Shown in pieces: positions 1-64,000 of a DNA stretch of 64,000 bases. Both the position numbers and the translations under genes were made by a program. The number at the start of each line of letters is the position of its first letter. Position 1 is the stretch's first letter. The notes beneath the pieces were generated by a model, which was not told where the DNA came from, made no database searches, and saw only the letters and a list, made by a program, of their open reading frames with translations. The DNA is from Methylocystis parvus OBBP (GTDB lineage: Bacteria; Pseudomonadota; Alphaproteobacteria; Rhizobiales; Beijerinckiaceae). The stretch lies in NCBI RefSeq assembly GCF_027571405.1, contig NZ_CP092968.1, forward strand, positions 3,122,001-3,186,000, given 5' to 3'.

Positions 1-305
1 AAGGGAAACTCTTCGATCGGATGCACGATCTGGATGCCGGCGTTCGAAACGAGAATATCCACCGTTCCAAACGCTTTAGCGGCGGCGTCGACGCCGGCGT
101 TGACCTGCTCTTCGTTCGAAACGTCCATGCCCGCCGCCATGGCGACCGAGGCGTCGCCGATTTCCGCGGCGGCCGCTTTCGCGGCGTCGAGATTGAGATC
201 GGCGATGCAGACGCGACCGCCGGCCTCGACGAAGCGTTTGGCGATCCCATGACCGATGCCGCTCGCGGCCCCCGTGACGACCGCGACTTTGCCGTTCAGA
301 TCCAT
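1..305 (-). CDS. bdhA: 3-hydroxybutyrate dehydrogenase, SDR family (N-terminal part only)
   Basis: The first ~100 residues of a short-chain dehydrogenase run off the left edge of the window. The start (ATG at 305) opens with MDLNGKVAVVTGAASGIGHG, the classic TGxxxGIG nucleotide-binding loop. An acidic DLN at the end of beta-2 favours NAD over NADP, and ILVSNAG is the conserved NAG motif. The GIGHGIAK and NAGIQIVHPIEEFP features fit 3-hydroxybutyrate dehydrogenases, which oxidise (R)-3-hydroxybutyrate to acetoacetate in the cytoplasm. It lies 10 bp downstream of an acetoacetate decarboxylase gene in the same direction, which supports a ketone-body/PHB role. The catalytic Ser-Tyr-Lys part is outside the window, so substrate is inferred from the N-terminus and neighbours. 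Confidence 0.8.
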   Translation of the reverse strand, partial: MDLNGKVAVVTGAASGIGHGIAKRFVEAGGRVCIADLNLDAAKAAAAEIGDASVAMAAGMDVSNEEQVNAGVDAAAKAFGTVDILVSNAGIQIVHPIEEFP

Positions 306-315
306 GATGGGCTCC

Positions 316-1053
316 TCAACCGAGATAGTTGTAAACGACCTTGCCGAGACCGAGCGTCAGGTCGGCGAGAATATGCGCGCAGGAGATTATTTCCCGCACC
401 GGCAGGTCCGCGACCGGCGCGAGCGCGTGGGGATGGAGATCGAGCGACGCAGGACCGGTATAAGCGCTCTTCAACGCGACATCTTCGAGACGGTAATCGA
501 CGAGTTCGAGAATGCGGGGCGAGCCGTCGACATGCGGAATGATCTTCAGGAGATAATTCGGCACGGCGAGACTTTTCAGCACCTCTCCTTGATCGAGCGG
601 CCGATGCTTGTAGCCCATGACGCCGCGCGCCACGCGGCAGGAGCCGTAATCGAGCACGCCGACGAGCGCGTCGCGTTCGACCGTCAGCGAGGGCTGCGCG
701 AATTTTTTCGGAAAGCCCCACAGCTCGCGGCCGCCATAGATCGGCGGCCCGTCATTGAGATACATTGCATGCGTATATTGCCCGAGCTGGCCGTTGAAGC
801 GGACGGGAATGACCTGGCCCGACTCGCAATAGTCGCCGAAGCCGGTCGAATCGGGCATTCGGATGAATTCATATTTCACGATCGGCTCGACGACCTCGAG
901 CGGCTCCGGAACCACCCGCTCCAGCGCGTCCCGATCCGTGCGATATGTGATGATGAAATATTCGCGATTGAAGAAGCGGTAGGGTCCCGGCGGGAAAGCG
1001 GGACTGGTGAGCGGCATGGCGAACGCATTCTTGCGGACGTCGTCGATTTTCAT
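316..1053 (-). CDS. adc: acetoacetate decarboxylase
   Basis: A 245-residue protein of the acetoacetate decarboxylase family (usual length ~245). It would convert acetoacetate to acetone and CO2. The Schiff-base lysine region is visible as ELWGFPKKF, matching the family E-L-x-x-[YF]-P-K-K motif. I chose ATG 1053 (MKIDDVRKN), the usual start of the family; an upstream in-frame extension to 1191 is Arg/Gly-rich and lies inside the patatin gene. The start overlaps the patatin stop by 4 nt (ATGA), so translation is probably coupled. With the patatin-like hydrolase upstream and the 3-hydroxybutyrate dehydrogenase downstream it forms a three-gene operon probably linked to PHB turnover. Confidence 0.92.
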
Positions 1054-2219
1054 GTTTTCGATCTCCTGTCGTCGTCCTCGAAGAGTTCCTTCGTGCAGTC
1101 GAAAACGACGACCTCCTCCACGGGCCGCTTTCTCGAAAGCCACGCCGGGTGTGAAAGCGTCGCGGCGACGTCGGCCGCCCCGGCCTTCCAATGGTCCGTC
1201 ATCGTCGTGCGGGAGAATTCATAGTCCTTCGATTGTGTCTCATAGGCCGCGCGACGGTGGATGAGCTGCACGATCGTCATGGCGGGCACGTCGCCGAAAC
1301 CGTCCAGCGCCAGCCAGTCGGGGTCGTTGAGCAGTTCCGGCGGGACCTTTGCGGCGAGGCGTTTGAGCGCCGTGCGCAGATTATGCGCGCGCTTCGAGAG
1401 ATCGGTGTTCAGTCTGGTTCGGCTGGAATAGCGAATGTCCTTCTCCCGCTGCGCCGCGTCGAGCAGAGTCGAAGGCGCAGGTCCGCGCGCGCCGAAAAGA
1501 TCGATCTGGAAAACGCAGAGATCGTCCTGCGAATCGCATTTGTCCAAAATGTCCTGCAGAGGCGTATTCGACACGAGACCGCCGTCCCAGTAGAGATCCT
1601 TGCCGATTTTGACGGGCGGAAAGCCGGGCGGCAGCGCGCCGCTCGCAAGGATGTGCTCCGGACCGATCTTCATTTCGGCATTGTCGAAATATATGAAATT
1701 ACCCGTCTGCACGTTGACGGCGCCGACGCTGAGGCGCACATTTCCCGAATTGATCAGGTTGAAATCGACGAGATCGGAAAGCGTGCGGCGCAAAGGCTCC
1801 GTGTCGTAATAGCTGAGTTCCGTCGGCGGATAATGCCAGGTCGGCACGGGCGGCGGCATACGGGGAGCAAAAAAGCCCGGCGCGCCGAACGTCGCCGTAA
1901 AATTCGCGCTCGCCTCGGCGAAGATCGTCCCCATCAGCCCGTCGAGAAGGAACGGCGCCGGCGCGCGGCTCGTGACCTGCTCCCAGAAAGCGCGCAAGCG
2001 CGCGACCCGCTTATCCGGCGGATTGCCGCAGATGATGGCCGCGTTGATCGCGCCGATCGAAATGCCTGCGAACCATTCCGGGCAATAGCCGCCCGTCGAA
2101 AGCGCCTCGAAGGCGCCGGCTTGATAGGCCCCAAGCGCGCCGCCGCCTTGAAGAACGAGCGCAATTTTCTCTTTTTTCGACACGATAAGACCCCGCCTTC
2201 CGGCGTCTCGCGCCGACAC
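1050..2219 (-). CDS. patatin-like phospholipase (with DUF3734-like C-terminus)
   Basis: A serine hydrolase with the patatin Ser-Asp dyad. The oxyanion loop is [14 protein letters not shown] near the N-terminus, the nucleophile is in GISIGAINA (GxSxG), and the catalytic Asp is in [10 protein letters not shown]. The ~150-residue C-terminal half resembles the DUF3734 extension often found in proteobacterial patatins of the PHB/ketone-body cluster. The start is uncertain: GTG 2219 gives 389 residues, but GTG 2183 ([12 protein letters not shown]) is preceded by a GGAAGG-type ribosome site and fits homologues better. It is first in the operon with adc and bdhA. Lipid or PHB-related substrate is inference. 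Confidence 0.88.
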
Positions 2220-2320
2220 AATGAGTCTTCAAGCGGTTATTATGAGTTCCCATCATTACAGAAAAATCGCTGCCGCGCCGCACAAATATTCGATGGGGGC
2301 CGCGCGGGCGGGGACGCGAA

Positions 2321-3403
2321 TCAGGCGATGGAGCGCTCGTCCAGCGCCGCCGATTTGAACAATGCGTAGACGGTCGATCCGGGCTTTAAAGACAGGTCCT
2401 CCATGGCGCCTCTCGTGATCGTCGCGAGAAGATAGCTTTTTTCGGCAAGCGCGATCTCGACTATCGCGAGCCGGCCGTCGAAATCGATGGACGCGACCTT
2501 TCCCGAAAGGATGCTTCTCGTGCTGATGTCCTTGGGCTCGACGAGAGACAAAACGACGTCCGTCGCTCTCACAATGACGCGGGCGACGCCGCCGGGCGGA
2601 CCGACCGGCCCGGGCGCCCAGATGGTCCCGGCCGGATGCCGCAAGGCCACGAGCCCATGGAAACTCGGCCGGTCCTCGATTTGCGCCTCGAGAACCGACG
2701 AAACGTCGAAGCGATCCTGCGTCGGCATGATTCCAAGACGGCTGAAAGCGGTGGCCGGATCGCCGACGAATTTCACGCGTCCCGCTTCGATCATCACGAC
2801 GCAGGGCGCGAGGCGCGCCACTTCTTCGACGGCATGCGAGACATAGACGATGGGAATCTTGAAGTCGTCGCGGACGCGCTCGATCAGCGGCAGGATCTCC
2901 AGCTTGCGCCGCATGTCGAGCGCGGCGAGGGGCTCGTCGAAGAGCAGCAGTTTCGGACAGGAAAGAAGGGCGCGGCCGATGGCGACGCGCTGGCGCTCTC
3001 CGCCGGAGAGACGCGTCGGCGGGCGCGAAAGAAGCGCGCCGACGCCGAGCGTGTCGACCACGGCGTCGAAGTCGATCCGACGCGCATCGCGCGGCGCGAA
3101 CCATCGGCCGTAAAGCAGGTTCTGCTTGACGCTGAGATGCGGGAAGAGATTGGCGTCCTGAAAGACGAGGCCGATGCGGCGGCGGGAGACCGGGATGAAG
3201 ATTCCCGCTTCGACGTCGACAAGAGGCTCGCCGTCGAGTCGCACATGGCCCGAATCAGGCCGCATCAGCCCGGCGATGACGCCGAGCGTGACGGATTTTC
3301 CCGAACCCGATTGCCCGAAAAGCGCCGTGACGCCGTTCTCGTTTTTGAATGCGACGTCGAGCGAAAAGTCGCCGACTTTCAGCTTGACGTCGACGTCGAT
3401 CAT
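2321..3403 (-). CDS. modC: molybdate ABC transporter ATP-binding protein ModC
   Basis: A 360-residue ABC ATPase. Walker A is GQSGSGKS, the signature is LSGGERQRVAIGRAL, and Walker B is LLLFDEPLAALD, followed by the switch His in YVSHAVEE. The C-terminal ~100 residues form a TOBE/Mop-like molybdate-binding domain (ATDVVLSL... then GKVASIDFDGRLAIVEI). The length and order fit ModC. The start at 3403 (MIDVDVKL) overlaps the modB stop by 4 nt; an upstream in-frame extension lies in modB. Together with ModB it imports molybdate, needed here by the assimilatory nitrate reductase and other Mo enzymes. No periplasmic binding protein gene (modA) is next to it. Confidence 0.93.
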   Translation of the reverse strand: MIDVDVKLKVGDFSLDVAFKNENGVTALFGQSGSGKSVTLGVIAGLMRPDSGHVRLDGEPLVDVEAGIFIPVSRRRIGLVFQDANLFPHLSVKQNLLYGRWFAPRDARRIDFDAVVDTLGVGALLSRPPTRLSGGERQRVAIGRALLSCPKLLLFDEPLAALDMRRKLEILPLIERVRDDFKIPIVYVSHAVEEVARLAPCVVMIEAGRVKFVGDPATAFSRLGIMPTQDRFDVSSVLEAQIEDRPSFHGLVALRHPAGTIWAPGPVGPPGGVARVIVRATDVVLSLVEPKDISTRSILSGKVASIDFDGRLAIVEIALAEKSYLLATITRGAMEDLSLKPGSTVYALFKSAALDERSIA

Positions 3404-4119
3404 TCGGCGCTCCCGAGGCGTCTTTCCGCACGCCACTGAATGATTTCGGAAGCGAAAAGGGCGGAGAGGGCGATGATCACGGCGACGAGCGTGAGGCGCA
3501 TCGCGCTTTCGTCGCCGCCGGGGACTTGCGTGTAGCTGTAGATCGCCGCCGAAATCGTCTGCGTTTCGCCCGGAATGTTCGAGACGAAAGTGATCGTCGC
3601 GCCGAATTCGCCGAGCGCTTTCGCGAAGGCGAGGATCGAACCGACAATGACGCCGGGCGTCGCGAGGGGCAGGGTGACCATGAAGAAGGTCCAGAGCCGG
3701 TTTGCGCCCAGCGTTTCAGAAGCCAGTTCGAGGCGCCGGTCGATCGACTCGAAGGAGAGCCGCATGGCGCGCACCATCAGCGGGAAGCCCATGACCGCGC
3801 AGGCGATTGCCGCCCCCGTCCAGCGGAACGAAAAGATGATCCCGACTTCCGCGAGATAGGAGCCGATCAAGCCCTTTCGTCCAAGGAGCAGCAGCAGCAT
3901 GAAGCCCGTTACGACGGGGGGCAGAACGAGAGGAAGATGCACGACGCCGTTGAGGAGCGACTTTCCGGGAAACTGCCAGCGCGCGAGAGCGTAAGCCGTG
4001 AAGACGCCGAAGGGCAGGCTGGCCAATGTCGCGACGATTGCGATTTTGAGAGAGAGCCGGATCGCCGTCCATTCAGCCGGGGAGAGATCGATCAGGGCCG
4101 AGGGATTGAGATCGAGCAT
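3400..4119 (-). CDS. modB: molybdate ABC transporter permease ModB
   Basis: A 239-residue inner-membrane permease with about five to six hydrophobic segments and the EAA coupling loop visible as ETLGANRLWTFFMVTLPLA followed by PGVIVG. LALGEFGATITFVSNIPG-like sequence (here AKALGEFGATITFV) is typical of ModB. It is coupled to modC by an ATGA overlap. The ATG at 4119 is the only good start. The upstream 156 bp hold a candidate ModE operator. The usual first gene modA is missing from this locus, so the binding protein must be encoded elsewhere. Confidence 0.93.
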   Translation of the reverse strand: MLDLNPSALIDLSPAEWTAIRLSLKIAIVATLASLPFGVFTAYALARWQFPGKSLLNGVVHLPLVLPPVVTGFMLLLLLGRKGLIGSYLAEVGIIFSFRWTGAAIACAVMGFPLMVRAMRLSFESIDRRLELASETLGANRLWTFFMVTLPLATPGVIVGSILAFAKALGEFGATITFVSNIPGETQTISAAIYSYTQVPGGDESAMRLTLVAVIIALSALFASEIIQWRAERRLGSAE

Positions 4120-4194
4120 GAGAGTCGGAGTTTGCCTTGTCGGCTCGGGGAAATCCGCAGTGCGGCCCCGGCCGGCGAAGGACGCGTCGGCAGG

Positions 4195-4219
4195 CGCTAT
4201 ATACTGGACGAATATAATC
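4195..4219 (-). promoter_or_regulatory. candidate ModE operator upstream of modB
   Basis: CGCTATATA, a 7-nt spacer, then AATATAATC. The left half matches the enterobacterial ModE half-site core (CGNTATATA) at every position. The right half keeps ATATAA. ModE sites are known as two such half-sites 6-7 nt apart. The site is 76 bp upstream of the modB start in an AT-richer island, where a molybdate-responsive repressor would act. No modE gene is in the window, so this is a prediction. Confidence 0.5.
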
Positions 4220-4275
4220 TCTTTGACCAGCCTAAAACTTGGCGAAGGGGCCTTTCGGCCGCCTGTTGGCGTTCG

Positions 4276-5412
4276 TCAGGCCGAAAAGCGCGCCGCCGAG
4301 AGGAAGGAGATCGGCTGCGCGGTCTCGCCCTCGATGGCGAGATCCGCCAGTATTTCCCCCACGACAGAGGCGAATTTGAATCCGTGACCCGAGAATCCGG
4401 CCGCGAAGACAAGCTCCGGCGCCGTTGGATGGCGGTCGATGATGAAATCCTCGTCGGGCGTCATCGTATAGATGCAGTGCGAGGTCCGCAGCATTTCGTC
4501 CTGGGCGAAGGGCAGGCAGTCGCGCACGAATTGGCGCAGCGGGGCGATTCTCTGCGCGCTTGGCGGCAGGCGATCCTTGTCCTCCGGCGCGGCCAGCGGC
4601 TCGAAACGCCGATGTCCGGCGACTTTAATGCTCTCGCCGTCGATTTGGGGAAAGCCGTAATAGAAATCGTCGTCGAGATCGAAGACGAAGCCGGGCGCGC
4701 CTTTTTCCGCGGCGTGATCGCTCGTGGCGGGAAACCAGCCGAGCATCATTTTTCGGAGCGTCAGCGGCAGCACCAATTCGCGAAGGAGGCTGGCGCTCCA
4801 TCCGCCGCCGGCGACGATCAGACGGGCGGCCGTATAGCGCCCGCAAGCGGTGCGCACGACGGCTTGGCGATTTTCGATTGCGAAATCGACGACTGGTTCG
4901 TTTTCGCGCAACTCCGCGCCGCGCTTTCGCGCCTCATTGGCGTGAGCCAATACGCATCGCTCGGCGTAAAGGAAACCTGCGCCCGGTTCGAACGCGGCCG
5001 CGAAGCCCTCAGGCGGGCGATAGATCGGCCAGCGGCCTATGGCCTGCTCGCGGCTGAACTCTTCGAGCGGAATATCATAAAGACGCCCGCTCGCGCGCGC
5101 GCCGTCGAAGACTCTGCTTGCTCCCGGCCGGCCGAAGGTGACGAGTCCGGCGCGTTCGAAGAGCGTGCGCCCGCATTCGAGTTCGAGATTCTCCCAAAGC
5201 TCATATGCGCGACGCAGCAGCGGGACATAGCTCGGATTCTCGAAATAGGCCTTTCGAATGAGCCGCGTCTCGCCATGCGAGCTGCCGCGGTCATGAGCGA
5301 GATGATACTGATCGAGCCCCAGGACGCGATGGCCGCGCGCGGCGAGATGATAACAGGCTGAGGAGCCCATCGCGCCCAAACCGATGACGATAACGTCGTA
5401 AGCGCCGCTCAT
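4276..5412 (-). CDS. solA: FAD-dependent sarcosine oxidase / N-methyltryptophan oxidase family protein
   Basis: A 378-residue flavoprotein oxidase of the DAO family. The N-terminal Rossmann motif is VIVIGLGAMGSSACYHLA. The covalent-FAD cysteine motif typical of monomeric sarcosine oxidase and N-methyltryptophan oxidase is seen in HCIYTMTPDEDFIIDRHP, and the C-terminal FAD-binding stretch is FAAGFSGHGFKFA. The start at 5412 (MSGAYDVIVIG) has a GGGAGC ribosome site 6 nt upstream; longer in-frame starts are Arg-rich and unconvincing. The reaction would be oxidative demethylation of an N-methyl amino acid, releasing formaldehyde (useful to a methylotroph). Exact substrate cannot be told. It stands alone between modBC and a divergent small gene. 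Confidence 0.85.
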   Translation of the reverse strand: MSGAYDVIVIGLGAMGSSACYHLAARGHRVLGLDQYHLAHDRGSSHGETRLIRKAYFENPSYVPLLRRAYELWENLELECGRTLFERAGLVTFGRPGASRVFDGARASGRLYDIPLEEFSREQAIGRWPIYRPPEGFAAAFEPGAGFLYAERCVLAHANEARKRGAELRENEPVVDFAIENRQAVVRTACGRYTAARLIVAGGGWSASLLRELVLPLTLRKMMLGWFPATSDHAAEKGAPGFVFDLDDDFYYGFPQIDGESIKVAGHRRFEPLAAPEDKDRLPPSAQRIAPLRQFVRDCLPFAQDEMLRTSHCIYTMTPDEDFIIDRHPTAPELVFAAGFSGHGFKFASVVGEILADLAIEGETAQPISFLSAARFSA

Positions 5413-5683
5413 CCAAAGCTCCCGGTGCATCGCGCGCATCCGGCGACGTGAAGACCGACGCTGGATGCGAAGACGTTTGCACGCGTAAAGCAATCCGTCC
5501 ATGCGATCCAGGCGGCGCAATTGCGTCCCTCGGCCCCCTGGGGCGCGACGAGCGGCGCCGGTCGACGCGCCCATGACAGCAGGCGCTCGGCGCGCGTCCT
5601 TTCGTCGCATCACGCCCCTCCGATGCGCGCTTGACGCGTCGCATCGGCCCAACCTAGCCTTGAAGCGGAACCCAGAGGCGGCG

Positions 5684-6091
5684 GTGGATCCAAATTCGAA
5701 GAGACAGAGCGTTCTCGCGCGACTGACGGCGATCGCGATCGCATGCCTTCTGTTTTTGCAGATGGCGGTCGCCGGCGCCGCGGCGCTCGCGGCCGAATCC
5801 GGTTCCGGCGCCGTGAATGGCGCGATCTGCCTGACGCAAGGCGGGGCCGGCGCGGTCGATAGGACGAACCCGTCCCATGACGGGCATCGTCACGGCCTCT
5901 GTTGCATCCTGCACGGCGTCGCCCTCGGCGCTCCTCAGGCGAATCGATTCTCCTCTGTCGCGCTTCTTCCGCCGCCGACGGGCGATTTCGTCCGGTCGGC
6001 GATTGACGACGCTCCCATGCGCCGCGCGGAGCCCAAAGGCGATCCGCAATCGCCGCGCCCGCCTCCAGCAGACGTTTCCGCTCTTTCCTGA
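5684..6091 (+). CDS. DUF2946-type Cys/His-rich secreted or membrane-anchored small protein
   Basis: A 135-residue protein starting with GTG at 5684, preceded by an AGAGG ribosome site. Residues ~10-38 form a signal peptide or membrane anchor (LTAIAIACLLFLQMAVAGAA). The rest should face the periplasm and has an IC followed ~20 residues later by SHDGHRHGLCCILHG, dense in His and paired Cys. This layout resembles DUF2946 proteins, often found near copper genes. The C-terminal third is Pro/Arg-rich and low in structure. It is 223 bp upstream of an orphan pmoC on the same strand, so a metal (copper) role is plausible but unproven. An upstream extension to 5501 is rejected as Arg-rich and without a ribosome site. 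Confidence 0.6.
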   Translation: MDPNSKRQSVLARLTAIAIACLLFLQMAVAGAAALAAESGSGAVNGAICLTQGGAGAVDRTNPSHDGHRHGLCCILHGVALGAPQANRFSSVALLPPPTGDFVRSAIDDAPMRRAEPKGDPQSPRPPPADVSALS

Positions 6092-6314
6092 CAGCGCCTC
6101 GCCGCCGCCGGTCCTTTCGGTCCAGTTGCGCAAGGCGACGGTCGGATGACGCCGCGGCTGTGGAGCGCCGCGCCGCTCGAGCGTTGCCGAGCGTCTCTTC
6201 CCGCAATCCTTCGCGAAAGCGATGCGGCTCGTCCGTGCGGTTGGCGTCGTCCCTTCCGAAAGAAGCAGTGTGGGCAATTTTTCCCGCGCGCGAACCGGCT
6301 TCTGGAGATTCATC

Positions 6315-7088
6315 ATGAGCATGACAAAAACCGGCGCCGCGGGCGCCGCGAAAGGCGCCGAGCGGATATTGGATCGCAAACCCCTGCTCGTCGGCGTTTT
6401 GGCGCTGACAGGCTTCGTCGCCTTCTTGCGTTTCTACGAACAGCTATTTGGCTGGAGCGCGGGGCTTGACTCGTTTTCGCCCGAATATCAGATCTATTGG
6501 CTCAATCTGCTCAAAGCGGCCATCGCCCTCGCTTTCGCCGGCGCGGGCGGACTCTTCGGCTATCTCTGGCGCACGCGCGACCGCAAACTGGCCGCGCTCT
6601 CGCCCACGGACGAGATGCGCCGGCTTCTCTATCTCATTCAGTGGCTCGTCATTTTCGCGCTTGCGCTGTTTTGGGGCCTGAGCTTTTTCACGGAGCAGAC
6701 CGCGGTCTGGCACATGACCGCCGTTCGCGACACGGATTTCACCCCAAGCAACATCGTCACCTTTTACGCGTCATATCCGCTTTTCGCGATTATCGGGGCC
6801 GGCGCCTTCCTTTACGCGAAGACGCGCCTGCCTCTCTTCGCCAATGGCTACTCGTTGGCTTTCCTCGTCCTTGTCGTAGGCTTGTTCATGACCATCCCGA
6901 ATGTGGGCTTCAATGAATGGGGTCATACATCGTGGTCGATGGATGAGGGCTTCGCGGGTCCGCTGCATTGGGGCTTCGTCTTCTTCGGATGGATGTCGCT
7001 TGGGGTCTTCGGCGTCGTGCTGCTGATCCTCGGCCGGCTGCGGGCGCTTCTCGGCCCTGAACTCGTCGCAGCGTTCGCCGGCCGCTGA
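6315..7088 (+). CDS. pmoC: orphan particulate methane monooxygenase subunit C (PmoC), divergent
   Basis: A 257-residue inner-membrane protein of the PmoC/AmoC family (usual ~255). Family signatures are GLDSFSPEYQIYW, WGLSFFTEQ, RDTDFTPS, and FNEWGHTSWSMDE followed by GPLHWGFVFFGW. Start ATG 6315 follows a GGAG site; an upstream in-frame extension to 6222 is not PmoC-like. No pmoA or pmoB is adjacent; orphan pmoC genes are known in methanotrophs. By the family alignment, the CuC-site Asp and second His (M. capsulatus D156, H173) are Thr129 and Asn146 here, while the first His (H160) is kept as His133. The CuD ligands (N227, H231, H245) are all present as Asn200, His204, His218. It may assemble into a pMMO variant or have another role. 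Confidence 0.93.
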   Translation: MSMTKTGAAGAAKGAERILDRKPLLVGVLALTGFVAFLRFYEQLFGWSAGLDSFSPEYQIYWLNLLKAAIALAFAGAGGLFGYLWRTRDRKLAALSPTDEMRRLLYLIQWLVIFALALFWGLSFFTEQTAVWHMTAVRDTDFTPSNIVTFYASYPLFAIIGAGAFLYAKTRLPLFANGYSLAFLVLVVGLFMTIPNVGFNEWGHTSWSMDEGFAGPLHWGFVFFGWMSLGVFGVVLLILGRLRALLGPELVAAFAGR

Positions 7089-7279
7089 CCAGGATTGGCG
7101 ACGCGCGACCAACCCCCGCGCGTCGTCCGGCCGGCGCCCACCCCTCCCTCTCTGGGCGCCGGCCATTCTCTCTCGCGCCGGAACGCGTCCGCCAACCTGA
7201 TTTCGCAGGCGGGTCCCGGCTGCAAAACCGCTTCGCGCGCTTGCTTGCTCCAGCGCGTGGGGGACCCCCAGCAACTTCT

Positions 7280-7311
7280 CCCCGTTCGAGATTTCTCGGA
7301 CGGGGCTTTTC
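7280..7311 (+). terminator. intrinsic terminator downstream of pmoC
   Basis: CCCCGTTCGAG, loop ATTT, CTCGGACGGGG forms an 11-bp stem with one G-T wobble, followed by CTTTTC. It is ~190 bp after the pmoC stop and just before a small ORF, so it probably ends the pmoC transcript. The T-run is short. Confidence 0.6.
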
Positions 7312-7316
7312 GCTTG

Positions 7317-7637
7317 ATGAATGAGGCCGCGCGCCTGTCGATCCGCATCAGATATTTCCAAGGATCGGCGTTTGCGGCAGGGCAATGGAGCTGGCGTGCG
7401 TTGGGAAGCGGATCGGTTCTGGGGTTGCCTGTCATCGTCGCCGCGATTACGGCGCATATTGGCGCGTTCGTCCTGATGGCGCGAATGTTTCCGCGCGAAC
7501 TGCGCAAAAAGGCGCGCAAGCGGCGCTGGCGATTGCTCGGCGCCATGGAGGCGATGAACGGCGCGATTCTCTTCGGGCTGACAGCGGCCTTTCTCTTCGC
7601 CTCGGCGCCGTCGGCGCGCCCGGACCGGGAGAGCTAG
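7317..7637 (+). CDS. small membrane protein of unknown function
   Basis: A possible 106-residue protein with two hydrophobic segments, around GSVLGLPVIVAAITAHIGAFVLMA (residues ~30-52) and NGAILFGLTAAFLFASA (~80-96), separated by a very basic loop (RELRKKARKRRWR). This would give an inner-membrane hairpin with the loop in the cytoplasm. Third-position GC is high, as in real genes here. The start is weak: ATG 7317 has no clear ribosome site and sits 12 bp after a probable terminator. I do not recognise a family. A longer reading from 7095 crosses the terminator and is not favoured. Confidence 0.4.
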   Translation: MNEAARLSIRIRYFQGSAFAAGQWSWRALGSGSVLGLPVIVAAITAHIGAFVLMARMFPRELRKKARKRRWRLLGAMEAMNGAILFGLTAAFLFASAPSARPDRES

Positions 7638-7694
7638 AAGGTTGAGGAGAACGGCTATTTACGGTTGCACGGCGGCGCCCTGCTTGCTACGCCT

Positions 7695-7715
7695 GCGTTA
7701 AGAATCGCTTAACGC
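7695..7715. promoter_or_regulatory. 8-bp perfect palindrome upstream of RND operon (operator candidate)
   Basis: GCGTTAAG, spacer AATCG, CTTAACGC. The two arms are exact inverse complements. The site is 25 bp before the first gene of a tripartite efflux operon and has no T-run, so it resembles a dimeric repressor operator more than a terminator. No regulator gene is adjacent. Confidence 0.4.
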
Positions 7716-7739
7716 CTTATTGCGCGGGCCGGGTCGCTT

Positions 7740-9449
7740 ATGCCAGTGAGATTCGACATTCGCGATTCCGTCCGTGTTTTTTTGAGCGCCTCGCCTCCCG
7801 AGATGGCGCGCGAGGCGACTGTCCGCAGCCCCGTGGCAGGCGTGGGACGGTTCAGTCGGAGAGACGCGCTGAGAGGCTTTCTCGGCGTCGCCGGCGCATC
7901 CCTGGCGGGATGCATGACGGGACCGGATTTTACCCCGCCCGTCGCCCCCGTCGCCGACAAATGGCTGGAATGGCGCAGCAAGAGCCTGAAATCCGCGGAG
8001 ACGCCGGCCGATTGGTGGCGCCTCTTCCGCGATCCGGTTCTCAATCGGCTGATTGAAACCGCTTACTCCCAGAACCTCACTCTGCTGAGCGCGGGGACGA
8101 AGGTCCTGGAGGCCCGCGCGGAGCTCGGGGTCGCCATCGGCGAGTTCTATCCACAGATGCAGACCGCCTCCGCCGCGGTGAATTACGACCGCGCGAGCAA
8201 TGCGACGCCGGCGTCCCAGGGCGGCAACTCCATGGCGCTCGGCAATTTCTGGGCGGACCGATGGCTCGTGCAATCGTCCTGGGAAATCGACCTCTGGGGC
8301 AAATTCCGGCGCGGAATCGAATCGGCGGACGCCGCTTATCTCGGGTCGATCGCGTCCTATGACGACGTGCTCGTGACGCTGCTTTCGGATGTCGCGAGCG
8401 CCTATATCGGCATCCGCACGCTCGAGCGTCAGATCGCCATTGCGCGCGCCAATGTCGCGCGGCAGCGCGAATCTGTGCGAATTGCGAGGACGCGCTTCGA
8501 GGGCGGCGCCTCGACGCTTCTGGACGTGCATCAGGCCCAGAACGTGCTCGCCTCGACCGAGGCGACGATCCCGCGGCTGATGATTCAGCTCAAGCACGGA
8601 ATGAACGCGCTGCGCGTCCTCCTTGGAATGGCTCCGGAGCCGCTCGGTTTCCTGCTCGCGCGCGGCGCGGCGAAAATTCCGTTCGCCCCTCCGCGCGCGG
8701 CCGTCGGCATTCCCGCCGACCTTCTGCGCCGGCGGCCCGACATACGCGTCGCGGAGCTGCGCGCAGCGGCGCAAAGCGCGCAGATCGGCGTCGCGCAGGC
8801 GGAGCTCTATCCGGCGATCAGCATCAGTGGGGCCTTTGGCGGCCAGGCCAGCAATGTCGGCCACAATCTGGGGCAGATGGTTCAGCCGATGGGTCGCGCA
8901 TTCGCGATCGGCCCATCCTTTAAATGGAACCTTCTGAACTACGGCCAGATTGCGAATAACGTCCGCCTGCAGGACGCGACGCTGCAGCAATATCTGATCG
9001 ACTATCAGAATCAGGTCCTGAAAGCGCAGCAGGAAGTCGAGAACGGCGTCGCGACCTATCTCCTTTCTGCGTCCGAGGCCGCCTATCTGCGCAAGAGCGT
9101 GACGGAGGCCAAGGGCGCCCTGGAGATCGCGACGCTCGAATATCAGCAGGGCACGCGCGACTTCACGACAGTGCTCACCGCTGAGCAGAACCTTCTGGCG
9201 GCGGAAAACAGCCTTGCGACGGCGACGGGAAATATCTCGATCGGCCTCGTTTCGCTCTATAGGGCGCTGGGCGGCGGCTGGCAGATTCGGGAGGGCAAGC
9301 CCTTCGTCGACGCCGCGACCGTGCAGGAAATGCGCGATCGGACGAATTGGGGAAATCTCCTGCCCGACGCCGCGCAGCCCGGATTCGAAACGCCGGGCCT
9401 GCCATCCGCGCAGGACGTCGATTCGAGCATCAAACTACCCGAATGGTAA
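7740..9449 (+). CDS. RND efflux outer-membrane factor (TolC/NodT family lipoprotein)
   Basis: A 569-residue outer-membrane channel of the NodT/OprM type. A signal region contains FSRRDALRGFLGVAGASLAGC, which combines a twin-arginine-like motif with a lipobox (LAGC). The mature part opens with MTGPDFTPPVAP, usual for this family. The two OEP repeats are visible; the first contains LEARAELGVAIGEFYPQM and the second LRAAAQSAQIGVAQAELYPA. The start is unclear: ATG 7740 is the longest, ATG 7803 (MAREATV) is also possible; neither has a strong ribosome site. It is first in an operon with an adaptor and an RND pump. Substrate cannot be read from sequence. Confidence 0.9.
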   Translation: MPVRFDIRDSVRVFLSASPPEMAREATVRSPVAGVGRFSRRDALRGFLGVAGASLAGCMTGPDFTPPVAPVADKWLEWRSKSLKSAETPADWWRLFRDPVLNRLIETAYSQNLTLLSAGTKVLEARAELGVAIGEFYPQMQTASAAVNYDRASNATPASQGGNSMALGNFWADRWLVQSSWEIDLWGKFRRGIESADAAYLGSIASYDDVLVTLLSDVASAYIGIRTLERQIAIARANVARQRESVRIARTRFEGGASTLLDVHQAQNVLASTEATIPRLMIQLKHGMNALRVLLGMAPEPLGFLLARGAAKIPFAPPRAAVGIPADLLRRRPDIRVAELRAAAQSAQIGVAQAELYPAISISGAFGGQASNVGHNLGQMVQPMGRAFAIGPSFKWNLLNYGQIANNVRLQDATLQQYLIDYQNQVLKAQQEVENGVATYLLSASEAAYLRKSVTEAKGALEIATLEYQQGTRDFTTVLTAEQNLLAAENSLATATGNISIGLVSLYRALGGGWQIREGKPFVDAATVQEMRDRTNWGNLLPDAAQPGFETPGLPSAQDVDSSIKLPEW

Positions 9450-9493
9450 GGCGAGGGAGCGCTGCCGGCTCATGAGCAAGAAGGCGTCGTGAC

Positions 9494-10759
9494 ATGTGGA
9501 AGGGACTCCTTTCTTTGACGCTCCCGTCCTGCGCGCGCGGCGCGGCGGTTCTCGCCTGCGTCATGGCGTTTCCAGAGGCGAGCCTCGCCGAATCTTTCCT
9601 TGGAAAGCTTTTCGGCGGCAGGGAAGCGGCGACAGCTACGGCCGCGGAAAAGAGTCTCGCCGACGGCGGTCGGAAAAGCCCGGCGTCGGCAGACCCAGCC
9701 CTTCCCGTCATTCCCGTGGCGTCGCCGATCCGGCAGAAAGTCACCGAATATATCGAACTCACGGGCAACGCCTCGCCGACCAACATCGTCAACCTGATCG
9801 CGCGCGTCGAGGGCTATCTCACCAAGATCCACTTCCAGGATGGGCAGATCGTCAAAAAGGGCGATCTGCTGTTCACGATTCAGCAGGATCAATACAGGTC
9901 CCAGCTCATTCAGGCCGAGGCGCAGGTGCGCGCGCAGGAAGCCGCGCTCGCTTATGCGCGGATTGAGGTCGAGCGCTATACCGGACTTCGCCGCAAGGGC
10001 GCCGCCGCGCAGGTCATCGTCGACAACTGGAATTTCCAGGCGAAAAAGTCCGAAGCCGAACTCGCCTCCGCGAAGGCGCAGGTCGAGATCGCCAGGCTCA
10101 ATCTCGATTACACGCAGGTGCGCGCGCCCTTCGACGGCCAGATGGGCAAGCACCAGATCGATCCGGGAAACACGGTCGGCGGCATGGGGCAGCCCACCGT
10201 CCTCGCGGAGATCATTCAGCTCGATCCCATTTATGTCGTCGCGAATCTGAGCGAACAGGAGGTGCAGAGAGTTCGAAAGGCGCTTGGCGACCGGCGTGTC
10301 ACGCTCGCCGAAATCCACGATTATCCGGTCGATGTCGGGCTCGAGGCGGGGCAGGATTATCCCTTGCACGGCCACATCCAATATGTGGCGCCGGCGATCG
10401 ACCCCAAAACCGGCACGATGCTGGTGCGCGGAATTCTGCAGAACGCCGATCATCGTTTGCTTCCGGGCTTCTTCGTCCGCATTCGGCTGCCCGCCGGAAA
10501 AGTCATTCCGAACGCGCTGCTCGTTCCCAATCGCTCGGTTCAGACCGATCAGGGCGGGCGCTATGTCGTCGTCGCAAACAAGGACGACCTTCTCGAGAAG
10601 CGCTATGTCGACATGGGCGATCTGCAGGGCGAGATGCGCGTCATTCTTTCCGGCCTCACGCCTGACGATCGGGTCGTGGTCGCCGATCTTTGGCGCGCGA
10701 CGCCGGGGCTCAAGATCACGCCGCGTCTGGCGGGCGACGGCGAGGACGCCCGGCCATGA
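9494..10759 (+). CDS. RND efflux periplasmic adaptor (membrane fusion protein, AcrA/MexA type)
   Basis: A 421-residue adaptor with an N-terminal signal segment (ARGAAVLACVMAFPEASLAES). The lipoyl half-motif is ARVEGYLTKIHFQDGQIVKKGDLLF, broken by a helical hairpin (QLIQAEAQVRAQEAALAYARIEVERY), then the second half-motif LDYTQVRAPFDGQMGKHQIDPG. A beta-barrel region (PIYVVANLSEQEVQ) and a membrane-proximal domain follow. It would link the inner-membrane RND pump to the outer-membrane channel. Its stop overlaps the pump start by 4 nt (ATGA at 10756). Confidence 0.93.
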   Translation: MWKGLLSLTLPSCARGAAVLACVMAFPEASLAESFLGKLFGGREAATATAAEKSLADGGRKSPASADPALPVIPVASPIRQKVTEYIELTGNASPTNIVNLIARVEGYLTKIHFQDGQIVKKGDLLFTIQQDQYRSQLIQAEAQVRAQEAALAYARIEVERYTGLRRKGAAAQVIVDNWNFQAKKSEAELASAKAQVEIARLNLDYTQVRAPFDGQMGKHQIDPGNTVGGMGQPTVLAEIIQLDPIYVVANLSEQEVQRVRKALGDRRVTLAEIHDYPVDVGLEAGQDYPLHGHIQYVAPAIDPKTGTMLVRGILQNADHRLLPGFFVRIRLPAGKVIPNALLVPNRSVQTDQGGRYVVVANKDDLLEKRYVDMGDLQGEMRVILSGLTPDDRVVVADLWRATPGLKITPRLAGDGEDARP

Positions 10760-13700
10760 TGTCGAAATTCTTCATCGAGCGGCCGGTACTCGCCAATGTC
10801 ATCGCCATTCTTCTGGTGGTCATTGGCGGCGTCGCGCTCTTCAACCTGCCGATTTCGCAATATCCAAACATCGTGCCCCCGACCGTTCAGGTCACGGCGC
10901 GCTATCCCGGCGCGAGCCCGCAGACGGTGATCGATACGGTCGCGCTGCCCATCGAGTTGCAGGTCAACGGCGTCGACGGCATGCTTTATATGCAGTCGAC
11001 GAGCGCCTCGGACGGAACCTACGCGCTGACAGTGACTTTCAAGATCGGAATGGATCCGGACACCGCGCAGGTATTGGTTCAAAATCGCGTCTCCAACGCC
11101 CTCGCCTCGCTTCCAGCGGCGGTTCAGGCGCAGGGCGTCTCGGTCAACAAAAAATCGACCGCGATACTGCAGATCATTACGCTGACGGCGCCCAACGGAA
11201 CGCATGACGCGATCTTCCTCAGCAATTACGCGACCATCAATCTCGTCAACGAGCTTTCGCGCCTGCCGGGCGTCGGCAACGTCAATGTCTTCGGCTCCGG
11301 CAAATACGCCATGCGCGTCTGGATGGATCCCGAAAAGCTGCACGCTTTCGGGCTGCAGCCGTCCGATGTCGTGAAGGCGATCCAGCAGCAGAGCCAGATC
11401 GTCGCCTCCGGCCAGACCGGCATGCCTCCGGCGCCGGGCTCTCAGGATTTCCAATATACGATCGACATTCAGTCGCGCCTCGACGACCCTTCCGAATTCG
11501 CCAATATCATCGTCAAGGCGCAGACGGCGCAGGGCGGCCGGCTCGTCCGCGTGAAGGACATTGGCCGCATCGAGCTGGGATCGCAAAATTACTCCCAGCA
11601 AACCTTTGTCGACGGAAAGCCGGCGGCGCTCATCGCGATCTATCAGACGCCCGACGCCAATTCGATCCAGGTCGGCAAGGAAGTCGGCGCCAAGATGGAG
11701 GAGCTCTCGCGCCGTTTTCCCTCTGATCTCGTCTATGGAATTCCCTACAATACGACGATCTTCGTGAAGGCGTCGATCGACGAAGTCTATCACACGCTCT
11801 ACGAAGCGGGCTTTCTCGTCCTCGTCGTCATTCTCTTCTTTCTGCAAAATTTCCGCGCGACCTTGGTGCCGGCGACGACCGTGCCGATCACTATTATCGG
11901 CGCCTTCGCGGCCATGGCGGGCCTCGGCTATACGGTCAATCTCTCGACGCTGTTCGGCATCGTGCTCGCGATCGGCATCGTCGTCGACGACGCGATCGTC
12001 ATCACCGAAGCCGTCTCGGCGGATATCGAACGCGGCATGTCGAGCCACGACGCCGCGATCAAGGCGATGTCGGAGCTGATGGGTCCGATCATCGGCATCA
12101 CCCTCGTCCTGATGGCCGTGTTTCTTCCCGCGGCCTTCCTTCCCGGCCTGACCGGCAGGATGCTCGCTCAATTTGCGGTGGTTATCGCGGCGACGGCGCT
12201 CATCAGCGCCATCAACGCCGCCACGCTGAAGCCGACTCAATGCGCTCTCTGGCTGCGTCCCGCCGTGCCGCCGGAAGAGCGCAACGCCGTCTATCGCAGC
12301 TTCAACGCAATCTATAATCCGCTGGAAGCCGCCTATACGCGTCTGGTCGAGCGCCTCGTCGAACATAGCCGCCTCGTCGTGATCGCCGGCCTGATCACCT
12401 CGGTGATCGGCGTCATCGGCATTGCGCGTTTGCCGACCGCCTTCATTCCAAATGAGGATCAGGGCTTCGCGATGACCGCCGTTCAGTTGCCCGAGGGCGC
12501 GGCGCTCGGTCGGACGATCAATGTGCTCAAACAGGCGGGAGACATTGCGCTGGCGACCCCGGGGGTGAAAAAAATCATCACCATCGCGGGCATTTCAGTG
12601 CTCGACAACAGCGCGACTCTCGCCAATGCCGGCGTCAATTACGTCATTTTCGACGATTGGGAGGAGCGCGGGAAAAAGAAGGGCGAGGATCTTCTCTCGC
12701 TCGTCATGGGCCTCCAGAAGAAAGTGGAGCAGATCCCGGAGGGCCGCGCCTTCATGCTGGCGCCGCCGCCGATCCAGGGCATCGGCAATGCCGGCGGTTT
12801 CCAGATGCAGCTCGAATTGCTCGGCGGCAGTTTCAGCTATCCGCGCCTCGCGGAAGGCGCCAATGGCGTCGTCGGCGCCGCGCAGGACAGTCCTGTCATG
12901 CAGCGCGTCCTGACGACTTTTCGTGAAGCGGCGCCGCATGTGGAAATGCAAGTCGACCGCGTCCAGGCGGAGACGTTGCGCGTGCCGGTCGGCGACGTCT
13001 TCTCCACGCTGACCTCCTATGTCGGATCGACCTATGTCAACCAATTCGTTAAATTCGGGCTGCCTCTGCAAGTCTATGTGCAGGCCGACTCCCGCTACCG
13101 TCTGCAGCCGGACGATCTGCTGAGCATGTATGTCCGCAGCCAGGACGGCAATATGATCCCGCTCAGCACGCTCGCGCGATTGAAGGAAACGAGCGCGCCG
13201 CCTCTGATCACGCTTTACAATCTTTACCCGTCGGCGACGATCGTCGGTTCGCCCATGCGCGGCTTCAGTTCGGGGCAGGCGATGGGGGAGATGGAGTCTC
13301 TCGCCAAGAAGCGCCTGCCGAACGACATCGCTTTCGAGTGGAGCGCCATCTCCTATCAGGAGAAGATCACCGGCAATCTGCTCTATTGGGCGTTCGGCCT
13401 CTCCGTCCTGCTCGTCTATCTCGTGCTCGCGGGCCAGTACGAAAGCTGGATTCTTCCGCTCGCGGTCATCGCCGCTGTGCCGCTCGCGCTGATCGGCCCG
13501 ATGCTGACGCTGACCGGCCTTGGCGTCGACAATAATCTCTATGTGCAGATCGGCCTCATGCTGCTCATCGCGCTTTCCGCGAAAAACGGCATTCTCATCG
13601 TCGAGGTTGCGCGCGAGCATCGCATATTCGGCGGAAAACCCATCATTGAGGCGGCGATCGACGCCGCTCGGATTCGTTTCCGTCCCATTTTGATGACGTC

Positions 13701-13980
13701 CTTCGCTTTCATTCTTGGCGTCGTGCCGCTCGCCATCGCGACCGGAGCGGGCGCCAATGCGCGCCGCTCGCTCGGGATCAGCGTGCTCACGGGCATGCTT
13801 TCCTCGACCTGTCTCGCCGTTCTCTTCGTTCCGGCCTTTTTCGTCGTATTGCAGCAATTCGACGAAGCCTGGAAGCGGAGGAAGCAAAGCGCCGGAGCGG
13901 CGGGCGCCGGAGCTCCGCCGAGCGCGGCCGAGGCCGAAGCGGTCGGCGGCAGCGTCGTCGCGCCGCCTACCGGCGAATGA
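10756..13980 (+). CDS. RND multidrug efflux pump, HAE1 family (AcrB/MexB-like)
   Basis: A 1074-residue inner-membrane proton antiporter, the usual HAE1 length. It begins MMSKFFIERPVLANVIAIL, the standard first helix. The proton-relay aspartates are in GIVVDDAIVITEAVSA, and the counter-lysine segment is in ALSAKNGILIVEVARE. Twelve membrane helices and two large periplasmic loops are evident. ATG 10756 overlaps the adaptor stop; an extension to 10690 lies within the adaptor gene and is rejected. The C-terminus ends in an Ala/Gly-rich tail. Substrates are probably hydrophobic or amphiphilic drugs, by family. Confidence 0.94.
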   Translation: MMSKFFIERPVLANVIAILLVVIGGVALFNLPISQYPNIVPPTVQVTARYPGASPQTVIDTVALPIELQVNGVDGMLYMQSTSASDGTYALTVTFKIGMDPDTAQVLVQNRVSNALASLPAAVQAQGVSVNKKSTAILQIITLTAPNGTHDAIFLSNYATINLVNELSRLPGVGNVNVFGSGKYAMRVWMDPEKLHAFGLQPSDVVKAIQQQSQIVASGQTGMPPAPGSQDFQYTIDIQSRLDDPSEFANIIVKAQTAQGGRLVRVKDIGRIELGSQNYSQQTFVDGKPAALIAIYQTPDANSIQVGKEVGAKMEELSRRFPSDLVYGIPYNTTIFVKASIDEVYHTLYEAGFLVLVVILFFLQNFRATLVPATTVPITIIGAFAAMAGLGYTVNLSTLFGIVLAIGIVVDDAIVITEAVSADIERGMSSHDAAIKAMSELMGPIIGITLVLMAVFLPAAFLPGLTGRMLAQFAVVIAATALISAINAATLKPTQCALWLRPAVPPEERNAVYRSFNAIYNPLEAAYTRLVERLVEHSRLVVIAGLITSVIGVIGIARLPTAFIPNEDQGFAMTAVQLPEGAALGRTINVLKQAGDIALATPGVKKIITIAGISVLDNSATLANAGVNYVIFDDWEERGKKKGEDLLSLVMGLQKKVEQIPEGRAFMLAPPPIQGIGNAGGFQMQLELLGGSFSYPRLAEGANGVVGAAQDSPVMQRVLTTFREAAPHVEMQVDRVQAETLRVPVGDVFSTLTSYVGSTYVNQFVKFGLPLQVYVQADSRYRLQPDDLLSMYVRSQDGNMIPLSTLARLKETSAPPLITLYNLYPSATIVGSPMRGFSSGQAMGEMESLAKKRLPNDIAFEWSAISYQEKITGNLLYWAFGLSVLLVYLVLAGQYESWILPLAVIAAVPLALIGPMLTLTGLGVDNNLYVQIGLMLLIALSAKNGILIVEVAREHRIFGGKPIIEAAIDAARIRFRPILMTSFAFILGVVPLAIATGAGANARRSLGISVLTGMLSSTCLAVLFVPAFFVVLQQFDEAWKRRKQSAGAAGAGAPPSAAEAEAVGGSVVAPPTGE

Positions 13981-13999
13981 GAGCGGCGTTCAGGCCGCA

Positions 14000-14190
14000 G
14001 GGCCTCGCTTGCGACTGCGACAGTGCGGCCTGTTCCTCCGTCTCCGTCCCTTCCGCCGTCACCGCCATATCCAGAGCCCGTTGGCCAGATAGACGGCGCC
14101 GGCGACGAGCGCGCCGGCTTTCTTGTCCATGGCGATCCCGGCTGGCGAGTGATTTGTCGATCTTGATCCTGTCGATCAACCGGCGGACAT
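14000..14190 (-). pseudogene. decayed EAL-domain (c-di-GMP phosphodiesterase) fragment
   Basis: On the minus strand one frame reads VRRLIDRIKIDKSLA and later ALDMAVTAEGTETEEQAAL. These match two conserved blocks of EAL domains (xDxIKIDxSF and MxVxAEGVETEEQ). Between them the expected helix (AGALVAGAVYLANGL) reads in a different frame, so at least one pair of frameshifts is needed. No upstream EAL or GGDEF sequence was recognised, and the fragment ends against the RND pump gene. It is best read as a remnant of a longer gene. The rest of the 395-bp stretch from 13981 to 14375 shows no convincing gene. Confidence 0.5.
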
Positions 14191-14375
14191 CCTCTCATTT
14201 TTGACTAAGAAAGGCGTTGCGAACGCAAGAAATCCGGCCTTGAACGGAGCCGCAATCGTCGCCCTGTCTACATAAGCTTACGCCGGCAAATGCATTATCG
14301 CCGATATCTCTTCTCTTTGCTCAAGGTCGCCCTAGTTACGACCGCATCGCGAAACGAGCTGCCAGAGGCGGCGGA

Positions 14376-14708
14376 ATGAACCTCTCGACGATCAAGCAAA
14401 ACGGAAAAATGGTGATCAGCGTCAAGGAGCCGCGCGTCGACGCTCACAACTCGGCCGAGCTGAAGGACAGGATTTTGAAGATTCTGGAAGGCGGCGAACG
14501 CAATCTCGTCGTCGATTTGGAAGAGGTCGAGTTCATCGATAGTTCAGGCCTCGGCGCTCTGCTTTCCGGCTATAAAAACGCCAATCTGCGCTCGAGCGGC
14601 TTCGCGCTCTCCGGATTGCGGCCGCGCGTGCGGTCGATGTTCGAACTCACGCGGCTGCATCGCGTCTTCGACATCTATCCAAAGCTCCAGGAGGCGACCA
14701 GCAGCTAG
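14376..14708 (+). CDS. STAS-domain anti-sigma factor antagonist (RsbV/SpoIIAA-like)
   Basis: A 110-residue single STAS domain. The phosphorylation-site motif is VEFIDSSGLGALLSGYK, with the usual Ser in DSSGLGAL. In partner switching the unphosphorylated form binds the anti-sigma kinase and frees the target. Start ATG 14376 follows GAGGCGGCGGA. It lies 16 bp upstream of an RsbW-like kinase gene, so the two form a pair, and a PP2C phosphatase that could dephosphorylate it is encoded 3.9 kb downstream on the same strand. No sigma factor is adjacent. Confidence 0.9.
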   Translation: MNLSTIKQNGKMVISVKEPRVDAHNSAELKDRILKILEGGERNLVVDLEEVEFIDSSGLGALLSGYKNANLRSSGFALSGLRPRVRSMFELTRLHRVFDIYPKLQEATSS

Positions 14709-14724
14709 GCGCCTGCGTGATGAA

Positions 14725-15150
14725 ATGTCGGAAGTGATGATGAACGTCGACATCGTGGTTCCCAATCAGACCCGCTATTTGCGCCTCGTCGGCAATATCG
14801 CCGAGCAGGTCGCCAGGGAAGTGGACGTAACGGACCGAGATCGTGAAACGCTGGCTTACCATCTCAATCTCGTTCTCACCGAAGCCATGGCCAACGCCAT
14901 CGAATATAGCCGGCCGGATGGCGATGGCGAAACCGTGAAGGTTTGCCTCTCGATCGAAAACTGCGACTTGTGGATTCGCGTCTTCGATAACGGCCAGGGT
15001 TTCGACCTGAACGCCGTGCCGACGCCCGATTTCGACAACCTCACCGAGCGCGGCCGTGGGATTTTTTTCATCCGCAGTCTCATGGATTCGGTCGAATATC
15101 GTCGGACCGACGCCGGCAATGTTCTCGAAATGCGTAAGCACCTGCACTGA
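14725..15150 (+). CDS. anti-sigma regulatory factor, RsbW-like serine kinase
   Basis: A 141-residue GHKL/HATPase_c protein. The N-box is NLVLTEAMANAIEYSRP and the G1 box is FDNGQGFDL; the G2-like box is ERGRGIFFIRSLMD. These are the ATP-binding features of RsbW/SpoIIAB-type kinases, which phosphorylate their STAS antagonist and hold a sigma factor or other partner. Starts at ATG 14725 or ATG 14737 are both possible. It is paired with the upstream STAS gene. The partner target is unknown. Confidence 0.88.
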   Translation: MSEVMMNVDIVVPNQTRYLRLVGNIAEQVAREVDVTDRDRETLAYHLNLVLTEAMANAIEYSRPDGDGETVKVCLSIENCDLWIRVFDNGQGFDLNAVPTPDFDNLTERGRGIFFIRSLMDSVEYRRTDAGNVLEMRKHLH

Positions 15151-15192
15151 GGCGCCGCCGGCTGGCTGGCTCCTGATATCGGGCCGACGGAA

Positions 15193-18100
15193 ATGCTCCA
15201 TCTGACTGAGTGGGACGCCCGCGCCCGCAACTTCATGGACCGCGCCGCGCACAGACTGCGTCTCGAGGCGGTCGAGACGTCGCCCGCGCGCGCCTTTCCG
15301 GCTTTGTACCGTTCAGGGCAGGCCCCGATTCAAGCGGGGCGGGACATGCTCATCATGCAGGCCGTCGCGCAAAGCGGCAGGGACGCCGCCGATCTGCGCG
15401 CACTGCCCGGCGACCCGAGCGGGCTACGCCGGGATTTACGCATTTTCACTTTGGAGGAACGGACACTCGACGAATTGACCCCGCTTATTCGCAATCTCGG
15501 GCTCAGAGTGATCGACCAAACGCGGTTCGACGTCAGTTGGGGAGGGCGGACGCATTATGTCCGAAGCTTTGTCGTGGAGGCGCTCGACAAAACGTCGCCG
15601 CGTCTCGACGCTTCGAGAGGCCGGATGAAGGCGGCGCTCTCCCGCCTGCTCGCGGAAGAGATCGAGAACGACGCTTTGAACGAACTTGTCGGGCGCGCCG
15701 GTTTCGAATGGCGCGAGGTCGATCTGCTTCGCGCTTATTGCGGCTACCGGCTGCAGCTTGGCCCCTCGATCGGGCGCGATCGGATTTACGAGGCTCTCCT
15801 GCGTCATGTCGAGGCGGCGGGCCTTCTTTACCGCTATTTCCAAACGCGCTTTCACCCCACCGGGCGGGAGGGCGAATTGGAGGCGCTGAACGCCATTCGT
15901 CAGCAATTGATCTCGGCTTTGGAGAAAGTCGAGGATCTGACGGACGACCGCCTGCTGCGCGAAATCTTCAATCTCATCGACGCGACGTTGCGAACGAATT
16001 TCTTCGCGCCGGGAGATCCGACGAAGCGCGCGCTCGCGATCAAGGTCGACAGCATGGGGATCATCAACGCGCCCTATCCGAGGCCGTTCGCCGAAATATA
16101 TGTGCGCGCGCGCCACTTAGAGGGGATCCATCTGCGCGGCGCCAAAGTCGCGCGCGGCGGGCTGCGCTGGTCCGACAGATGCGAAAATTTTCGCACCGAG
16201 ATCCTCGATTTGATGCAGACGCAGATGGTGAAGAACGCGCTCATCGTTCCGCAAGGCGCGAAGGGCGGCTTCGTCCTGAAGACGAGTTGCGGGGGCGCCG
16301 CAGAGCGCCAGCAATTGGGAATGCGCGCCTATGGCGATTTCATCCGCAGTCTGCTCGACGTCACCGACAATATCATCGGCGCCAAAATCGCCCGGCCAGC
16401 CTACCTCGTGGCCTATGACAACGCCGATCCCTATCTGGTCGTCGCCGCGGACAAAGGCACGGCGTCGTGGTCCGATGAAGCCAACCGGATCGCGGCATCC
16501 TATAAATTCTGGCTTGGCGACGCCTTCGCGACAGGCGGGTCGCACGGCTATCACCACAAGCGGCTCGGCATCACCGCAAGAGGCGCGTGGCTATGCGTCG
16601 AGCGGCACTTTCTCGAACTCGGCCGCAATATCGACCGTCATGCCTTCTCGGTCGTCGGCGTCGGTTCGATGGATGGCGACGTTTTCGGCAATGGGATGCT
16701 GCAATCGCGCAACATCCGTCTTTGCGGCGCATTCAGCGGACAACATATTTTTCTCGATCCGGACCCGGATCCGCTGATTTCATTCGCCGAGCGGAAACGG
16801 CTGTTCGAAACGCCCAATTCAACCTGGGCGGATTACGACCCCCGACTCATCTCCCGGGGCGGCGGCGTCTTTCGGCGCGACGCGAAGGAAATCGAACTCA
16901 GCGAGCAGATCCGCGGCTGGCTTTCGGTGCGTCAGCACGCGATAGACGCCGAAGGGCTGATCAAGCTTCTGTTGACGGCGCCGGTCGATCTTTTGTGGCT
17001 GGGCGGGATTGGAACTTATGTGAAGGCCGGTTCGGAACGGGACGAAACCATTGGCGATCGCGCCAATGACGGCGCGCGCGTCGAAGCCTCGCGCCTGCGG
17101 GCGAAGATCGTCGGCGAAGGCGCCAATTTGGGATTCACCCAGAAAGCGCGGGTCGAATATGCGCTGGCGGGCGGGCGCATCAATACGGACGCCGTGGACA
17201 ATTCGGCGGGCGTCGATCTGTCCGATCACGAGGTCAATCTGAAGATCCTGCTGACGCCTTCGGACGAACGCGGCGCCGGCGATCTGGAGGAGAATGCGCG
17301 CAACGAATTGCTCGCGGCGATGGCGGATGAGGTTTGCAACGCGGCGCTCGACGACAGCTACCGGCAGAGCCTGTGTCTCTCGCTCGAACGCGAACGCAGC
17401 GTCGCCGATATCGAACCTTTTCTCACAGTCGCGGAGTTGTTCGAAAGCTGGGGACTGCGGGATCGCAGCATCGACGCCTTTCCGTCGCGTCGCGAGATCG
17501 CGCTGCGGAGCGCGAAAGGGCTGACAAGACCGGAACTCGCGCAGCTCATGGCCTATGCGAAGCTTGCGCTGAAAAGGCAGTTGCTGGAGGCCCCCGGCTT
17601 TCTCGACGCGGACTGGAGCAGAAGCTTTCTGCTGAGCTATTTTCCGCCCCGAGCGCTTCAAGGACGGGTGGAGAAAGCGAAGCGCCATCCGCTTGCGCGC
17701 GAGATCGCAGCGTCTCTCATCAGCAACAGGATCGTCGACCAGGCCGGCGCGAGCTTTTTGCTGTTCGGCGAGGCGTCGACGCCTAAACTGTTGCTTGACG
17801 CGGTGGCGCTTTATCTCACCTTCGATCAAATTGTCGAAGGCGACAAATGGCGCGCCGCGGTGCGCAAATTGGACGGAAGGCTCGAAGCGAGCGAGCAATA
17901 TCGTCGTCTCATGCAACTCGAGGACGCCCTGTCCCATCTCTGCCGCTGGGCTCTGCAACGAGGGAAGCTTTTGACGCCTTCTGAAACAGTGGTCGCCGAG
18001 TGGCGGGAGCATTTGCGCGTTTTCGCGGCGCAAGCGAGCGAGAGCTCCGAATATGCGCTTTTTGCGACGCTCGCGCCCGAAATGTCGCGCGAATTCTTGT

Positions 18101-18519
18101 TGAAGCGGCTGCGCGACTTCCCCTTCATCGTCGAGCTGGCGCAAAAATCCAATGAGGGCGTACGCCTGGCGGCAGGTCTGTTCGACGAGGCGGCGGCGCT
18201 GTTCGACCTAAATCAGATCTCCGCGCTTCTCGCCGACGTGGCCGCGCGCGATCCCTGGGAGCGACAGCTCCAAGCTTCGCTCGAAGACAGCCTGCGCTTG
18301 GCGCCGGCGCGCGTCGCGGCGCTGGAGATTCGTCTTGGACTTAAGAATCCAGTCGAGCTTTTCAGCCGGGCCGCGATGGAGTCGACCCTCGCAAATGTGA
18401 AAAGGATTCGCACGAAGCTCCTGCGGGAAAGAAGCTCGTCGCTCGCGCCATTCGCAACCTTCGCCGCCGAAATGGATCTCTTGATCGACGCCTGTGAAGC
18501 GCGATGCGGAAGGGGCTAG
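15193..18519 (+). CDS. gdhB: NAD-specific glutamate dehydrogenase, large type lacking much of the N-terminal region
   Basis: A 1108-residue member of the large NAD-glutamate dehydrogenase family (PF05088). It would oxidise glutamate to 2-oxoglutarate and ammonium in the cytoplasm. The catalytic domain is clear: ARGGLRWSDRCENFRTEI, MVKNALIVPQGAKGGFVLK (substrate lysines), and GVGSMDGDVFGNGM. The Rossmann part contains KIVGEGANLGFTQKARVEYA. The family standard (180-kDa class) is ~1600 residues; about 480 N-terminal residues are missing here, leaving a length like the 115-kDa class. The start ATG 15193 is 43 bp after the anti-sigma gene and no missing N-terminal part is readable upstream. It sits inside a partner-switching locus, so co-regulation is possible. 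Confidence 0.9.
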   Translation: MLHLTEWDARARNFMDRAAHRLRLEAVETSPARAFPALYRSGQAPIQAGRDMLIMQAVAQSGRDAADLRALPGDPSGLRRDLRIFTLEERTLDELTPLIRNLGLRVIDQTRFDVSWGGRTHYVRSFVVEALDKTSPRLDASRGRMKAALSRLLAEEIENDALNELVGRAGFEWREVDLLRAYCGYRLQLGPSIGRDRIYEALLRHVEAAGLLYRYFQTRFHPTGREGELEALNAIRQQLISALEKVEDLTDDRLLREIFNLIDATLRTNFFAPGDPTKRALAIKVDSMGIINAPYPRPFAEIYVRARHLEGIHLRGAKVARGGLRWSDRCENFRTEILDLMQTQMVKNALIVPQGAKGGFVLKTSCGGAAERQQLGMRAYGDFIRSLLDVTDNIIGAKIARPAYLVAYDNADPYLVVAADKGTASWSDEANRIAASYKFWLGDAFATGGSHGYHHKRLGITARGAWLCVERHFLELGRNIDRHAFSVVGVGSMDGDVFGNGMLQSRNIRLCGAFSGQHIFLDPDPDPLISFAERKRLFETPNSTWADYDPRLISRGGGVFRRDAKEIELSEQIRGWLSVRQHAIDAEGLIKLLLTAPVDLLWLGGIGTYVKAGSERDETIGDRANDGARVEASRLRAKIVGEGANLGFTQKARVEYALAGGRINTDAVDNSAGVDLSDHEVNLKILLTPSDERGAGDLEENARNELLAAMADEVCNAALDDSYRQSLCLSLERERSVADIEPFLTVAELFESWGLRDRSIDAFPSRREIALRSAKGLTRPELAQLMAYAKLALKRQLLEAPGFLDADWSRSFLLSYFPPRALQGRVEKAKRHPLAREIAASLISNRIVDQAGASFLLFGEASTPKLLLDAVALYLTFDQIVEGDKWRAAVRKLDGRLEASEQYRRLMQLEDALSHLCRWALQRGKLLTPSETVVAEWREHLRVFAAQASESSEYALFATLAPEMSREFLLKRLRDFPFIVELAQKSNEGVRLAAGLFDEAAALFDLNQISALLADVAARDPWERQLQASLEDSLRLAPARVAALEIRLGLKNPVELFSRAAMESTLANVKRIRTKLLRERSSSLAPFATFAAEMDLLIDACEARCGRG

Positions 18520-18560
18520 CGCCGGGCGGGTCGTCCATGCGGGAGACGGGAGGAACCGGG

Positions 18561-21155
18561 ATGCCGGCAAGCGAAGCCGATCTGGCGCATGCGATACTGG
18601 ACGCGGAGGATGACGCGCTTTTCGTTCTCGACGCTTCCGGCGGAGTGAGCGCGATGAATGGCGCGGCCGAACGGCTGACCGGCTATTGCGAGGCGGAATT
18701 GGCGGGAGACGGCCTGCTTGGAAAGAACATCGTCGAGAATATTTCCGTCGAAACAGCGGCTGCGGCGACCGCGCCCCGCGAAGGCCGCGTGCGCGTGCGG
18801 CGCAGGGATGGAACGGCGATCGACGCCGATTACGCCATGCGTCCCCTCGTCATCGCGGACCGTCCCATAACTATCTTGAGGCTCCGCCCGCATTCGCAGG
18901 AACAGGCGCCGGATGCGCCGCTCGAGGACACGATAAAGAAGCTGTCTGCGATTTTCGACGGGATGGCCGACGGCCTCGTCCTTATCGACGAAGTCGGTTT
19001 GATGCATCTCTTCAGCGCGGGGGCCGAACGGCTTTTTGGATATAGCGCCAGCGAGGCGGTCGGCGGCAATGTCAAAATGCTGATGCCCTCGCCATATCGT
19101 GAGCAGCATGACGCCTATCTTCGCGCTTATCGCGAAACCGGGGTGAAAAAGATCATCGGCGTCGGGCGTGAGGTCGTGGGACGGCGCAAGGACGGCTCGG
19201 TCTTTCCCATGTATCTTTCCATCGGCGAAATCTGGCTTTCGGGCGAGCGTTACTTCGTCGGCATGACGCATGATCTGACCCGCCTCAAACTGACCGAAGA
19301 GCGGTTGCTGATCTTATCCGCGGCGATGGATCAGAGCCCGGTAGGCTTTATGATCGCCAATCGGGCGGGGCAAATTCAATATGTAAACGGCGCTTTCACG
19401 CGGCTGACCGGCTATGCGGCCGAAGAACTCGTGGGCGAAAATCCGCGCGTCCTGCAATCGGAGACGACGCCCCGCGAACAATATCGTCGTTTGTGGGATG
19501 CGATCAGGGAAGGCCGCGAATGGCGCGGCGAAATACAGGATCGCCGTAAAGACGGATCGCTTTATTGGGCGCTCGAAATGATCACGCCTCTACGGGAGGC
19601 TTCAGGGCAAGTCACGCATTATCTGGCCATTCAACAGGACATTACGGAGCAGAAGAGAGATAAGGAAGCCCTCGCCGAAAGCGAAGAACGATTCCGCAAG
19701 GTCGCCGAGATGGCCGGCGAATGGCTTTGGGAGCAGGATGCGCAGGGACGCTACACCTATTCCAGCAATGCGGTGCGCAGCATTCTCGGCATCGAACCGG
19801 AAGAGGTGGTTGGAAGAACCTATTCCAGCCTTTTCGCCTCAGACGGCGCGCATCCTTCCGACGCTGTTCTTTTCAAGGAGACGAATGCGGAGTTCCACCG
19901 GGTCGTGAATTCCTATCGCCGGAAGGATGGACGCAGGATTTCAACCGAATCGAGCGGCGCGCCGATCTTCGACGATAAGGGCCGCCTGATGAAGTGGCGC
20001 GGCATCGATCGCGACATCACCGCTGAAAAGGATTATGAAGATCGCCTGAGGGTGCGTGATCGCGCCCTGGAATCGCTTCATGTCGGAGTCGCCATCTCCG
20101 ACGCGCGCGCGCCGGGCCAGCCAAATATCTACGTCAATCCCGCACTGTCGAGGATGACGGGATATTCCCGCGATGAGCTCCTCGGGCGCAGCATGCATCT
20201 TTTACAGGGCCCGGAGACGGATCGGGAGGCGCTTCTCGAAATCAAGCGCGCGCTCGCGCGCGGCGAAGGCTGCGAAGTGACCCTGAAGAACTACCGTAAA
20301 AATGGCGAAGCGTTCTGGAACGAGCTGATCATATCTCCGGTGCGCGACGGAAACGGCGTCGTCACGCATTATGTCGGCATTCAAACGGATGTCACGGAAC
20401 GTCGCCGGGCCGAGGAAAGTCGGCGCGAGCTTGAGATCGCGAAGCAGATTCAGCTCTCACTCCTGCCTCATGCGCCGCTTTGCGTCGCCGGCGCGAGCAT
20501 ATTTGGCGTCTGTAAACCCGCGACGCATGTCGGCGGCGATTATTTCGACTATTTCGAAAACGCCGGCTCGCTCGACGCCGCGATAGCCGACGTATCGGGC
20601 CATAGCGTCGGCGCCGCTCTGATGATGACGGTTGTTCGCAGCATGTTGCGCGCGGAGGCGCGCAAGGCCGTCGACGCGCGATCGAATCCCGCCGCCGTTC
20701 TCCAGGATTTGAATGATCTTCTCCATGGCGACCTTACGCAGGCCGAACTGTTCATCACCATGTTCTATTGTCGTTACGACCCTTTGCGCCGACGGCTGCG
20801 TTACGCCAATGGCGGCCATAATCCGGCCCTGCTCCTGAGAACGCAGGAACGCCATTGTCGTCAGCTCGATGGCGACGGTCTCGTGCTCGGCGTCGATCGC
20901 GCCGCTGTTTTCGAGGATTGCTGCCTTCCCCTGCAAAAGGACGACAAAGTGCTGCTCTATACGGACGGCGTCACCGAAGCCCAGAACGTCGCCGGGGATT
21001 TTTACGGCGTCGAGCGTCTGTGCAAGGCGTTTGAAGCCAATCGCCTCCTCCCGCCGCAACCGCTTGTGCACGCCATTCTCGGCGATATGCATCGGTTCTG
21101 TGATCGCGTTCCCGCGAGCGACGACATCGCCATGGTCGTCATGCAGATTCTTTGA
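18561..21155 (+). CDS. multi-PAS sensor PP2C-type (SpoIIE/RsbU) serine phosphatase
   Basis: 864 residues: five PAS-type domains and a C-terminal SpoIIE phosphatase. ATG 18561 (MPASEADLAHAIL) has a GGGAGG site 7 nt upstream, preferred over 18504. PAS2 (~120-240) has a FixL-like block PYREQHDAYL then IIGVGREVVGRRKDGS; His183 and Arg203 align with the FixL haem His and distal Arg. PAS5 (~500-615) is LOV-like (NIYVNPALSRMTGYSRDELL, GRSMHLLQGPETD, NYRKNGEAFW), but the photoactive Cys position is Met545. Phosphatase motifs are HVGGDYFDYF, IADVSGHSVGAAL, LLYTDGVTEAQ and SDDIAMVVM. The likely substrate is the phosphorylated STAS protein encoded at 14376. Signals sensed are inferred only. Confidence 0.9.
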   Translation: MPASEADLAHAILDAEDDALFVLDASGGVSAMNGAAERLTGYCEAELAGDGLLGKNIVENISVETAAAATAPREGRVRVRRRDGTAIDADYAMRPLVIADRPITILRLRPHSQEQAPDAPLEDTIKKLSAIFDGMADGLVLIDEVGLMHLFSAGAERLFGYSASEAVGGNVKMLMPSPYREQHDAYLRAYRETGVKKIIGVGREVVGRRKDGSVFPMYLSIGEIWLSGERYFVGMTHDLTRLKLTEERLLILSAAMDQSPVGFMIANRAGQIQYVNGAFTRLTGYAAEELVGENPRVLQSETTPREQYRRLWDAIREGREWRGEIQDRRKDGSLYWALEMITPLREASGQVTHYLAIQQDITEQKRDKEALAESEERFRKVAEMAGEWLWEQDAQGRYTYSSNAVRSILGIEPEEVVGRTYSSLFASDGAHPSDAVLFKETNAEFHRVVNSYRRKDGRRISTESSGAPIFDDKGRLMKWRGIDRDITAEKDYEDRLRVRDRALESLHVGVAISDARAPGQPNIYVNPALSRMTGYSRDELLGRSMHLLQGPETDREALLEIKRALARGEGCEVTLKNYRKNGEAFWNELIISPVRDGNGVVTHYVGIQTDVTERRRAEESRRELEIAKQIQLSLLPHAPLCVAGASIFGVCKPATHVGGDYFDYFENAGSLDAAIADVSGHSVGAALMMTVVRSMLRAEARKAVDARSNPAAVLQDLNDLLHGDLTQAELFITMFYCRYDPLRRRLRYANGGHNPALLLRTQERHCRQLDGDGLVLGVDRAAVFEDCCLPLQKDDKVLLYTDGVTEAQNVAGDFYGVERLCKAFEANRLLPPQPLVHAILGDMHRFCDRVPASDDIAMVVMQIL

Positions 21156-21185
21156 GCTGCGACGATCATCCGTCGAATCTTTCAT

Positions 21186-21506
21186 TTACGGAAAGGGCGC
21201 TGCCTTCATCGCGGACGAACGCCCGCTCTCCGGGGCGGGATAAATCGCGCGAGTCAGCGGATCGGCGAGACCTAGCCCCAGAAGAATGACGAGCCAGACG
21301 ACGCCCGACGTCGCGAAAAGAAGGGTCGCGGGACCTTCGCGCCTCAGTCCCATAAATCGCGTGGCCACGATCCAGACCATCGCCAAAGCAGGGAGAAGGA
21401 TCAGAAGTCGAAGCGACGGGTCGAGACGCAGAAAGCTCACGCCCAATTCAAGCCCGAGGAGAGCGAGAAGCACGAAATAGCCTGTCAGGAGGCCGCCGAA
21501 GCTCAT
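21186..21506 (-). CDS. ctaF: cytochrome c oxidase subunit IV-like protein (CtaF)
   Basis: A 106-residue protein with three hydrophobic segments (GGLLTGYFVLLALLGLELG, LLILLPALAMVWIVATRFM, LLFATSGVVWLVILLGLGLAD), the pattern of prokaryotic COX4/CtaF. It is last in the respiratory operon and overlaps the subunit III stop by 4 nt, which fixes ATG 21506 as the start; longer versions run into subunit III. It probably aids oxidase assembly or stability. Sequence signatures are weak, so position is the main evidence. Confidence 0.8.
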   Translation of the reverse strand: MSFGGLLTGYFVLLALLGLELGVSFLRLDPSLRLLILLPALAMVWIVATRFMGLRREGPATLLFATSGVVWLVILLGLGLADPLTRAIYPAPESGRSSAMKAAPFP

Positions 21507-22147
21507 GCGCCGCGCCCAATGAGATAGATGAGAGGGAAAAGGATCAGCCACACCATGTCGACGAAGCTCCAATAGAGGCCGACGACGACCACAGGCGTCC
21601 GGGCTGCATCGGGAGACGCGCTTACGCGCCAAATAATCCAGGCAAGCAAAGCGAGGCCGATGAGAAGATGCGCGCCATGAACCGCCGTGCTCAGGAAATA
21701 GAAGGAGAAGAACAAGGCTGCGCCGCCTCGTCGCGGCTCGGGAACCGAAAAGGCGGCGCCGGGGAAGAGACCTCTATGAAAATCCTCCGGCCACTCGACG
21801 CCGAATTTGAGCGCGATGAAAGCAAGGCCGAGAAGCCAGGCGGCGCCGAAGGCGAAAAACATAAGACGTCGCCGTCCCTTTCCCATCGACCAATGCGCGA
21901 CGCCATAGGCGAAGCTGCTGGTAATCAAGAGCGCCGTATTGATCGCGCCGACCGTAAGATTTGTCTGAGAGGCGCCGAAATCGAAGCCCGGCTGATTGAA
22001 CTGGCGCGAAAAGACCCAGGCGAGGAAGAGCGGTCCGAAAAACAGACACTCCGTTGCGAGAAAGGCCCACATGCCCGCGACGGCCGTCTCGCGCTGATGG
22101 GCCGCGTCGGCGAATTGAAATCCATGCGCGTCGATCGCTTCACTCAT
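21503..22147 (-). CDS. ctaE: cytochrome c oxidase subunit III
   Basis: A 214-residue inner-membrane protein of the heme-copper oxidase subunit III family. Recognisable blocks are [36 protein letters not shown], and [19 protein letters not shown], the last two being the family signatures. Six hydrophobic segments fit the short (bacterial caa3) form. It overlaps subunit I by 8 nt and subunit IV by 4 nt. Confidence 0.95.
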
Positions 22148-23762
22148 GGCTGACGGCCTCCGCCAGCGGATATTGATAGGGCGGCTGCGTCACGAGCGGC
22201 GTCTCAGGAAAATTTTCGGTCGGCGGCGGCGACGGCGTTTTCCATTCTAGGCCCGTCGCGCTCCATGGATTCGCCGGGGCTTTGTCGCCATAGAGCAGCG
22301 ACCAGAGGAGATAGAGAAGCGGCAGCAGATAGCCGATGGCGAGCACGAGCGCGCCCGCCGAAGAGAGGAGGTTCAACGGCTCAAATTCGGCGGGATAGGA
22401 AGCGTAGCGGCGCGGCATGCCGAGATAGCCGAGGATGAATTGCGGAAAGAAGGTGAGATTGAAGCCGGCGAAGATGATGATCGCCGCGGCGCGGCCCCAC
22501 ATTTCCGGATACATCCGGCCTGTGATCTTCGGCCACCAGAAGTGCAGTCCCGCAAAATAGGCGGAGACCATGCCGCCCACCATCACATAATGGAAATGCG
22601 CGACGACGAAGTATGTTTGAGTGAGATGGACGTCGGCGGCGAGCGCGGCGACGAAAAGGCCGGTGAGCCCGCCCATCGTGAAAAGGCCGATGAAAGCGAT
22701 TGCGTAGAGCATGGGCGCATCGAAGCGGATATAGCCCTTGTGCATCGTTCCGACCCAATTGAAGACCTTTATCGCCGATGGTACCGCCACCGCATAGCTC
22801 AACAGGGAAAATAGGAGGGCTGAATAAAGCGACTCGCCGGCGACGAACATGTGATGACCCCAGACGAGAAAGCTGATGACGGCGATCGCGATGCTCGCCC
22901 ATACGACGAATTTGTAGCCGAAGAGCTCCTTGCTGGAGAAACAGGGAACGATTTCGCTGATGACGCCGAATCCGGGCAGGATCATGATGTAGACGGCGGG
23001 GTGCGAATAAAACCAGAAGAGATGCTGAAACAGCAGGGGATCGCCGCCGACAGCCGGATCGAAGACGCCGACATGAAAGAGCCTCTCGAAAGCGAGGAGC
23101 AGAAGCGTCATCGCCAGCACGGGCGTCGCAAGCGCCATGATGACCGAGGTTGCGTAGAGCGACCAGAGGAAGACCGGCATTTTGTGCCAGGTCATGCCGG
23201 GCGCGCGCAGCTTGTGGATGCTGACGATAAAATTGAGCCCCGTTGCGATGGATGAGAAGCCGGCGATGAAGATCGCAGTGACGGTCGCGATGACGTAGCC
23301 GTTCGAGTAAAGCGAAGAGAAAGGCGTATAGAAAGTCCAGCCGGTGTCGACGCCGCCCGCGATCAGGGCGTAAAGCGCGGTGAAGCCGGCGGCCATGAAG
23401 AGATACCAGCTCAGGAGATTGAGGCGCGGAAAGGCGAGGTCGCGCGCGCCGAGCATGAGCGGCGCGAGGAAATTTCCGAGCGTGGCCGGCACGGCGGGGA
23501 CAAGGAAAAACCAGACCATCACGACGCCATGCATGGAGAACAGGCGATTATAGAGGTCCGCCGAGCCGAGCCGGCCGCTGGCGGAAATCAAATTATACCG
23601 CATGACGGCGGCGGCGATTCCGCCGATGAAGAAGAAGGCGGTTATTGCGCCGAGATAAAGGATGGCGATCCGCTTGTGGTCGGTCGTCAGCAGCCAGCTG
23701 CGCAAAGTGAAGCCATCGGTGAGATAGGAGCCTTCGGCCTGATCGGCCAAAACATCTGTCAT
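22140..23762 (-). CDS. ctaD: cytochrome c oxidase subunit I (A2-type, caa3)
   Basis: A 540-residue catalytic subunit reducing O2 to water at haem a3-Cu[16 protein letters not shown] opens the protein. The CuB His-Tyr region is [20 protein letters not shown]; here the YS pair replaces the A1-type glutamate (GHPEVY), which marks an A2-type K/D-channel. HHMFVAGE and [13 protein letters not shown] contain the remaining CuB and haem histidines. Its type agrees with the neighbouring subunit II that is fused to cytochrome c. It overlaps both flanking genes by a few bases. Confidence 0.97.
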
Positions 23763-24715
23763 GGCGTCGCTCCATTGCGGAGTGATTTGATGAAAGCGTC
23801 CAGCCGCATGAGCTGTTCTTCGTCGATCTGTCCGGCGAAAGACGGCATGACGGGTTCAAAGCCGGCGACGATTTCCTTGTCCGGCTCGAGGATCGAGTCG
23901 CGGATATAGCGGTCGTCCGCAACGGCGGTCGCGCCGCTCGTCAATCTGACGCGCGAACCATAGAGCCCGATGAGCGCCGGCGCCCGTATGGCGCCGCTGG
24001 CGCCTTCCCCATGAGCGCCATGACAACCGCTGCAGCCGAGACGCATGAACAAGGCCTCGCCTTCGGAAGCCATCGACGCTCCTGCGACTGTCGTGGTCCT
24101 CGCGCCGCCGAGCCATTGCTCGAACGCCGGCGCCGTCATGGCGAACACCTCGCCTGTCATCGTCGCATGGCCGGCGCCGCAAAGCTGCGTGCAAAAGAGC
24201 TTGTAGGCGCCAGGGCGATCCGCCTGAAACCAGAGGCTTTGGTAGCGCCCGGGCAGGACGTCGCGTTTGATGCGAAAGGCCGGCACTGAAAAATCATGAA
24301 TGACGTCCTGCGACGTCATGACGAGCTGAACCGGCCTGCCGATGGGAATGTGCAGCGCGTTCAGTTCGCGCTGGCCGCCGACATGCTCCGCCTTCCACAT
24401 CCACTGCTTGGCGACGACATAAATTTGCAGCGCGTCGGCCGGCGCCTGAAACAGCCGCACATAAAGATCCGCGCCCCAAAGGAAGAGGCCGAAGAAAACG
24501 GCCATGGTCGCGAGCGTCCAGGCGATCTCGAAACGCCAGGATTTGCGCGAAGGCGCGCCTCTGGCCGCTTTGCTTCCCGCATGATATCGGAACATGTAGA
24601 CAAGGATTAAGCCATAAACGAGCGCGAGGATCGCGGCGGAGGCGAGAACGAGCGCGAGAATGAGGTAATCGATTTCAACGGCTTCATTCGACGCCTGCGG
24701 CAAAAGCGGGCTCAT
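23759..24715 (-). CDS. ctaC: cytochrome c oxidase subunit II fused to cytochrome c (caa3 type)
   Basis: A 318-residue protein with two N-terminal membrane helices (~17-40 and ~60-85). The cupredoxin domain carries the CuA centre: [11 protein letters not shown] gives the first His, and [13 protein letters not shown] gives the two Cys, Glu-position Gln, His and Met. A C-terminal cytochrome c domain follows with [13 protein letters not shown] (CxxCH) and a distal Met near PVMPSFAGQ. It accepts electrons from the periplasm and passes them to subunit I. In the CuA loop the usual C-x-E-x-C position is Gln (CTQLC), a common variant of caa3 forms. It overlaps sco and ctaD by 4 nt. Confidence 0.95.
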
Positions 24716-25491
24716 GCCAGGCTACGCCTGAGGACTTTATAGAGCGTTCCTGCGAAGACCAGGACGCCCGCGACGCTCAGCAACCGCAAGAGCCTCAAGA
24801 CGGCGACCGAATAGCGTCCGGTTTCGGGATCGTAGTCGAAACAAAAAAGCGAAGCCGGCGAGGCGCGGGTCGTCTTTCGATCCCTCGCGCGCTCGATCGC
24901 CTCACGAATTGTCGCCGCATCCAGGCCGAACCCGAAGAGATAGCCGGACACGACGCCTTCGCGATCGAGGAGGACCCGGCCGATCGGATGCAAGATCGTC
25001 TTTTGTTCGGCGTTAAAGGCGTAATCGAAGCCGACAGTGCGGCTCAGTTGCGCGATTTCTGAGTTTCCGGCGGTAAGATAACGCCATCCCGACGATGCGC
25101 CGGCGGCCGGAAAATTTTCGATGTCCCTCGCCTTGGCGGCGGCTGCGTCAGCGCTCGTCTCCGACGGATCGACGCTCACGACGACAAAGCGATAGTCGCG
25201 CTCCGCGGAGAGTCCGGACGCCAGAAGCGCTTCGAGCGTTTCAGCGCGCAGGACGCTGCAGAGTTTGCGGCATCGAAAATATCCCAGAAGGAGAACGACC
25301 GGACGGCGATCGAGCGTTTCCGCGAGTTTGACGCCATGTCCCGTCTCATCTTGCAGGACGATGTCGAGCGGAAGGCGCGCGCCAATCCTTTGCGTGTAGC
25401 CGGCGCCCGTGAGATCGGGAGGCGCTCCCGCCTTCGCGGGCGCCAGGGCGAGCGCCGGAAGCAGCGTCAGCAGCGGTGCGATGCGCTTCAT
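24712..25491 (-). CDS. sco: SCO1/SenC-type copper chaperone for CuA assembly
   Basis: A 259-residue thioredoxin-fold protein. A signal segment (LLTLLPALALAPAKAGA) is followed by the copper motif in GYFRCRKLCSVLR (CxxxC) and the conserved His in KTILHPIGRVLLD. A C-terminal hydrophobic helix (LLRLLSVAGVLVFAGTLYKVL) may anchor it from the other end, as in SCO proteins of act-cta operons. Start ATG 25491 has a GGGAGACC region upstream; longer ORFs lie in the preceding gene. It would deliver copper to subunit II. Confidence 0.9.
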   Translation of the reverse strand: MKRIAPLLTLLPALALAPAKAGAPPDLTGAGYTQRIGARLPLDIVLQDETGHGVKLAETLDRRPVVLLLGYFRCRKLCSVLRAETLEALLASGLSAERDYRFVVVSVDPSETSADAAAAKARDIENFPAAGASSGWRYLTAGNSEIAQLSRTVGFDYAFNAEQKTILHPIGRVLLDREGVVSGYLFGFGLDAATIREAIERARDRKTTRASPASLFCFDYDPETGRYSVAVLRLLRLLSVAGVLVFAGTLYKVLRRSLA

Positions 25492-25861
25492 GGTCTCCCT
25501 TCGCCGTTGCGGAGCCGGAGGCCGGCTTTGCAAGGTAGTTGGGGCTCGATGGCCAGCCAGCAATGCTTCTTTCAGCCAATTGACGCATCGCCTCTTGGAT
25601 CGACGACGGGTCGGACCCGGCTCTTTCATCCGCCAGGAAGGCGTCGAAATCCGCGCGCGGATTCTCCTGTAGCCGCGGCGGCGGGAAATCCGGCAAAGGC
25701 GTATGAATCAGCTGGTCTTTCGTGCTGTGCGGAAACAGTATGAGCACCGCCCCCGCGAGCCCCGCGAGCGACGCTCCGAGAGCGATCCATCCGCGCCAGA
25801 TAAAAATTTTCGGAGCGTCAGATGCTTCATGGCGCGCCGGCTCAAGCGTTTTCTCGCTCAT
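25346..25861 (-). CDS. small act/cta-associated membrane protein, C-terminus possibly frame-altered
   Basis: The first ~110 residues form a single-helix anchored protein (FIWRGWIALGASLAGLAGAVLIL) followed by LPDFPPPRLQENPRADFDAF and SIQEAMRQLAERSIAGWP. Small proteins with the PPPRLQ...P and I..AM..LAERG blocks are usual between alternative complex III and cytochrome oxidase genes. Here the expected middle block (the YGWVDR-type sequence) is absent and an AGSDPSS stretch joins the ends, as if deleted. The reading frame runs 146 bp into sco, adding a low-complexity Arg/Ala-rich tail, so the true end may reflect an indel. Function unknown. Confidence 0.6.
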   Translation of the reverse strand: MSEKTLEPARHEASDAPKIFIWRGWIALGASLAGLAGAVLILFPHSTKDQLIHTPLPDFPPPRLQENPRADFDAFLADERAGSDPSSIQEAMRQLAERSIAGWPSSPNYLAKPASGSATAKGDHEAHRTAADAASGARPGAREGGSASRSHGRRLHAKDWRAPSARHRPAR

Positions 25862-26897
25862 ATCGGACAGGCTCCCGCTGCTTTGAAATCGGCGCCTCGA
25901 GCGTCATGCACGCCGAGGCCGCGAACATGCTGACGACCGCCGCGACGAAGGTGGCGACGAGGATGGGAGGATCGGCTCTCGCCTCCGGGCCGACGAGCCA
26001 GAGACTGCGCGCGCAGGCGGCGAGCATCAGCAGCGCGGTAAGCGAGGCCATGCACGCGCGCGACGTTTGAACTCTTGTCGACAACAGAGCGAAGAAAGGC
26101 AGAGCGAAATGGGTCAAGGCGACGGCTGCGGCGAGCGCTCCCCATCCGCCGGTCAGGCGCGGCCCATACCACGCCGCCTCGTTCGGCAGGTTGGATTGCC
26201 AGACGATGAGCAATTGCATGAAGTCCAAATAGGCCCAAAGGATCGCAAGCGCGAGCAGGAGACGTCCGTTTTGCCGGAGGGGGGCGCCTGCTATGCCGCG
26301 CTTCGATGCTGCAAGGATTGCGGCCGATAGCGCGAAAAGAGCCATTTCGGCCATTCGGAGGAGCCCGAAAACGCTCGAAGCGAAACGCGGGTCGAGCGAC
26401 ATGATCGCATCAATGGACATGAAGGTGGTGGTCAAGGCGAGCGCGACGAGGCCGCCAGGGGCGATGGAAACGAGCGACGATACGCGACGCAGCGTTGATA
26501 GAATGAGCCGGCCGAGCGCGAACCAAACGACAAAATACAGGATCAGCCGTCCGAGCGCGAAGGTTGCATTGAGGTAAAACGCGTTCGGCAAACCGTGCGC
26601 GTTCAACCATGGATACAGGCTGGTCGCCGTCAGCAGGAAAGGGATCGCCAATAGCGGAAGCAGAAGGAGGGATCGGACGCCTGCGGCGAGCTCCGTCCGG
26701 AGCGCGTCTCCCCATGCGTCGCCGGTAAGCGCGTGAATGAGCAACAGCGCCATAGATCCGAGAGGAAGCCCGATCCAGACGGCGAGCGCGGCGAGCCAGG
26801 CGTAAGGGAAAGCGTCGGGCGCCAGCCTCCAGAACGTCGCCGTTATCGCCGCGCTCAGGAGCGCGACGCCGAGCGCGGCGCGTTGCGGCGCGTTCAT
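25842..26897 (-). CDS. actF: alternative complex III subunit ActF
   Basis: A 351-residue multi-pass membrane protein with about ten helices. RLILYFVVWFALGRLIL, TFMSIDAIMSLDPRFASSVFG and LAILWAYLDFMQLLIVWQSNLPNEAAWY are strong ActF signatures. ActF is an NrfD-like-fold quinol:cytochrome c oxidoreductase subunit without haem. It overlaps actE by 4 nt and the small downstream gene by 20 nt. Confidence 0.93.
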   Translation of the reverse strand: MNAPQRAALGVALLSAAITATFWRLAPDAFPYAWLAALAVWIGLPLGSMALLLIHALTGDAWGDALRTELAAGVRSLLLLPLLAIPFLLTATSLYPWLNAHGLPNAFYLNATFALGRLILYFVVWFALGRLILSTLRRVSSLVSIAPGGLVALALTTTFMSIDAIMSLDPRFASSVFGLLRMAEMALFALSAAILAASKRGIAGAPLRQNGRLLLALAILWAYLDFMQLLIVWQSNLPNEAAWYGPRLTGGWGALAAAVALTHFALPFFALLSTRVQTSRACMASLTALLMLAACARSLWLVGPEARADPPILVATFVAAVVSMFAASACMTLEAPISKQREPVRYERENA

Positions 26898-27370
26898 TTC
26901 CCGTCGCCTTTGCTTGTCGCCTGTGCGTTTGCGCGGCTTTGCTGCAATGCTTTTATGTATGCGGCGATGGCCCAGCGATCTTCCGGAGGAACGCGCGACG
27001 CATAGGAATACATGGCGCCGAAGCCGTCGGTTATGACGTCGTAAAAGCGTTTTGGCGGCGTGTCGCGCAGGCGCTGCGTATGATAGGAGGGCGGCGCTGG
27101 AAAGCCGCGCTGCACGATCATGCCGCGGCCGTCGCCGGCCTCGTCATGGCAAGGGGCGCAAAAAATCCCGTAACGCTCCTTCCCGCGCTCCAGCAGAGCC
27201 AGCGTCACGGCCGGCGCCGTTTCCGGACGCGAGCGGAAGGCCACGACGCCGGCGGGCGACGAAACCGGCGCGACGAGAGGGCGATAGGCTTTTTGCTTTT
27301 GCTGTACGGACATATCGCTGCAGGCGGAGAGGCCGATGAGGGTGATCATCGCTACGAGTCGGCGGGTCAC
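26894..27370 (-). CDS. actE: alternative complex III cytochrome c subunit ActE
   Basis: A 158-residue lipoprotein cytochrome c. The lipobox is in LIGLSACSD. The haem site is YGIFCAPCHDEAGDGRGM (CxxCH), and the likely axial Met lies in the YDVITDGFGAMYSYASRV block, which is typical of ActE. It should transfer electrons from the iron-sulphur/haem part of complex III to the oxidase in the periplasm. It overlaps both neighbours by 4 nt. Confidence 0.92.
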   Translation of the reverse strand: MTRRLVAMITLIGLSACSDMSVQQKQKAYRPLVAPVSSPAGVVAFRSRPETAPAVTLALLERGKERYGIFCAPCHDEAGDGRGMIVQRGFPAPPSYHTQRLRDTPPKRFYDVITDGFGAMYSYASRVPPEDRWAIAAYIKALQQSRANAQATSKGDGK

Positions 27371-27888
27371 GGCCCCGCCTCCTCGATTTCCGTCGCGCCG
27401 GACGCGAGACAGATTTCTCTCGCGCGACGCAACGCTTCGCCGTCGGCCGCATGGAGCGCGAGGATCCAGCGATCCGACATAGCGCGCTTCATCAGATCCG
27501 CCTCATCGACGGGATCGTGAAGCTTGAGAAGTCCGGCGGAAATGAAAGCCGCGACGATGGCGGCAATGACGGCGAGCCCGATCCCGATCTCGAAGGCGAT
27601 CGGAACGAAAGACGGCCATGAGAGTTTCGGCCGGCCGCCAATATTCAGCGGATAGCCGATCATGTTGGCGTAAACCTGCATGGCGAAGCCGCCCGCGAAG
27701 CCGAGCAGGCCGCCCGCAAGCGCCACGCGCGGCGTCAGCGAGTCGATCTCATGCGCAGGAAAGGGCGAGAAGGTATCGAATCGGTCAAGGCCCCAACGGC
27801 GCAGCTCCGCGGCCGCCTTGTCGCGGCGTTCTTCGTCGACAAAGGCCGCGCTGAGAGAAAAGCGCGACGCGGTCTCAGCCGGAACCAT
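27367..27888 (-). CDS. actD: alternative complex III subunit ActD (DUF3341)
   Basis: A 173-residue membrane protein. A soluble N-terminal part ends in LDRFDTFSPFPAHEID, the typical DUF3341 signature, followed by two helices (ALAGGLLGFAGGFAMQVYAN and PIAFEIGIGLAVIAAIVAAF). It is the standard ActD between the cytochrome subunit and the NrfD-like subunit. Starts overlap the end of actC by 14 nt. Confidence 0.93.
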   Translation of the reverse strand: MVPAETASRFSLSAAFVDEERRDKAAAELRRWGLDRFDTFSPFPAHEIDSLTPRVALAGGLLGFAGGFAMQVYANMIGYPLNIGGRPKLSWPSFVPIAFEIGIGLAVIAAIVAAFISAGLLKLHDPVDEADLMKRAMSDRWILALHAADGEALRRAREICLASGATEIEEAGP

Positions 27889-29251
27889 CCCGGCGCTCCT
27901 TTTCTGCGGCGGTCATGATCTCCCGCATTTCGAACATGGACAGCATGGGGATGAAGCGCACAGCGCAGACAAGGCCGAAGATAAAGAGGCCGACGCTGCC
28001 AAAGAGCGTAAGCCAATCCCAAATCGTCGGCGTATATTCGCCCCAGGCCGACGGCAGGCGCGGCCGGCGCAAGCTCATCACGACGATCTGATAACGTTCG
28101 AGCCACATGCCGACGATCACGCCGAACGAAACAATGGCGACGACCGCCTCGTTGAGCCGCATGCGCCGGCTCCACAAAAGTTGCGGAAGAAGCGCATTGA
28201 ATATGACGGCGCCCCAATAGATGACGGCTAATTGCCCACCGGCCTTGTCGAGGAAGGAGGCGCGCTCAGCAGCGTCCGTCGTATAGAAGGACATGAAGGC
28301 GTCCATGACGTAGGCGTAGGCGAGCGCGAGGCTGCTTGCGAGCATAAGCTTGCCGAGCGCGTCGAAATGGCGGCCCGTGATGAAGTCCTCGAAACTCAGC
28401 CAGCGCCGCAGGGGCACGAGGAGAAGCAGCGTCATGGCGAAGCCTGATAGCAGCGCGCCGAAGACGAAGAAGGGAGGAAACTGCGTCGAATGCCAACCGA
28501 CCGTGGCGGCGCCGGCGAAATCGAGACCGACAATGCTGTGCACCGAGACGACGAGGGGCGCGATGATGACGGCGAGAACGCCGTAAGCCGCGCGATATTC
28601 CCGCCATTGTGAATCCGAGCCGCGAAAGCCCGCGGCGAAAATTCCAAAAATCGCGCGTCTCGCGGGCGTCTCCGCCCGATCGCGCATCGTCGCCAGATCG
28701 GGAATGAGGCCGTAGTACCAGAACAGAATGGACGAGATGAGATAAGTGAGGATGGCGAAGAAATCCCACAGCAGCGGGCTTCTGAATTGCGGCCAGAGCG
28801 TCATGGTGTTTGGATAGGGAAAGAGCCAGTAAAAGAGCCATGGCCGTCCGAGATGCAGGATCGGGAATATGCCGGCGCAGGCGACGGCGAAAATCGTCAT
28901 GGTCTCAGCAAGGCGGTTGATGGAATTCCGCCACTCGGCGCCTGTCAGGTAAAACAGCGCCGAGATGAAGGTGCCCCCCGACGCGATGGCGATCCACCAC
29001 ACGTAATTGATGATGGCGAAGCCCCAGGCGACCGGCCAATCCACGCCCCAAATGCCGACGCCGGCGATGAAGAGCCAGGCGACGGCGAGGAAAAGGGCGA
29101 GCAGCAATATCGATGACAGAACAAGTAAGACGATCCACCAGCGCGGCGGCGCGTCTCGCCGCAGGGGAATGTCGCATATCTGGCGGGTCATCGAGCCGAT
29201 CGACCGGCTGGGATTGAACAGCTTGTCGCCCTCGCTCGGAGCCGCGCTCAT
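27875..29251 (-). CDS. actC: alternative complex III NrfD-like membrane subunit ActC
   Basis: A 458-residue NrfD/PsrC-family membrane protein, about ten helices, that binds and oxidises quinol. NYVWWIAIASGGTFISALFYL, PNTMTLWPQFRSPLLWDFFAI and GWHSTQFPPFFVFGALLSGFA are typical ActC blocks. I start it at ATG 29251 (MSAAPSEGDKLF), which overlaps the actB stop by 4 nt; the longer version reads through the end of actB. Confidence 0.94.
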   Translation of the reverse strand: MSAAPSEGDKLFNPSRSIGSMTRQICDIPLRRDAPPRWWIVLLVLSSILLLALFLAVAWLFIAGVGIWGVDWPVAWGFAIINYVWWIAIASGGTFISALFYLTGAEWRNSINRLAETMTIFAVACAGIFPILHLGRPWLFYWLFPYPNTMTLWPQFRSPLLWDFFAILTYLISSILFWYYGLIPDLATMRDRAETPARRAIFGIFAAGFRGSDSQWREYRAAYGVLAVIIAPLVVSVHSIVGLDFAGAATVGWHSTQFPPFFVFGALLSGFAMTLLLLVPLRRWLSFEDFITGRHFDALGKLMLASSLALAYAYVMDAFMSFYTTDAAERASFLDKAGGQLAVIYWGAVIFNALLPQLLWSRRMRLNEAVVAIVSFGVIVGMWLERYQIVVMSLRRPRLPSAWGEYTPTIWDWLTLFGSVGLFIFGLVCAVRFIPMLSMFEMREIMTAAEKERRDGSG

Positions 29252-32094
29252 GGCGCCGGCTCCGCCAGATGCGGATTTCTGTTGAGAATGCGCATCTCGT
29301 AAGTCACGCGCGGCGCCGTGTTCTGGTCGGCGAGAAGGGCGTAGGCGAGAGGACTTTTCTTGCGCTGGGCCGTCTCGCTTTCGCTTTCTGCGAGATTGCC
29401 GAAACTGATGGCGCGAGAGGGACAGGCGGCCTGGCACGCCGTCACGACCTCTCCTATTGGCTTATTCGCCTTATCCGCTTCGACGCGCGCGGCGGCGATG
29501 CGTTGAATGCAGAAGGTGCATTTCTCCATCACGCCGCGTGCGCGAACCGTGACGTCCGGATTGCGCGACTCGAGCGCCCTCGACTCCGCGTCCGCAAAGG
29601 CGAAGTAGTTAAATCTGCGAACCTTGTAGGGACAGTTATTGGAGCAAAAGCGCGTGCCGACGCAGCGATTATAGACCATCACGTTCAAGCCCTCGGAATC
29701 GTGCATGGTCGCGCCGACGGGACAGACAGGCTCGCAGGGCGCCTGTTCGCAATGCATGCACAGCACGGGCTGAAAGTGAATTTGGGGATCTTCGGGCGGG
29801 CCCTCATAGTAGCGGTCGATGCGAAGCCAATGCATTTCCCTTTGGCGCAACACCTGCTCTCTGCCGACGACGGGAATATTGTTTTCCGCCTGGCAAGCGA
29901 CGACGCAGGCGCTGCATCCGATGCAGGCGTTGAGATCGATGCTCATGCCCCAGGCGGCCGGGCCTTGCGGGCGCCAACGATATAGAAACGGCCCTTCGCG
30001 CGGCGAAGGTTCAATCTCGCCCGAGCGAAAATGGGCGAGCGTGTCGCTGCGCGCAAATTGGCCGCTCTCGTCGTCGCGCAACGGATGATGACGATCGGTG
30101 CTCGCGACCGCGACGCGGCCATCGAGTTTGCGCAAGGCGAATGGACCATTCAGTCCGTAAAGCGGAAAGAAATCCACGCCGACATTGCGTCCAATGTCGC
30201 CGGAGCGTTGGCGTCCGAAGCCGAGATAGGCGACAACGCAGTCATCGGCCTGGCCCGGATGGATCCAGACGGGGCTGCGCATGACGGCGCCGCCGCCTGC
30301 AATCTCGACCAGATCGCCGTCCCGCACCCCCAGGCGCCTGGCCGCGCCGGGAGAGACGAGCGCCGGATTGTCCCATACGATCTTCGTCAGCGGACGAGGC
30401 AACTCTTGGAGCCACGCATTGCCGGCGTTGCGACCGTCCCACAGGAACGGGTCGGGACGCAGGAGGAGGGCGACGCCCGCGCTTACGGGCTTTGGCGCCG
30501 ACAGGGTCGGCGCTGCTGGCCGCAAGGCGCCGTTGAAGGCCGCGTTTGCGCTCCCTTCGACGACTCCGTCGGAGAGCGCCTTTCTCCAGCCCGATTCAAA
30601 ATCGCCGGAGAGCTTGCTCTTCCACGTCGCTTGGACGAGGTCGTGAGATTCCGGAGCGCCCGGCCGCAGCAGCAGGCTCAGCAGATGATGCGGATCGATC
30701 CCGCCGAAGAGCGGCGACGATTGCGGCTGCAAGACGCTTGCCGTTCCGTCAAAGGCGCGCGCGTCGCTCCAATACTCCCATGAATGCGACATTGGCGTCG
30801 CCCAAAGCGTCGCATCGCTGGTCTCGTTGCGCGCCGGCGTCAGCGTCAAGTTGAAGTCGACGCGCTTCATCGCTTCGGCGAAGCCAATGGCGGAAGCCGT
30901 GAACGCCGGATTGCTGTCGAGGATGAAAAGCGATGCGATTTTGCCGGCGTCCATGTCTCTTATGAGAGCGGGGAGAGAATAGTCCGCATCCGCGGATGGG
31001 TGCAGGACGGGTTCGACGAGACGGAGAGTCGCCCCGCGTGCGCCGAGCGCTTCATTGATCGCAAAGACGAGCGCATGATTCTCGGCCGAATGATCGGGCC
31101 CGAGATGAATGAGCGCGCGGCCGCGATGCGCGTCGAGATCGTCCGCGATCCGCCGCAGCCAGTCAGGAGGCTCGGGCGTGGAATGTCCCAGAAACCGCGC
31201 GGCGAGCGCAGAAAGCGCATCCTGGGCTTCGCCGCGCCGGGCGATGTAACGATGGTCGGCCATCGCGCCGGTGAGCGTCGGCGTCGCCTCCACGGCGTAG
31301 AGCCTGCTCATATTGCCATCGCGCACAGGGTTGCGACGCAACGCGAAATCCCGCGCATAGCGCAGGGAGCCCGGCGCCTGATCGAGAAGATCGCTGTCAA
31401 TTGCGAGGATCACATCCGCTCGGGCAAGGTCGTAGACGGGCTCTACGGCGCGCCCATAGGCGAGAGCGGCGCCTTTGTGCGTATTGGCGCGCGAGATCGC
31501 TTCATAGTGAAGCCAACGGGCTTCCGGATAGGCGTCGCGCAATTGTTCGAGCTGCGCCGAAAGCGTCGGCGAGGAGCAAGCGCCTGTGAGCACGGCGAGT
31601 CCCGCGCCTCGATTGGCGCCGAAATTCTCGCGCTGCGCGGCGAGCGCGCGCTCGAGGCTCGGCATATCGGCCGGCAGTCCTTTACGCGTCGTGCCCCATG
31701 CGCGCTCGGGATTGTAGAAATCGAGCAATTGCGCCTGCGCCATTGCATCGGTAGCGCCAAGGCTTGCCGGATGGTTGGGATTGCCTTCGACCTTGATCGG
31801 CCTTCCCATCCAATGTCTGACGACGACGCCGACCGCATAGCCTTGATGCACGAATGCGGTGCTATATTCGTCCGCCTGCCCGGGTCGGACGTTAGGAGGG
31901 GGATGAACGGCCGGGATCAGATGTTGCGGCGGCGGCGAGCATCCGCCGACGCCCCCGAGCGTCAGCGCGGTCGCCATCAGCTTGAGCGCTTCGCGCCGGT
32001 CGGGCGAATCCGCCGCGACGTCCGCGCCGAGCGGCGTCTCGCGGGCGATTCCCAAGCGGCGCCATTGCCGGCTCACCGGTGACATATCGAGCAC
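29248..32094 (-). CDS. actB: alternative complex III iron-sulphur subunit ActB
   Basis: 948 residues, the usual fused ActB: an N-terminal molybdopterin-oxidoreductase-like domain without cofactor function (~1-690) and a C-terminal ferredoxin domain with 4Fe-4S and 3Fe-4S type cysteine sets. Examples are NACIGCSACVVACQAENN, CMHCEQAPCEPVCPVGA, RFCSNNCPYKVRRFNYF and KCTFCIQRI. The N-terminus carries RREALKLMATALTLGGVGGC, a twin-arginine motif next to a lipobox-like Cys, so it is probably exported by Tat. It overlaps actA by 22 nt. Confidence 0.95.
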   Translation of the reverse strand: MLDMSPVSRQWRRLGIARETPLGADVAADSPDRREALKLMATALTLGGVGGCSPPPQHLIPAVHPPPNVRPGQADEYSTAFVHQGYAVGVVVRHWMGRPIKVEGNPNHPASLGATDAMAQAQLLDFYNPERAWGTTRKGLPADMPSLERALAAQRENFGANRGAGLAVLTGACSSPTLSAQLEQLRDAYPEARWLHYEAISRANTHKGAALAYGRAVEPVYDLARADVILAIDSDLLDQAPGSLRYARDFALRRNPVRDGNMSRLYAVEATPTLTGAMADHRYIARRGEAQDALSALAARFLGHSTPEPPDWLRRIADDLDAHRGRALIHLGPDHSAENHALVFAINEALGARGATLRLVEPVLHPSADADYSLPALIRDMDAGKIASLFILDSNPAFTASAIGFAEAMKRVDFNLTLTPARNETSDATLWATPMSHSWEYWSDARAFDGTASVLQPQSSPLFGGIDPHHLLSLLLRPGAPESHDLVQATWKSKLSGDFESGWRKALSDGVVEGSANAAFNGALRPAAPTLSAPKPVSAGVALLLRPDPFLWDGRNAGNAWLQELPRPLTKIVWDNPALVSPGAARRLGVRDGDLVEIAGGGAVMRSPVWIHPGQADDCVVAYLGFGRQRSGDIGRNVGVDFFPLYGLNGPFALRKLDGRVAVASTDRHHPLRDDESGQFARSDTLAHFRSGEIEPSPREGPFLYRWRPQGPAAWGMSIDLNACIGCSACVVACQAENNIPVVGREQVLRQREMHWLRIDRYYEGPPEDPQIHFQPVLCMHCEQAPCEPVCPVGATMHDSEGLNVMVYNRCVGTRFCSNNCPYKVRRFNYFAFADAESRALESRNPDVTVRARGVMEKCTFCIQRIAAARVEADKANKPIGEVVTACQAACPSRAISFGNLAESESETAQRKKSPLAYALLADQNTAPRVTYEMRILNRNPHLAEPAP

Positions 32095-32738
32095 TCCGCA
32101 AGGTCGCGTCCGCCAAGTTGGTATTGCGCGAGAAGCGCCTGCGGCGCCGGCGCGTCGGACCCGCGACGCCAGCCCGTGTCGAAGACGGCCTCCTTCGGGC
32201 GCAAATTCGGGCCGGGGTTCCGGTGGCAGTCGAGGCAGAACTGCATCGTCAGCGTCCTGGCTTTCCAGGTGAGCGGCATGCGCGCCACATCCCCATGGCA
32301 GCTAGCGCATCCGACGCCCTTGGCGATGTGGACGCTGTGGTCGAAATAGACATAGTCCGGAAGATCGGTGACGCGTCGCCATTCGAGCGGCTTGTCGTTT
32401 GCGAGACTTTGCCGCACGGGCGCGAGAATTTCGGCGTCGGTCCAGATCTGCGAATGGCACGTCATGCAAACATAGGTCGTGGGCATGCCGGCGGTCGCGG
32501 CCGTTTCAACTGAATTGTGGCAGTAACGGCAGTCGAGGCCGAGGCCCGATACATGGTGCTCGTGGCTGAAAGGCGCCGGCTGCGCAATGGGCGCCCGCAT
32601 GTTCCGCCCATAGTCGCTCACCTGCCAGAGCCAAAGCATGGACGGGAAGATGACGGCCGTCGCAGCCAGCGCGACAAGAGCGGCCCTGACAAACAAATTG
32701 GCGCGAGGCGTGAATGCGGCCGTCAAGAGCAGCTCCAT
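32073..32738 (-). CDS. actA: alternative complex III pentahaem cytochrome c ActA
   Basis: A 221-residue protein with one N-terminal helix (LVALAATAVIFPSMLWLW) and five CxxCH haem sites: CRYCH, CMTCH, CASCH, CLDCH and CSICH. HEHHVSGLGLDCRYCH is an ActA signature. It is the first gene of a 12-gene operon encoding alternative complex III and a caa3 oxidase, which together pass electrons from quinol to oxygen. Start ATG 32738 lacks an obvious ribosome site; a slightly different start is possible. Confidence 0.95.
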   Translation of the reverse strand: MELLLTAAFTPRANLFVRAALVALAATAVIFPSMLWLWQVSDYGRNMRAPIAQPAPFSHEHHVSGLGLDCRYCHNSVETAATAGMPTTYVCMTCHSQIWTDAEILAPVRQSLANDKPLEWRRVTDLPDYVYFDHSVHIAKGVGCASCHGDVARMPLTWKARTLTMQFCLDCHRNPGPNLRPKEAVFDTGWRRGSDAPAPQALLAQYQLGGRDLAECSICHR

Positions 32739-32852
32739 ATCAATGCAAAAAGTCTAACTGGCCTTCCGGGAGGTTCCAGCAAGCGAGAGCGTGCGCGCCG
32801 AATGGAAGAGCCGATTGCGCGGATCTGACAACAGCGCGTGTGAGAGTCGCAT

Positions 32853-32870
32853 CGCCAGCGCCGGCTGGCG
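32853..32870. repeat. 7-bp inverted repeat between divergent act operon and SMP-30 gene
   Basis: CGCCAGC, loop GCCG, GCTGGCG, with flanking TCGC/GCGA extending the symmetry. It lies in the 225-bp divergent region about midway between the two promoters. It could be an operator or an mRNA hairpin; no T-run follows. Nothing else was recognised in this region. Confidence 0.35.
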
Positions 32871-32963
32871 TCGCGAAACCACCGGTCTATATGAGGACCG
32901 AGCACAGCGGGCATGGCGAGGGAACAAGGCGAGACGACCTTCACCTTTGAGAAGGAGTAGAGC

Positions 32964-33872
32964 GTGACAGCTTGCTCGCCGGATATCGGCCTCGCCTTGG
33001 ATGTGCGCGCCATTAATGGCGAATGCCCGACGTGGGATGAGAGACGGCAAGCGCTTTACTGGATCGACATTGAAGAGCCCGCATTGCATCGTCTGGATCC
33101 GGCGACGTCGCGCGACGAGAAATGGGAGATGCCCGCGCAGATCGGCGCCTTCGCCATTTGTCGCAGCGGCGCGATCATCGCAGCGTTGCGCACGGGCCTC
33201 GTCAAGCTGGATCTGCTCGAGAGAGGCTGCCTCCATCTCGCATCGCCGCCATACAATCCGCTGAGGCACCGCTTCAATGACGGGAAATGCGACGCCCTCG
33301 GGCGGTTTTGGATCGGCGCCATGCACGACCCTTTAGCTTCTACGTCGCCGGAGACGACAACGCCGGCGCAATCGGCTACGCCGCTGAACGTCCTCTCGCA
33401 GCGCGGAGGATTGACGCAGACAAGCGCAAACGCCGTCATTGGAAATGGGCTCGCCTGGAGCCCTGACGCTCGCAGGATTTATTATTCAGACAGCCCGGCG
33501 CGCACCGTCTGGGCCTTCGACTTCGACATCGAGACGGCGAGCCTGTCGTCGAAGCGGATCTTTGCGCAGTTCGAGACCTCGGACGGCATGCCTGACGGCG
33601 CCGCGATAGATGCGGAAGGTTTCTATTGGTGCGCCCTCTATGGCGGCGGACGCATTGTGCGCCTTTCGCCTGAAGGCGCGTTGGATCGGGAGATCAGACT
33701 GCCGGTCAGTCAGCCGACAATGTGCGCATTTGGCGGCGCCGATTATGGGACGCTTTACATTACGTCGGCGGCGCATGGCGTATCTGCGAGCCGGGAGCCT
33801 CACGCAGGGGGCGTCTTTTACTGTCGGCCGGGGGTCGCAGGATGTCCTCCCGCTCTTTTCGCGGACGAATAA
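32964..33872 (+). CDS. SMP-30/gluconolactonase family sugar lactonase
   Basis: A 302-residue six-bladed propeller lactonase. GECPTWDERRQALYWIDIEEP holds the metal-binding Glu and the first blade. FNDGKCDALGRFWIGAMH holds the Asn-Asp and signature of SMP-30, and GNGLAWSPDARRIYYSDS and DGMPDGAAIDAEGFYWCALY hold the remaining ligands. Start GTG 32964 follows GAAGGAG with 6-nt spacing. It hydrolyses sugar-acid lactones by family. Five bp separate it from a hydroxyacid dehydrogenase, suggesting a sugar-acid pathway. Confidence 0.9.
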   Translation: MTACSPDIGLALDVRAINGECPTWDERRQALYWIDIEEPALHRLDPATSRDEKWEMPAQIGAFAICRSGAIIAALRTGLVKLDLLERGCLHLASPPYNPLRHRFNDGKCDALGRFWIGAMHDPLASTSPETTTPAQSATPLNVLSQRGGLTQTSANAVIGNGLAWSPDARRIYYSDSPARTVWAFDFDIETASLSSKRIFAQFETSDGMPDGAAIDAEGFYWCALYGGGRIVRLSPEGALDREIRLPVSQPTMCAFGGADYGTLYITSAAHGVSASREPHAGGVFYCRPGVAGCPPALFADE

Positions 33873-33877
33873 CGGCA

Positions 33878-35149
33878 ATGCGACTATTTCCGCGCCCGCT
33901 TCCTTCACATGTCCAAGCCGCCGTCGAAACAGGCGTGGACGCCGCCCAAATTGCGCAATCGCCCATAGAAGAGAGGAACTCGCCGGCGCGCCGCTTCTAT
34001 GCGGGACGCAATCTTGCGCGCGCCCGCACGATCGAAGATCTGAGAGCGATGGCTCATCGTCGGCTTCCTGCCTTCGCCCTCGAATATTTGGAAGGCGGCG
34101 CCGAGGACGAGGCGACGCTTGCGCGCAATCTTTCCGCATATGCGCGCTATCGCCTGCTGCCCAAGGCGCTCGTCGATGTCTCTCACCGCGATCAGAGCGT
34201 TGCGCTTTTCGAGCGCTCCATGCCGCTGCCTTTCGCAATCGCGCCGACAGGCCTGAACGGGCTTTTCTGGCGTAAGGCGGACGTGCTCCTCGCGCGAGCG
34301 GCGGCGGAGGCGGGGATTCCCTTCATCCAGAGCAGCATGTCGAACGACCCGATCGAGGACGTCGCGGCTGTCCCTGATCTGCGCCACTGGTGGCAACTTT
34401 ATGTGTTCGGCGAGCCCTCAATCAGAGAGGCGCTGATCGCGCGCGCCGAAAGGGCGCAATGCGAAGCCTTGGTCCTGACGATCGACGCGCAATTCTATGG
34501 GGATCGCGAGTGGGAGCAAAGGCGGTTCGCGCATCCCGGGCGTCTAACTCTCGCATCCATTCTCGAATGCGCGCTGCATCCGCAATGGGCCGCGACGACG
34601 TTGTCCGGAGGCATGCCGAGTTTCGCAAATCTCGTCGATCTCCTGCCCAAGGCGCACAGGCGTTTTTTCGACGGCGCGTTTTGGATCCGGGCCCATATGG
34701 ATCATCGCCTCGACTGGAAAGAGGCGGCCCGATTGCGCAAGCTTTGGCCGAGGAGGTTCTTAATCAAGGGCCTTCTCGATCCGGCGGATGCAGAGAAGGC
34801 GGCGGCGATCGGCGCGGACGGCGTCATACTCTCCAACCATGGCGGCCGGCAGCTCGATTGGACCGTGTCGGGATTGGACGTCCTTCCAGACGTGCGACGG
34901 CGTATCGGAAACCGGCTGACCGTCATCGTCGATGGCGGCGTTCGCAGAGGAACGGATATCTTGAAAGCATTTGCGCTTGGAGCGGACGCCGTGCTCGTTG
35001 GAAGAGCGCCCCTCTATGGCCTGTCGGCAGGCGGGCGGAAGGGCGTCACGCGGGCGATCGACATTCTGCGCGATGAGATCGATCTCGATCTCGGCCTGCT
35101 GGGCGCTCGATCGATCAACGAACTCGGGCCGCAGTTCCTTGCGCGTTAA
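33878..35149 (+). CDS. FMN-dependent alpha-hydroxy-acid dehydrogenase (lactate/mandelate dehydrogenase type)
   Basis: A 423-residue TIM-barrel flavoprotein. An N-terminal extension of ~45 residues precedes the core that begins RTIEDLRAMAHRRLPAFALEYLEGGA. FMN-binding blocks are FAIAPTGLNGLFW and LVLTIDAQFYGDREW; the catalytic His and Arg are in ILSNHGGRQLDWTVSGLDVL, and VIVDGGVRRGTDILKAFALG binds phosphate. It oxidises an (S)-2-hydroxy acid such as lactate or glycolate, passing electrons to a quinone or cytochrome. It is 5 bp downstream of the lactonase gene and shares its operon. Exact substrate cannot be told. Confidence 0.9.
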   Translation: MRLFPRPLPSHVQAAVETGVDAAQIAQSPIEERNSPARRFYAGRNLARARTIEDLRAMAHRRLPAFALEYLEGGAEDEATLARNLSAYARYRLLPKALVDVSHRDQSVALFERSMPLPFAIAPTGLNGLFWRKADVLLARAAAEAGIPFIQSSMSNDPIEDVAAVPDLRHWWQLYVFGEPSIREALIARAERAQCEALVLTIDAQFYGDREWEQRRFAHPGRLTLASILECALHPQWAATTLSGGMPSFANLVDLLPKAHRRFFDGAFWIRAHMDHRLDWKEAARLRKLWPRRFLIKGLLDPADAEKAAAIGADGVILSNHGGRQLDWTVSGLDVLPDVRRRIGNRLTVIVDGGVRRGTDILKAFALGADAVLVGRAPLYGLSAGGRKGVTRAIDILRDEIDLDLGLLGARSINELGPQFLAR

Positions 35150-36783
35150 ATCTGTCCGCTCGCGGCGAGCGTTGAAATCCTGTCCGCCATGCGGCAGGCG
35201 AGGGCCTGGATCGTGAGCGACGGATTGACCCCGCCGCAGGTCGGGAAAAGCGAGCCGTCGCAGATCCACAGATTTGGAATGTCCCAGCTTCTTCCATCTG
35301 CGTTCACGACGCTCGTTTCTGGGTCGCCGCCCATTCGGCATGTGCCGAGCAGATGGCTCGTATCCTTGTAATTCGTCCAGATGTCATAGCCGCCCGCGGC
35401 GGCGAGCATGTCGCTCATGAAGCGGACGGCGTGGCGCTGCAGCCGTTTGTCGTTTTCAGAATAGGAAAAGCTCACTTTGGGAATTCTGAGGCCGAACCGA
35501 TCCGTTTCATCGGCGAGCGAGACGCGATTTTCCGGGCGCGGCTCCGTCTCGCCCACGGGCACGAAGCCGGCCATATGGTTATACTTGCGCATCTCGTCGC
35601 GAAGAGAGCGGCCCCACAATCCGCGAGATGTCGCAACGGTCTGCGCCCAGGCCATGGGAAGCGGCCCCTGGCTCATGAAGGCGTAGGCGCCGACAAAATC
35701 CTTTCCTTCATCCGCATAGTTCCAGTGCTCCGTCACCGCCATGTTGGGCGGCCCCTTGTACCAGCGGATTTCTTCGTCGAAGGTGGCCCAGGCTCCCGGG
35801 CCCGCATGGGTCGTCAAATGCGTTCCCACCAGCCCGGAGCGATTGGCGAGGCCGTCCGGAAAAAGCGGGCATGCGGAATTCAGCAGAAGGCGCGGCGTTT
35901 CGATCGCATAGCCGGCGACGACGACATCGCGCGCGCGCTGAAAGCGCCAGGCGGCCTCGCGGCGGTAATTGACCCCCGCAGCGAGGCCTTTGGCGTCGAT
36001 CTCTATGCGCCCCGCCATTGCGAGATCGCGGACTTCGGCGCCGGCTCTCAGGGCGCGGGGAATCCATACCGTCAAGGCGCTTTGCTTGGCGTTTGTCGAG
36101 CAGCCGTAATTGCAAAAGCCGCGATAGACGCAGGGCGGGGATCTGCCGCGTGGGGCGGAGACGGTCGTCAGCGGCGTCGCCGCCCATTTTATTCCGAGCT
36201 TTTCAGCGCCGCGCGCGAGCACGAGGCCGGCGGCGTTCACTTCATGCGGTCGATAGGGATAGCGGCGCCGCGGCGGCCCCCATGGATAGTTCACGGGTCC
36301 GGCGACTTTCAGCGCCTCCTCGGCTTCTTCGTAATAGGGCGCGAGCTCTTCGTAGGAGATGGGCCAGTCAAAGCCATAGCCCAACAGGCTCCGCGACTTG
36401 AACCATTGGGGCCGGAAGCGCAGGGCGATCATGCTGTAATGAACGGTTGAGCCGCCGACGCCGCGGCCTGAATTATTGCCGCCAAGCGCGATCGGATCGG
36501 CGCCGGCGATGATGCGAGCGTCCGTCCAGTAAAGATTTTGTTGCGCAAGTTCATCGGAGACAAAATCGTCGAGCGGACGCCAGAATGGACCGGCTTCCAG
36601 GATGACGACCGAGAAGCCGTTCTCGGCAAGACGGCAGCCCAGCGCGGCGCCGCCCGCGCCCGCGCCGATAATGACGAAATCGACGAGATCGCGTTCGGCA
36701 TATTGGCGCATCGGAGACCAGCCGCCCGGCGTGAAAACATCCGGGGCGCGCCCATTCGTCGCGCGGGGCGCGTCGTCGATCAT
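35146..36783 (-). CDS. GMC-family oxidoreductase (gluconate 2-dehydrogenase large-subunit type)
   Basis: A 545-residue FAD enzyme. Dinucleotide-binding motif VDFVIIGAGAGGAALGCRLAE is at ~34-54. Other GMC features are GGNNSGRGVGGSTVHY, and at the C-terminus GTCRMGGDPETSVVNADGR and GVNPSLTIQALACRMAD. A CVYRGFCNYGCSTNAK segment, rich in Cys, is typical of flavin dehydrogenase subunits of the gluconate-dehydrogenase group. It is the last gene of a four-gene coupled operon with a subunit 3 homologue, a membrane protein and a ThDP enzyme, and it overlaps the preceding gene by 4 nt. No cytochrome c subunit is present here. Confidence 0.88.
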   Translation of the reverse strand: MIDDAPRATNGRAPDVFTPGGWSPMRQYAERDLVDFVIIGAGAGGAALGCRLAENGFSVVILEAGPFWRPLDDFVSDELAQQNLYWTDARIIAGADPIALGGNNSGRGVGGSTVHYSMIALRFRPQWFKSRSLLGYGFDWPISYEELAPYYEEAEEALKVAGPVNYPWGPPRRRYPYRPHEVNAAGLVLARGAEKLGIKWAATPLTTVSAPRGRSPPCVYRGFCNYGCSTNAKQSALTVWIPRALRAGAEVRDLAMAGRIEIDAKGLAAGVNYRREAAWRFQRARDVVVAGYAIETPRLLLNSACPLFPDGLANRSGLVGTHLTTHAGPGAWATFDEEIRWYKGPPNMAVTEHWNYADEGKDFVGAYAFMSQGPLPMAWAQTVATSRGLWGRSLRDEMRKYNHMAGFVPVGETEPRPENRVSLADETDRFGLRIPKVSFSYSENDKRLQRHAVRFMSDMLAAAGGYDIWTNYKDTSHLLGTCRMGGDPETSVVNADGRSWDIPNLWICDGSLFPTCGGVNPSLTIQALACRMADRISTLAASGQI

Positions 36784-37403
36784 CGCCGCTTCTTCGCTTC
36801 CCAGGGGTCGCGCGCGTCAAAGCCTAAACGCACATAGCCGCGCGGACTGGCGGGACCGCCAAAGCCGATGTCGTTCCATGCGAGAGGATGAGCGTAAGCG
36901 AGGCCTGCAATCGTTTTGAGCAATGTGTCGGAAAAGAAAGAGGCGGCGCCGAGGCCATCCCAAAGCCCTTCATCTGTCTCGCCGGCCTGAACGGCGTGAA
37001 GCGCAGCCTCTTTGGATGGAGCGTCCAGGGTGGCGAAGGATGCGCCAAATAATCTGCGGGCCTCTCCCTCGATAGCGGCGAGTCCGCGCTGCCAGGCCTC
37101 ATGCGCGGGCGGCGCGCCTTCGCTTCGAAAGCCTTCGTCAGAGCCTCGATGAAGACGATCGTCGATCCACAGCGAGAGGAGGGAAGCCTCCAGGCCCGGT
37201 AAGGGCGGCGCAAGCCGTTCGACAATCGCCTCGAGCGTCGACAGTTCTTCACGTGAAAAAAAACGTCGCGGCGGGATTTCGCCAAGGCGCTGCGCGAGCG
37301 CGTCGCGGGTTTGATCGTCGAAGGAAGGCGAGCTCCATTTTTCGAGAACGTCATAGCCTTCATAGGGCGTCGCGATCTCAGGCGGATTGCCGATCTTTCG
37401 CAT
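36780..37403 (-). CDS. gluconate 2-dehydrogenase subunit 3-like protein
   Basis: A 207-residue protein of the gluconate_2-dh3 family, recognised by FFSREELSTLEAIVERLAPP, WIDDRLHRGSDEGF, and DIGFGGPASPRGYVRLGFD near the end. Subunit 3 accompanies the GMC flavoprotein in membrane-bound dehydrogenases and is often exported with it. No Tat or Sec signal is visible here. It overlaps the GMC gene by 4 nt and the upstream membrane-protein gene by 26 nt, implying translational coupling. Confidence 0.85.
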   Translation of the reverse strand: MRKIGNPPEIATPYEGYDVLEKWSSPSFDDQTRDALAQRLGEIPPRRFFSREELSTLEAIVERLAPPLPGLEASLLSLWIDDRLHRGSDEGFRSEGAPPAHEAWQRGLAAIEGEARRLFGASFATLDAPSKEAALHAVQAGETDEGLWDGLGAASFFSDTLLKTIAGLAYAHPLAWNDIGFGGPASPRGYVRLGFDARDPWEAKKRR

Positions 37404-38331
37404 TGGCGTCAGCCTCGATCAGGGTCAGCGCGGGCAGGGCGGTCATCGCAGCAGCGGAAAAGCTCGGCGGTGCGGGCAGGGGCGGACCATCGAAGAGGTT
37501 CTGCGTCCAATTGCGCCAGCCGCCCATCGCGCGCGACACGCCATAGGCGTGGAATCCCATTCCGATGAAGCCTGTGAGAAATGTGACCCAAAGCCAGAGC
37601 CGGGTCAGCGGATGCGTTTCCTTCGGTCGCTCCAGGCTGGCTTTCGCCATGAGGCCGGCGGCGACGGGAGGAAGGGCGACCGGCGCCCACATGAAGGGAT
37701 TCTGGTAGGCGCCCCGGAAATGGAACAGCGCCGCCTCCAATGCGGCGCCCGCAAGCGCGACGCCGCTCAACGCCGCGAGCGCCCGTCCGGCTGGAAAGCC
37801 GAGAAGCCGCGGCGCGTCTGAGCCCTGCTCGGAGAGATCTTCAGCCGCGAGTCCCACAACGCCGCAGAGCGAAAGCGCGGCGGGGGCGCCGACGGGCGCG
37901 CCGTAAAACAGGTTCAGCCAACTCAGTCCGCCGGGCCTTTTGAAAATATTGTAGAGATGAAAGGCGAACCCCGCTGCGCCGACGGCTATGGAAAATTTAT
38001 AAGAAACCCTTCGGAAAGCGCGTTTCTCAGGGTGGGAGGCCGCTGCGCCCTCGGTTCCCGAAAACAGCGCGAGCGCCGAACTGATCAGCGGCGCGAACAT
38101 TCCCGGATTTTCGAAGGAGCCGCGATAGTGCTCCATGGCGCTGTCGGCCAGCACGGAAGCCGCAAGCATGGCGGCGGAGCCATGCAGCATGCGGGATTCC
38201 CGGCGCAACTCTTCTGGCCGCGTCGGCTTTTTCGTCTCTTCAACGCTTCCGCCCATCGCAAGGAGCGCGACGCCGCCCGCAAGGCCCAGCGCGAAGGCGC
38301 CGAGAAACGCTGGAACCGGCTTCGTCTTCAT
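37378..38331 (-). CDS. internally duplicated polytopic membrane protein, unknown function
   Basis: A 317-residue protein with about nine hydrophobic segments. Two halves are repeats. Half 1 has AMEHYRGSFENPGMFAPLIS, later GAAGFAFHLYNIFKRPGG and LNLFYGAPVGAPAALS. Half 2 has ALFHFRGAYQNPFMWAPVAL, later GFIGMGFHAYGVSRAMGG and QNLFDGPPLPAPPSFS. Each half keeps two His at helix ends (HYRG/HFRG and FHLY/FHAY). Its place between a ThDP enzyme and gluconate-dehydrogenase subunit 3, with 4- and 26-nt overlaps, suggests it anchors or accepts electrons from the GMC enzyme, possibly as a b-haem or quinone subunit. Start ATG 38331 fits the overlap; the longer ORF is out of the family pattern. Confidence 0.8.
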   Translation of the reverse strand: MKTKPVPAFLGAFALGLAGGVALLAMGGSVEETKKPTRPEELRRESRMLHGSAAMLAASVLADSAMEHYRGSFENPGMFAPLISSALALFSGTEGAAASHPEKRAFRRVSYKFSIAVGAAGFAFHLYNIFKRPGGLSWLNLFYGAPVGAPAALSLCGVVGLAAEDLSEQGSDAPRLLGFPAGRALAALSGVALAGAALEAALFHFRGAYQNPFMWAPVALPPVAAGLMAKASLERPKETHPLTRLWLWVTFLTGFIGMGFHAYGVSRAMGGWRNWTQNLFDGPPLPAPPSFSAAAMTALPALTLIEADANAKDRQSA

Positions 38332-40115
38332 TCTTTCTCGCCGGGCAGGATCGGCGCAAAGACCTGACGCGCCGCGCCGGCGATCAGCGCGCCTTCCTTC
38401 GGGTCGCCCTTGAAAAGCGTCGCAGCGAAGTTGCGCGCCTGTTCGAAAGAAATGTGCGCGGGCAAGGGCGGCACTTCGGGATCTGTTTTCATTTCGAGCA
38501 GAACGGGCCTGTTGGAGTCGAGCGCCTCTTCCCATGCGCTCGCGACGTCGGACGGCCGGTCGACGAAAATTCCCTTCAGCCCGATCGATTCAGCAAAGCG
38601 GTGATACGGCACGTCCGGAATATTCTGGGTCGCCTCGAATTTCGGATTGCCCTGCATCACCCGCTGTTCCCAGGTGACCTGATTGAGATCCTCATTGTTG
38701 AAGACGCAGCAGATCCATTTGGGGCTCTCCCAGTCGCGCCAATATTTGGCGACCGTAATCAGCTCGGCCATATTGTTCATCTGCATGGCGCCGTCGCCCA
38801 CCAATGCGATGATCGGCCGGGAGGGATGCGCGAATTTCGCCGCGATCGCATAGGGGACCGCTGCGCCCATGGAGGCAAGTCCGCCGGAGAGCGAACACAT
38901 CATGTCGCCGCGGATCCTGATGTCGCGCGCATACCAATTGGCGCAGGAGCCGGAGTCGCAGGTGATGATGGCGTCTTCCGGAAGACGAGGCGACAGCTCC
39001 CACGCGACCTTTTGCGGATTGATCGGATTGGCGGGAGCCAGCGCGCGTTGCTCCAATAACTCCCACCAGTCGGAGACGCCCTTGCCGATGCGGTCACGCC
39101 ACCGCGTGTCGGCTTTCTCGTCGAGAAAGCGCAGCAGTTCGCGCAGCGTCGCCGCCGCGTCCCCGTGCAGATTGACCTCCATCGGGTAGCGTATGCTGAG
39201 CATGGACGCGTCCACGTCGATCTGAACGCCGCGCGCCTGCCCCTCTCTGGGGAGAAATTCCGAATAGGGAAAGCCCGAGCCGACCATCAGCAGCGTGTCG
39301 CATTCGAGCATCATGTCATAGCTCGGCTTGGTTCCGAGCAGTCCGATCGAGCCGGTCACCCATGGCAATGTGTCGGGCGCGGCCGCCTTTCCCAGAAGCG
39401 CTTTCGCGACGCCGGCTTTCAATCTCTCCGCGACGGCGAGCGCTTCGTCTCGAGCTCCCAGCGCTCCGGCGCCGATCAGCATCGCGACTTTCTCGCCCGC
39501 GTTCAGCACGTCGGCGGCGCGGCGGATGTCCTCGTAACAGGGAATGACCAGCGGACGTGAATAGCCGACGCCCGTCCGCACCGCGCCGTGCCTGCGCGGC
39601 GGCTCTTCGTAGTCCAGCTCTTGCAAATCTCCAGGCAAAACGATCACCGAGACCGCATTTTGCGATTTGGCGATGCGAATGGCGCGATCTGTCAGCATCC
39701 TGACTTGCGACGGCGTCTCCGCCTCCTGCACGAAGGCCGCGACGTCCGAGAACATGCGATCGAGATTGAGTTCCTGCTGATAATGCGCGCCGCGCGCGGT
39801 CCGCGGCGCCTGGCCGGCGATCGCAAGGACCGGCATGTGGTCGCATTTCGCGTCATAGAGGCCGGTGATGAGATGCGCCGCGCCCGGGCCGCCGGTCGAC
39901 AGGCAGACCCCCAGCTCGCCCGTGAATTTCGCATGGGCGGCGGCCATGAAAGCCGCCATCTCTTCGTGCCGGACCTGAACGAACTCGATCTTTTCCTTGG
40001 CGCGCTGCAAGGAACCGAGCACGCCGTTAATGCCGTCGCCCGGGTAACCGAATATCCGCCGCACGCCCCACTCGTAGAGACGGTGGACGAAGAAGTCGCC
40101 GACTGTGTCGCTCAT
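38328..40115 (-). CDS. poxB: thiamine-diphosphate enzyme, pyruvate oxidase/dehydrogenase (quinone)-like
   Basis: A 595-residue ThDP enzyme. The cofactor Glu is in FVQVRHEEMAAFMAAAHAK at ~50, CLSTGGPGAAHLITGLYDAK follows, and the ThDP-Mg motif is in IIALVGDGAMQMNNMAEL...CCVFNNEDLNQ. Overall order and length match PoxB, which oxidises pyruvate to acetate and CO2 and reduces quinone. The C-terminal membrane-binding tail of E. coli PoxB cannot be judged by eye. It is the first gene of the coupled operon ending in the GMC oxidoreductase. Related ThDP enzymes (oxalyl-CoA or acetolactate types) remain possible. Confidence 0.8.
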   Translation of the reverse strand: MSDTVGDFFVHRLYEWGVRRIFGYPGDGINGVLGSLQRAKEKIEFVQVRHEEMAAFMAAAHAKFTGELGVCLSTGGPGAAHLITGLYDAKCDHMPVLAIAGQAPRTARGAHYQQELNLDRMFSDVAAFVQEAETPSQVRMLTDRAIRIAKSQNAVSVIVLPGDLQELDYEEPPRRHGAVRTGVGYSRPLVIPCYEDIRRAADVLNAGEKVAMLIGAGALGARDEALAVAERLKAGVAKALLGKAAAPDTLPWVTGSIGLLGTKPSYDMMLECDTLLMVGSGFPYSEFLPREGQARGVQIDVDASMLSIRYPMEVNLHGDAAATLRELLRFLDEKADTRWRDRIGKGVSDWWELLEQRALAPANPINPQKVAWELSPRLPEDAIITCDSGSCANWYARDIRIRGDMMCSLSGGLASMGAAVPYAIAAKFAHPSRPIIALVGDGAMQMNNMAELITVAKYWRDWESPKWICCVFNNEDLNQVTWEQRVMQGNPKFEATQNIPDVPYHRFAESIGLKGIFVDRPSDVASAWEEALDSNRPVLLEMKTDPEVPPLPAHISFEQARNFAATLFKGDPKEGALIAGAARQVFAPILPGEKE

Positions 40116-40306
40116 GACGGCCGCGCTTTCATAGGCGATGGGCGCGCCAATGCGCGCCGCTTCATCGCATAACCGGGGCTCCGACCGCTCGTTCCACCTT
40201 GCCGCAATTCAATGAAACGGAATGCCCGCCGATTGTTCCGCCGCGCGCCCTTCAGTTCATGCCGCGGCGCCCCAGATAGATAGCCTCTTTTGGACGAACA
40301 AAAATC

Positions 40307-41479
40307 ATGGCGATCGGCCGAAGATTCGCGTTTTGGGGCGTCCTGCTGGCGATGGCGTGCGCGGGCGTCTACGCCTGGTCGATCCGTCAGCGCCCGGCGA
40401 CGACGGCTCCCGCGGTTCCGCCCGCCGTTCCGGTCGCGGTCGCGATCGCGCAGACGCGGGAGGTGCCGATCATCTTGCGCGGCCTTGGCTCCGTGACGGC
40501 TTACGCCACTGTCGACGTCAAGAGCCGAGTCGTGGGGAATATCGTCAAGGTCAATTTCCGCGAGGGCCAATCCGTTCGCGCCGGGGATCTCCTGGTGCAA
40601 TTGGACCCTCGGCCGTATCAGGCCGCGCTCGCTCAGGCCAATGCGACGCTCGCGCGAGACGAAGCCAATCTGGCGAACGCCCGCGCCGATCTCGATCGCT
40701 ACGCGAAGCTTGTCCGCGGCGCTTTCATTTCGAAGCAGCAATTCGCCAATCAGCAGGCGACGGTCAGCGCCGGCCAGGCGACCGTCGATGTCGACAAGGC
40801 CGCCGTGGACGCGGCGCGGCTGAATGTCGAATATTGCTCGATCGCATCGCCGATCGACGGCGTTGTCGGCATACGTCAGGTGGATATCGGCAATCTGATT
40901 CAGCCGAACGCTCAGACGCTCGTCGTCGTGACGCAGCTTCAACCGATCTATGTCGTCTTCACTTTGCCGGAAGCGGATATCCACCGGATCAGAGAAGCGA
41001 TGCAGCTGCGTAAACTCCCGGTCATCGCTTTCAATTCGACGGACGAAAGGCAAATCTCCACAGGCGTTCTCGAGCTGATCGACAATCAGGTCGATCAGTC
41101 GACAGGAACAGTGAAGCTTAAAGCGACGTTTTCGAATTCGAACCTGTCATTGTGGCCGGGGCAGTTCGTGAATGCGCATCTCGTCGTCGAGACGGAGCCG
41201 AACGCCGTGGTCGTTCCCAGCGTCGCCGTGCAGACGGGTCCGCAAGGCCCTTTCGTCTATGTCGTTCGCTTCAACGACACGGTGGAGGTTCGGCGGGTCG
41301 TCGTGGCCCAGACCGAGCATAACCAGTCCGCCCTGCGGTCCGGCGTGCAAGCTGGGGAGCGCGTCGTCGTCGCGGGCCAGCTCAACCTCGCGCCCGACGC
41401 GAAAGTCACGGTGACGCAGATTTCCGGCGAAGCGGTGGCGCAAAATCCGCCGCAGCTCTCCGACAAGAGTCGGCGATGA
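40307..41479 (+). CDS. RND efflux periplasmic adaptor (MdtA-like)
   Basis: A 390-residue membrane fusion protein with one N-terminal helix (WGVLLAMACAGVYAWSI). The lipoyl half-motifs are VKSRVVGNIVKVNFREGQSVRAGDLL and VEYCSIASPIDGVVGIRQVDIGN, separated by a long helical hairpin. The barrel region has QPIYVVFTLPEADIHRIREAM. This arrangement fits MdtA/AcrA adaptors. Start ATG 40307 follows an AT-rich stretch, and the stop overlaps the pump start by 4 nt. No outer-membrane factor is in this operon, so it must share one, perhaps the NodT-type protein at 7740. Confidence 0.92.
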   Translation: MAIGRRFAFWGVLLAMACAGVYAWSIRQRPATTAPAVPPAVPVAVAIAQTREVPIILRGLGSVTAYATVDVKSRVVGNIVKVNFREGQSVRAGDLLVQLDPRPYQAALAQANATLARDEANLANARADLDRYAKLVRGAFISKQQFANQQATVSAGQATVDVDKAAVDAARLNVEYCSIASPIDGVVGIRQVDIGNLIQPNAQTLVVVTQLQPIYVVFTLPEADIHRIREAMQLRKLPVIAFNSTDERQISTGVLELIDNQVDQSTGTVKLKATFSNSNLSLWPGQFVNAHLVVETEPNAVVVPSVAVQTGPQGPFVYVVRFNDTVEVRRVVVAQTEHNQSALRSGVQAGERVVVAGQLNLAPDAKVTVTQISGEAVAQNPPQLSDKSRR

Positions 41480-44400
41480 ATCTCTCCGCGCCTTTCATTC
41501 ACCGGCCGGTCGCCACCTTCCTTTTGATGCTGGCCCTGCTCGCGGCCGGCGCGGTCGGATATTTTCTGCTGCCGGTCGCCGCCATGCCGGAGGTCGAGTT
41601 CCCGACGCTTTCCGTTACGGCGAACCTGCCCGGCGCGGATCCTGAAACCATGGCCTCCTCCGTCGCGCAACCGCTCGAACGCCAGTTCGCGTCCGTTCCG
41701 GGCGTCAATGAACTGACGTCGACAAGCTCGCTCGGCTTCACTCAGATCACGCTGCAATTCGATCTTTCGAGGAACATTGACGGCGCTGCGAGCGACGTTC
41801 AGGCGGCGATCAACGCCGCGCAAGGCTATCTTCCGCGCAACCTTCCGACGCCGCCGACTTACCGCAAAGTCAATCCGGCCGATCGGCCGGTGATCATTTT
41901 CGGGCTCACTTCCGAGGTGGAGCCGCTCACCCAGGTCGACCAATATGCCGATCTCGGCGTCGTCAGGCGCGTCTCTACAATGTCCGGCGTCGGGCAGGCG
42001 TTGATTTTCGGGCAGCAGAAATTCGCGCCCACCATCAGGGTGAACCCCGCCGCTCTGGCGGCGCGCGGCATCGGACTCGACGAGATCGCAAGCGCTATTT
42101 CGGGCAGCTCCGCCCAGTTGCCGGTCGGGACGCTGCAGGGGCCGCAGCAATCCTTCGCCATCGGCACCAATGGACAGCTCTTTTCGCCGGCGGATCTTGG
42201 AAAAGTCGTGGTCGCTTATCGCAACGGCGCGCCGGTGCGGTTGAGCGACGTCGCAACCATCGTGATCGGTCCCGAAAGCGCGCTCCAGGCGAGTTGGGTG
42301 GGAACCCGGAGAGGAGAAATGGTCGGCATCTGGCGCGAGCCGGGCGCGAATACGATCGATCTCGTCGACCGCATAAAGGCGTCGCTGCCCGAATTGCAGG
42401 CAGGCATTCCCAGATCCGTGAATCTCTCCGTCATCAGCGATCGTACGCTGTCGATCCGCGAGAGCTTCCGCGACGTCGAATACACGCTCGTCGCGGCGAT
42501 CGGACTCGTCATCGCCGTCATCTTCGTATTTCTTCGAAACGCCGCCGCGACCTCCATCCCGAGCGTCACCGTGCCGCTCTCTCTCGTCGGCGCCTTCGGC
42601 GTCATGTATATGCTGGGCTACACGCTGGACAATCTTTCCCTCATGGGTCTCACCCTGGCCGTGGGTCTTGTCGTCGACGACGCGATCGTCATGGTCGAAA
42701 ACGTCTATCGCTATCTGGAACAGGGAGAGACGCGTCTCGACGCCGCGCTCAAGGGCGCGCAGGAAATGGGCTTCACGATCGTCTCGATCACCATCTCGCT
42801 GATCGCCGTCTTCATCCCCATCCTGTTCATGAGCGGAATCGTGGGCAGACTGTTCCGCGAATTCGGAGTCGTCGTCAGCGTCGCCGTCGGCATTTCAGCC
42901 TTTATCGCGCTTACGCTTTCCCCCATGATGTCGTCCCTCATATTGAGCGATCCGAAGACGGCGCATCACGGACGTTTATATGCGCTCAGCGAACGCGCAT
43001 TCGAAGGCCTTGTGTCGGCCTATCGCCGGGGCCTCGAATTCTCGCTGCGTCACCAGCGCCCTGTCTTTGCGCTCAATCTCTCTCTTGTCGCGCTGTCCGG
43101 GTGGATGTTCTACGCCATGCCCAAGGGCTTTTTCCCGCAGGAGGACACTGGCCTGCTGTTCGGATTTACGAAGGCGGATCAGGACGTCTCCTTCGAAGCC
43201 ATGACCGAACGCCAAGGCGCCGTGGGAGAGGTGATCGCACAGGATCCCGACGTGGACGCCTTCGGCTCCTTCGTCGGCGGCGCCGGCGGCGCCGGATTCA
43301 ATACGGGACGCTTCTTCATCCAATTGAAGCCGCTTTCGGATCGCAGCGCGAAAGCGGACGAGATCATCCGCCGGCTTCGTCCGAGAGTGAACGCGATCCC
43401 GGGAATCTCGACCTTTCTTCAATCCATTCAGAACATCCAGATCGGCGCGCGTCTGGAGGCCACCCAATATCAGTTCACGTTGCAGGATGCGGACCTCGCC
43501 GAATTGAACGCCTGGGCTCCGAAGATCCTGAGCGCGCTGAATTCGCTCCCCATGCTGCGCGATCTCACGAGCGATCAACAGACCGGCGGCCAGCAGCTCA
43601 TGATCAATATCGACAGAGACGCGGCGGCTCGGCTCGGCGTCAATGTGACCGGAATCCAGCAGACCCTCTACAATGCTTTCGGGCAGCCCTATGTGACGCA
43701 GCTCTACGGCGCGACGGACACATTTCATGTGGTGCTGGAAGTCGCGTCCCAATATCAGACCGATGTCGGCGCCTTGTCGCGCATCTATGTCCGGGCCGCC
43801 GGCGGCAAGCTCGTGCCCGTCAGCCAATTCGCGACGCTCGAACGCAGGCAGGCGCCGATCACCGTCAATCACCAGGGCCAGCTTCCCGCCGTCACCATGT
43901 CCTTCAATCTGGCGCCGGACGTTTCGCTTGGTGAGGCGGTTCGCTCTGTGGACGCCGCTGTCGCCGCACTGGGCAAGCCGGAATCGTTGCGGGGTTCATT
44001 CCAGGGGGCCGCGCATGAGTTCCAGGTTTCCCTCTCCACTCAGCCCATGCTCATCGCGGCGGCGCTCTTCGCCGTCTACATCGTCCTCGGCATGTTGTAT
44101 GAAAGTTTCATTCACCCGATAACGATTTTGCTGACGTTGCCGTCCGCGAGCGTCGGCGCTCTGGCTTTCCTCTGGGGATTTGGTTTCGACCTCACGATGA
44201 TTGCGATCATCGGCTTGCTGATGCTGATCGGCATCGTCAAGAAGAACGGCATCATGCTCGTCGATTTTGCGGTGGAGCGCGTGCGCGCAGGGATGTCGCC
44301 TCAAGATGCGATCGAGGAAGCGGCGGTTTTGAGATTCCGGCCGATCTTGATGACGACGATGGCGGCCGTGTTCGTCACGCTGCCGATCGCTATCGGAGTC

Positions 44401-44691
44401 GGCGCCGGCGCGGATTTGCGCCAGCCTTTGGGCGTCGCCGTCGTGGGAGGCCTGCTCGTTTCCCAGGTTCTGACGCTTTTCACGACGCCCGTTACATATC
44501 TTTACATGGAGAGGCTCAGGAGCTGGGCGACGGCGGCGCAAGACGCTCGCACGATCAGCCCGTCAAACGAGAAGGCCGCGCCGACGGATCTCGAGAAGGA
44601 ACGTGACGATCGCGAGCGGCCGCGGCAGGCGCCTCCTCATGCTCGCGACCTTCCGCCGCTCGGCGAATCGCCGCCGACGAGACCATTATAA
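41476..44691 (+). CDS. RND efflux pump (MdtB/MdtC-like subfamily)
   Basis: A 1071-residue inner-membrane RND transporter. It starts MNLSAPFIHRPVATFLLMLALL. The proton-relay Asp pair is in GLVVDDAIVMVENVYRYLEQ, and the Lys segment is in IGIVKKNGIMLVDFAVERV. Twelve helices and paired periplasmic domains are evident. PFIHRPVATFLL and FFPQEDTGLL are more like MdtB/C than AcrB, so this pump differs from the one at 10756. The C-terminal ~60 residues are charged and Pro-rich. Substrates unknown. Confidence 0.93.
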   Translation: MNLSAPFIHRPVATFLLMLALLAAGAVGYFLLPVAAMPEVEFPTLSVTANLPGADPETMASSVAQPLERQFASVPGVNELTSTSSLGFTQITLQFDLSRNIDGAASDVQAAINAAQGYLPRNLPTPPTYRKVNPADRPVIIFGLTSEVEPLTQVDQYADLGVVRRVSTMSGVGQALIFGQQKFAPTIRVNPAALAARGIGLDEIASAISGSSAQLPVGTLQGPQQSFAIGTNGQLFSPADLGKVVVAYRNGAPVRLSDVATIVIGPESALQASWVGTRRGEMVGIWREPGANTIDLVDRIKASLPELQAGIPRSVNLSVISDRTLSIRESFRDVEYTLVAAIGLVIAVIFVFLRNAAATSIPSVTVPLSLVGAFGVMYMLGYTLDNLSLMGLTLAVGLVVDDAIVMVENVYRYLEQGETRLDAALKGAQEMGFTIVSITISLIAVFIPILFMSGIVGRLFREFGVVVSVAVGISAFIALTLSPMMSSLILSDPKTAHHGRLYALSERAFEGLVSAYRRGLEFSLRHQRPVFALNLSLVALSGWMFYAMPKGFFPQEDTGLLFGFTKADQDVSFEAMTERQGAVGEVIAQDPDVDAFGSFVGGAGGAGFNTGRFFIQLKPLSDRSAKADEIIRRLRPRVNAIPGISTFLQSIQNIQIGARLEATQYQFTLQDADLAELNAWAPKILSALNSLPMLRDLTSDQQTGGQQLMINIDRDAAARLGVNVTGIQQTLYNAFGQPYVTQLYGATDTFHVVLEVASQYQTDVGALSRIYVRAAGGKLVPVSQFATLERRQAPITVNHQGQLPAVTMSFNLAPDVSLGEAVRSVDAAVAALGKPESLRGSFQGAAHEFQVSLSTQPMLIAAALFAVYIVLGMLYESFIHPITILLTLPSASVGALAFLWGFGFDLTMIAIIGLLMLIGIVKKNGIMLVDFAVERVRAGMSPQDAIEEAAVLRFRPILMTTMAAVFVTLPIAIGVGAGADLRQPLGVAVVGGLLVSQVLTLFTTPVTYLYMERLRSWATAAQDARTISPSNEKAAPTDLEKERDDRERPRQAPPHARDLPPLGESPPTRPL

Positions 44692-44941
44692 AGTCGCATA
44701 TCGCGTGTCGGCTTTCGTCGCGCATAAAGCTCGCATCGGGGTTCAGCCCCTCCATGAGAGAGCGTCGCTCCTGCCAGCCCAGCCGTCTGCATCAAAGCTG
44801 TGCAGGTAACAAAGCAGCGCCAACTTGCCTGATTTTTCGTCTGGTCGCCGCCAAGAGTTAGGCGCCTTTCGCGCGGGCGCGCCTGCCGGTTTGGTTGCGG
44901 GACGCCTGAATATCTAAGGAAAAACGACGCAAGCTCGTTCT
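44692..44941. other. intergenic region without a recognised gene
   Basis: The stretch between the RND pump and the sigma-54 promoter shows no coding or RNA gene I can support. A GGGGTTCAGCCCC hairpin near 44739 has no T-run. Confidence 0.5.
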
Positions 44942-44956
44942 TGGCTCAAGATTTGC
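44942..44956 (+). promoter_or_regulatory. sigma-54 (-24/-12) promoter of the outer-membrane/nasTS operon
   Basis: TGGCTCAAGATTTGC, followed by T, matches the sigma-54 consensus TGGCACG-N4-TTGCW, with GG and GC at exact spacing. Transcription should start near 44968, giving a leader that contains the ANTAR hairpins. Sigma-54 with NtrC is the usual nitrogen-control pair; NtrC sites were not searched reliably. Confidence 0.75.
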
Positions 44957-44986
44957 TGCTTTCGTCGCATCTCCACAATGTGGAAA

Positions 44987-45021
44987 GACCCAAAGGCGGG
45001 TCACAATCAGCAACGCCGCTG
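44987..45021 (+). promoter_or_regulatory. two-hairpin ANTAR (NasT) leader motif, copy 1
   Basis: P1: stem GACCC/GGGTC with hexaloop AAAGGC (44992-44997). Linker ACAAT. P2: stem CAGC/GCTG with hexaloop AACGCC (45012-45017). Each loop has A at position 1 and G at position 4, the consensus recognised by ANTAR antiterminators such as NasR and NasT. The right arm of P2 (45018-45021) is part of the terminator stem that starts at 45015, so the two folds exclude each other. NasT bound to P1-P2 would allow read-through into the barrel gene and nasTS. Confidence 0.85.
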
Positions 45022-45076
45022 TTCCGAAAGCATGGTCGCCAATAGGCGACAGCTTTTCGGACAGCGGCTTTTTTTT
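45015..45076 (+). terminator. attenuator (intrinsic terminator) overlapping ANTAR hairpin 2, copy 1
   Basis: GCCGCTGT...CCGAAAGC pairs with GCTTTTCGG...ACAGCGGC, capped by an inner GTCGCC-AATA-GGCGAC hairpin, then eight T. It shares GCCGCTG with P2. It ends 53 bp before the ATG at 45130. Confidence 0.85.
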
Positions 45077-45129
45077 GTGCTCGACGCCTTCGCCCAAACG
45101 GAGGCGTTCGACGAACCGGCAGGCTGACG

Positions 45130-46257
45130 ATGAAAAAGGGACGCCATTTCTTGCATGCGCGAATTTTTGCGCGACGCCCCATTGCAGGCGCAGCGCTTAC
45201 TCTTTTCGCTCTCGGCGCGCACGCCGCTGAATTGAAAAAACCCGCGGCTCCGGTTCCCGCGCCAGCCGCGCCGCCGGCTCCGCCTCCGGGTCCGATCGGC
45301 CTCTTCGGAGTCGACATGCCGGCGGCCGGCAAGCTGGTCGTCTCCCTCACGCCCAGCATCGGCAATCTCTCCGGGATTAAGATGGGAACGCGGAACGTGT
45401 CGAACGAATATATCGTCTCGACCGTCCCCTTTTTCCTCAATCCGACGCAGCCCGTTCGCATCGTTCCTCAGAACATCGCCTTCCGAACGCAGATTCTCGG
45501 TCTCAGCTACGGCGTGACAAAGGATTTCAACGTCGTTCTCAACGCCGGGATGGTCGAGAAAAGCCTCGACACTCTCGTATTCGCCGGCGCGAGAGGCGTC
45601 ATGCCGCTGGCGCGAAACTACCCGACGACCGCGAGCATCTCCGATTTCGCCCTGTCCGGCGTCTATCGCGTCTATCAGGACGACGTTAACCGCGTTCAAG
45701 TCTCTCTCGGCTTCTCCTTCCCGACAGGAACGAACACGGCCACCTTCAACAACTTCATTCTGCCGAACGGTACGGTGCAGAACGTTCGCGGCTTCTACGG
45801 CATGCAGATTGGGACGGGCACGTTCGACATCATGCCGGGCGTCGTCTATGCGGGCTATCTCGGCCCATGGTCCTGGGGCGCGTCCTATCGCGGGCGCTTT
45901 CCCCTCGGGCCGAACCCTCAGGGCTATCTCTGGGGCGATCTGCATGAATTGAACGGCTGGGGCGGTTATAGCTGGACGCCGGGATTCACGACGACTTTGC
46001 GCGCGAGCGCGTCGCTGCAAGGACAGATCCGCGGCTGGGACCCGGAGATCCGCGGTGCGGCCGTGCCTACGAATCCGCTCTTTTACGGCGGTCAGCGCAT
46101 CGAGCTTTTCGGCGGCGGAACGGTCAGCGGCAAATTCGTCGGCTACGACAATTGGTCGTTCGGCGTCGAAGCGGGCTTGCCCATTTACCAGAACCTCAAC
46201 GGACCGCAAATCATGAAAAACTGGCAGGCGAACATGCAGATCAAAGTGAAAATCTAG
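45130..46257 (+). CDS. outer-membrane beta-barrel protein under nitrate-type attenuation; candidate nitrate/nitrite porin
   Basis: A 375-residue exported protein. A signal peptide (RPIAGAALTLFALGAHAAE) is followed by a Pro/Ala linker (residues ~38-56) and then alternating hydrophobic/aromatic strands ending in the outer-membrane-like C-terminal stretch WQANMQIKVKI. The strands (YGVTKDFNVVLNAG, VQVSLGFSFPTGTN, WSFGVEAGLPIYQNL) resemble the MetA-pathway/transporter-like barrel superfamily, but I do not recognise a named family. A sigma-54 promoter and ANTAR leader precede it, and nasT-nasS follow, so it belongs to the nitrate regulon. A role as nitrate or nitrite porin is inference. Start ATG 45130 follows a weak AGG ribosome site. 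Confidence 0.8.
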   Translation: MKKGRHFLHARIFARRPIAGAALTLFALGAHAAELKKPAAPVPAPAAPPAPPPGPIGLFGVDMPAAGKLVVSLTPSIGNLSGIKMGTRNVSNEYIVSTVPFFLNPTQPVRIVPQNIAFRTQILGLSYGVTKDFNVVLNAGMVEKSLDTLVFAGARGVMPLARNYPTTASISDFALSGVYRVYQDDVNRVQVSLGFSFPTGTNTATFNNFILPNGTVQNVRGFYGMQIGTGTFDIMPGVVYAGYLGPWSWGASYRGRFPLGPNPQGYLWGDLHELNGWGGYSWTPGFTTTLRASASLQGQIRGWDPEIRGAAVPTNPLFYGGQRIELFGGGTVSGKFVGYDNWSFGVEAGLPIYQNLNGPQIMKNWQANMQIKVKI

Positions 46258-46313
46258 CGCCTGAGCCATTCGGCGCGCCGCAACTCCTCGTCGACAAACC
46301 AGGGACGTTCGCA

Positions 46314-46517
46314 ATGTCGATCGACAGCGCACGGCGCCGCTTTGGCGCAACGCCATATCGCGGTCGATCGACCTGTCGTCCGCATCCCTGGATTTTGGCG
46401 AGCTTCGCCCGGTTCTGGGCATGCGTCGAGACGCCCTGCATTCTTCTTGCGGTCACTCTGGCCAATTTGGCGATCGTCAAAATCGTTGACGCGCTGTTGG
46501 ACGCGCTGCACAATTGA
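46314..46517 (+). CDS. small hypothetical membrane protein
   Basis: A possible 67-residue protein with one hydrophobic helix (CILLAVTLANLAIVKIVDALL) after a basic N-terminus (SARRRFGATPYRGR). ATG 46314 has an AGGGA site 9 nt upstream. It lies between the barrel gene and nasT in the same operon. I know no family for it. A single weak hydrophobic segment and good spacing are the only support. Confidence 0.35.
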   Translation: MSIDSARRRFGATPYRGRSTCRPHPWILASFARFWACVETPCILLAVTLANLAIVKIVDALLDALHN

Positions 46518-46590
46518 GAAGACGCCGGGAATCGCTTTCCGCCAGAAAAATCAAAGCTCGAAGCTCCCACCTCTACGCCGCGCTCCGCCC

Positions 46591-47163
46591 GTGAAAATTG
46601 TCATCGTCGACGAAAGTCCGATCCGCGCCGCAATCCTTGAAGAAGGATTGCGCGAATCTGGCTTCACCGACGTCGAACGCATCGCCGCGCGGCACAATTT
46701 GCTGAAGCGCGTCTATGCGATCGATCCGGACGTCATTCTCATCGACCTCGAAAACCCTTCGCGCGACGAACTCGAACAGATGTTTCAGGTGAGTCGCGCC
46801 GTCCGCCGGCCGGTCGCCATGTTCGTCGATCAATCCGACGCGGCCTCCATACAGGCCTCGGTCGACGCCGGCGTTTCAGCTTACATCGTGGACGGATTGA
46901 AGAAGGAGCGGATCAAATCGATCCTCGATCTTTGCGTGTCGCGCTTCAACGCCTTCGCCAAGCTGCAAAGCGAACTGGAGCGCGCGCGTTCGGACCTCGA
47001 GGAGCGCAAGACGATCGATCGCGCGAAAGGCATATTGATGAAGGCCAAGAAACTTTCTGAAGAGGAGGCCTATAAATTGATGCGGGGCGTGGCCATGCGC
47101 GAGAGCAAGAAGATTGTGGAAATTGCGCAGTCCATCATTACGGCGTCGGAGCTTTTGAAATGA
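46591..47163 (+). CDS. nasT: NasT, ANTAR-domain antitermination regulator
   Basis: A 190-residue response-regulator-like protein. Residues ~1-120 form a receiver-like domain (MKIVIVDESPIRAAILEEGL; VILIDLENP; FVDQSD), and ~130-190 the ANTAR RNA-binding helix bundle: KTIDRAKGILMKAKKLSEEEAYKLMRGVAM. NasT binds leader RNAs with two A1/G4 hexaloop hairpins and stops transcription termination. Two such leaders are in this window. Start is GTG 46591. It overlaps nasS by 4 nt; NasS holds NasT inactive until nitrate or nitrite binds, as known in Azotobacter and Paracoccus. Confidence 0.93.
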   Translation: MKIVIVDESPIRAAILEEGLRESGFTDVERIAARHNLLKRVYAIDPDVILIDLENPSRDELEQMFQVSRAVRRPVAMFVDQSDAASIQASVDAGVSAYIVDGLKKERIKSILDLCVSRFNAFAKLQSELERARSDLEERKTIDRAKGILMKAKKLSEEEAYKLMRGVAMRESKKIVEIAQSIITASELLK

Positions 47164-48308
47164 ACGCGGCGCGAAGGATCAAGATCGGCTTCATTCCGCT
47201 CGCCGACGCGGCCAGCCTTTTCGTCGCCGTCGACAAGGGCTTCGCGGCGCAGGAGGGCCTTGAAATCGAGCTCGTGCGCGAGGTCTCGTGGTCGAACATA
47301 CGCGACCGGCTCGCCATCGGGCATTACGACGCGGCGCATCTTCTGGCGCCCATGGCCGTCGCCTCGACCTTGGGCTTGAATCATGTGCGCGCGCCGGTAG
47401 TCGCCGCGATGAATTTGGCGATGAACGGCAACGCCATCACCCTGTCGCCGGATCTTTACGCCGGTCTTGCCGCAGCGGCCGAGGGCGATCTGAGCGATCC
47501 GTTGGTCAGCGCGTGCGCGTTGAAGGCGGTGGTCGCCGCTCGGGAAAAGCGCAATGCGGAACCGCTCACTTTCGGCATGACCTTTCCCTTTTCGACGCAT
47601 AATTATCAGCTTCGTTACTGGATGGCCGAAGGCGGCGTCGATCCCGACAGAGACCTCCGCCTCGTCGTTCTGCCGCCGCCTTATATGGTCGATAATCTCG
47701 CGAAAGGACATGTCGACGGATTTTGCGTCGGCGCGCCGTGGAACGCCGTCGCACAGGCAATGGGCGTTGGCGTGATCCTGCATCCCGGCGCCGCGATTTT
47801 TCATCCCGCGCCCGAAAAAACATTGGCGATCCGGAAGCAGTTCGCGGATGGCGAGCCCGCGCTCGTCGTTTCGTTGATCCGCGCCTGCCTCAAAGCGAGC
47901 GACTATATCCGCGCGCATGAAAACCGTGAGGAAGTCGCGGCGCTTCTCGCCCGGCCCGACCGGGTCGGCGCCGATATCGAGTCGCTCCGCCGCACTCTGG
48001 CCGGGCGTCTCGCCGGCAGCGCGGAAGATAACGCCAACTATCTGATCTTTGGCGACCGCATGTCCGGAAGGCCCGACGGCGATCAGGCGGCATGGCTCTA
48101 TGCGCAAATGCTCCGATGGGGACAGGCGGACCGTTCGGCGGAAGCGCTGCGCGTTGGGCGGGAGGTATTCGACCCCGCCTTTTTCGACGCCGCAACCGGC
48201 TCCTCCGCCGGCAAGGCGGCTCCCGTCGCCGCTTTTTCAGGCGCGACGTTCGACGCGCGGGATATGGACGCTTATCTCGACAGCTTCTCGATTTGCGCGC
48301 TGCCGTGA
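47160..48308 (+). CDS. nasS: NasS, nitrate/nitrite sensor (cytoplasmic NrtA-like protein)
   Basis: A 382-residue protein of the nitrate-binding NrtA family but without a signal peptide (MNAARRIKIGFIPLADAASLF). Family blocks include HYDAAHLLAPMAVASTLGL, FGMTFPFSTHNYQLRYWMAEGG and NLAKGHVDGFCVGAPWNAVA. Lack of export signal and the pairing with nasT (4-nt overlap) identify NasS, the cytoplasmic partner that sequesters NasT. The end of the gene is 135 bp before the second sigma-54 promoter. Confidence 0.92.
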   Translation: MNAARRIKIGFIPLADAASLFVAVDKGFAAQEGLEIELVREVSWSNIRDRLAIGHYDAAHLLAPMAVASTLGLNHVRAPVVAAMNLAMNGNAITLSPDLYAGLAAAAEGDLSDPLVSACALKAVVAAREKRNAEPLTFGMTFPFSTHNYQLRYWMAEGGVDPDRDLRLVVLPPPYMVDNLAKGHVDGFCVGAPWNAVAQAMGVGVILHPGAAIFHPAPEKTLAIRKQFADGEPALVVSLIRACLKASDYIRAHENREEVAALLARPDRVGADIESLRRTLAGRLAGSAEDNANYLIFGDRMSGRPDGDQAAWLYAQMLRWGQADRSAEALRVGREVFDPAFFDAATGSSAGKAAPVAAFSGATFDARDMDAYLDSFSICALP

Positions 48309-48443
48309 CGCCATTTTTCGCGCGCCCGGCTTAAAGACGCGGCGCCCGACGCCTAAGAGCGCGGCGCCACGCCAAGAACCCGAAACGCCGGAGAGCCGCT
48401 TCAAGCGCTGATTTTCCGAGGCTTTGATCCCGTGGCGAGGCTC

Positions 48444-48458
48444 TGGCGCCCCGCTTGC
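48444..48458 (+). promoter_or_regulatory. sigma-54 (-24/-12) promoter of the nrt-nir-nas operon
   Basis: TGGCGCCCCGCTTGC followed by T fits TGGCACG-N4-TTGCW with correct GG/GC spacing. Transcription should begin near 48470, upstream of the second ANTAR leader. Same layout as at 44942. Confidence 0.75.
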
Positions 48459-48492
48459 TCCGTTGAAATCGAAAGCGCCTTCTCCCGGCGCG

Positions 48493-48527
48493 GGGTCCAG
48501 CGCAGGACCCATGCAGCAACGCCGCTG
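48493..48527 (+). promoter_or_regulatory. two-hairpin ANTAR (NasT) leader motif, copy 2
   Basis: P1: stem GGGTCC/GGACCC with hexaloop AGCGCA (48499-48504). P2: stem CAGC/GCTG with hexaloop AACGCC (48518-48523), identical in loop and stem to copy 1. Both loops have A1 and G4. P2 shares bases with the terminator that starts at 48521. The P1 sequences differ between the copies while pairing is kept, which supports RNA-level selection. Confidence 0.87.
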
Positions 48528-48572
48528 TTCCGAACCGTCCGCCACGGACGATTTCGGGCAGCGGCTTTTTTT
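48521..48572 (+). terminator. attenuator overlapping ANTAR hairpin 2, copy 2
   Basis: GCCGCTG...CCGAA pairs with TTTCGG...CAGCGGC, inner stem GTCCG/CGGAC, then seven T. It ends 41 bp before the nrtA start and should reduce expression when NasT is not bound. Confidence 0.87.
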
Positions 48573-48613
48573 GTCTCCGGCTCTGGCCGCGAGGCCGATG
48601 AAAGAGGAACGCG

Positions 48614-49918
48614 ATGTCGAACACGTCCGGCAAATTCAATCCCGAAGCGATGCGTCCAGATCGCCGGAGCCTGCTGAAGGGCGCTGCGGCTGCATTCGCT
48701 TTGGGAATGCCTCGAGGCGTCTTCGCCGAAGGCGCGGGACCGGAAACCGCCAAGGCGGTCCTCGGCTATATCGCGCTTACCGATGCCGCGCCGCTCATCA
48801 TTGCAAAGGAAAAGGGTCTCTTCGCGAAATACGGCGTACCCGACGTCGAGGTCGTCAAACAGGCCTCCTGGGGCGCCTTGCGCGACAATACGGTGCTCGG
48901 CGGCGCCAATAACGGCATTGACGGCGCGCACATACTGACGCCGATGCCTTATCTCATTTCAACGGGCAAGGTGACGCAAAACAATGCGCCGACTCCCATG
49001 TATGTCCTGGCCCGCCTCAATCTCGATTGCCAGGGCATCTCGGTTTCCAACGAATACAAAGATCTCAAGGCCGGCGTGAAGGCCGACGCCCTCAAGGCCG
49101 CTTTCGCGAAGAAGAAGGCGGAGGGCAAGGACGTCAAGGTCGCCGTCACCTTTCCCGGCGGCACGCATGATCTTTGGATGCGTTATTGGCTGGCCGCCGC
49201 CGGCATTGATCCCGACAAGGATGTTTCGACCATCGTAGTTCCGCCGCCGCAAATGGTCGCGAATATGAAGGTCGGAAACATGGACGCCTTCTGCGTCGGC
49301 GAGCCATGGAATGAACAGCTCGTCAATCAGGGCATTGGCTACACCGCCTGCACGACGGGGGAAGTCTGGTTCAGGCATCCTGAGAAATCCCTGGGCATGC
49401 GCGCCGAGTGGGTCGACAAAAATCCCAGGGCGGCGAAGGCCATCGTCGCCGCGGTGATCGAAGCGCAGCAATGGTGCGACAAGCCGGAAAACAAGATGGA
49501 GCTCGCCGAGATCGTCGGGCGCCGCCAATGGTTCAACGTGCCGGTGACCGACATTGTCGGCCGACTGAAGGGCGACATCAACTACGGCAACGGCCGCGCC
49601 GCCAAGGGGACGAAGTTCGGGATGAAATTCTGGCGCGACAACGCCTCCTATCCGTTCAAGAGCCACGACGCCTGGTTCGTCACGGAGGATATGCGCTGGA
49701 ACAAGCTTGATGCGAAGACGGACATCAGGATGCTCGTCGACAAGGTCAATCGCGAAGACATTTGGCGCGATGCGGCGAAAGTCGCGGGCGTTTCGGCCAA
49801 GGAGATTCCCGGCTCGACGTCGCGCGGCAAGGAGACCTTCTTCGACGGCAAGATTTTCGATCCGGAGAAGCCGCTCGATTATCTCAAAAGCCAATCCATC
49901 AAGCGCGCCGAAGTCTGA
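48614..49918 (+). CDS. nrtA: nitrate ABC transporter substrate-binding protein NrtA
   Basis: A 434-residue periplasmic binding protein with a Tat signal (RPDRRSLLKGAAAAFALGMP). Binding-protein blocks are LTDAAPLIIAKEKGLFAKYG, VKQASWGALRDNTVLGGANN, VTFPGGTHDLWMRYWLAAAG, and NMDAFCVGEPWNEQLVNQGIGY, close to NrtA/NasF. It delivers nitrate (perhaps nitrite) to NrtBD. The ATG at 48614 has an AGAGGA site. It is the first gene after the ANTAR leader of a seven-gene operon. Confidence 0.94.
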   Translation: MSNTSGKFNPEAMRPDRRSLLKGAAAAFALGMPRGVFAEGAGPETAKAVLGYIALTDAAPLIIAKEKGLFAKYGVPDVEVVKQASWGALRDNTVLGGANNGIDGAHILTPMPYLISTGKVTQNNAPTPMYVLARLNLDCQGISVSNEYKDLKAGVKADALKAAFAKKKAEGKDVKVAVTFPGGTHDLWMRYWLAAAGIDPDKDVSTIVVPPPQMVANMKVGNMDAFCVGEPWNEQLVNQGIGYTACTTGEVWFRHPEKSLGMRAEWVDKNPRAAKAIVAAVIEAQQWCDKPENKMELAEIVGRRQWFNVPVTDIVGRLKGDINYGNGRAAKGTKFGMKFWRDNASYPFKSHDAWFVTEDMRWNKLDAKTDIRMLVDKVNREDIWRDAAKVAGVSAKEIPGSTSRGKETFFDGKIFDPEKPLDYLKSQSIKRAEV

Positions 49919-49932
49919 GAGGACGAGAGAAG

Positions 49933-50823
49933 ATGACCATGCCGCTCGCCAACAATGATCCTTCGGTCGCCTTTTACGACGAGGAAATCGAAGAGGCCTA
50001 TCGCCGCCGGCGCACGCCTCTGCTGATCAAATACAAAGCGAATATCCAGGCCTTTTTCGCGGGCGCGATTCCGCCGCTCGTCACGCTCGCTCTCATGCTG
50101 TTCGCGTGGCAGTTGCTCTGCGCCAGCCCGACATCGGCGCTCCCTTCGCCGATGCGAATCTGGAGCGAGGCGAATGAGCTGATCATGCATCCCTTCTACG
50201 AAGCGGGATCGCAGGATATGGGCCTTGGCTGGCGCGTGCTCACCTCGCTGAAGCGCGTCGGGGTCGGCTTCGGCCTTGCGAGCGTCGCCGGCATTCTGCT
50301 CGGCGCCTTTATCGGCCAGTCGAAATGGGCGACGCGCGGACTCGATCCGATTTTCCAGGTGTTGCGCACCGTGCCGCCGCTCGCCTGGCTTCCGATCTCG
50401 CTCGCCGCTTTCCGCGACAGCCAGCCCTCCGCGATCTTCGTGATCTTCATCACCTCGATCTGGCCGATCATCATCAACACGGCCGTCGGCATTCGCAACA
50501 TCCCGCAGGACTACCGAAACGTCGCCGCGGTGCTTCAGTTGAACCCGATCGAGTTCTTCTGGAAGATCATGATCCCCTCCGCCGCGCCGTACATCTTCAC
50601 CGGCCTGCGCATCGGCGTCGGCCTCTCCTGGCTTGCGATCGTCGCGGCGGAGATGCTCACCGGCGGCGTCGGCGTCGGCTTCTTCATCTGGGACGCCTGG
50701 AACTCGTCGCGTCTGCCCGACATCTTCGTCGCGCTGATCTATATCGGCCTTACCGGCTTCATTCTCGACCGCTTCGTCGCATTCATCGGGAATCTCGCGA
50801 CGCGCGGCGCGCAGGCGAATTGA
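49933..50823 (+). CDS. nrtB: nitrate ABC transporter permease NrtB
   Basis: A 296-residue permease of the NrtB/SsuC/TauC family with about six helices. The EAA-type loop is VAAVLQLNPIEFFWKIMIPSAAP. Residues RTVPPLAWLPISLAAF and GLSWLAIVAAEMLTGGVGVGF are family signatures. Start ATG 49933 (MTMPLANNDPS) is 14 bp after nrtA with GAGAGAAG upstream; ATG 49939 is an alternative. It pairs with the ATPase 11 bp downstream. Confidence 0.93.
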   Translation: MTMPLANNDPSVAFYDEEIEEAYRRRRTPLLIKYKANIQAFFAGAIPPLVTLALMLFAWQLLCASPTSALPSPMRIWSEANELIMHPFYEAGSQDMGLGWRVLTSLKRVGVGFGLASVAGILLGAFIGQSKWATRGLDPIFQVLRTVPPLAWLPISLAAFRDSQPSAIFVIFITSIWPIIINTAVGIRNIPQDYRNVAAVLQLNPIEFFWKIMIPSAAPYIFTGLRIGVGLSWLAIVAAEMLTGGVGVGFFIWDAWNSSRLPDIFVALIYIGLTGFILDRFVAFIGNLATRGAQAN

Positions 50824-50834
50824 GGAGAAGACGA

Positions 50835-51629
50835 ATGAGCAGCTATCTCAGCATCGAAAACGTCGACAAGGTCTTCAGCCGCGGCGCCATCGCGACCAAA
50901 GTGCTCGACAATGTCTGTCTCAAGGTCGAGAAGGGGCAGTTCGTCTCGATCATCGGCCATTCCGGTTGTGGCAAGTCCACGCTCCTCAACATCGTCGCCG
51001 GCCTTACCAATGCAACGAGCGGCGGCGTTTTGCTCGAGGACAGGGAAGTGAACGCGCCCGGCCCGGACCGCGCGGTCGTCTTCCAGAACCACTCCCTGCT
51101 GCCCTGGCTCTCCGCCTATGACAATGTTCGTCTCGCCGTCGACAAGGTCTTCGGCAAGACGACGACGCGCGCCAAACGCCATGAGTGGACGATGCACAAT
51201 CTGGACCTCGTCCAGATGACGCATGCGAAAGACAAAAGGCCCGGTGAAATCTCCGGCGGCATGAAACAGCGCATCGGCATCGCGCGGGCGCTGGCCATGC
51301 AGCCCAAGCTTCTCCTCCTCGACGAGCCCTTCGGCGCGCTCGACGCCCTCACGCGCGCGCATCTTCAGGATCAGGTCATGAAGCTCCAGGAGCGGCTCGG
51401 CAACACGGTCATGATGATCACGCATGACGTCGATGAGGCCGTGCTGCTCTCCGATCGGATCGTGATGATGACGAACGGCCCGAAAGCGACGATCGGCGAG
51501 GTGCTCGACGTGCCGCTGCGCCGTCCGCGCGATCGCATCGCGCTCGCGGCGGACCCCATATATCTGGAATGCCGTCAGCGCGTGCTGCAATTCCTTTATG
51601 AGCGCCATCGTTACGTCGAAGCAGCGTGA
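50835..51629 (+). CDS. nrtD: nitrate ABC transporter ATP-binding protein NrtD
   Basis: A 264-residue ABC ATPase. Walker A is [19 protein letters not shown], the Q-loop is [17 protein letters not shown], the signature is [16 protein letters not shown], Walker B is [15 protein letters not shown], and the switch His is in [10 protein letters not shown]. Start ATG 50835 follows GAGGAGAAG. Single-domain, like NrtD rather than the NrtC fusion. Powers nitrate uptake. Confidence 0.93.
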
Positions 51630-51638
51630 GGGCGGTCG

Positions 51639-52853
51639 ATGGAGAAAGAAAAACTCCTTATCGTCGGCGCCGGCATGGCGGCGACGCGCCTCGTCGAAGA
51701 GCTTGTCGCGACCGCGCCGGACCGTTACGCGATCCAGCTCATCGGCGAAGAACCGCGTTTCCCTTATAATCGCGTGCTGCTTTCCTCGGCGCTGACCGGC
51801 GAGGTCGCGCTTGACGACATCGCCCTCAAGCCGCGCGAATGGTGGCGGGCGAATGGCGTGGAGACGATCACGGGAAAACGCGTCGCCCGTATCGACACGG
51901 ACTCGCGCCGCGTCTTCCTCGACGATGGCGCGCAGGCGTCTTATTCGAAACTCGTGCTGGCGACGGGATCTTACGCCATGCGTCTGCCGATTCCGGGCTC
52001 CGATCTTCCCGGCGTCCATACGTTTCGCGACATGAGCGATGTCGAGGCGCTCTCTCGTCTTGGGTCCGGCGGCGCCCGCGTGCTCGTGATCGGCGGCGGA
52101 TTGCTCGGTCTCGAGGCGGCCTATGGCCTCGTCAAGCGCGGCGCGCGTGTAACGCTCGCCCATGTGATGGATCGACTGATGGAGCGCCAGCTCGATCATG
52201 CCGGCGCCGCGCTCCTTCAGCGTATGATCGAGGAAAAAGGCGTTGAGGCGATGCTTCGCGCAAATGCTTCGCGTATTTGCGGCGAAAACGCCGTCGAGCG
52301 GGTGGAATTCGAGGATGGCCGCTCAATCGCCGTGGACGCCGTCGTCTTCGCGGTCGGGGTGCGGCCCAATGTCGAACTCGCCAGAGCGACGGGCCTCTCC
52401 GTCAATAGAGGCGTCCGCGTGGATGACGGCCTCGCCGCCAGCCACGCGGATATTTTCGCGATCGGCGAATGCGCGGAGCATCGGGGCCAATGTTATGGAC
52501 TTGTCGAGCCCGCCTATGAGCATGCGCGCGTTCTGGCCGCTCGTCTCGCGGGCCGCGACGCCGCGTATCCCGGAAGCGTCGTTGCGACCAATCTCAAGGT
52601 TTCCGGCGTGCGCGTTTTCTCCGCGGGCGACTTCATCGCGGCTGAGGGCGACTCCGAGATCATATGCAAGGATGCGCGCCTCGGCGTTTATCGCAAGCTC
52701 GTCATAGCGGATGACCGGCTCAAGGGCGCGATTCTCATCGGCGACGCCAGCGGCGCGCTCGCCTATCTGGACCTCATCCGCTCCGGCGACAGCGTCGCCG
52801 CGATACGCGACGACCTCATGTTCGAGGCTCCGCAATTGAAAGAGGCGGCCTGA
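51639..52853 (+). CDS. NAD(P)H/FAD oxidoreductase, NirB/NasB N-terminal-type electron carrier
   Basis: A 404-residue two-dinucleotide-binding flavoprotein. The FAD site is LLIVGAGMAATRLVEEL, the NAD(P)H site is VLVIGGGLLGLEAAYGLVKRG, and the FAD-closing motif is HADIFAIGECAEH. FPYNRVLLSSALTGEV is typical of NirB N-terminal and nitrate-reductase electron-transfer proteins. It should supply electrons to the nitrate or nitrite reductase in this operon. It is 9 bp from nrtD and 1 bp before nirA. Confidence 0.88.
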   Translation: MEKEKLLIVGAGMAATRLVEELVATAPDRYAIQLIGEEPRFPYNRVLLSSALTGEVALDDIALKPREWWRANGVETITGKRVARIDTDSRRVFLDDGAQASYSKLVLATGSYAMRLPIPGSDLPGVHTFRDMSDVEALSRLGSGGARVLVIGGGLLGLEAAYGLVKRGARVTLAHVMDRLMERQLDHAGAALLQRMIEEKGVEAMLRANASRICGENAVERVEFEDGRSIAVDAVVFAVGVRPNVELARATGLSVNRGVRVDDGLAASHADIFAIGECAEHRGQCYGLVEPAYEHARVLAARLAGRDAAYPGSVVATNLKVSGVRVFSAGDFIAAEGDSEIICKDARLGVYRKLVIADDRLKGAILIGDASGALAYLDLIRSGDSVAAIRDDLMFEAPQLKEAA

Positions 52854-52854
52854 C

Positions 52855-54603
52855 ATGTCGGCTGATTTCACGCTCGACCAGAAGCGCTATCTTGAAGGCT
52901 TCGCCGCCGGCCTCTCGGCGCGGGGCGCCGCGACGGCTCCGGTTCAGACAGTCGGGGGGCCGGACCAGGCGCATTTCGACGCGCAAAAACGCGTCGTCGC
53001 AGCCGGGGGCAAGCTGACCGATCAGGAAAAATGGAAACAGGAGGAGCATCCGTTCGACGCCTATCCGCGTCTCGTCGCGCAGGCGAAAGAGAATGCGCCG
53101 CCGAAGCCGGCGGACAATTTTCGCTGGCGCTATTACGGGCTCTTTTATGTCGCTCCCGCGCAATCGGCTTACATGTTGCGCCTGCGCATTCCCAATGGCG
53201 TTCTGACTCACTGGCAGTTTGCGGGCCTCGCCGATCTCGCGGAGCGGATGGGCGGCGGCTATCTGCATGTGACGACACGGGCCAATATTCAGATTCGCGA
53301 AATCGAGCCCGGAAACGCGGCGAATATTGTGGAAGCGGTTCAGGACCTCGGGCTTTGGAGCAAGGGCTCGGGCGCCGACAATATCCGCAACATTACGGGC
53401 ACGCCGACGGCAGGCGTCGACCCTCAGGAATTGATCGACACGCGCCCCTATGCGCGCGCGATGCACCATCATATTTTGAACGACCGGTCGCTCTACGGCC
53501 TGCCGCGCAAATTCAACGTCGCTTTCGACGGCGCCGGCCGCATCGGCGCCTTGGAGGACACCAACGATATCGGCTTCCAGGCGGTGGAGGCTCAGGAAGG
53601 GCGGGGCGTCGCGGCCGGCGTCTACTTCCGTCTGACGCTCGGCGGCATTACCGGGCACAAGGACTTTGCGCGCGACACGGGCGTTTTGGTGCGCCCGGAG
53701 GAGGCGGTCGATGTCGCGGATAAGATTCTGCGCGTCTTCATCGAGAACGGGGATCGCACCAGCCGCGCGAAAGCCCGGCTGAAATATGTGCTCGACGCCT
53801 GGGGATTCGAAAAATTTCTGGCGGCTGTGGAGGAGAAGCTTGGCCGTCCTCTCTTGCGCGCGCCCGACGGCGCCGTTGCGATGCGGCCGCGTCAGGATCG
53901 GCAGGCGCATATCGGCGCGCATCGGCAAAAGCAGGCCGGGCTCAACTGGATCGGCGTCGCTCTCCCGCTGGGACGACTGACGCCCGCGCAAACCCGGGGG
54001 CTTGCCGAGATCGCGCATTCGCTCGGCGATGGCGGCTTGCGTCTCACCGTCTGGCAGAACATCCTCGTCACCGGCGTCGAGGATGATGACGTTGCGCGCG
54101 CGGCCGAAGCGATCGCGGCGCTCGGACTTTCGATCGAAGCGTCCCCCATCCGCGCCGGGCTCGTCGCCTGCACGGGAAGCTTTGGTTGCCGGTTCGCCGC
54201 AGCGGATACGAAGCGCGACGCGGCGATGATCGCCGATCACTGCGAGACGGCTTCGCCGATAGATGTGCCGATCAACATTCATCTTACGGGATGCCATCAC
54301 TCCTGCGCGCAGCATTATATTGGCGACATCGGCCTGGTCGGCGCGCGCGTCCCGGTCAATGACGAAGGCGACACGGTCGCGGGCTATCATATCCTCGCCG
54401 GCGGCGGCTTCGGGGAAGACGCCGCCATTGCGCGCGAGATTTTCCAGAATGTGAAAGCCGAGGACGCGCCGGAACGCGTCGCGAGCATTCTGCGCGCCTA
54501 TCGCCGCGCAAGATCCGACGACGCGGAGCCATTCGTCGCCTTCGCGCGACGGCACGACGCCGAGACGATCCGGCGCCTTTCCGATGCGGAGATTTCCAGA
54601 TGA
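52855..54603 (+). CDS. nirA: assimilatory nitrite reductase NirA (sirohaem, 4Fe-4S)
   Basis: A 582-residue sirohaem enzyme reducing nitrite to ammonium with six electrons. Two halves of the nitrite/sulphite reductase fold are visible. The cluster and sirohaem ligands are in LVACTGSFGCRFAAADTKR (Cys-x5-Cys) and INIHLTGCHHSCAQHYIGDI (Cys-x3-Cys). YLHVTTRANIQIREI and NIRNITGTPTAGVDP are substrate-site blocks. It lacks a fused NADH domain, so a separate reductase is needed; the next gene encodes a flavin reductase. Overlaps it by 4 nt. Confidence 0.94.
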   Translation: MSADFTLDQKRYLEGFAAGLSARGAATAPVQTVGGPDQAHFDAQKRVVAAGGKLTDQEKWKQEEHPFDAYPRLVAQAKENAPPKPADNFRWRYYGLFYVAPAQSAYMLRLRIPNGVLTHWQFAGLADLAERMGGGYLHVTTRANIQIREIEPGNAANIVEAVQDLGLWSKGSGADNIRNITGTPTAGVDPQELIDTRPYARAMHHHILNDRSLYGLPRKFNVAFDGAGRIGALEDTNDIGFQAVEAQEGRGVAAGVYFRLTLGGITGHKDFARDTGVLVRPEEAVDVADKILRVFIENGDRTSRAKARLKYVLDAWGFEKFLAAVEEKLGRPLLRAPDGAVAMRPRQDRQAHIGAHRQKQAGLNWIGVALPLGRLTPAQTRGLAEIAHSLGDGGLRLTVWQNILVTGVEDDDVARAAEAIAALGLSIEASPIRAGLVACTGSFGCRFAAADTKRDAAMIADHCETASPIDVPINIHLTGCHHSCAQHYIGDIGLVGARVPVNDEGDTVAGYHILAGGGFGEDAAIAREIFQNVKAEDAPERVASILRAYRRARSDDAEPFVAFARRHDAETIRRLSDAEISR

Positions 54604-56183
54604 ATCACATTGCTCCGCCAGAGAACCTCATTCCCGAAAGCGCGCCATTCTCCCCGGAGCAGCGGGCATGGTTGAACGGCTTCTTCGCGGCCTTTGTCGC
54701 GCCCGACAATGCGCTCGTGACGCCGCTCTCGCCGCAGGCCAACGCCGCCGTTATGGGGGCGGACGATGACGGCGAAGCGCCCTGGCATGATCAGACCATC
54801 GCTCTCGACCAAAGGATGGCGCTCGCAGCAGGACGTCCGCTGCGCCGGCGCATGATGGCGGCCATGGCGCAGCAGGATTGCGGACAGTGTGGATTTGACT
54901 GCGAGAAATACGCCGATGCGCTCGCAGCGGGTAAAGAAGCAAGACTCAATCTTTGCGCGCCCGGCGGCAAGGAGACGGCCCGCATGCTGAAGCAGCTTGC
55001 GGCCGAGTTGGACGCGCCTTCCGCAGCGGACGCGCCAAAAACGAGCGCGCCGGCGAGGCCGCAGTCCGCTCAGAATCCGTCTCGCGACAATCCGGTGCCG
55101 GTCGTTTTTCTCTCGCGTCGCCGCCTCAACAAGGAGGGTTCGGCCAAAGAGACCTGGCATATCGAATTCGATCTTTCCGGGAGCGGTCTCGATTACAAAG
55201 CGGGCGACAGTTTCGGGATTTTTGCGAAGAACGATCTCGGCCTCGTCGACCAGATCATCGCGATGCTCGGCGCTTCGCATCTGACGCCTGTGCGCGGCAA
55301 GGCGCTGCGCGACGTTCTGCAATGCGACGTATCGCTCTCGCCGGCGCCCGACGCGCTTTTCGAACTCATCTCCTTCACGACCGGCGGGGCGCAGCGCGAA
55401 AAGGCGCGGCTTCTCGCGCAGGGCCAGGACCCCGACGGCGACGCCGCGACGCTCGACGCCCTCGCGGCGCTTCAGAAATTTCCGAATGCGCGCCCGCATC
55501 CGGAAGCTTTCGTAGAAGCGCTCGAGCCTTTGCAGCCGCGGCTATATTCCATCTCCTCCTCTCCCAAGGCGTCGTCCGGGCGGCTTTCTCTCACTGTCGA
55601 CGCCGTGCGTTACGTCGTCGGCAAGCGCAAGCGTCTCGGGGTCGCTTCCACCTTCCTCGCCGAGCGCGTCGCGCCGGGCGACGCATTGTCGAGCTATGTG
55701 CAACCGGCGCATGGCTTCGGCCTGCCGGAAAATCTATCGACGCCGATCATCATGGTGGGTCCCGGCACGGGCGTCGCGCCTTTCCGCGCCTTTCTGCAGG
55801 AACGCGCGGCGACCGCGGCCAAAGGGAAGAACTGGTTGTTCTTCGGCCATCAGCGCGCGGCCTGCGATTTCTTTTACGCCGAGGAATTCGAGACGATGAA
55901 GACGACGGGGCTCCTCACGCGCCTGTCGCTGGCCTGGTCGCGCGACGGCGAGGAGAAGTTCTATGTGCAGGACCGCATGCGCCAGTCGGGTCGGGAATTA
56001 TGGGCCTGGCTCGCCGAGGGCGCGCATTTCTATGTTTGCGGCGACGCGCAGCGCATGGCCAAGGATGTGGAGCGCGCGCTGGTCGACGTGGTGGCGGAAT
56101 ATGGTGCGCGGTCCGTCGACGAAGCCATCGCTTTTGTCGCGGCGCTTAAGAAATCCGGCCGCTACCAGCAGGACGTTTATTGA
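54600..56183 (+). CDS. CysJ-like FAD/NADPH reductase with an N-terminal Fe-S cluster motif
   Basis: A 527-residue protein. An N-terminal Fe-S segment (~95-125) reads QQDCGQCGFDCEKYADAL then NLCAPGGKE, like the four-Cys [4Fe-4S] motif of RnfB-type proteins. The rest is a sulphite-reductase/cytochrome-P450-reductase FAD-NADPH module: RLYSISSSPKA binds FAD, VGPGTGVAPFRAFLQER and YVCGDAQRMAKDVERAL bind NADPH. It has no flavodoxin domain. Sitting between nirA and nasA it probably passes electrons from NADPH to one or both. Stop overlaps the nasA start. Confidence 0.9.
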   Translation: MNHIAPPENLIPESAPFSPEQRAWLNGFFAAFVAPDNALVTPLSPQANAAVMGADDDGEAPWHDQTIALDQRMALAAGRPLRRRMMAAMAQQDCGQCGFDCEKYADALAAGKEARLNLCAPGGKETARMLKQLAAELDAPSAADAPKTSAPARPQSAQNPSRDNPVPVVFLSRRRLNKEGSAKETWHIEFDLSGSGLDYKAGDSFGIFAKNDLGLVDQIIAMLGASHLTPVRGKALRDVLQCDVSLSPAPDALFELISFTTGGAQREKARLLAQGQDPDGDAATLDALAALQKFPNARPHPEAFVEALEPLQPRLYSISSSPKASSGRLSLTVDAVRYVVGKRKRLGVASTFLAERVAPGDALSSYVQPAHGFGLPENLSTPIIMVGPGTGVAPFRAFLQERAATAAKGKNWLFFGHQRAACDFFYAEEFETMKTTGLLTRLSLAWSRDGEEKFYVQDRMRQSGRELWAWLAEGAHFYVCGDAQRMAKDVERALVDVVAEYGARSVDEAIAFVAALKKSGRYQQDVY

Positions 56184-58879
56184 TGCTCGACGCCGAGACG
56201 AGACCGTCCGCGGCGGTCTGCGGCGCGCCTGAAAGGCGAGACTCGGCGCCGGTCGCGACGCGCACGACCTGTCCCTATTGCGGCGTCGGCTGCGGCGTAT
56301 TGGCCGCGCGAGACGGCGACGACGCGCGTGTTTCGGGCGATCCCGACCACCCTTCCAATTTCGGCCGCCTGTGCTCCAAGGGCTCCGCGCTGGGCGAGAC
56401 GGTCGGGCTCCGCGGCCGTCTGCTTTATCCGATGCGCCGTGCGGCGCAAGGCTTTGCGCGCGTCTCTTGGGACGCCGCGCTCGCCGACGTCGCGAAGGGT
56501 TTCGCGCAGATCATCGAGCGTCATGGTCCCGACGCCGTCGCGATTTATCTCTCCGGCCAATTGCTGACGGAAGATTATTACGTCGGCAACAAGCTGATGA
56601 AGGGCTTTATCGGCTCGGCGAATGTCGATACGAATTCGCGGCTGTGCATGGCCTCGACCGTCGCTGGACAAAAACGCGCTTTCGGCTCCGATACGGTTCC
56701 CGGCTGTTATGAAGATCTGGACGAGACCGACCTTGCCGTGCTCGTCGGATCCAATGCGGCCTGGTGCCATCCGATCCTCTTCAATCGCATCGTTCGCAAT
56801 AAGGAAAAGCGCGGCGCGCGCATCGTCGTCGTCGATACGCGGCGCACCGCCACCGCCGAGAGCGCCGATCTCTTCCTGCAACTCGTTCCGGGTTCGGATC
56901 AGGCGCTCTTTTCCGGCCTGCTCGCTCATCTCTTCCGCGCGGGGATATGCGACCGCGATTTCATTCGCGAGCGCACGGAAGGGTTCGACGACGCGCTCGC
57001 CAGCGCAATCCGCCTTGCGCCGACAATATCGGAGACAGCCGCTCTGACCGGCGTCGGCGAGACCGACCTTCAACGCTTCTTCGATATGTTCGCGCGCACC
57101 GAGCGAACGGTGACGTTGTTTTCTCAAGGCGTGAATCAATCGTCTCAAGGCGCCGACAAGGTCAACGCCATCATAAATTGTCATCTGGCGACCGGGCGCA
57201 TTGGAAAAATCGGCGCGGGGCCGTTTTCCCTCACCGGCCAGCCAAACGCCATGGGCGGACGCGAAGTCGGCGGCCTCGCGAACAGCCTCGCGGCGCATAT
57301 GGGATTCGAGTTCGAAAATGTCGAGCGTCTGCGGCGTTTCTGGCGCGCTCCGCGCATGGCGCCGCGCGAAGGGCTTAAGGCGGTCGATATGTTCGGTGCC
57401 GTCGCCGCGGGCAAAATCAAGGCGCTGTGGGTCGTCGGAACCAATCCGGCCGCGTCCATGCCCGACGCGGACAGGATCCGCGCGGCGATTGGCGGGCTGG
57501 AGCTCCTGGTCGTGTCGGACAATGTCCTTTCCAACGATACGATCAACAGCGGCGCCCATATCCTTCTGCCGGCCCAGGCCTGGGGCGAAAAAAACGGCAC
57601 GGTGACCAATTCCGAACGTCGCATTTCGCGGCAGCGGGCTTTTCTGCCATCGCCCGGAGAAACGCGCGCCGATTGGCGGATTTTCAGCGAGGTCGCCAAG
57701 GCGATGGGCTTCAGCGGTTTCGATTACAAATCCGCCGCCGACGTCTTCCGCGAACATGCGGCGCTTTCGGCCTTCGAAAACGATGGAAGGCGCGACTTCG
57801 ACATTGGCGGCCTCGCGACGCTGGACGAGAAGGATTATGACGCGCTCGAGCCGACGCAATGGCCTTATCGCGCGCATGCGAATTTCGGAACGAAGCGGCT
57901 TTTCGGCGAAGGCGGATTCTTCCGGGCCAATGGCCGCGCCGCCTTCGTCGCGCCTCGGGCGCCGAGTCTCGCGACGGCGATTTCGCCAGATTATCCGCTG
58001 CGCCTCAATACCGGCCGCATTCGCGACCAATGGCACACAATGACGCGCACGGGCGCAAGCCCGCGTCTGGCGCGCCATCTCGCCGAACCATTTTTGGAGA
58101 TCAATCCGGACGACGCAGCCGCTTTCGGAATTGAGGATGGCGGCTTCGCGCGCGTCACCACCGTTCACGGCGCTTGCGTATTGCGTGTCGTCGCAACCGA
58201 CCGTCAGCCGAAAGGGCACATTTTCGCGCCCATTCATTGGACGGATGAAACGGCGGCGCAGGCGCGCGTCGGCGCGCTTGTGGCGTCATTCGCCGATCCG
58301 GTTTCCGGGCAGCCTGAAATGAAGGCGACGCCCGCGGCCGTGGCGCCGCGCCGCTTCGCCAGCGAGGGCTTCCTGCTCGTCCGGCGGACCATCGACATGC
58401 ATGCCGATTTCTGGTGGAGCCGCGCCGCGATCGAGGGCGGCTACGCCTATCGCCTGGCGAGCGATCGGGCGTCGCACGAATGGCTTGGCCTGCTTCTTCC
58501 CGACGCGGAGCGCGATCCCGTTCATTATTCCGATTTCCGGCGCAATTCGTTCCGCGCCGCCGCCTTTAACGGGAATAAAGCGCTGTTCGCGCTTCATGCG
58601 GGATCCGCTCCGCAGTCATGGGACGCCGCGATCGCGCTTTTCGCGCAGGAGCGCATCGAAGGACGGCAACGCCTCGCGCTGCTTTCGGGAAGCGCCGCCG
58701 GCGATCCGCAAGGCGCAATCGTGTGCGCCTGCTTCGGCGTCGGGGCGGCGCGCATCGCTGCGGCGGCGAAGGACGGATGCCGATCGGCCGCCGAAATTGG
58801 CGCAAAGACCAAGGCGGGCACGAATTGCGGGTCCTGTCGGCCGGAGATCGCACGAATTATCGCTTCGGCGCAGCAGTGA
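56183..58879 (+). CDS. nasA: assimilatory nitrate reductase catalytic subunit
   Basis: An 898-residue molybdopterin (Mo-bisMGD) enzyme reducing nitrate to nitrite. An N-terminal [4Fe-4S] motif TTCPYCGVGCGVLA with GRLCSKGSALGE is followed by DTNSRLCMASTVAGQKRAFG, where the Cys is the likely Mo ligand. LLPAQAWGEKNGTVTNSERR and LNTGRIRDQWHTMTRTG are cofactor-binding blocks. The C-terminal [2Fe-2S] BFD-like domain shows CACFGVGAARIAAAAKDGC and TNCGSCRPE. No NADH-binding subunit is fused. ATG 56183 overlaps the previous stop by 1 nt. Last gene of the operon. Symbol usage varies (nasA/nasC). Confidence 0.95.
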   Translation: MLDAETRPSAAVCGAPERRDSAPVATRTTCPYCGVGCGVLAARDGDDARVSGDPDHPSNFGRLCSKGSALGETVGLRGRLLYPMRRAAQGFARVSWDAALADVAKGFAQIIERHGPDAVAIYLSGQLLTEDYYVGNKLMKGFIGSANVDTNSRLCMASTVAGQKRAFGSDTVPGCYEDLDETDLAVLVGSNAAWCHPILFNRIVRNKEKRGARIVVVDTRRTATAESADLFLQLVPGSDQALFSGLLAHLFRAGICDRDFIRERTEGFDDALASAIRLAPTISETAALTGVGETDLQRFFDMFARTERTVTLFSQGVNQSSQGADKVNAIINCHLATGRIGKIGAGPFSLTGQPNAMGGREVGGLANSLAAHMGFEFENVERLRRFWRAPRMAPREGLKAVDMFGAVAAGKIKALWVVGTNPAASMPDADRIRAAIGGLELLVVSDNVLSNDTINSGAHILLPAQAWGEKNGTVTNSERRISRQRAFLPSPGETRADWRIFSEVAKAMGFSGFDYKSAADVFREHAALSAFENDGRRDFDIGGLATLDEKDYDALEPTQWPYRAHANFGTKRLFGEGGFFRANGRAAFVAPRAPSLATAISPDYPLRLNTGRIRDQWHTMTRTGASPRLARHLAEPFLEINPDDAAAFGIEDGGFARVTTVHGACVLRVVATDRQPKGHIFAPIHWTDETAAQARVGALVASFADPVSGQPEMKATPAAVAPRRFASEGFLLVRRTIDMHADFWWSRAAIEGGYAYRLASDRASHEWLGLLLPDAERDPVHYSDFRRNSFRAAAFNGNKALFALHAGSAPQSWDAAIALFAQERIEGRQRLALLSGSAAGDPQGAIVCACFGVGAARIAAAAKDGCRSAAEIGAKTKAGTNCGSCRPEIARIIASAQQ

Positions 58880-58997
58880 GATGCGAAGGCGGCTGACGCG
58901 GCCGACCGCCTTGCCTGGCGCATCGAGAGAATTGCTGAGTTTTCCAGCGAAGGCTCGGGAACTCACGCCAATTTCAAAATCAGCAAGTTGCGAATGC

Positions 58998-59072
58998 TGG
59001 CTGGGGCGGGAGGATTCGAACCTCCGTATGGCGGAATCAAAATCCGCTGCCTTACCACTTGGCGACGCCCCA
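58998..59072 (-). tRNA. tRNA-Gln (anticodon TTG)
   Basis: Minus-strand cloverleaf of 75 nt including encoded CCA. Acceptor TGGGGCG pairs with CGCCCCA; the anticodon arm is GCGGA-TTTTGAT-TCCGC with TTG at 34-36; the T arm is GGAGG-TTCGAAT-CCTCC. Discriminator G then CCA. Confidence 0.96.
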
Positions 59073-59122
59073 AAAAGGTAAGCTCTCCATAATGCCGAGC
59101 GGGCCGCTTCGCAACCCGGGGC

Positions 59123-60580
59123 TCAGGACCAGGCCTTCAGGCGCGAAAGGCGGGCGAATTTCTTCCATTGATGGCGATCCATGCGATCGAGGACGTCGCG
59201 CAGGAACCGTACGCCTTGCGGGAGATAGGCGCCCTTGTTGAGCATGACGCAGTCGGCGCGCTGCGCCATGGCGGCGTCGGTCGTCTCGGCGCGGCTGGCG
59301 ACGCCTTCGTGGACGAGCTGGTCGAGCACCTGAGTCGCCCAGATCGCCGGCGTATGGGCCGCCTCGCAGAGCCAGAGCACTTCCTCCTGCATCTCGGACA
59401 GCCGCGCAAAACCGACTTCGACGGCGAGATCGCCGCGCGCGATCATCACCGCCGTCGGCTGACGGGCGGCCGCGCGCACGATGAGGCGCGGCAGATTGCG
59501 CACCGCGAGCGGCGTTTCGATCTTCAGAACGAGGCCCGGGGGCGGGCGGTCTCCGCGACGCGCCGCAAGCTCGGCCTCCAGAAGGGAGATGTCTTCGACG
59601 CGCTGCACGAAGGAGAAACCGACGAGATCCGCGAGCTCGGCGACCGAGTCGAGATCGGCGAGGTCCTTTTCCGTGAGCGGCGAGAGGCCGAGCTCGACCG
59701 TCGGCAGATTGACGCCTTTGCCGGGCTTCAGGCGCAATCCTTTGGCGCGGGCCGAGAGGATTTCGACCTCGACGCCCGCATCGCCGCGCGCGACGACCCG
59801 GCCCGCCGCCTTGCCGTCGTCGAAGGAGATTTCCATGCCAAGCTTAAGCTCTTTGACGGCTTCGGGAAAATTCAGACTGGCGACGACGCCTTTGCCGCGC
59901 GGATCGAGGCGCTCGGTCAATATGAGACGGTCGCCGGCGCCAAGCCGGCATTTCTCCGGTCCCCGGACTGCTTCGATCCGCAATTTGGGTCCGCCAATGT
60001 CCATCAGGATACGGCAGGCGCGACCCTGGCGTTCCGCAGCGGCGCGAACATGGCCGGCCATCCGACGCCAGGCCCGCGCCTCGTCGTGAGCGCAATTGAT
60101 CCGGGCGCAATCCATTCCCGCGGCGATAAGGGCCGAGACGAGAGTCGGATCGTCGGCCGCCTCGCTCGGCAGGGTGGCCATGATTCGCGTTCGCCGCTCG
60201 GCGGCCGGGCCGAAAACGGCGTCGCAGGCGCGCTTCAGCGGGTCGTCCGCTTCGCGCATGGGATAGTCCGCTTTTTCGCCGCACAGTCGGCGAAGCGTCG
60301 CGAGCAGCGCGTCGAGAGACGTCAGCACGTCCGCTTCGCTTCTTCCCAGCGAGGATAGACCGAAGGCCGCGAGGCGCAGCTGCAGCGCGCTCAGATCGCG
60401 GCTGCGAAGCGACAGATAGAGAGCGAGATTGCGCGCGCCGTCTTCCCCTGGGGCGGCAAGACCCCAATCGACAAGTCGCGCTTCGCCCTCGCTTATGACG
60501 GCCGCGCGCAGCGACGCCACCTCGTCCTTCAGCGCGACCAGTTCCTTTTTTGCGTCGTAAGTCTTTCCGCAGCCGCGCAT
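59123..60580 (-). CDS. pyk: pyruvate kinase-like protein with N-terminal extension and no C-terminal domain
   Basis: A 485-residue pyruvate kinase homologue. Barrel blocks: CARINCAHDEARAW, RILMDIGGPKLRIEAV, VLKIETPLAVRNLPRLI (catalytic Lys/Glu) and VMIARGDLAVEVGF...AIWATQVLDQLVHEGVASRAETTDAAM. About 130 residues precede the barrel. The regular ASGGETA segment is MLNKGAYLP here and the allosteric C-terminal domain is absent. Known in alphaproteobacteria and plants as divergent pyruvate kinases; activity is uncertain. ATG 60580 has GGAGAAG upstream, whereas the TTG at 60616 lacks it. Confidence 0.8.
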   Translation of the reverse strand: MRGCGKTYDAKKELVALKDEVASLRAAVISEGEARLVDWGLAAPGEDGARNLALYLSLRSRDLSALQLRLAAFGLSSLGRSEADVLTSLDALLATLRRLCGEKADYPMREADDPLKRACDAVFGPAAERRTRIMATLPSEAADDPTLVSALIAAGMDCARINCAHDEARAWRRMAGHVRAAAERQGRACRILMDIGGPKLRIEAVRGPEKCRLGAGDRLILTERLDPRGKGVVASLNFPEAVKELKLGMEISFDDGKAAGRVVARGDAGVEVEILSARAKGLRLKPGKGVNLPTVELGLSPLTEKDLADLDSVAELADLVGFSFVQRVEDISLLEAELAARRGDRPPPGLVLKIETPLAVRNLPRLIVRAAARQPTAVMIARGDLAVEVGFARLSEMQEEVLWLCEAAHTPAIWATQVLDQLVHEGVASRAETTDAAMAQRADCVMLNKGAYLPQGVRFLRDVLDRMDRHQWKKFARLSRLKAWS

Positions 60581-60658
60581 CTTCTCCGCCTGGTTCGATC
60601 GTCGGCGTATTTTCAACAGCGAGGCGACGAAATTGTTACAGCCGGGCGCGGCGGCGCC

Positions 60659-62260
60659 TCAATGGCCGTTCGCTCGCTCTCCGGACAGCCGGCGCAGCCT
60701 TGCTTCCTCGAGATCGAGCTCGGCCTCGACGGCATGGAGCGTCGTGTCGTGCACGTAGCCCGATTGGTGCAGTTGCAACAGCTCCGCGCGCGCCGTCGAG
60801 ACGGCGGCGAGCGCCATCTCGAAATGCGCCCTCCGCACGTCGGCGATCGCCTCAGGCTCCTCATGGTTCCTTCGGTAGACGAAGACCCGGCGGCGATATT
60901 CCTCGATAAGTTTGGGGTGGCGCTCCTTGCCTTCCTCGTCGACCTCCGCCGCGATGCGCTCCAGCGCGGCCGCGTAAATCTTCTCCCTGGTCTCATGCTC
61001 GCTGAGATGGGGATAGGGGCCGATCGAAGGCGCAGCCGGTTTCAGCCACCTTACGAGAGGCCCCAAGGTGGCGCCCTGGACGAGAACCGTGACGGCGATC
61101 ACGACGAATGTGGTCAGAATGATGAAGCCTCGGCCAGGGAATTCGACCGGCAAGGCGAGGGCGGCGGCGAGACTCACGACGCCGCGCATTCCGGCCCAGC
61201 CAATGATGACGGGGAAGGACAGCGGCGGACGGGGATCGCGCTCGCGGATGGAGCGGATGAGCAGGCGCGGGACATAGGCGGCGGGAAACACCCAGAGGAA
61301 GCGCGCGACGATCATCGCCGCCGTGACGATGAGCGCCTGGGGCAGGGACGAGGTCAGAGCGGGGCCGAAGCCGCCGAGTTCTTCGACGACCTTTCTCAAA
61401 GCGAGGCCGATGAGAATGAAGACCAGCGCCTCCATGACGAAGACGGCGGAGCGCCAGACCGCTTGCGCCTCGAGCCGGCTCTCCGCGTCGAGAAGCGCAT
61501 GTTGGCCCCAGCCCATGATGAGCCCGGCCGTGACGACCGCAAGCACGCCCGACACATGCAGCGCCTCCGCGCCGATATAGGTCGCCCAGGCGGCGAGGAA
61601 GCTCGCAATGATGATGAGCTGCGTGTCGCGCAGCCGCGCCATGACGAAATTGGCGGCGAATCCGGCGGCGGCGCCCACGACGAGACCTCCGGCCGTCAAC
61701 CGCCCGAACATCAGTGCGGCTTCCGACCAGTCGAACACGCCGGTGAGCGCCGCAGCGGCCGCGACGCGGTAGAGCATCAGGCCAGAGGCGTCGTTCACGA
61801 GGCTTTCGCCTTCGAGAATGGTCACGAGCCGCGACGGAACGTTCAGCCGCCCCAGCACGGCTTTCGCCGCGACGGCGTCGGGCGGCGAGACGATGGCGCC
61901 AAGGCAGAATCCGGCCGCGACCGGCAGCTCCGGCAATAGCCATTGGACCGCGAGGCCGACAATCGCGGTGGTGAAGGTCACCGCGCCGACGGCGAGCATC
62001 AGGATTGGCCGGAGATTCGCCCTGAAGTCCCGCCAAACGGTGAAATAGGCGCTGGATTGCAGCAAAGGCGGCAGGAACAGAACCAGGATGAATTCCGGAT
62101 CGATCTCGAAGGGCAGCCGCTGCGGCGCGAAGGAGAGCGCCATTCCGCCAAGGACATAGGCGGCCGCGGGCGGCATGTTGAGCCGCTTGGCGAGAATCGA
62201 GAGAATGAGCGCCGCGGCGAGCAACGCAAGCAGGATGACGAAAGGGGCGTGCGCGATCAT
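60659..62260 (-). CDS. Na+/H+ antiporter, CPA1 (NhaP) family
   Basis: A 533-residue membrane protein with about 12 helices (~1-410) and a cytoplasmic tail rich in charged coiled helices (~420-533). The CPA1 ion site is AGFCLGAIVSPPDAVAAKAVLG and EGESLVNDASGLMLYRVA (ND motif), with WAGMRGVVSLAAALALP near the end. It exchanges Na+ (or K+) for H+. ATG 62260 (MIAHAPFVILL) follows a GGAGG-like region; the upstream extension is Arg-rich. It is 64 bp from the next minus-strand gene rpe. Confidence 0.93.
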   Translation of the reverse strand: MIAHAPFVILLALLAAALILSILAKRLNMPPAAAYVLGGMALSFAPQRLPFEIDPEFILVLFLPPLLQSSAYFTVWRDFRANLRPILMLAVGAVTFTTAIVGLAVQWLLPELPVAAGFCLGAIVSPPDAVAAKAVLGRLNVPSRLVTILEGESLVNDASGLMLYRVAAAAALTGVFDWSEAALMFGRLTAGGLVVGAAAGFAANFVMARLRDTQLIIIASFLAAWATYIGAEALHVSGVLAVVTAGLIMGWGQHALLDAESRLEAQAVWRSAVFVMEALVFILIGLALRKVVEELGGFGPALTSSLPQALIVTAAMIVARFLWVFPAAYVPRLLIRSIRERDPRPPLSFPVIIGWAGMRGVVSLAAALALPVEFPGRGFIILTTFVVIAVTVLVQGATLGPLVRWLKPAAPSIGPYPHLSEHETREKIYAAALERIAAEVDEEGKERHPKLIEEYRRRVFVYRRNHEEPEAIADVRRAHFEMALAAVSTARAELLQLHQSGYVHDTTLHAVEAELDLEEARLRRLSGERANGH

Positions 62261-62324
62261 TTCTACTTCGGGAGGCGGAAAAGACGCACCGACCCTAGAG
62301 CAGTTGCGGCGCCAGTTGAATGAC

Positions 62325-63005
62325 TTAAATGGCGACCGAGCCGGCCTGCGCCGCCGCCTCGCGCAAGGCGGCGACATTCGCCTGATATTGGGACGGTCCG
62401 CCGCGAAAGGCGGCCGAGCCCGCGACGAGCGCGTCGGCGCCCGCTTCAACGATGGCCGTCGCCGTCTGAGGCGTCACGCCGCCGTCGACCTCGAGGCGTA
62501 TGTCGCGCCGCCCGATCATCTCCCGGATCGCACGGATCTTGTCGAGCTGCGCGGGGATGAAGCTCTGCCCGCCGAAGCCCGGATTGACGCTCATGACGAG
62601 GATGAGGTCGATGTCGTCCAGCACATATTGCAGGCAGCTCTCATGCGTCGCCGGGTTGAGCGACACGCCCGACTTCTTGCCCTTCGCGCGAATGGCCTGC
62701 AGCGAGCGATGGAGATGCGGGCCGCCCTCGGCATGGACGGTGATGATGTCGGCGCCAGCGTCCGCGAAGGCGCCGATATAGGGGTCGATGGGCGAGATCA
62801 TCAGATGGACGTCGAGCGGCAGTTTGGTGTGCGGGCGCAGCGCCGCGACGATTCCGGGGCCGAAGGTGATGTTGGGCACGAAATGCCCGTCCATCACGTC
62901 GAGGTGAATCCAGTCGGCGCCGGCGGCCGCCATCGCGCGCGTTTCCTCGCCGAGCTTGGCGAAATCGGCGGAGAGGATGGAGGGGGCGATGAGGATGTCG
63001 GGCAT
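62325..63005 (-). CDS. rpe: ribulose-phosphate 3-epimerase
   Basis: A 226-residue TIM barrel. [50 protein letters not shown] and [13 protein letters not shown] are the complete family signatures, including the metal His/Asp residues. Interconverts ribulose-5-P and xylulose-5-P in the cytosol. In a methanotroph it can feed the pentose-phosphate and ribulose-phosphate steps. It faces a divergent plus-strand gene pair. Confidence 0.96.
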
Positions 63006-63067
63006 GGGGGCTGCTTGATTTGAGTTCGCCGATCATTAGCATGGCGCGGCGGCGGGGCGCGACGAAA

Positions 63068-63307
63068 ATGCCTGTGGTCTTTCGGCATGACGGTTACAAA
63101 TTCTTTTTCTACTCGAACGAGGGCGACCCGCGCGAGCCGGTCCATATTCATGTACGTAAAGGCGAAGCCGTCGCAAAATTCTGGATTGGGCCCGTCAATC
63201 TCGCCGCAAGCGATGGCTTCGACGCAAAGACCTTGCGTTTACTGGCGCGCCTCATCGAAGAGAGATCCGTCTTGATCGAAAGGACATGGCATGACTATTT
63301 CGGCTAA
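63068..63307 (+). CDS. DUF4160 protein
   Basis: A 79-residue protein beginning MPVVFRHDGYKFFFYSNEG, with PREPVHIHVRKGEAVAKFWI and LLARLIEERSVLIERTWHDYFG. These match DUF4160, small proteins commonly next to DUF2442. Start ATG 63068 is chosen because family members start MP; ATG 63041 is an alternative. It overlaps the next gene by 17 nt. A toxin-antitoxin-like role has been proposed for such pairs, but not shown here. Confidence 0.8.
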   Translation: MPVVFRHDGYKFFFYSNEGDPREPVHIHVRKGEAVAKFWIGPVNLAASDGFDAKTLRLLARLIEERSVLIERTWHDYFG

Positions 63308-63539
63308 ATCCTTGCGTTTCGACGACGACAGCATGTGGGTCGAACTGTCCGACGGGCGCGTCCTGGGCGTCCCCCTCGCCTGGTTTCCGCGCCTCCTCCA
63401 CGCGACGCCCCGGCAGCGTCTCGCTTTCGAAATCAGCCGCGGCGGTCTGCATTGGGAGGAACTGGACGAGGATATTTCGATCGCCGGCCTTCTGGCCGGG
63501 AAGGGCGATCAAACACAGAGGCGCGAGGCGGCGGCTTGA
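63291..63539 (+). CDS. DUF2442 protein
   Basis: An 82-residue protein with WVELSDGRVLGVPLAWFPRLLHAT followed by LHWEELDEDISIAGLLAGKGD, the DUF2442 signature. It overlaps the DUF4160 gene by 17 nt and is translationally coupled. Paired small proteins of this kind are widespread and suspected modules of toxin-antitoxin type; function is unknown. Confidence 0.82.
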   Translation: MTISAKSLRFDDDSMWVELSDGRVLGVPLAWFPRLLHATPRQRLAFEISRGGLHWEELDEDISIAGLLAGKGDQTQRREAAA

Positions 63540-63560
63540 GGGGAGCGGCATTTGGCGCTG

Positions 63561-63617
63561 GACTTTTGCATCAAAAAGGTCCTTATTTCTCAATAATTAA
63601 GTTTTGATGCGAAAGTC
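63561..63617. repeat. AT-rich 16-bp inverted repeat between convergent genes (probable bidirectional terminator)
   Basis: GACTTTTGCATCAAAA at 63561-63576 is matched by its inverse complement TTTTGATGCGAAAGTC at 63602-63617 with 15 of 16 pairs. The 25-nt centre holds a second small hairpin (TTATT-TCTC-AATAA). A-runs and T-runs flank the loop. It lies between the converging ends of the DUF2442 gene and the NTF2-like gene, which fits a bidirectional terminator. Confidence 0.55.
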
Positions 63618-63646
63618 TTGCAGACCAAGTGAAAAGTCTCCAGCGG

Positions 63647-63997
63647 TCAATTTGGGAAACGGCTGAGATGCTCGTGAATGATTTCCCATTGGCCACTTTT
63701 GTTTCTGAGAACCGTCGTCCCGCGGCCCGTCCCTTCGAATGTTTGACCGTCTATCCCTGCTTTCCAGCAGAAGCGATACGTGCAGCTTGCCACAGCGTCA
63801 CTCATACCGATCCATTCGAGGTCTTCTAGCCAATAAATCTCATTTCGAAGCGTTGTCCATGTCCGCTCGAACGCGGCTCTTATTTCCGCGATCCCGCGAT
63901 GTGTGCCGTCAGTAAACCAAAAGACGGCTTGGGAAGATATGAGCGGTTCGACTTCATCGAACCGATGGAGATTGATCTTCTCTTCATACAATTTCAT
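63647..63997 (-). CDS. NTF2/SnoaL-like protein, possibly truncated at window edge
   Basis: A 116-residue protein with VEPLISSQAVFWFTDGTHRG, SCTYRFCWKAGIDGQTFEGTGRGTT and WEIIHEHLSRF, an NTF2/SnoaL fold pattern (C-terminal HEHLS). Homologues usually have ~10 more N-terminal residues, so the real start may lie beyond base 64000. Function is unknown. Base composition is lower in GC than its neighbours. Confidence 0.65.
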   Translation of the reverse strand: MKLYEEKINLHRFDEVEPLISSQAVFWFTDGTHRGIAEIRAAFERTWTTLRNEIYWLEDLEWIGMSDAVASCTYRFCWKAGIDGQTFEGTGRGTTVLRNKSGQWEIIHEHLSRFPN

Positions 63998-64000
63998 GTG

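Follow-up and report, generated by a model that had tools for sequence, protein, structure and literature searches.

A Methylocystis clade of orphan PmoC proteins that lacks two CuC ligands, keeps the CuD triad and is paired with a DUF2946-like leader

Which copper site of PmoC is responsible for methane oxidation is an open question. One proposal places the active site at CuD, and none of the structures considered in that study has copper in CuC and CuD at once (PMC12576850). Here we ask what is encoded by a pmoC gene of Methylocystis parvus OBBP that seems to have kept one site and lost the other. The gene lies at positions 6315-7088 of the window, by which we mean the whole 64,000-nucleotide stretch of DNA analysed (contig NZ_CP092968.1, positions 3,122,001 to 3,186,000, forward strand). 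A sequence-only reading had described it as an orphan pmoC without pmoAB, encoding a protein devoid of two CuC ligands and equipped with an intact CuD site, and had called it a natural test of the CuD hypothesis. The gene and its two sites are placed as follows.

6315..7088, + strand: divergent orphan pmoC (open reading frame of 257 aa), CuC ligands T-H-N, CuD ligands N-H-H.
6699..6752, + strand: codons of the remodelled CuC site, by alignment to solved PmoC: Thr129 (6699-6701), His133 (6711-6713) and Asn146 (6750-6752).
6912..6968, + strand: codons of the intact CuD site, by alignment: Asn200 (6912-6914), His204 (6924-6926) and His218 (6966-6968).

The metal region aligns without gaps to that of a solved Methylocystis PmoC, with EQDGxWHMTVIRDTDFTPSH in the latter facing EQTAVWHMTAVRDTDFTPSN in the window protein. 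Residue numbers are those of Rockwell PmoC, in which CuC is bound by Asp129, His133 and His146 (PMC6572826). In this alignment the CuC positions of the window protein hold T129, H133 and N146 instead of Asp, His and His, and the CuD positions hold the expected Asn, His and His as N200, H204 and H218. Both assignments are those first proposed, where the M. capsulatus equivalents had been given as D156/H160/H173 for CuC and N227/H231/H245 for CuD. We refer to the two CuC states as T-H-N and D-H-H, and to the CuD triad as N-H-H.

In other respects the protein is recognizable as PmoC. It scores 306.3 bits with the PF04896 profile, against a cut-off of 26.7; with TIGR03078 it is barely above the cut-off (282.8 against 280.6 bits), and with NF041641 below it (311.4 against 319). 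AmoC is its sole Pfam domain, and among solved proteins phmmer ranks Methylocystis PmoC highest (350 bits). An AF2 model superposes on 7s4m_C with a TM-score of 0.78 by query length (Foldseek, E = 3.6e-18) and has the PmoC fold. The pLDDT of the model is 73.8, falling below 50 at residues 195-217, which form the CuD loop; the model thus confirms the fold of the protein and not its site, and the copper-site geometry drawn from it is unusable.

How far does the T-H-N state extend? Of the 39 genomes of the genus, 37 have PmoC matches. A scan of named genomes returned 79 loci, the close matches (71-77% identity) being labelled Methylocystis, Methylocystaceae or Alphaproteobacteria. The first 116 loci contain 120 PmoC-like ORFs, a count in which the same gene may appear twice: 40 are T-H-N, all of them with N-H-H, 74 are D-H-H/N-H-H and six are fragments without a site. 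Enlarged with phage contigs and a few loci, the set of 187 ORFs divides into 41 cellular T-H-N, 77 cellular D-H-H and 61 phage D-H-H sequences, plus eight fragments. A further 31 ORFs comprise nine T-H-N (refetches, and two fetches of the copy in genome G001), 20 D-H-H/N-H-H and two incomplete ones. We also compared a wider set that reaches remote members at about 30% identity and includes relatives that, by similarity, we take to be PxmC and ammonia monooxygenase-like AmoC. There, every full-length row outside the clade is D-H-H/N-H-H, except two AmoC-like ORFs at 21-23% identity (L227, 1354-1941; L249, 1336-2049), in which the CuC Asp is kept and the CuD triad is not; their alignment is unsure.

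The codon pattern for EQTAVWHMTA, a motif that spans T129 and H133 and leaves out N146, occurs at 26 places in 25 of 397 genomes of the family. All are in the genus of the window (25 of its 39 genomes), and the motif is absent from the other 42 of the 43 family genera sampled. At least one copy was translated from each of the 25 genomes, and every one is T-H-N/N-H-H; PmoC matches left untranslated are covered by the pattern search for the EQTAVWHMTA motif only. An order-level survey with PF04896 gave matches in only five of 397 genomes. T-H-N copies are present in M. rosea SV97, M. silviterrae FS, M. suflitae NLS-7 and Methylocystis sp. B8, and one genome (G027) carries two EQTAVWHMTA pmoC genes (L018 and a second on contig C132), each with the leader described below. 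An early view that G001 is devoid of a T-H-N gene was wrong: the gene was found and translated (L280). At 59% identity to the window copy it is the most distant member; it retains T129, A130, V131, A136, V137, N146, T149, F157, T193, F199 and D210 and departs from the clade elsewhere, for example at residues 35, 69 and 114.

Misalignment of the EQT-AVWH segment and sequencing error, the two artefacts that might have produced such a protein, are rejected by the ungapped alignment and by the same residues in 25 genomes. It had also been suggested that the change would prove isolated if other orphan copies kept D and H. Other orphans do keep them, but the change is not isolated, with 26 occurrences of the motif.

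A tree was built from 22 T-H-N, 58 other cellular and 32 phage sequences (112 rows). In it the T-H-N rows form one group with 100/100 support and a long stem of 2.25; its bootstrap had yet to converge completely, and a long-branch warning was raised. When the trait columns were masked and the G001 copy was included, 23 T-H-N rows separated once more from 25 others (100/99), with the same warning. On the sequences compared, the T-H-N state is fixed in one clade and has a single origin. This supports the earlier view that the two proposed copper sites have been split by evolution, and adds the point it had missed, namely that the split is fixed throughout one clade.

The clade has a median dN/dS of 0.146 (114 of 231 pairs with usable dS), and canonical PmoC groups have medians of 0.119 (91 of 91 pairs) and 0.093 (96 of 105 pairs). 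Such a low value indicates that T-H-N pmoC is maintained by purifying selection. At the residue level, 21 of 234 columns are at least 95% conserved both in the clade (22 sequences) and in alphaproteobacterial PmoC (50 sequences) but differ between the two, the ligands included. Another 57 columns, which include residues 200-204 and 216-226, show no variation in the clade, in alphaproteobacterial PmoC and in seven gammaproteobacterial sequences. Residues that are identical in all 57 PmoC sequences outside the clade in this comparison, W67, R98 and P190 for example, are altered in the T-H-N clade.

The genome of the window holds seven pmoC copies, and the other six are all D-H-H/N-H-H. Three of these (L001, L002 and L004) have pmoA behind them, and the remaining three (L003, L005 and L006) have none in their 3.7-kb loci. 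Four copies of the genome therefore look orphan-like, and among them the window copy alone lacks CuC ligands. The window contains no PmoA-like ORF (phmmer, E up to 0.01), and no pmoA occurs in the examined flanks of 40 clade loci. The description as an orphan without pmoAB is thus right in that no pmoA adjoins the gene, but it is not a lone gene: a DUF2946-like leader stands upstream of it in a conserved pair.

Singleton pmoC genes are well known in this bacterial group (PMC7285482, PMC10171618, PMC6215863). The T-H-N gene shares its stand-alone character with them, with phage pmoC and with AmoC3, the last known here from mentions in papers alone (Berube and Stahl 2012). Unlike it, the orphan pmoC examined (L003, L005, L006 and 61 phage ORFs) keep D-H-H, a state already published for phage PmoC (PMC7674155). 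Orphan status as the cause of ligand loss is rejected, since other orphans and the phage copies keep their ligands.

What could such a PmoC do? It resembles the PmoC of pMMO (PF04896, TIGR03078) in length, fold, CuD triad and the 57 invariant columns. It differs from it by the replacement of two of the three CuC ligands in every member read, by the lack of an adjoining pmoA, by a copper-type leader upstream and by the 21 differing conserved columns. With these ligands lost, the copper of CuC is presumably lost as well. CuD itself may be affected: according to its cryo-EM model, a water adjacent to CuD forms hydrogen bonds with Asp156, Arg165 and His173 (PMC12576850), so that the loss of D156 and H173 also alters the second shell of CuD and may change its chemistry. 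The notion of a natural test of CuD holds in so far as the CuD triad is kept and two CuC ligands are lost, but it is weakened by the altered second shell and by the many other sites that have changed (21 columns). A possibly altered CuD chemistry favours an accessory role over normal catalysis, and from the sequences we lean towards a T-H-N PmoC that is non-catalytic or at most a modified accessory subunit.

It is unlikely, in our estimate, that the protein serves instead as an alternative catalytic subunit, replacing PmoC to give a CuD-only pMMO that, when copper is low, would oxidise methane or some other substrate. Such a role would be in line with the kept fold and the invariant columns (57, including residues 200-204 and 216-226), with the operon pmoA present elsewhere in the genome and with the proposal of CuD as the active site. 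It is opposed by the binding of the CuD second-shell water by Asp156 and His173 and by the change of W67, R98 and P190. Mutagenesis reportedly places an essential metal centre of hydrocarbon monooxygenase in subunit C, to go by the title of Liew 2014, and this title also argues against activity.

The accessory role that we favour receives its context from the DNA upstream of the gene, where the following features were recognized.

5594..5609, + strand: conserved dyad GCGNCGNTTCGNCGCA, window copy GCGTCCTTTCGTCGCA (one mismatch), a possible regulator site by its conservation among loci.
5631..5659, + strand: promoter-like element, -35 TTGAC at 5631-5635 by conservation and a weak -10 CTAGCC at 5654-5659 by reading, with a 17-nt spacer.
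5684..6091, + strand: leader gene, 135 aa, inferred GTG start, DUF2946/CruR-like small protein, from orthologues at clade loci and PF11162.
5900..5914, + strand: metal-motif codons CCILH (C73, C74, H77), from invariance among leaders.
6047..6067, + strand: C-terminal QSPRPPP, putative counterpart of the CruR RAPP arrest motif, from SPR[AP]PP conservation.
6092..6314, + strand: long spacer of 223 nt from leader to pmoC, with the Shine-Dalgarno (SD) sequence GGAGA at 6304-6308, from comparison of 37 loci.

When ten flanking genes of the window were compared with 40 clade loci (flanks of about 1.5 kb at 24 loci and of up to 5 kb at 16), only the ORF directly upstream recurred beyond the own genome. 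Downstream of pmoC, window positions 7740-13980 encode an outer-membrane efflux protein, a HlyD-type adaptor and a large ORF; the genes of this stretch that were tested are absent from the examined flanks of other clade loci.

A leader orthologue lies upstream at 37 of the 40 T-H-N loci, which amounts to 23 distinct proteins. The three loci without it (L030, L051 and L098) are cut by contig ends, as judged from positions for L051 and L098, with L030 being by inference the same gene as L051. The two genomes to which these loci belong do have a leader at a contig end, G016 with the first part of a pmoC behind it (L284) and G031 with no pmoC behind it (L290). The leader profile matches none of the 76 loci that remain of the first 116 (little upstream DNA is present at some of them) and nothing in viral contigs. 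Since the G001 copy, with only 59% identity, has a leader of its own with CCILH and PRGPP, the leader-pmoC pairing looks old. The pairing is one-way: T-H-N pmoC comes with the leader, but similar leaders exist in the genus without pmoC, the strongest with E values of 4e-32 (G003) and 7e-30 (G023), and several have CCxxH and SPRAPP (L282, L283, L285). By eye, leaders of this kind precede other genes in further genomes of the genus (L281, L282, L283, L285, L286, L287 and L294); one of these genes, at L282, is a PepSY-like ORF of 534 aa.

The GTG of the window leader at 5684 stands in a conserved context, and the protein is hydrophobic near its N terminus. In the alignment of 23 leaders, C73, C74, H77 and Q122-S-P-R-x-P-P are invariant. 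All 23 distinct leaders have CCxxH, with CCILH in the window copy, rather than CXXC, and all 23 have SPR[AP]PP; RAPP is the commonest form in the alignment, and the window copy has RPPP. The G001 leader has RGPP. Counted from the His, the gap between His77 and Arg125 is 47 residues in the window leader and 46 at 29 of the 37 loci, close to the 45 residues between CXXC and RAPP in CruR. PF11162 (DUF2946) matches 19 of the 23 leaders at E up to 0.1, with a best value of 8e-8. The window leader has an E value of 0.0054 and 17.9 bits, below the cut-off of 23.7, which is exceeded by the T-H-N pmoC leaders of G002, G006, G007, G011 and G022 and not by those of G025 and G027 (second copy).

This pmoC-linked type of leader occurs once in the own genome. 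It has C-I-L-H where the L194 paralogue has C-I-L-C, and the second Cys of CXXC appears, from this comparison, to be replaced by His in the pmoC-linked leaders. The genome has five DUF2946 matches elsewhere (L192, 922-1296 and 4041-4406; L193, 557-952; L194, 4660-5109; L195, 4772-5197), with RAPP-type ends (one RGPP), none of them beside another pmoC (the nearest at about 12 kb). By eye, one precedes a TonB-receptor-like ORF, one precedes an ExbB-like ORF, and another belongs to a locus in which a 939-aa ORF follows two shorter ones. From their sequences, the five may form a set of copper-responsive leaders.

The 15-nt core of the dyad, GCGNCGNTTCGNCGC, is exact in 18 of 23 distinct loci and has at most one mismatch in 22 of 23, 89-97 nt 5' of the leader start. 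The exact 16-mer occurs in 30 of 197 loci, every one T-H-N. In the window alone, three matches at one mismatch compare with 1.43 expected, which is not significant; with a single window dyad so near chance, the evidence for the dyad is its conservation. All 23 distinct loci have TTGAC, 52-56 nt 5' of the leader GTG, and GCTTGAC is invariant in 22 aligned sequences. Over positions 5500-7300, a strict sigma-70 scan gave no promoter match, and a scan for intrinsic terminators gave one terminator-like match against 2.5 expected. We searched ten genomes for the dyad followed by TTGAC: eight have a match and three have a second place, and the own genome and G003 are without one because their dyads carry one mismatch. 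At the second places (L205-L207) the dyad is accompanied by a TTTGAC box at longer spacing; these spans of 67-70 nt hold no clear gene.

Two known systems offer a model for the leader. CruR of Bordetella pertussis (Bp2923) is a DUF2946 protein with CXXC and RAPP 45 residues apart and a long spacer behind it; copper perceived by the nascent chain leads to arrest relief and Rho-dependent termination, so that the downstream genes are on without copper, and CruR often has TonB receptors for neighbours (PMC9426467). The T-H-N leader is likewise a small protein before another gene, with a Cys-type metal motif, a C-terminal RAPP-like motif at a distance of about 45 residues and a long spacer to the next gene. 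It differs in having CCxxH for CXXC and PmoC as the gene downstream. The spacer measures 148-240 nt in 37 loci, among which little is conserved apart from a strong SD. C exceeds G in the leader (34.2 vs 30.8%), in the spacer (32.1 vs 28.2%) and in pmoC (29.9 vs 28.5%); the rut-like excess is slight.

CutF of Rhodobacter capsulatus is a related case of opposite sign that works through an SD-masking stem-loop (PMC9973294). The T-H-N leader has in common with it a metal motif and a proline-rich end; unlike CutF, T-H-N loci have a long spacer and no detected SD-masking hairpin. The mean unpaired probability of the SD is 0.45, vs 0.44 with shuffled upstream sequence (23 loci), and the value is below that of its own shuffle at 13 of these loci; a hairpin of the CutF mode gives no signal. 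The RAPP-like motif, the long spacer and the unmasked SD make the T-H-N leader fit CruR rather than CutF, and these sequence features lead us to favour, though they do not prove, CruR-like control at T-H-N loci. By the same token, it is quite unlikely that the leader switches PmoC on at high copper and that PmoC acts as a copper sink or tolerance factor, even if CutF-like leaders also end in a proline-rich stretch and increase synthesis of the downstream product in response to copper (PMC9973294).

We propose, by analogy with CruR and with the chances about level, that leader and pmoC form a two-gene copper-responsive unit, in which a CruR-type leader controls an accessory, copper-sparing PmoC made at low copper. 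A nascent-chain sensor, with its CCxxH, its SPR[AP]PP arrest-like motif and its long spacer, would control the synthesis of the divergent PmoC. At low copper, the leading ribosome would stall at the arrest motif of the leader and transcription would continue into pmoC; binding of copper by the nascent chain of the leader would relieve the stall, and the transcript would stop before pmoC. The T-H-N PmoC, with its fold and CuD triad kept, would be unable to form CuC. Under copper limitation it would act as an accessory that either holds or handles copper at CuD or replaces PmoC in PmoAB assemblies.

The anatomy of the leader-pmoC unit, its conservation, single origin, constraint and genomic pairing are all found in the loci compared. 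From them we infer what the leader does and what role T-H-N PmoC has; the sign of the copper response, with pmoC on at low copper, would be that of CruR. The fixation of T129 and N146 with the CuD ligands kept (N-H-H in 40 of 40 T-H-N ORFs) supports a copper-responsive unit. Against it stand a window leader under the Pfam cut-off, PRPPP for PRAPP, an excess of C over G that is no more than slight, and a leader type that is not exclusive to pmoC, and with CCxxH for the CXXC of CruR, copper sensing by the T-H-N leader is not assured. More tentatively, the unit may supply a CuC-less, CuD-only PmoC that, in copper starvation, swaps into PmoAB or by itself holds or delivers copper.

Sensing or regulation has been suggested for lone pmoC copies (PMC10171618, PMC3615186). 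We see a slim chance that T-H-N PmoC binds copper, or methane, to signal the status of pMMO outside catalysis or copper supply, as AmoC is its sole Pfam domain and the leader its only conserved neighbour in the flanks examined. A functionless paralogue in decay, for which one might invoke the long stem branch of the clade and the G031 copy split between two frames (L030, L051), is hardly credible in view of purifying selection (median dN/dS 0.146), the fixed T and N, and the leader motifs, TTGAC box and SD kept in the 23 distinct loci compared.

The open-licence literature, as far as searched, yielded neither a T-H-N PmoC nor a DUF2946 leader ahead of pmoC, and the word "monooxygenase" is absent from the main text of the CruR (PMC9426467) and CutF (PMC9973294) papers. 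A lineage stripped of two CuC ligands with CuD preserved puts natural sequences at hand for testing the metal sites and for complementation. The copper-type leader in turn offers a prediction of when T-H-N PmoC is produced, and through it a subunit of pMMO would come under post-transcriptional control by copper. If the copper-responsive unit is real, a CuC-less, CuD-only PmoC of starvation would mean that the functions of CuC and CuD have been separated in nature. Such a PmoC would also be, as far as the open-licence literature searched shows, the first copper monooxygenase component under a nascent-peptide copper sensor.
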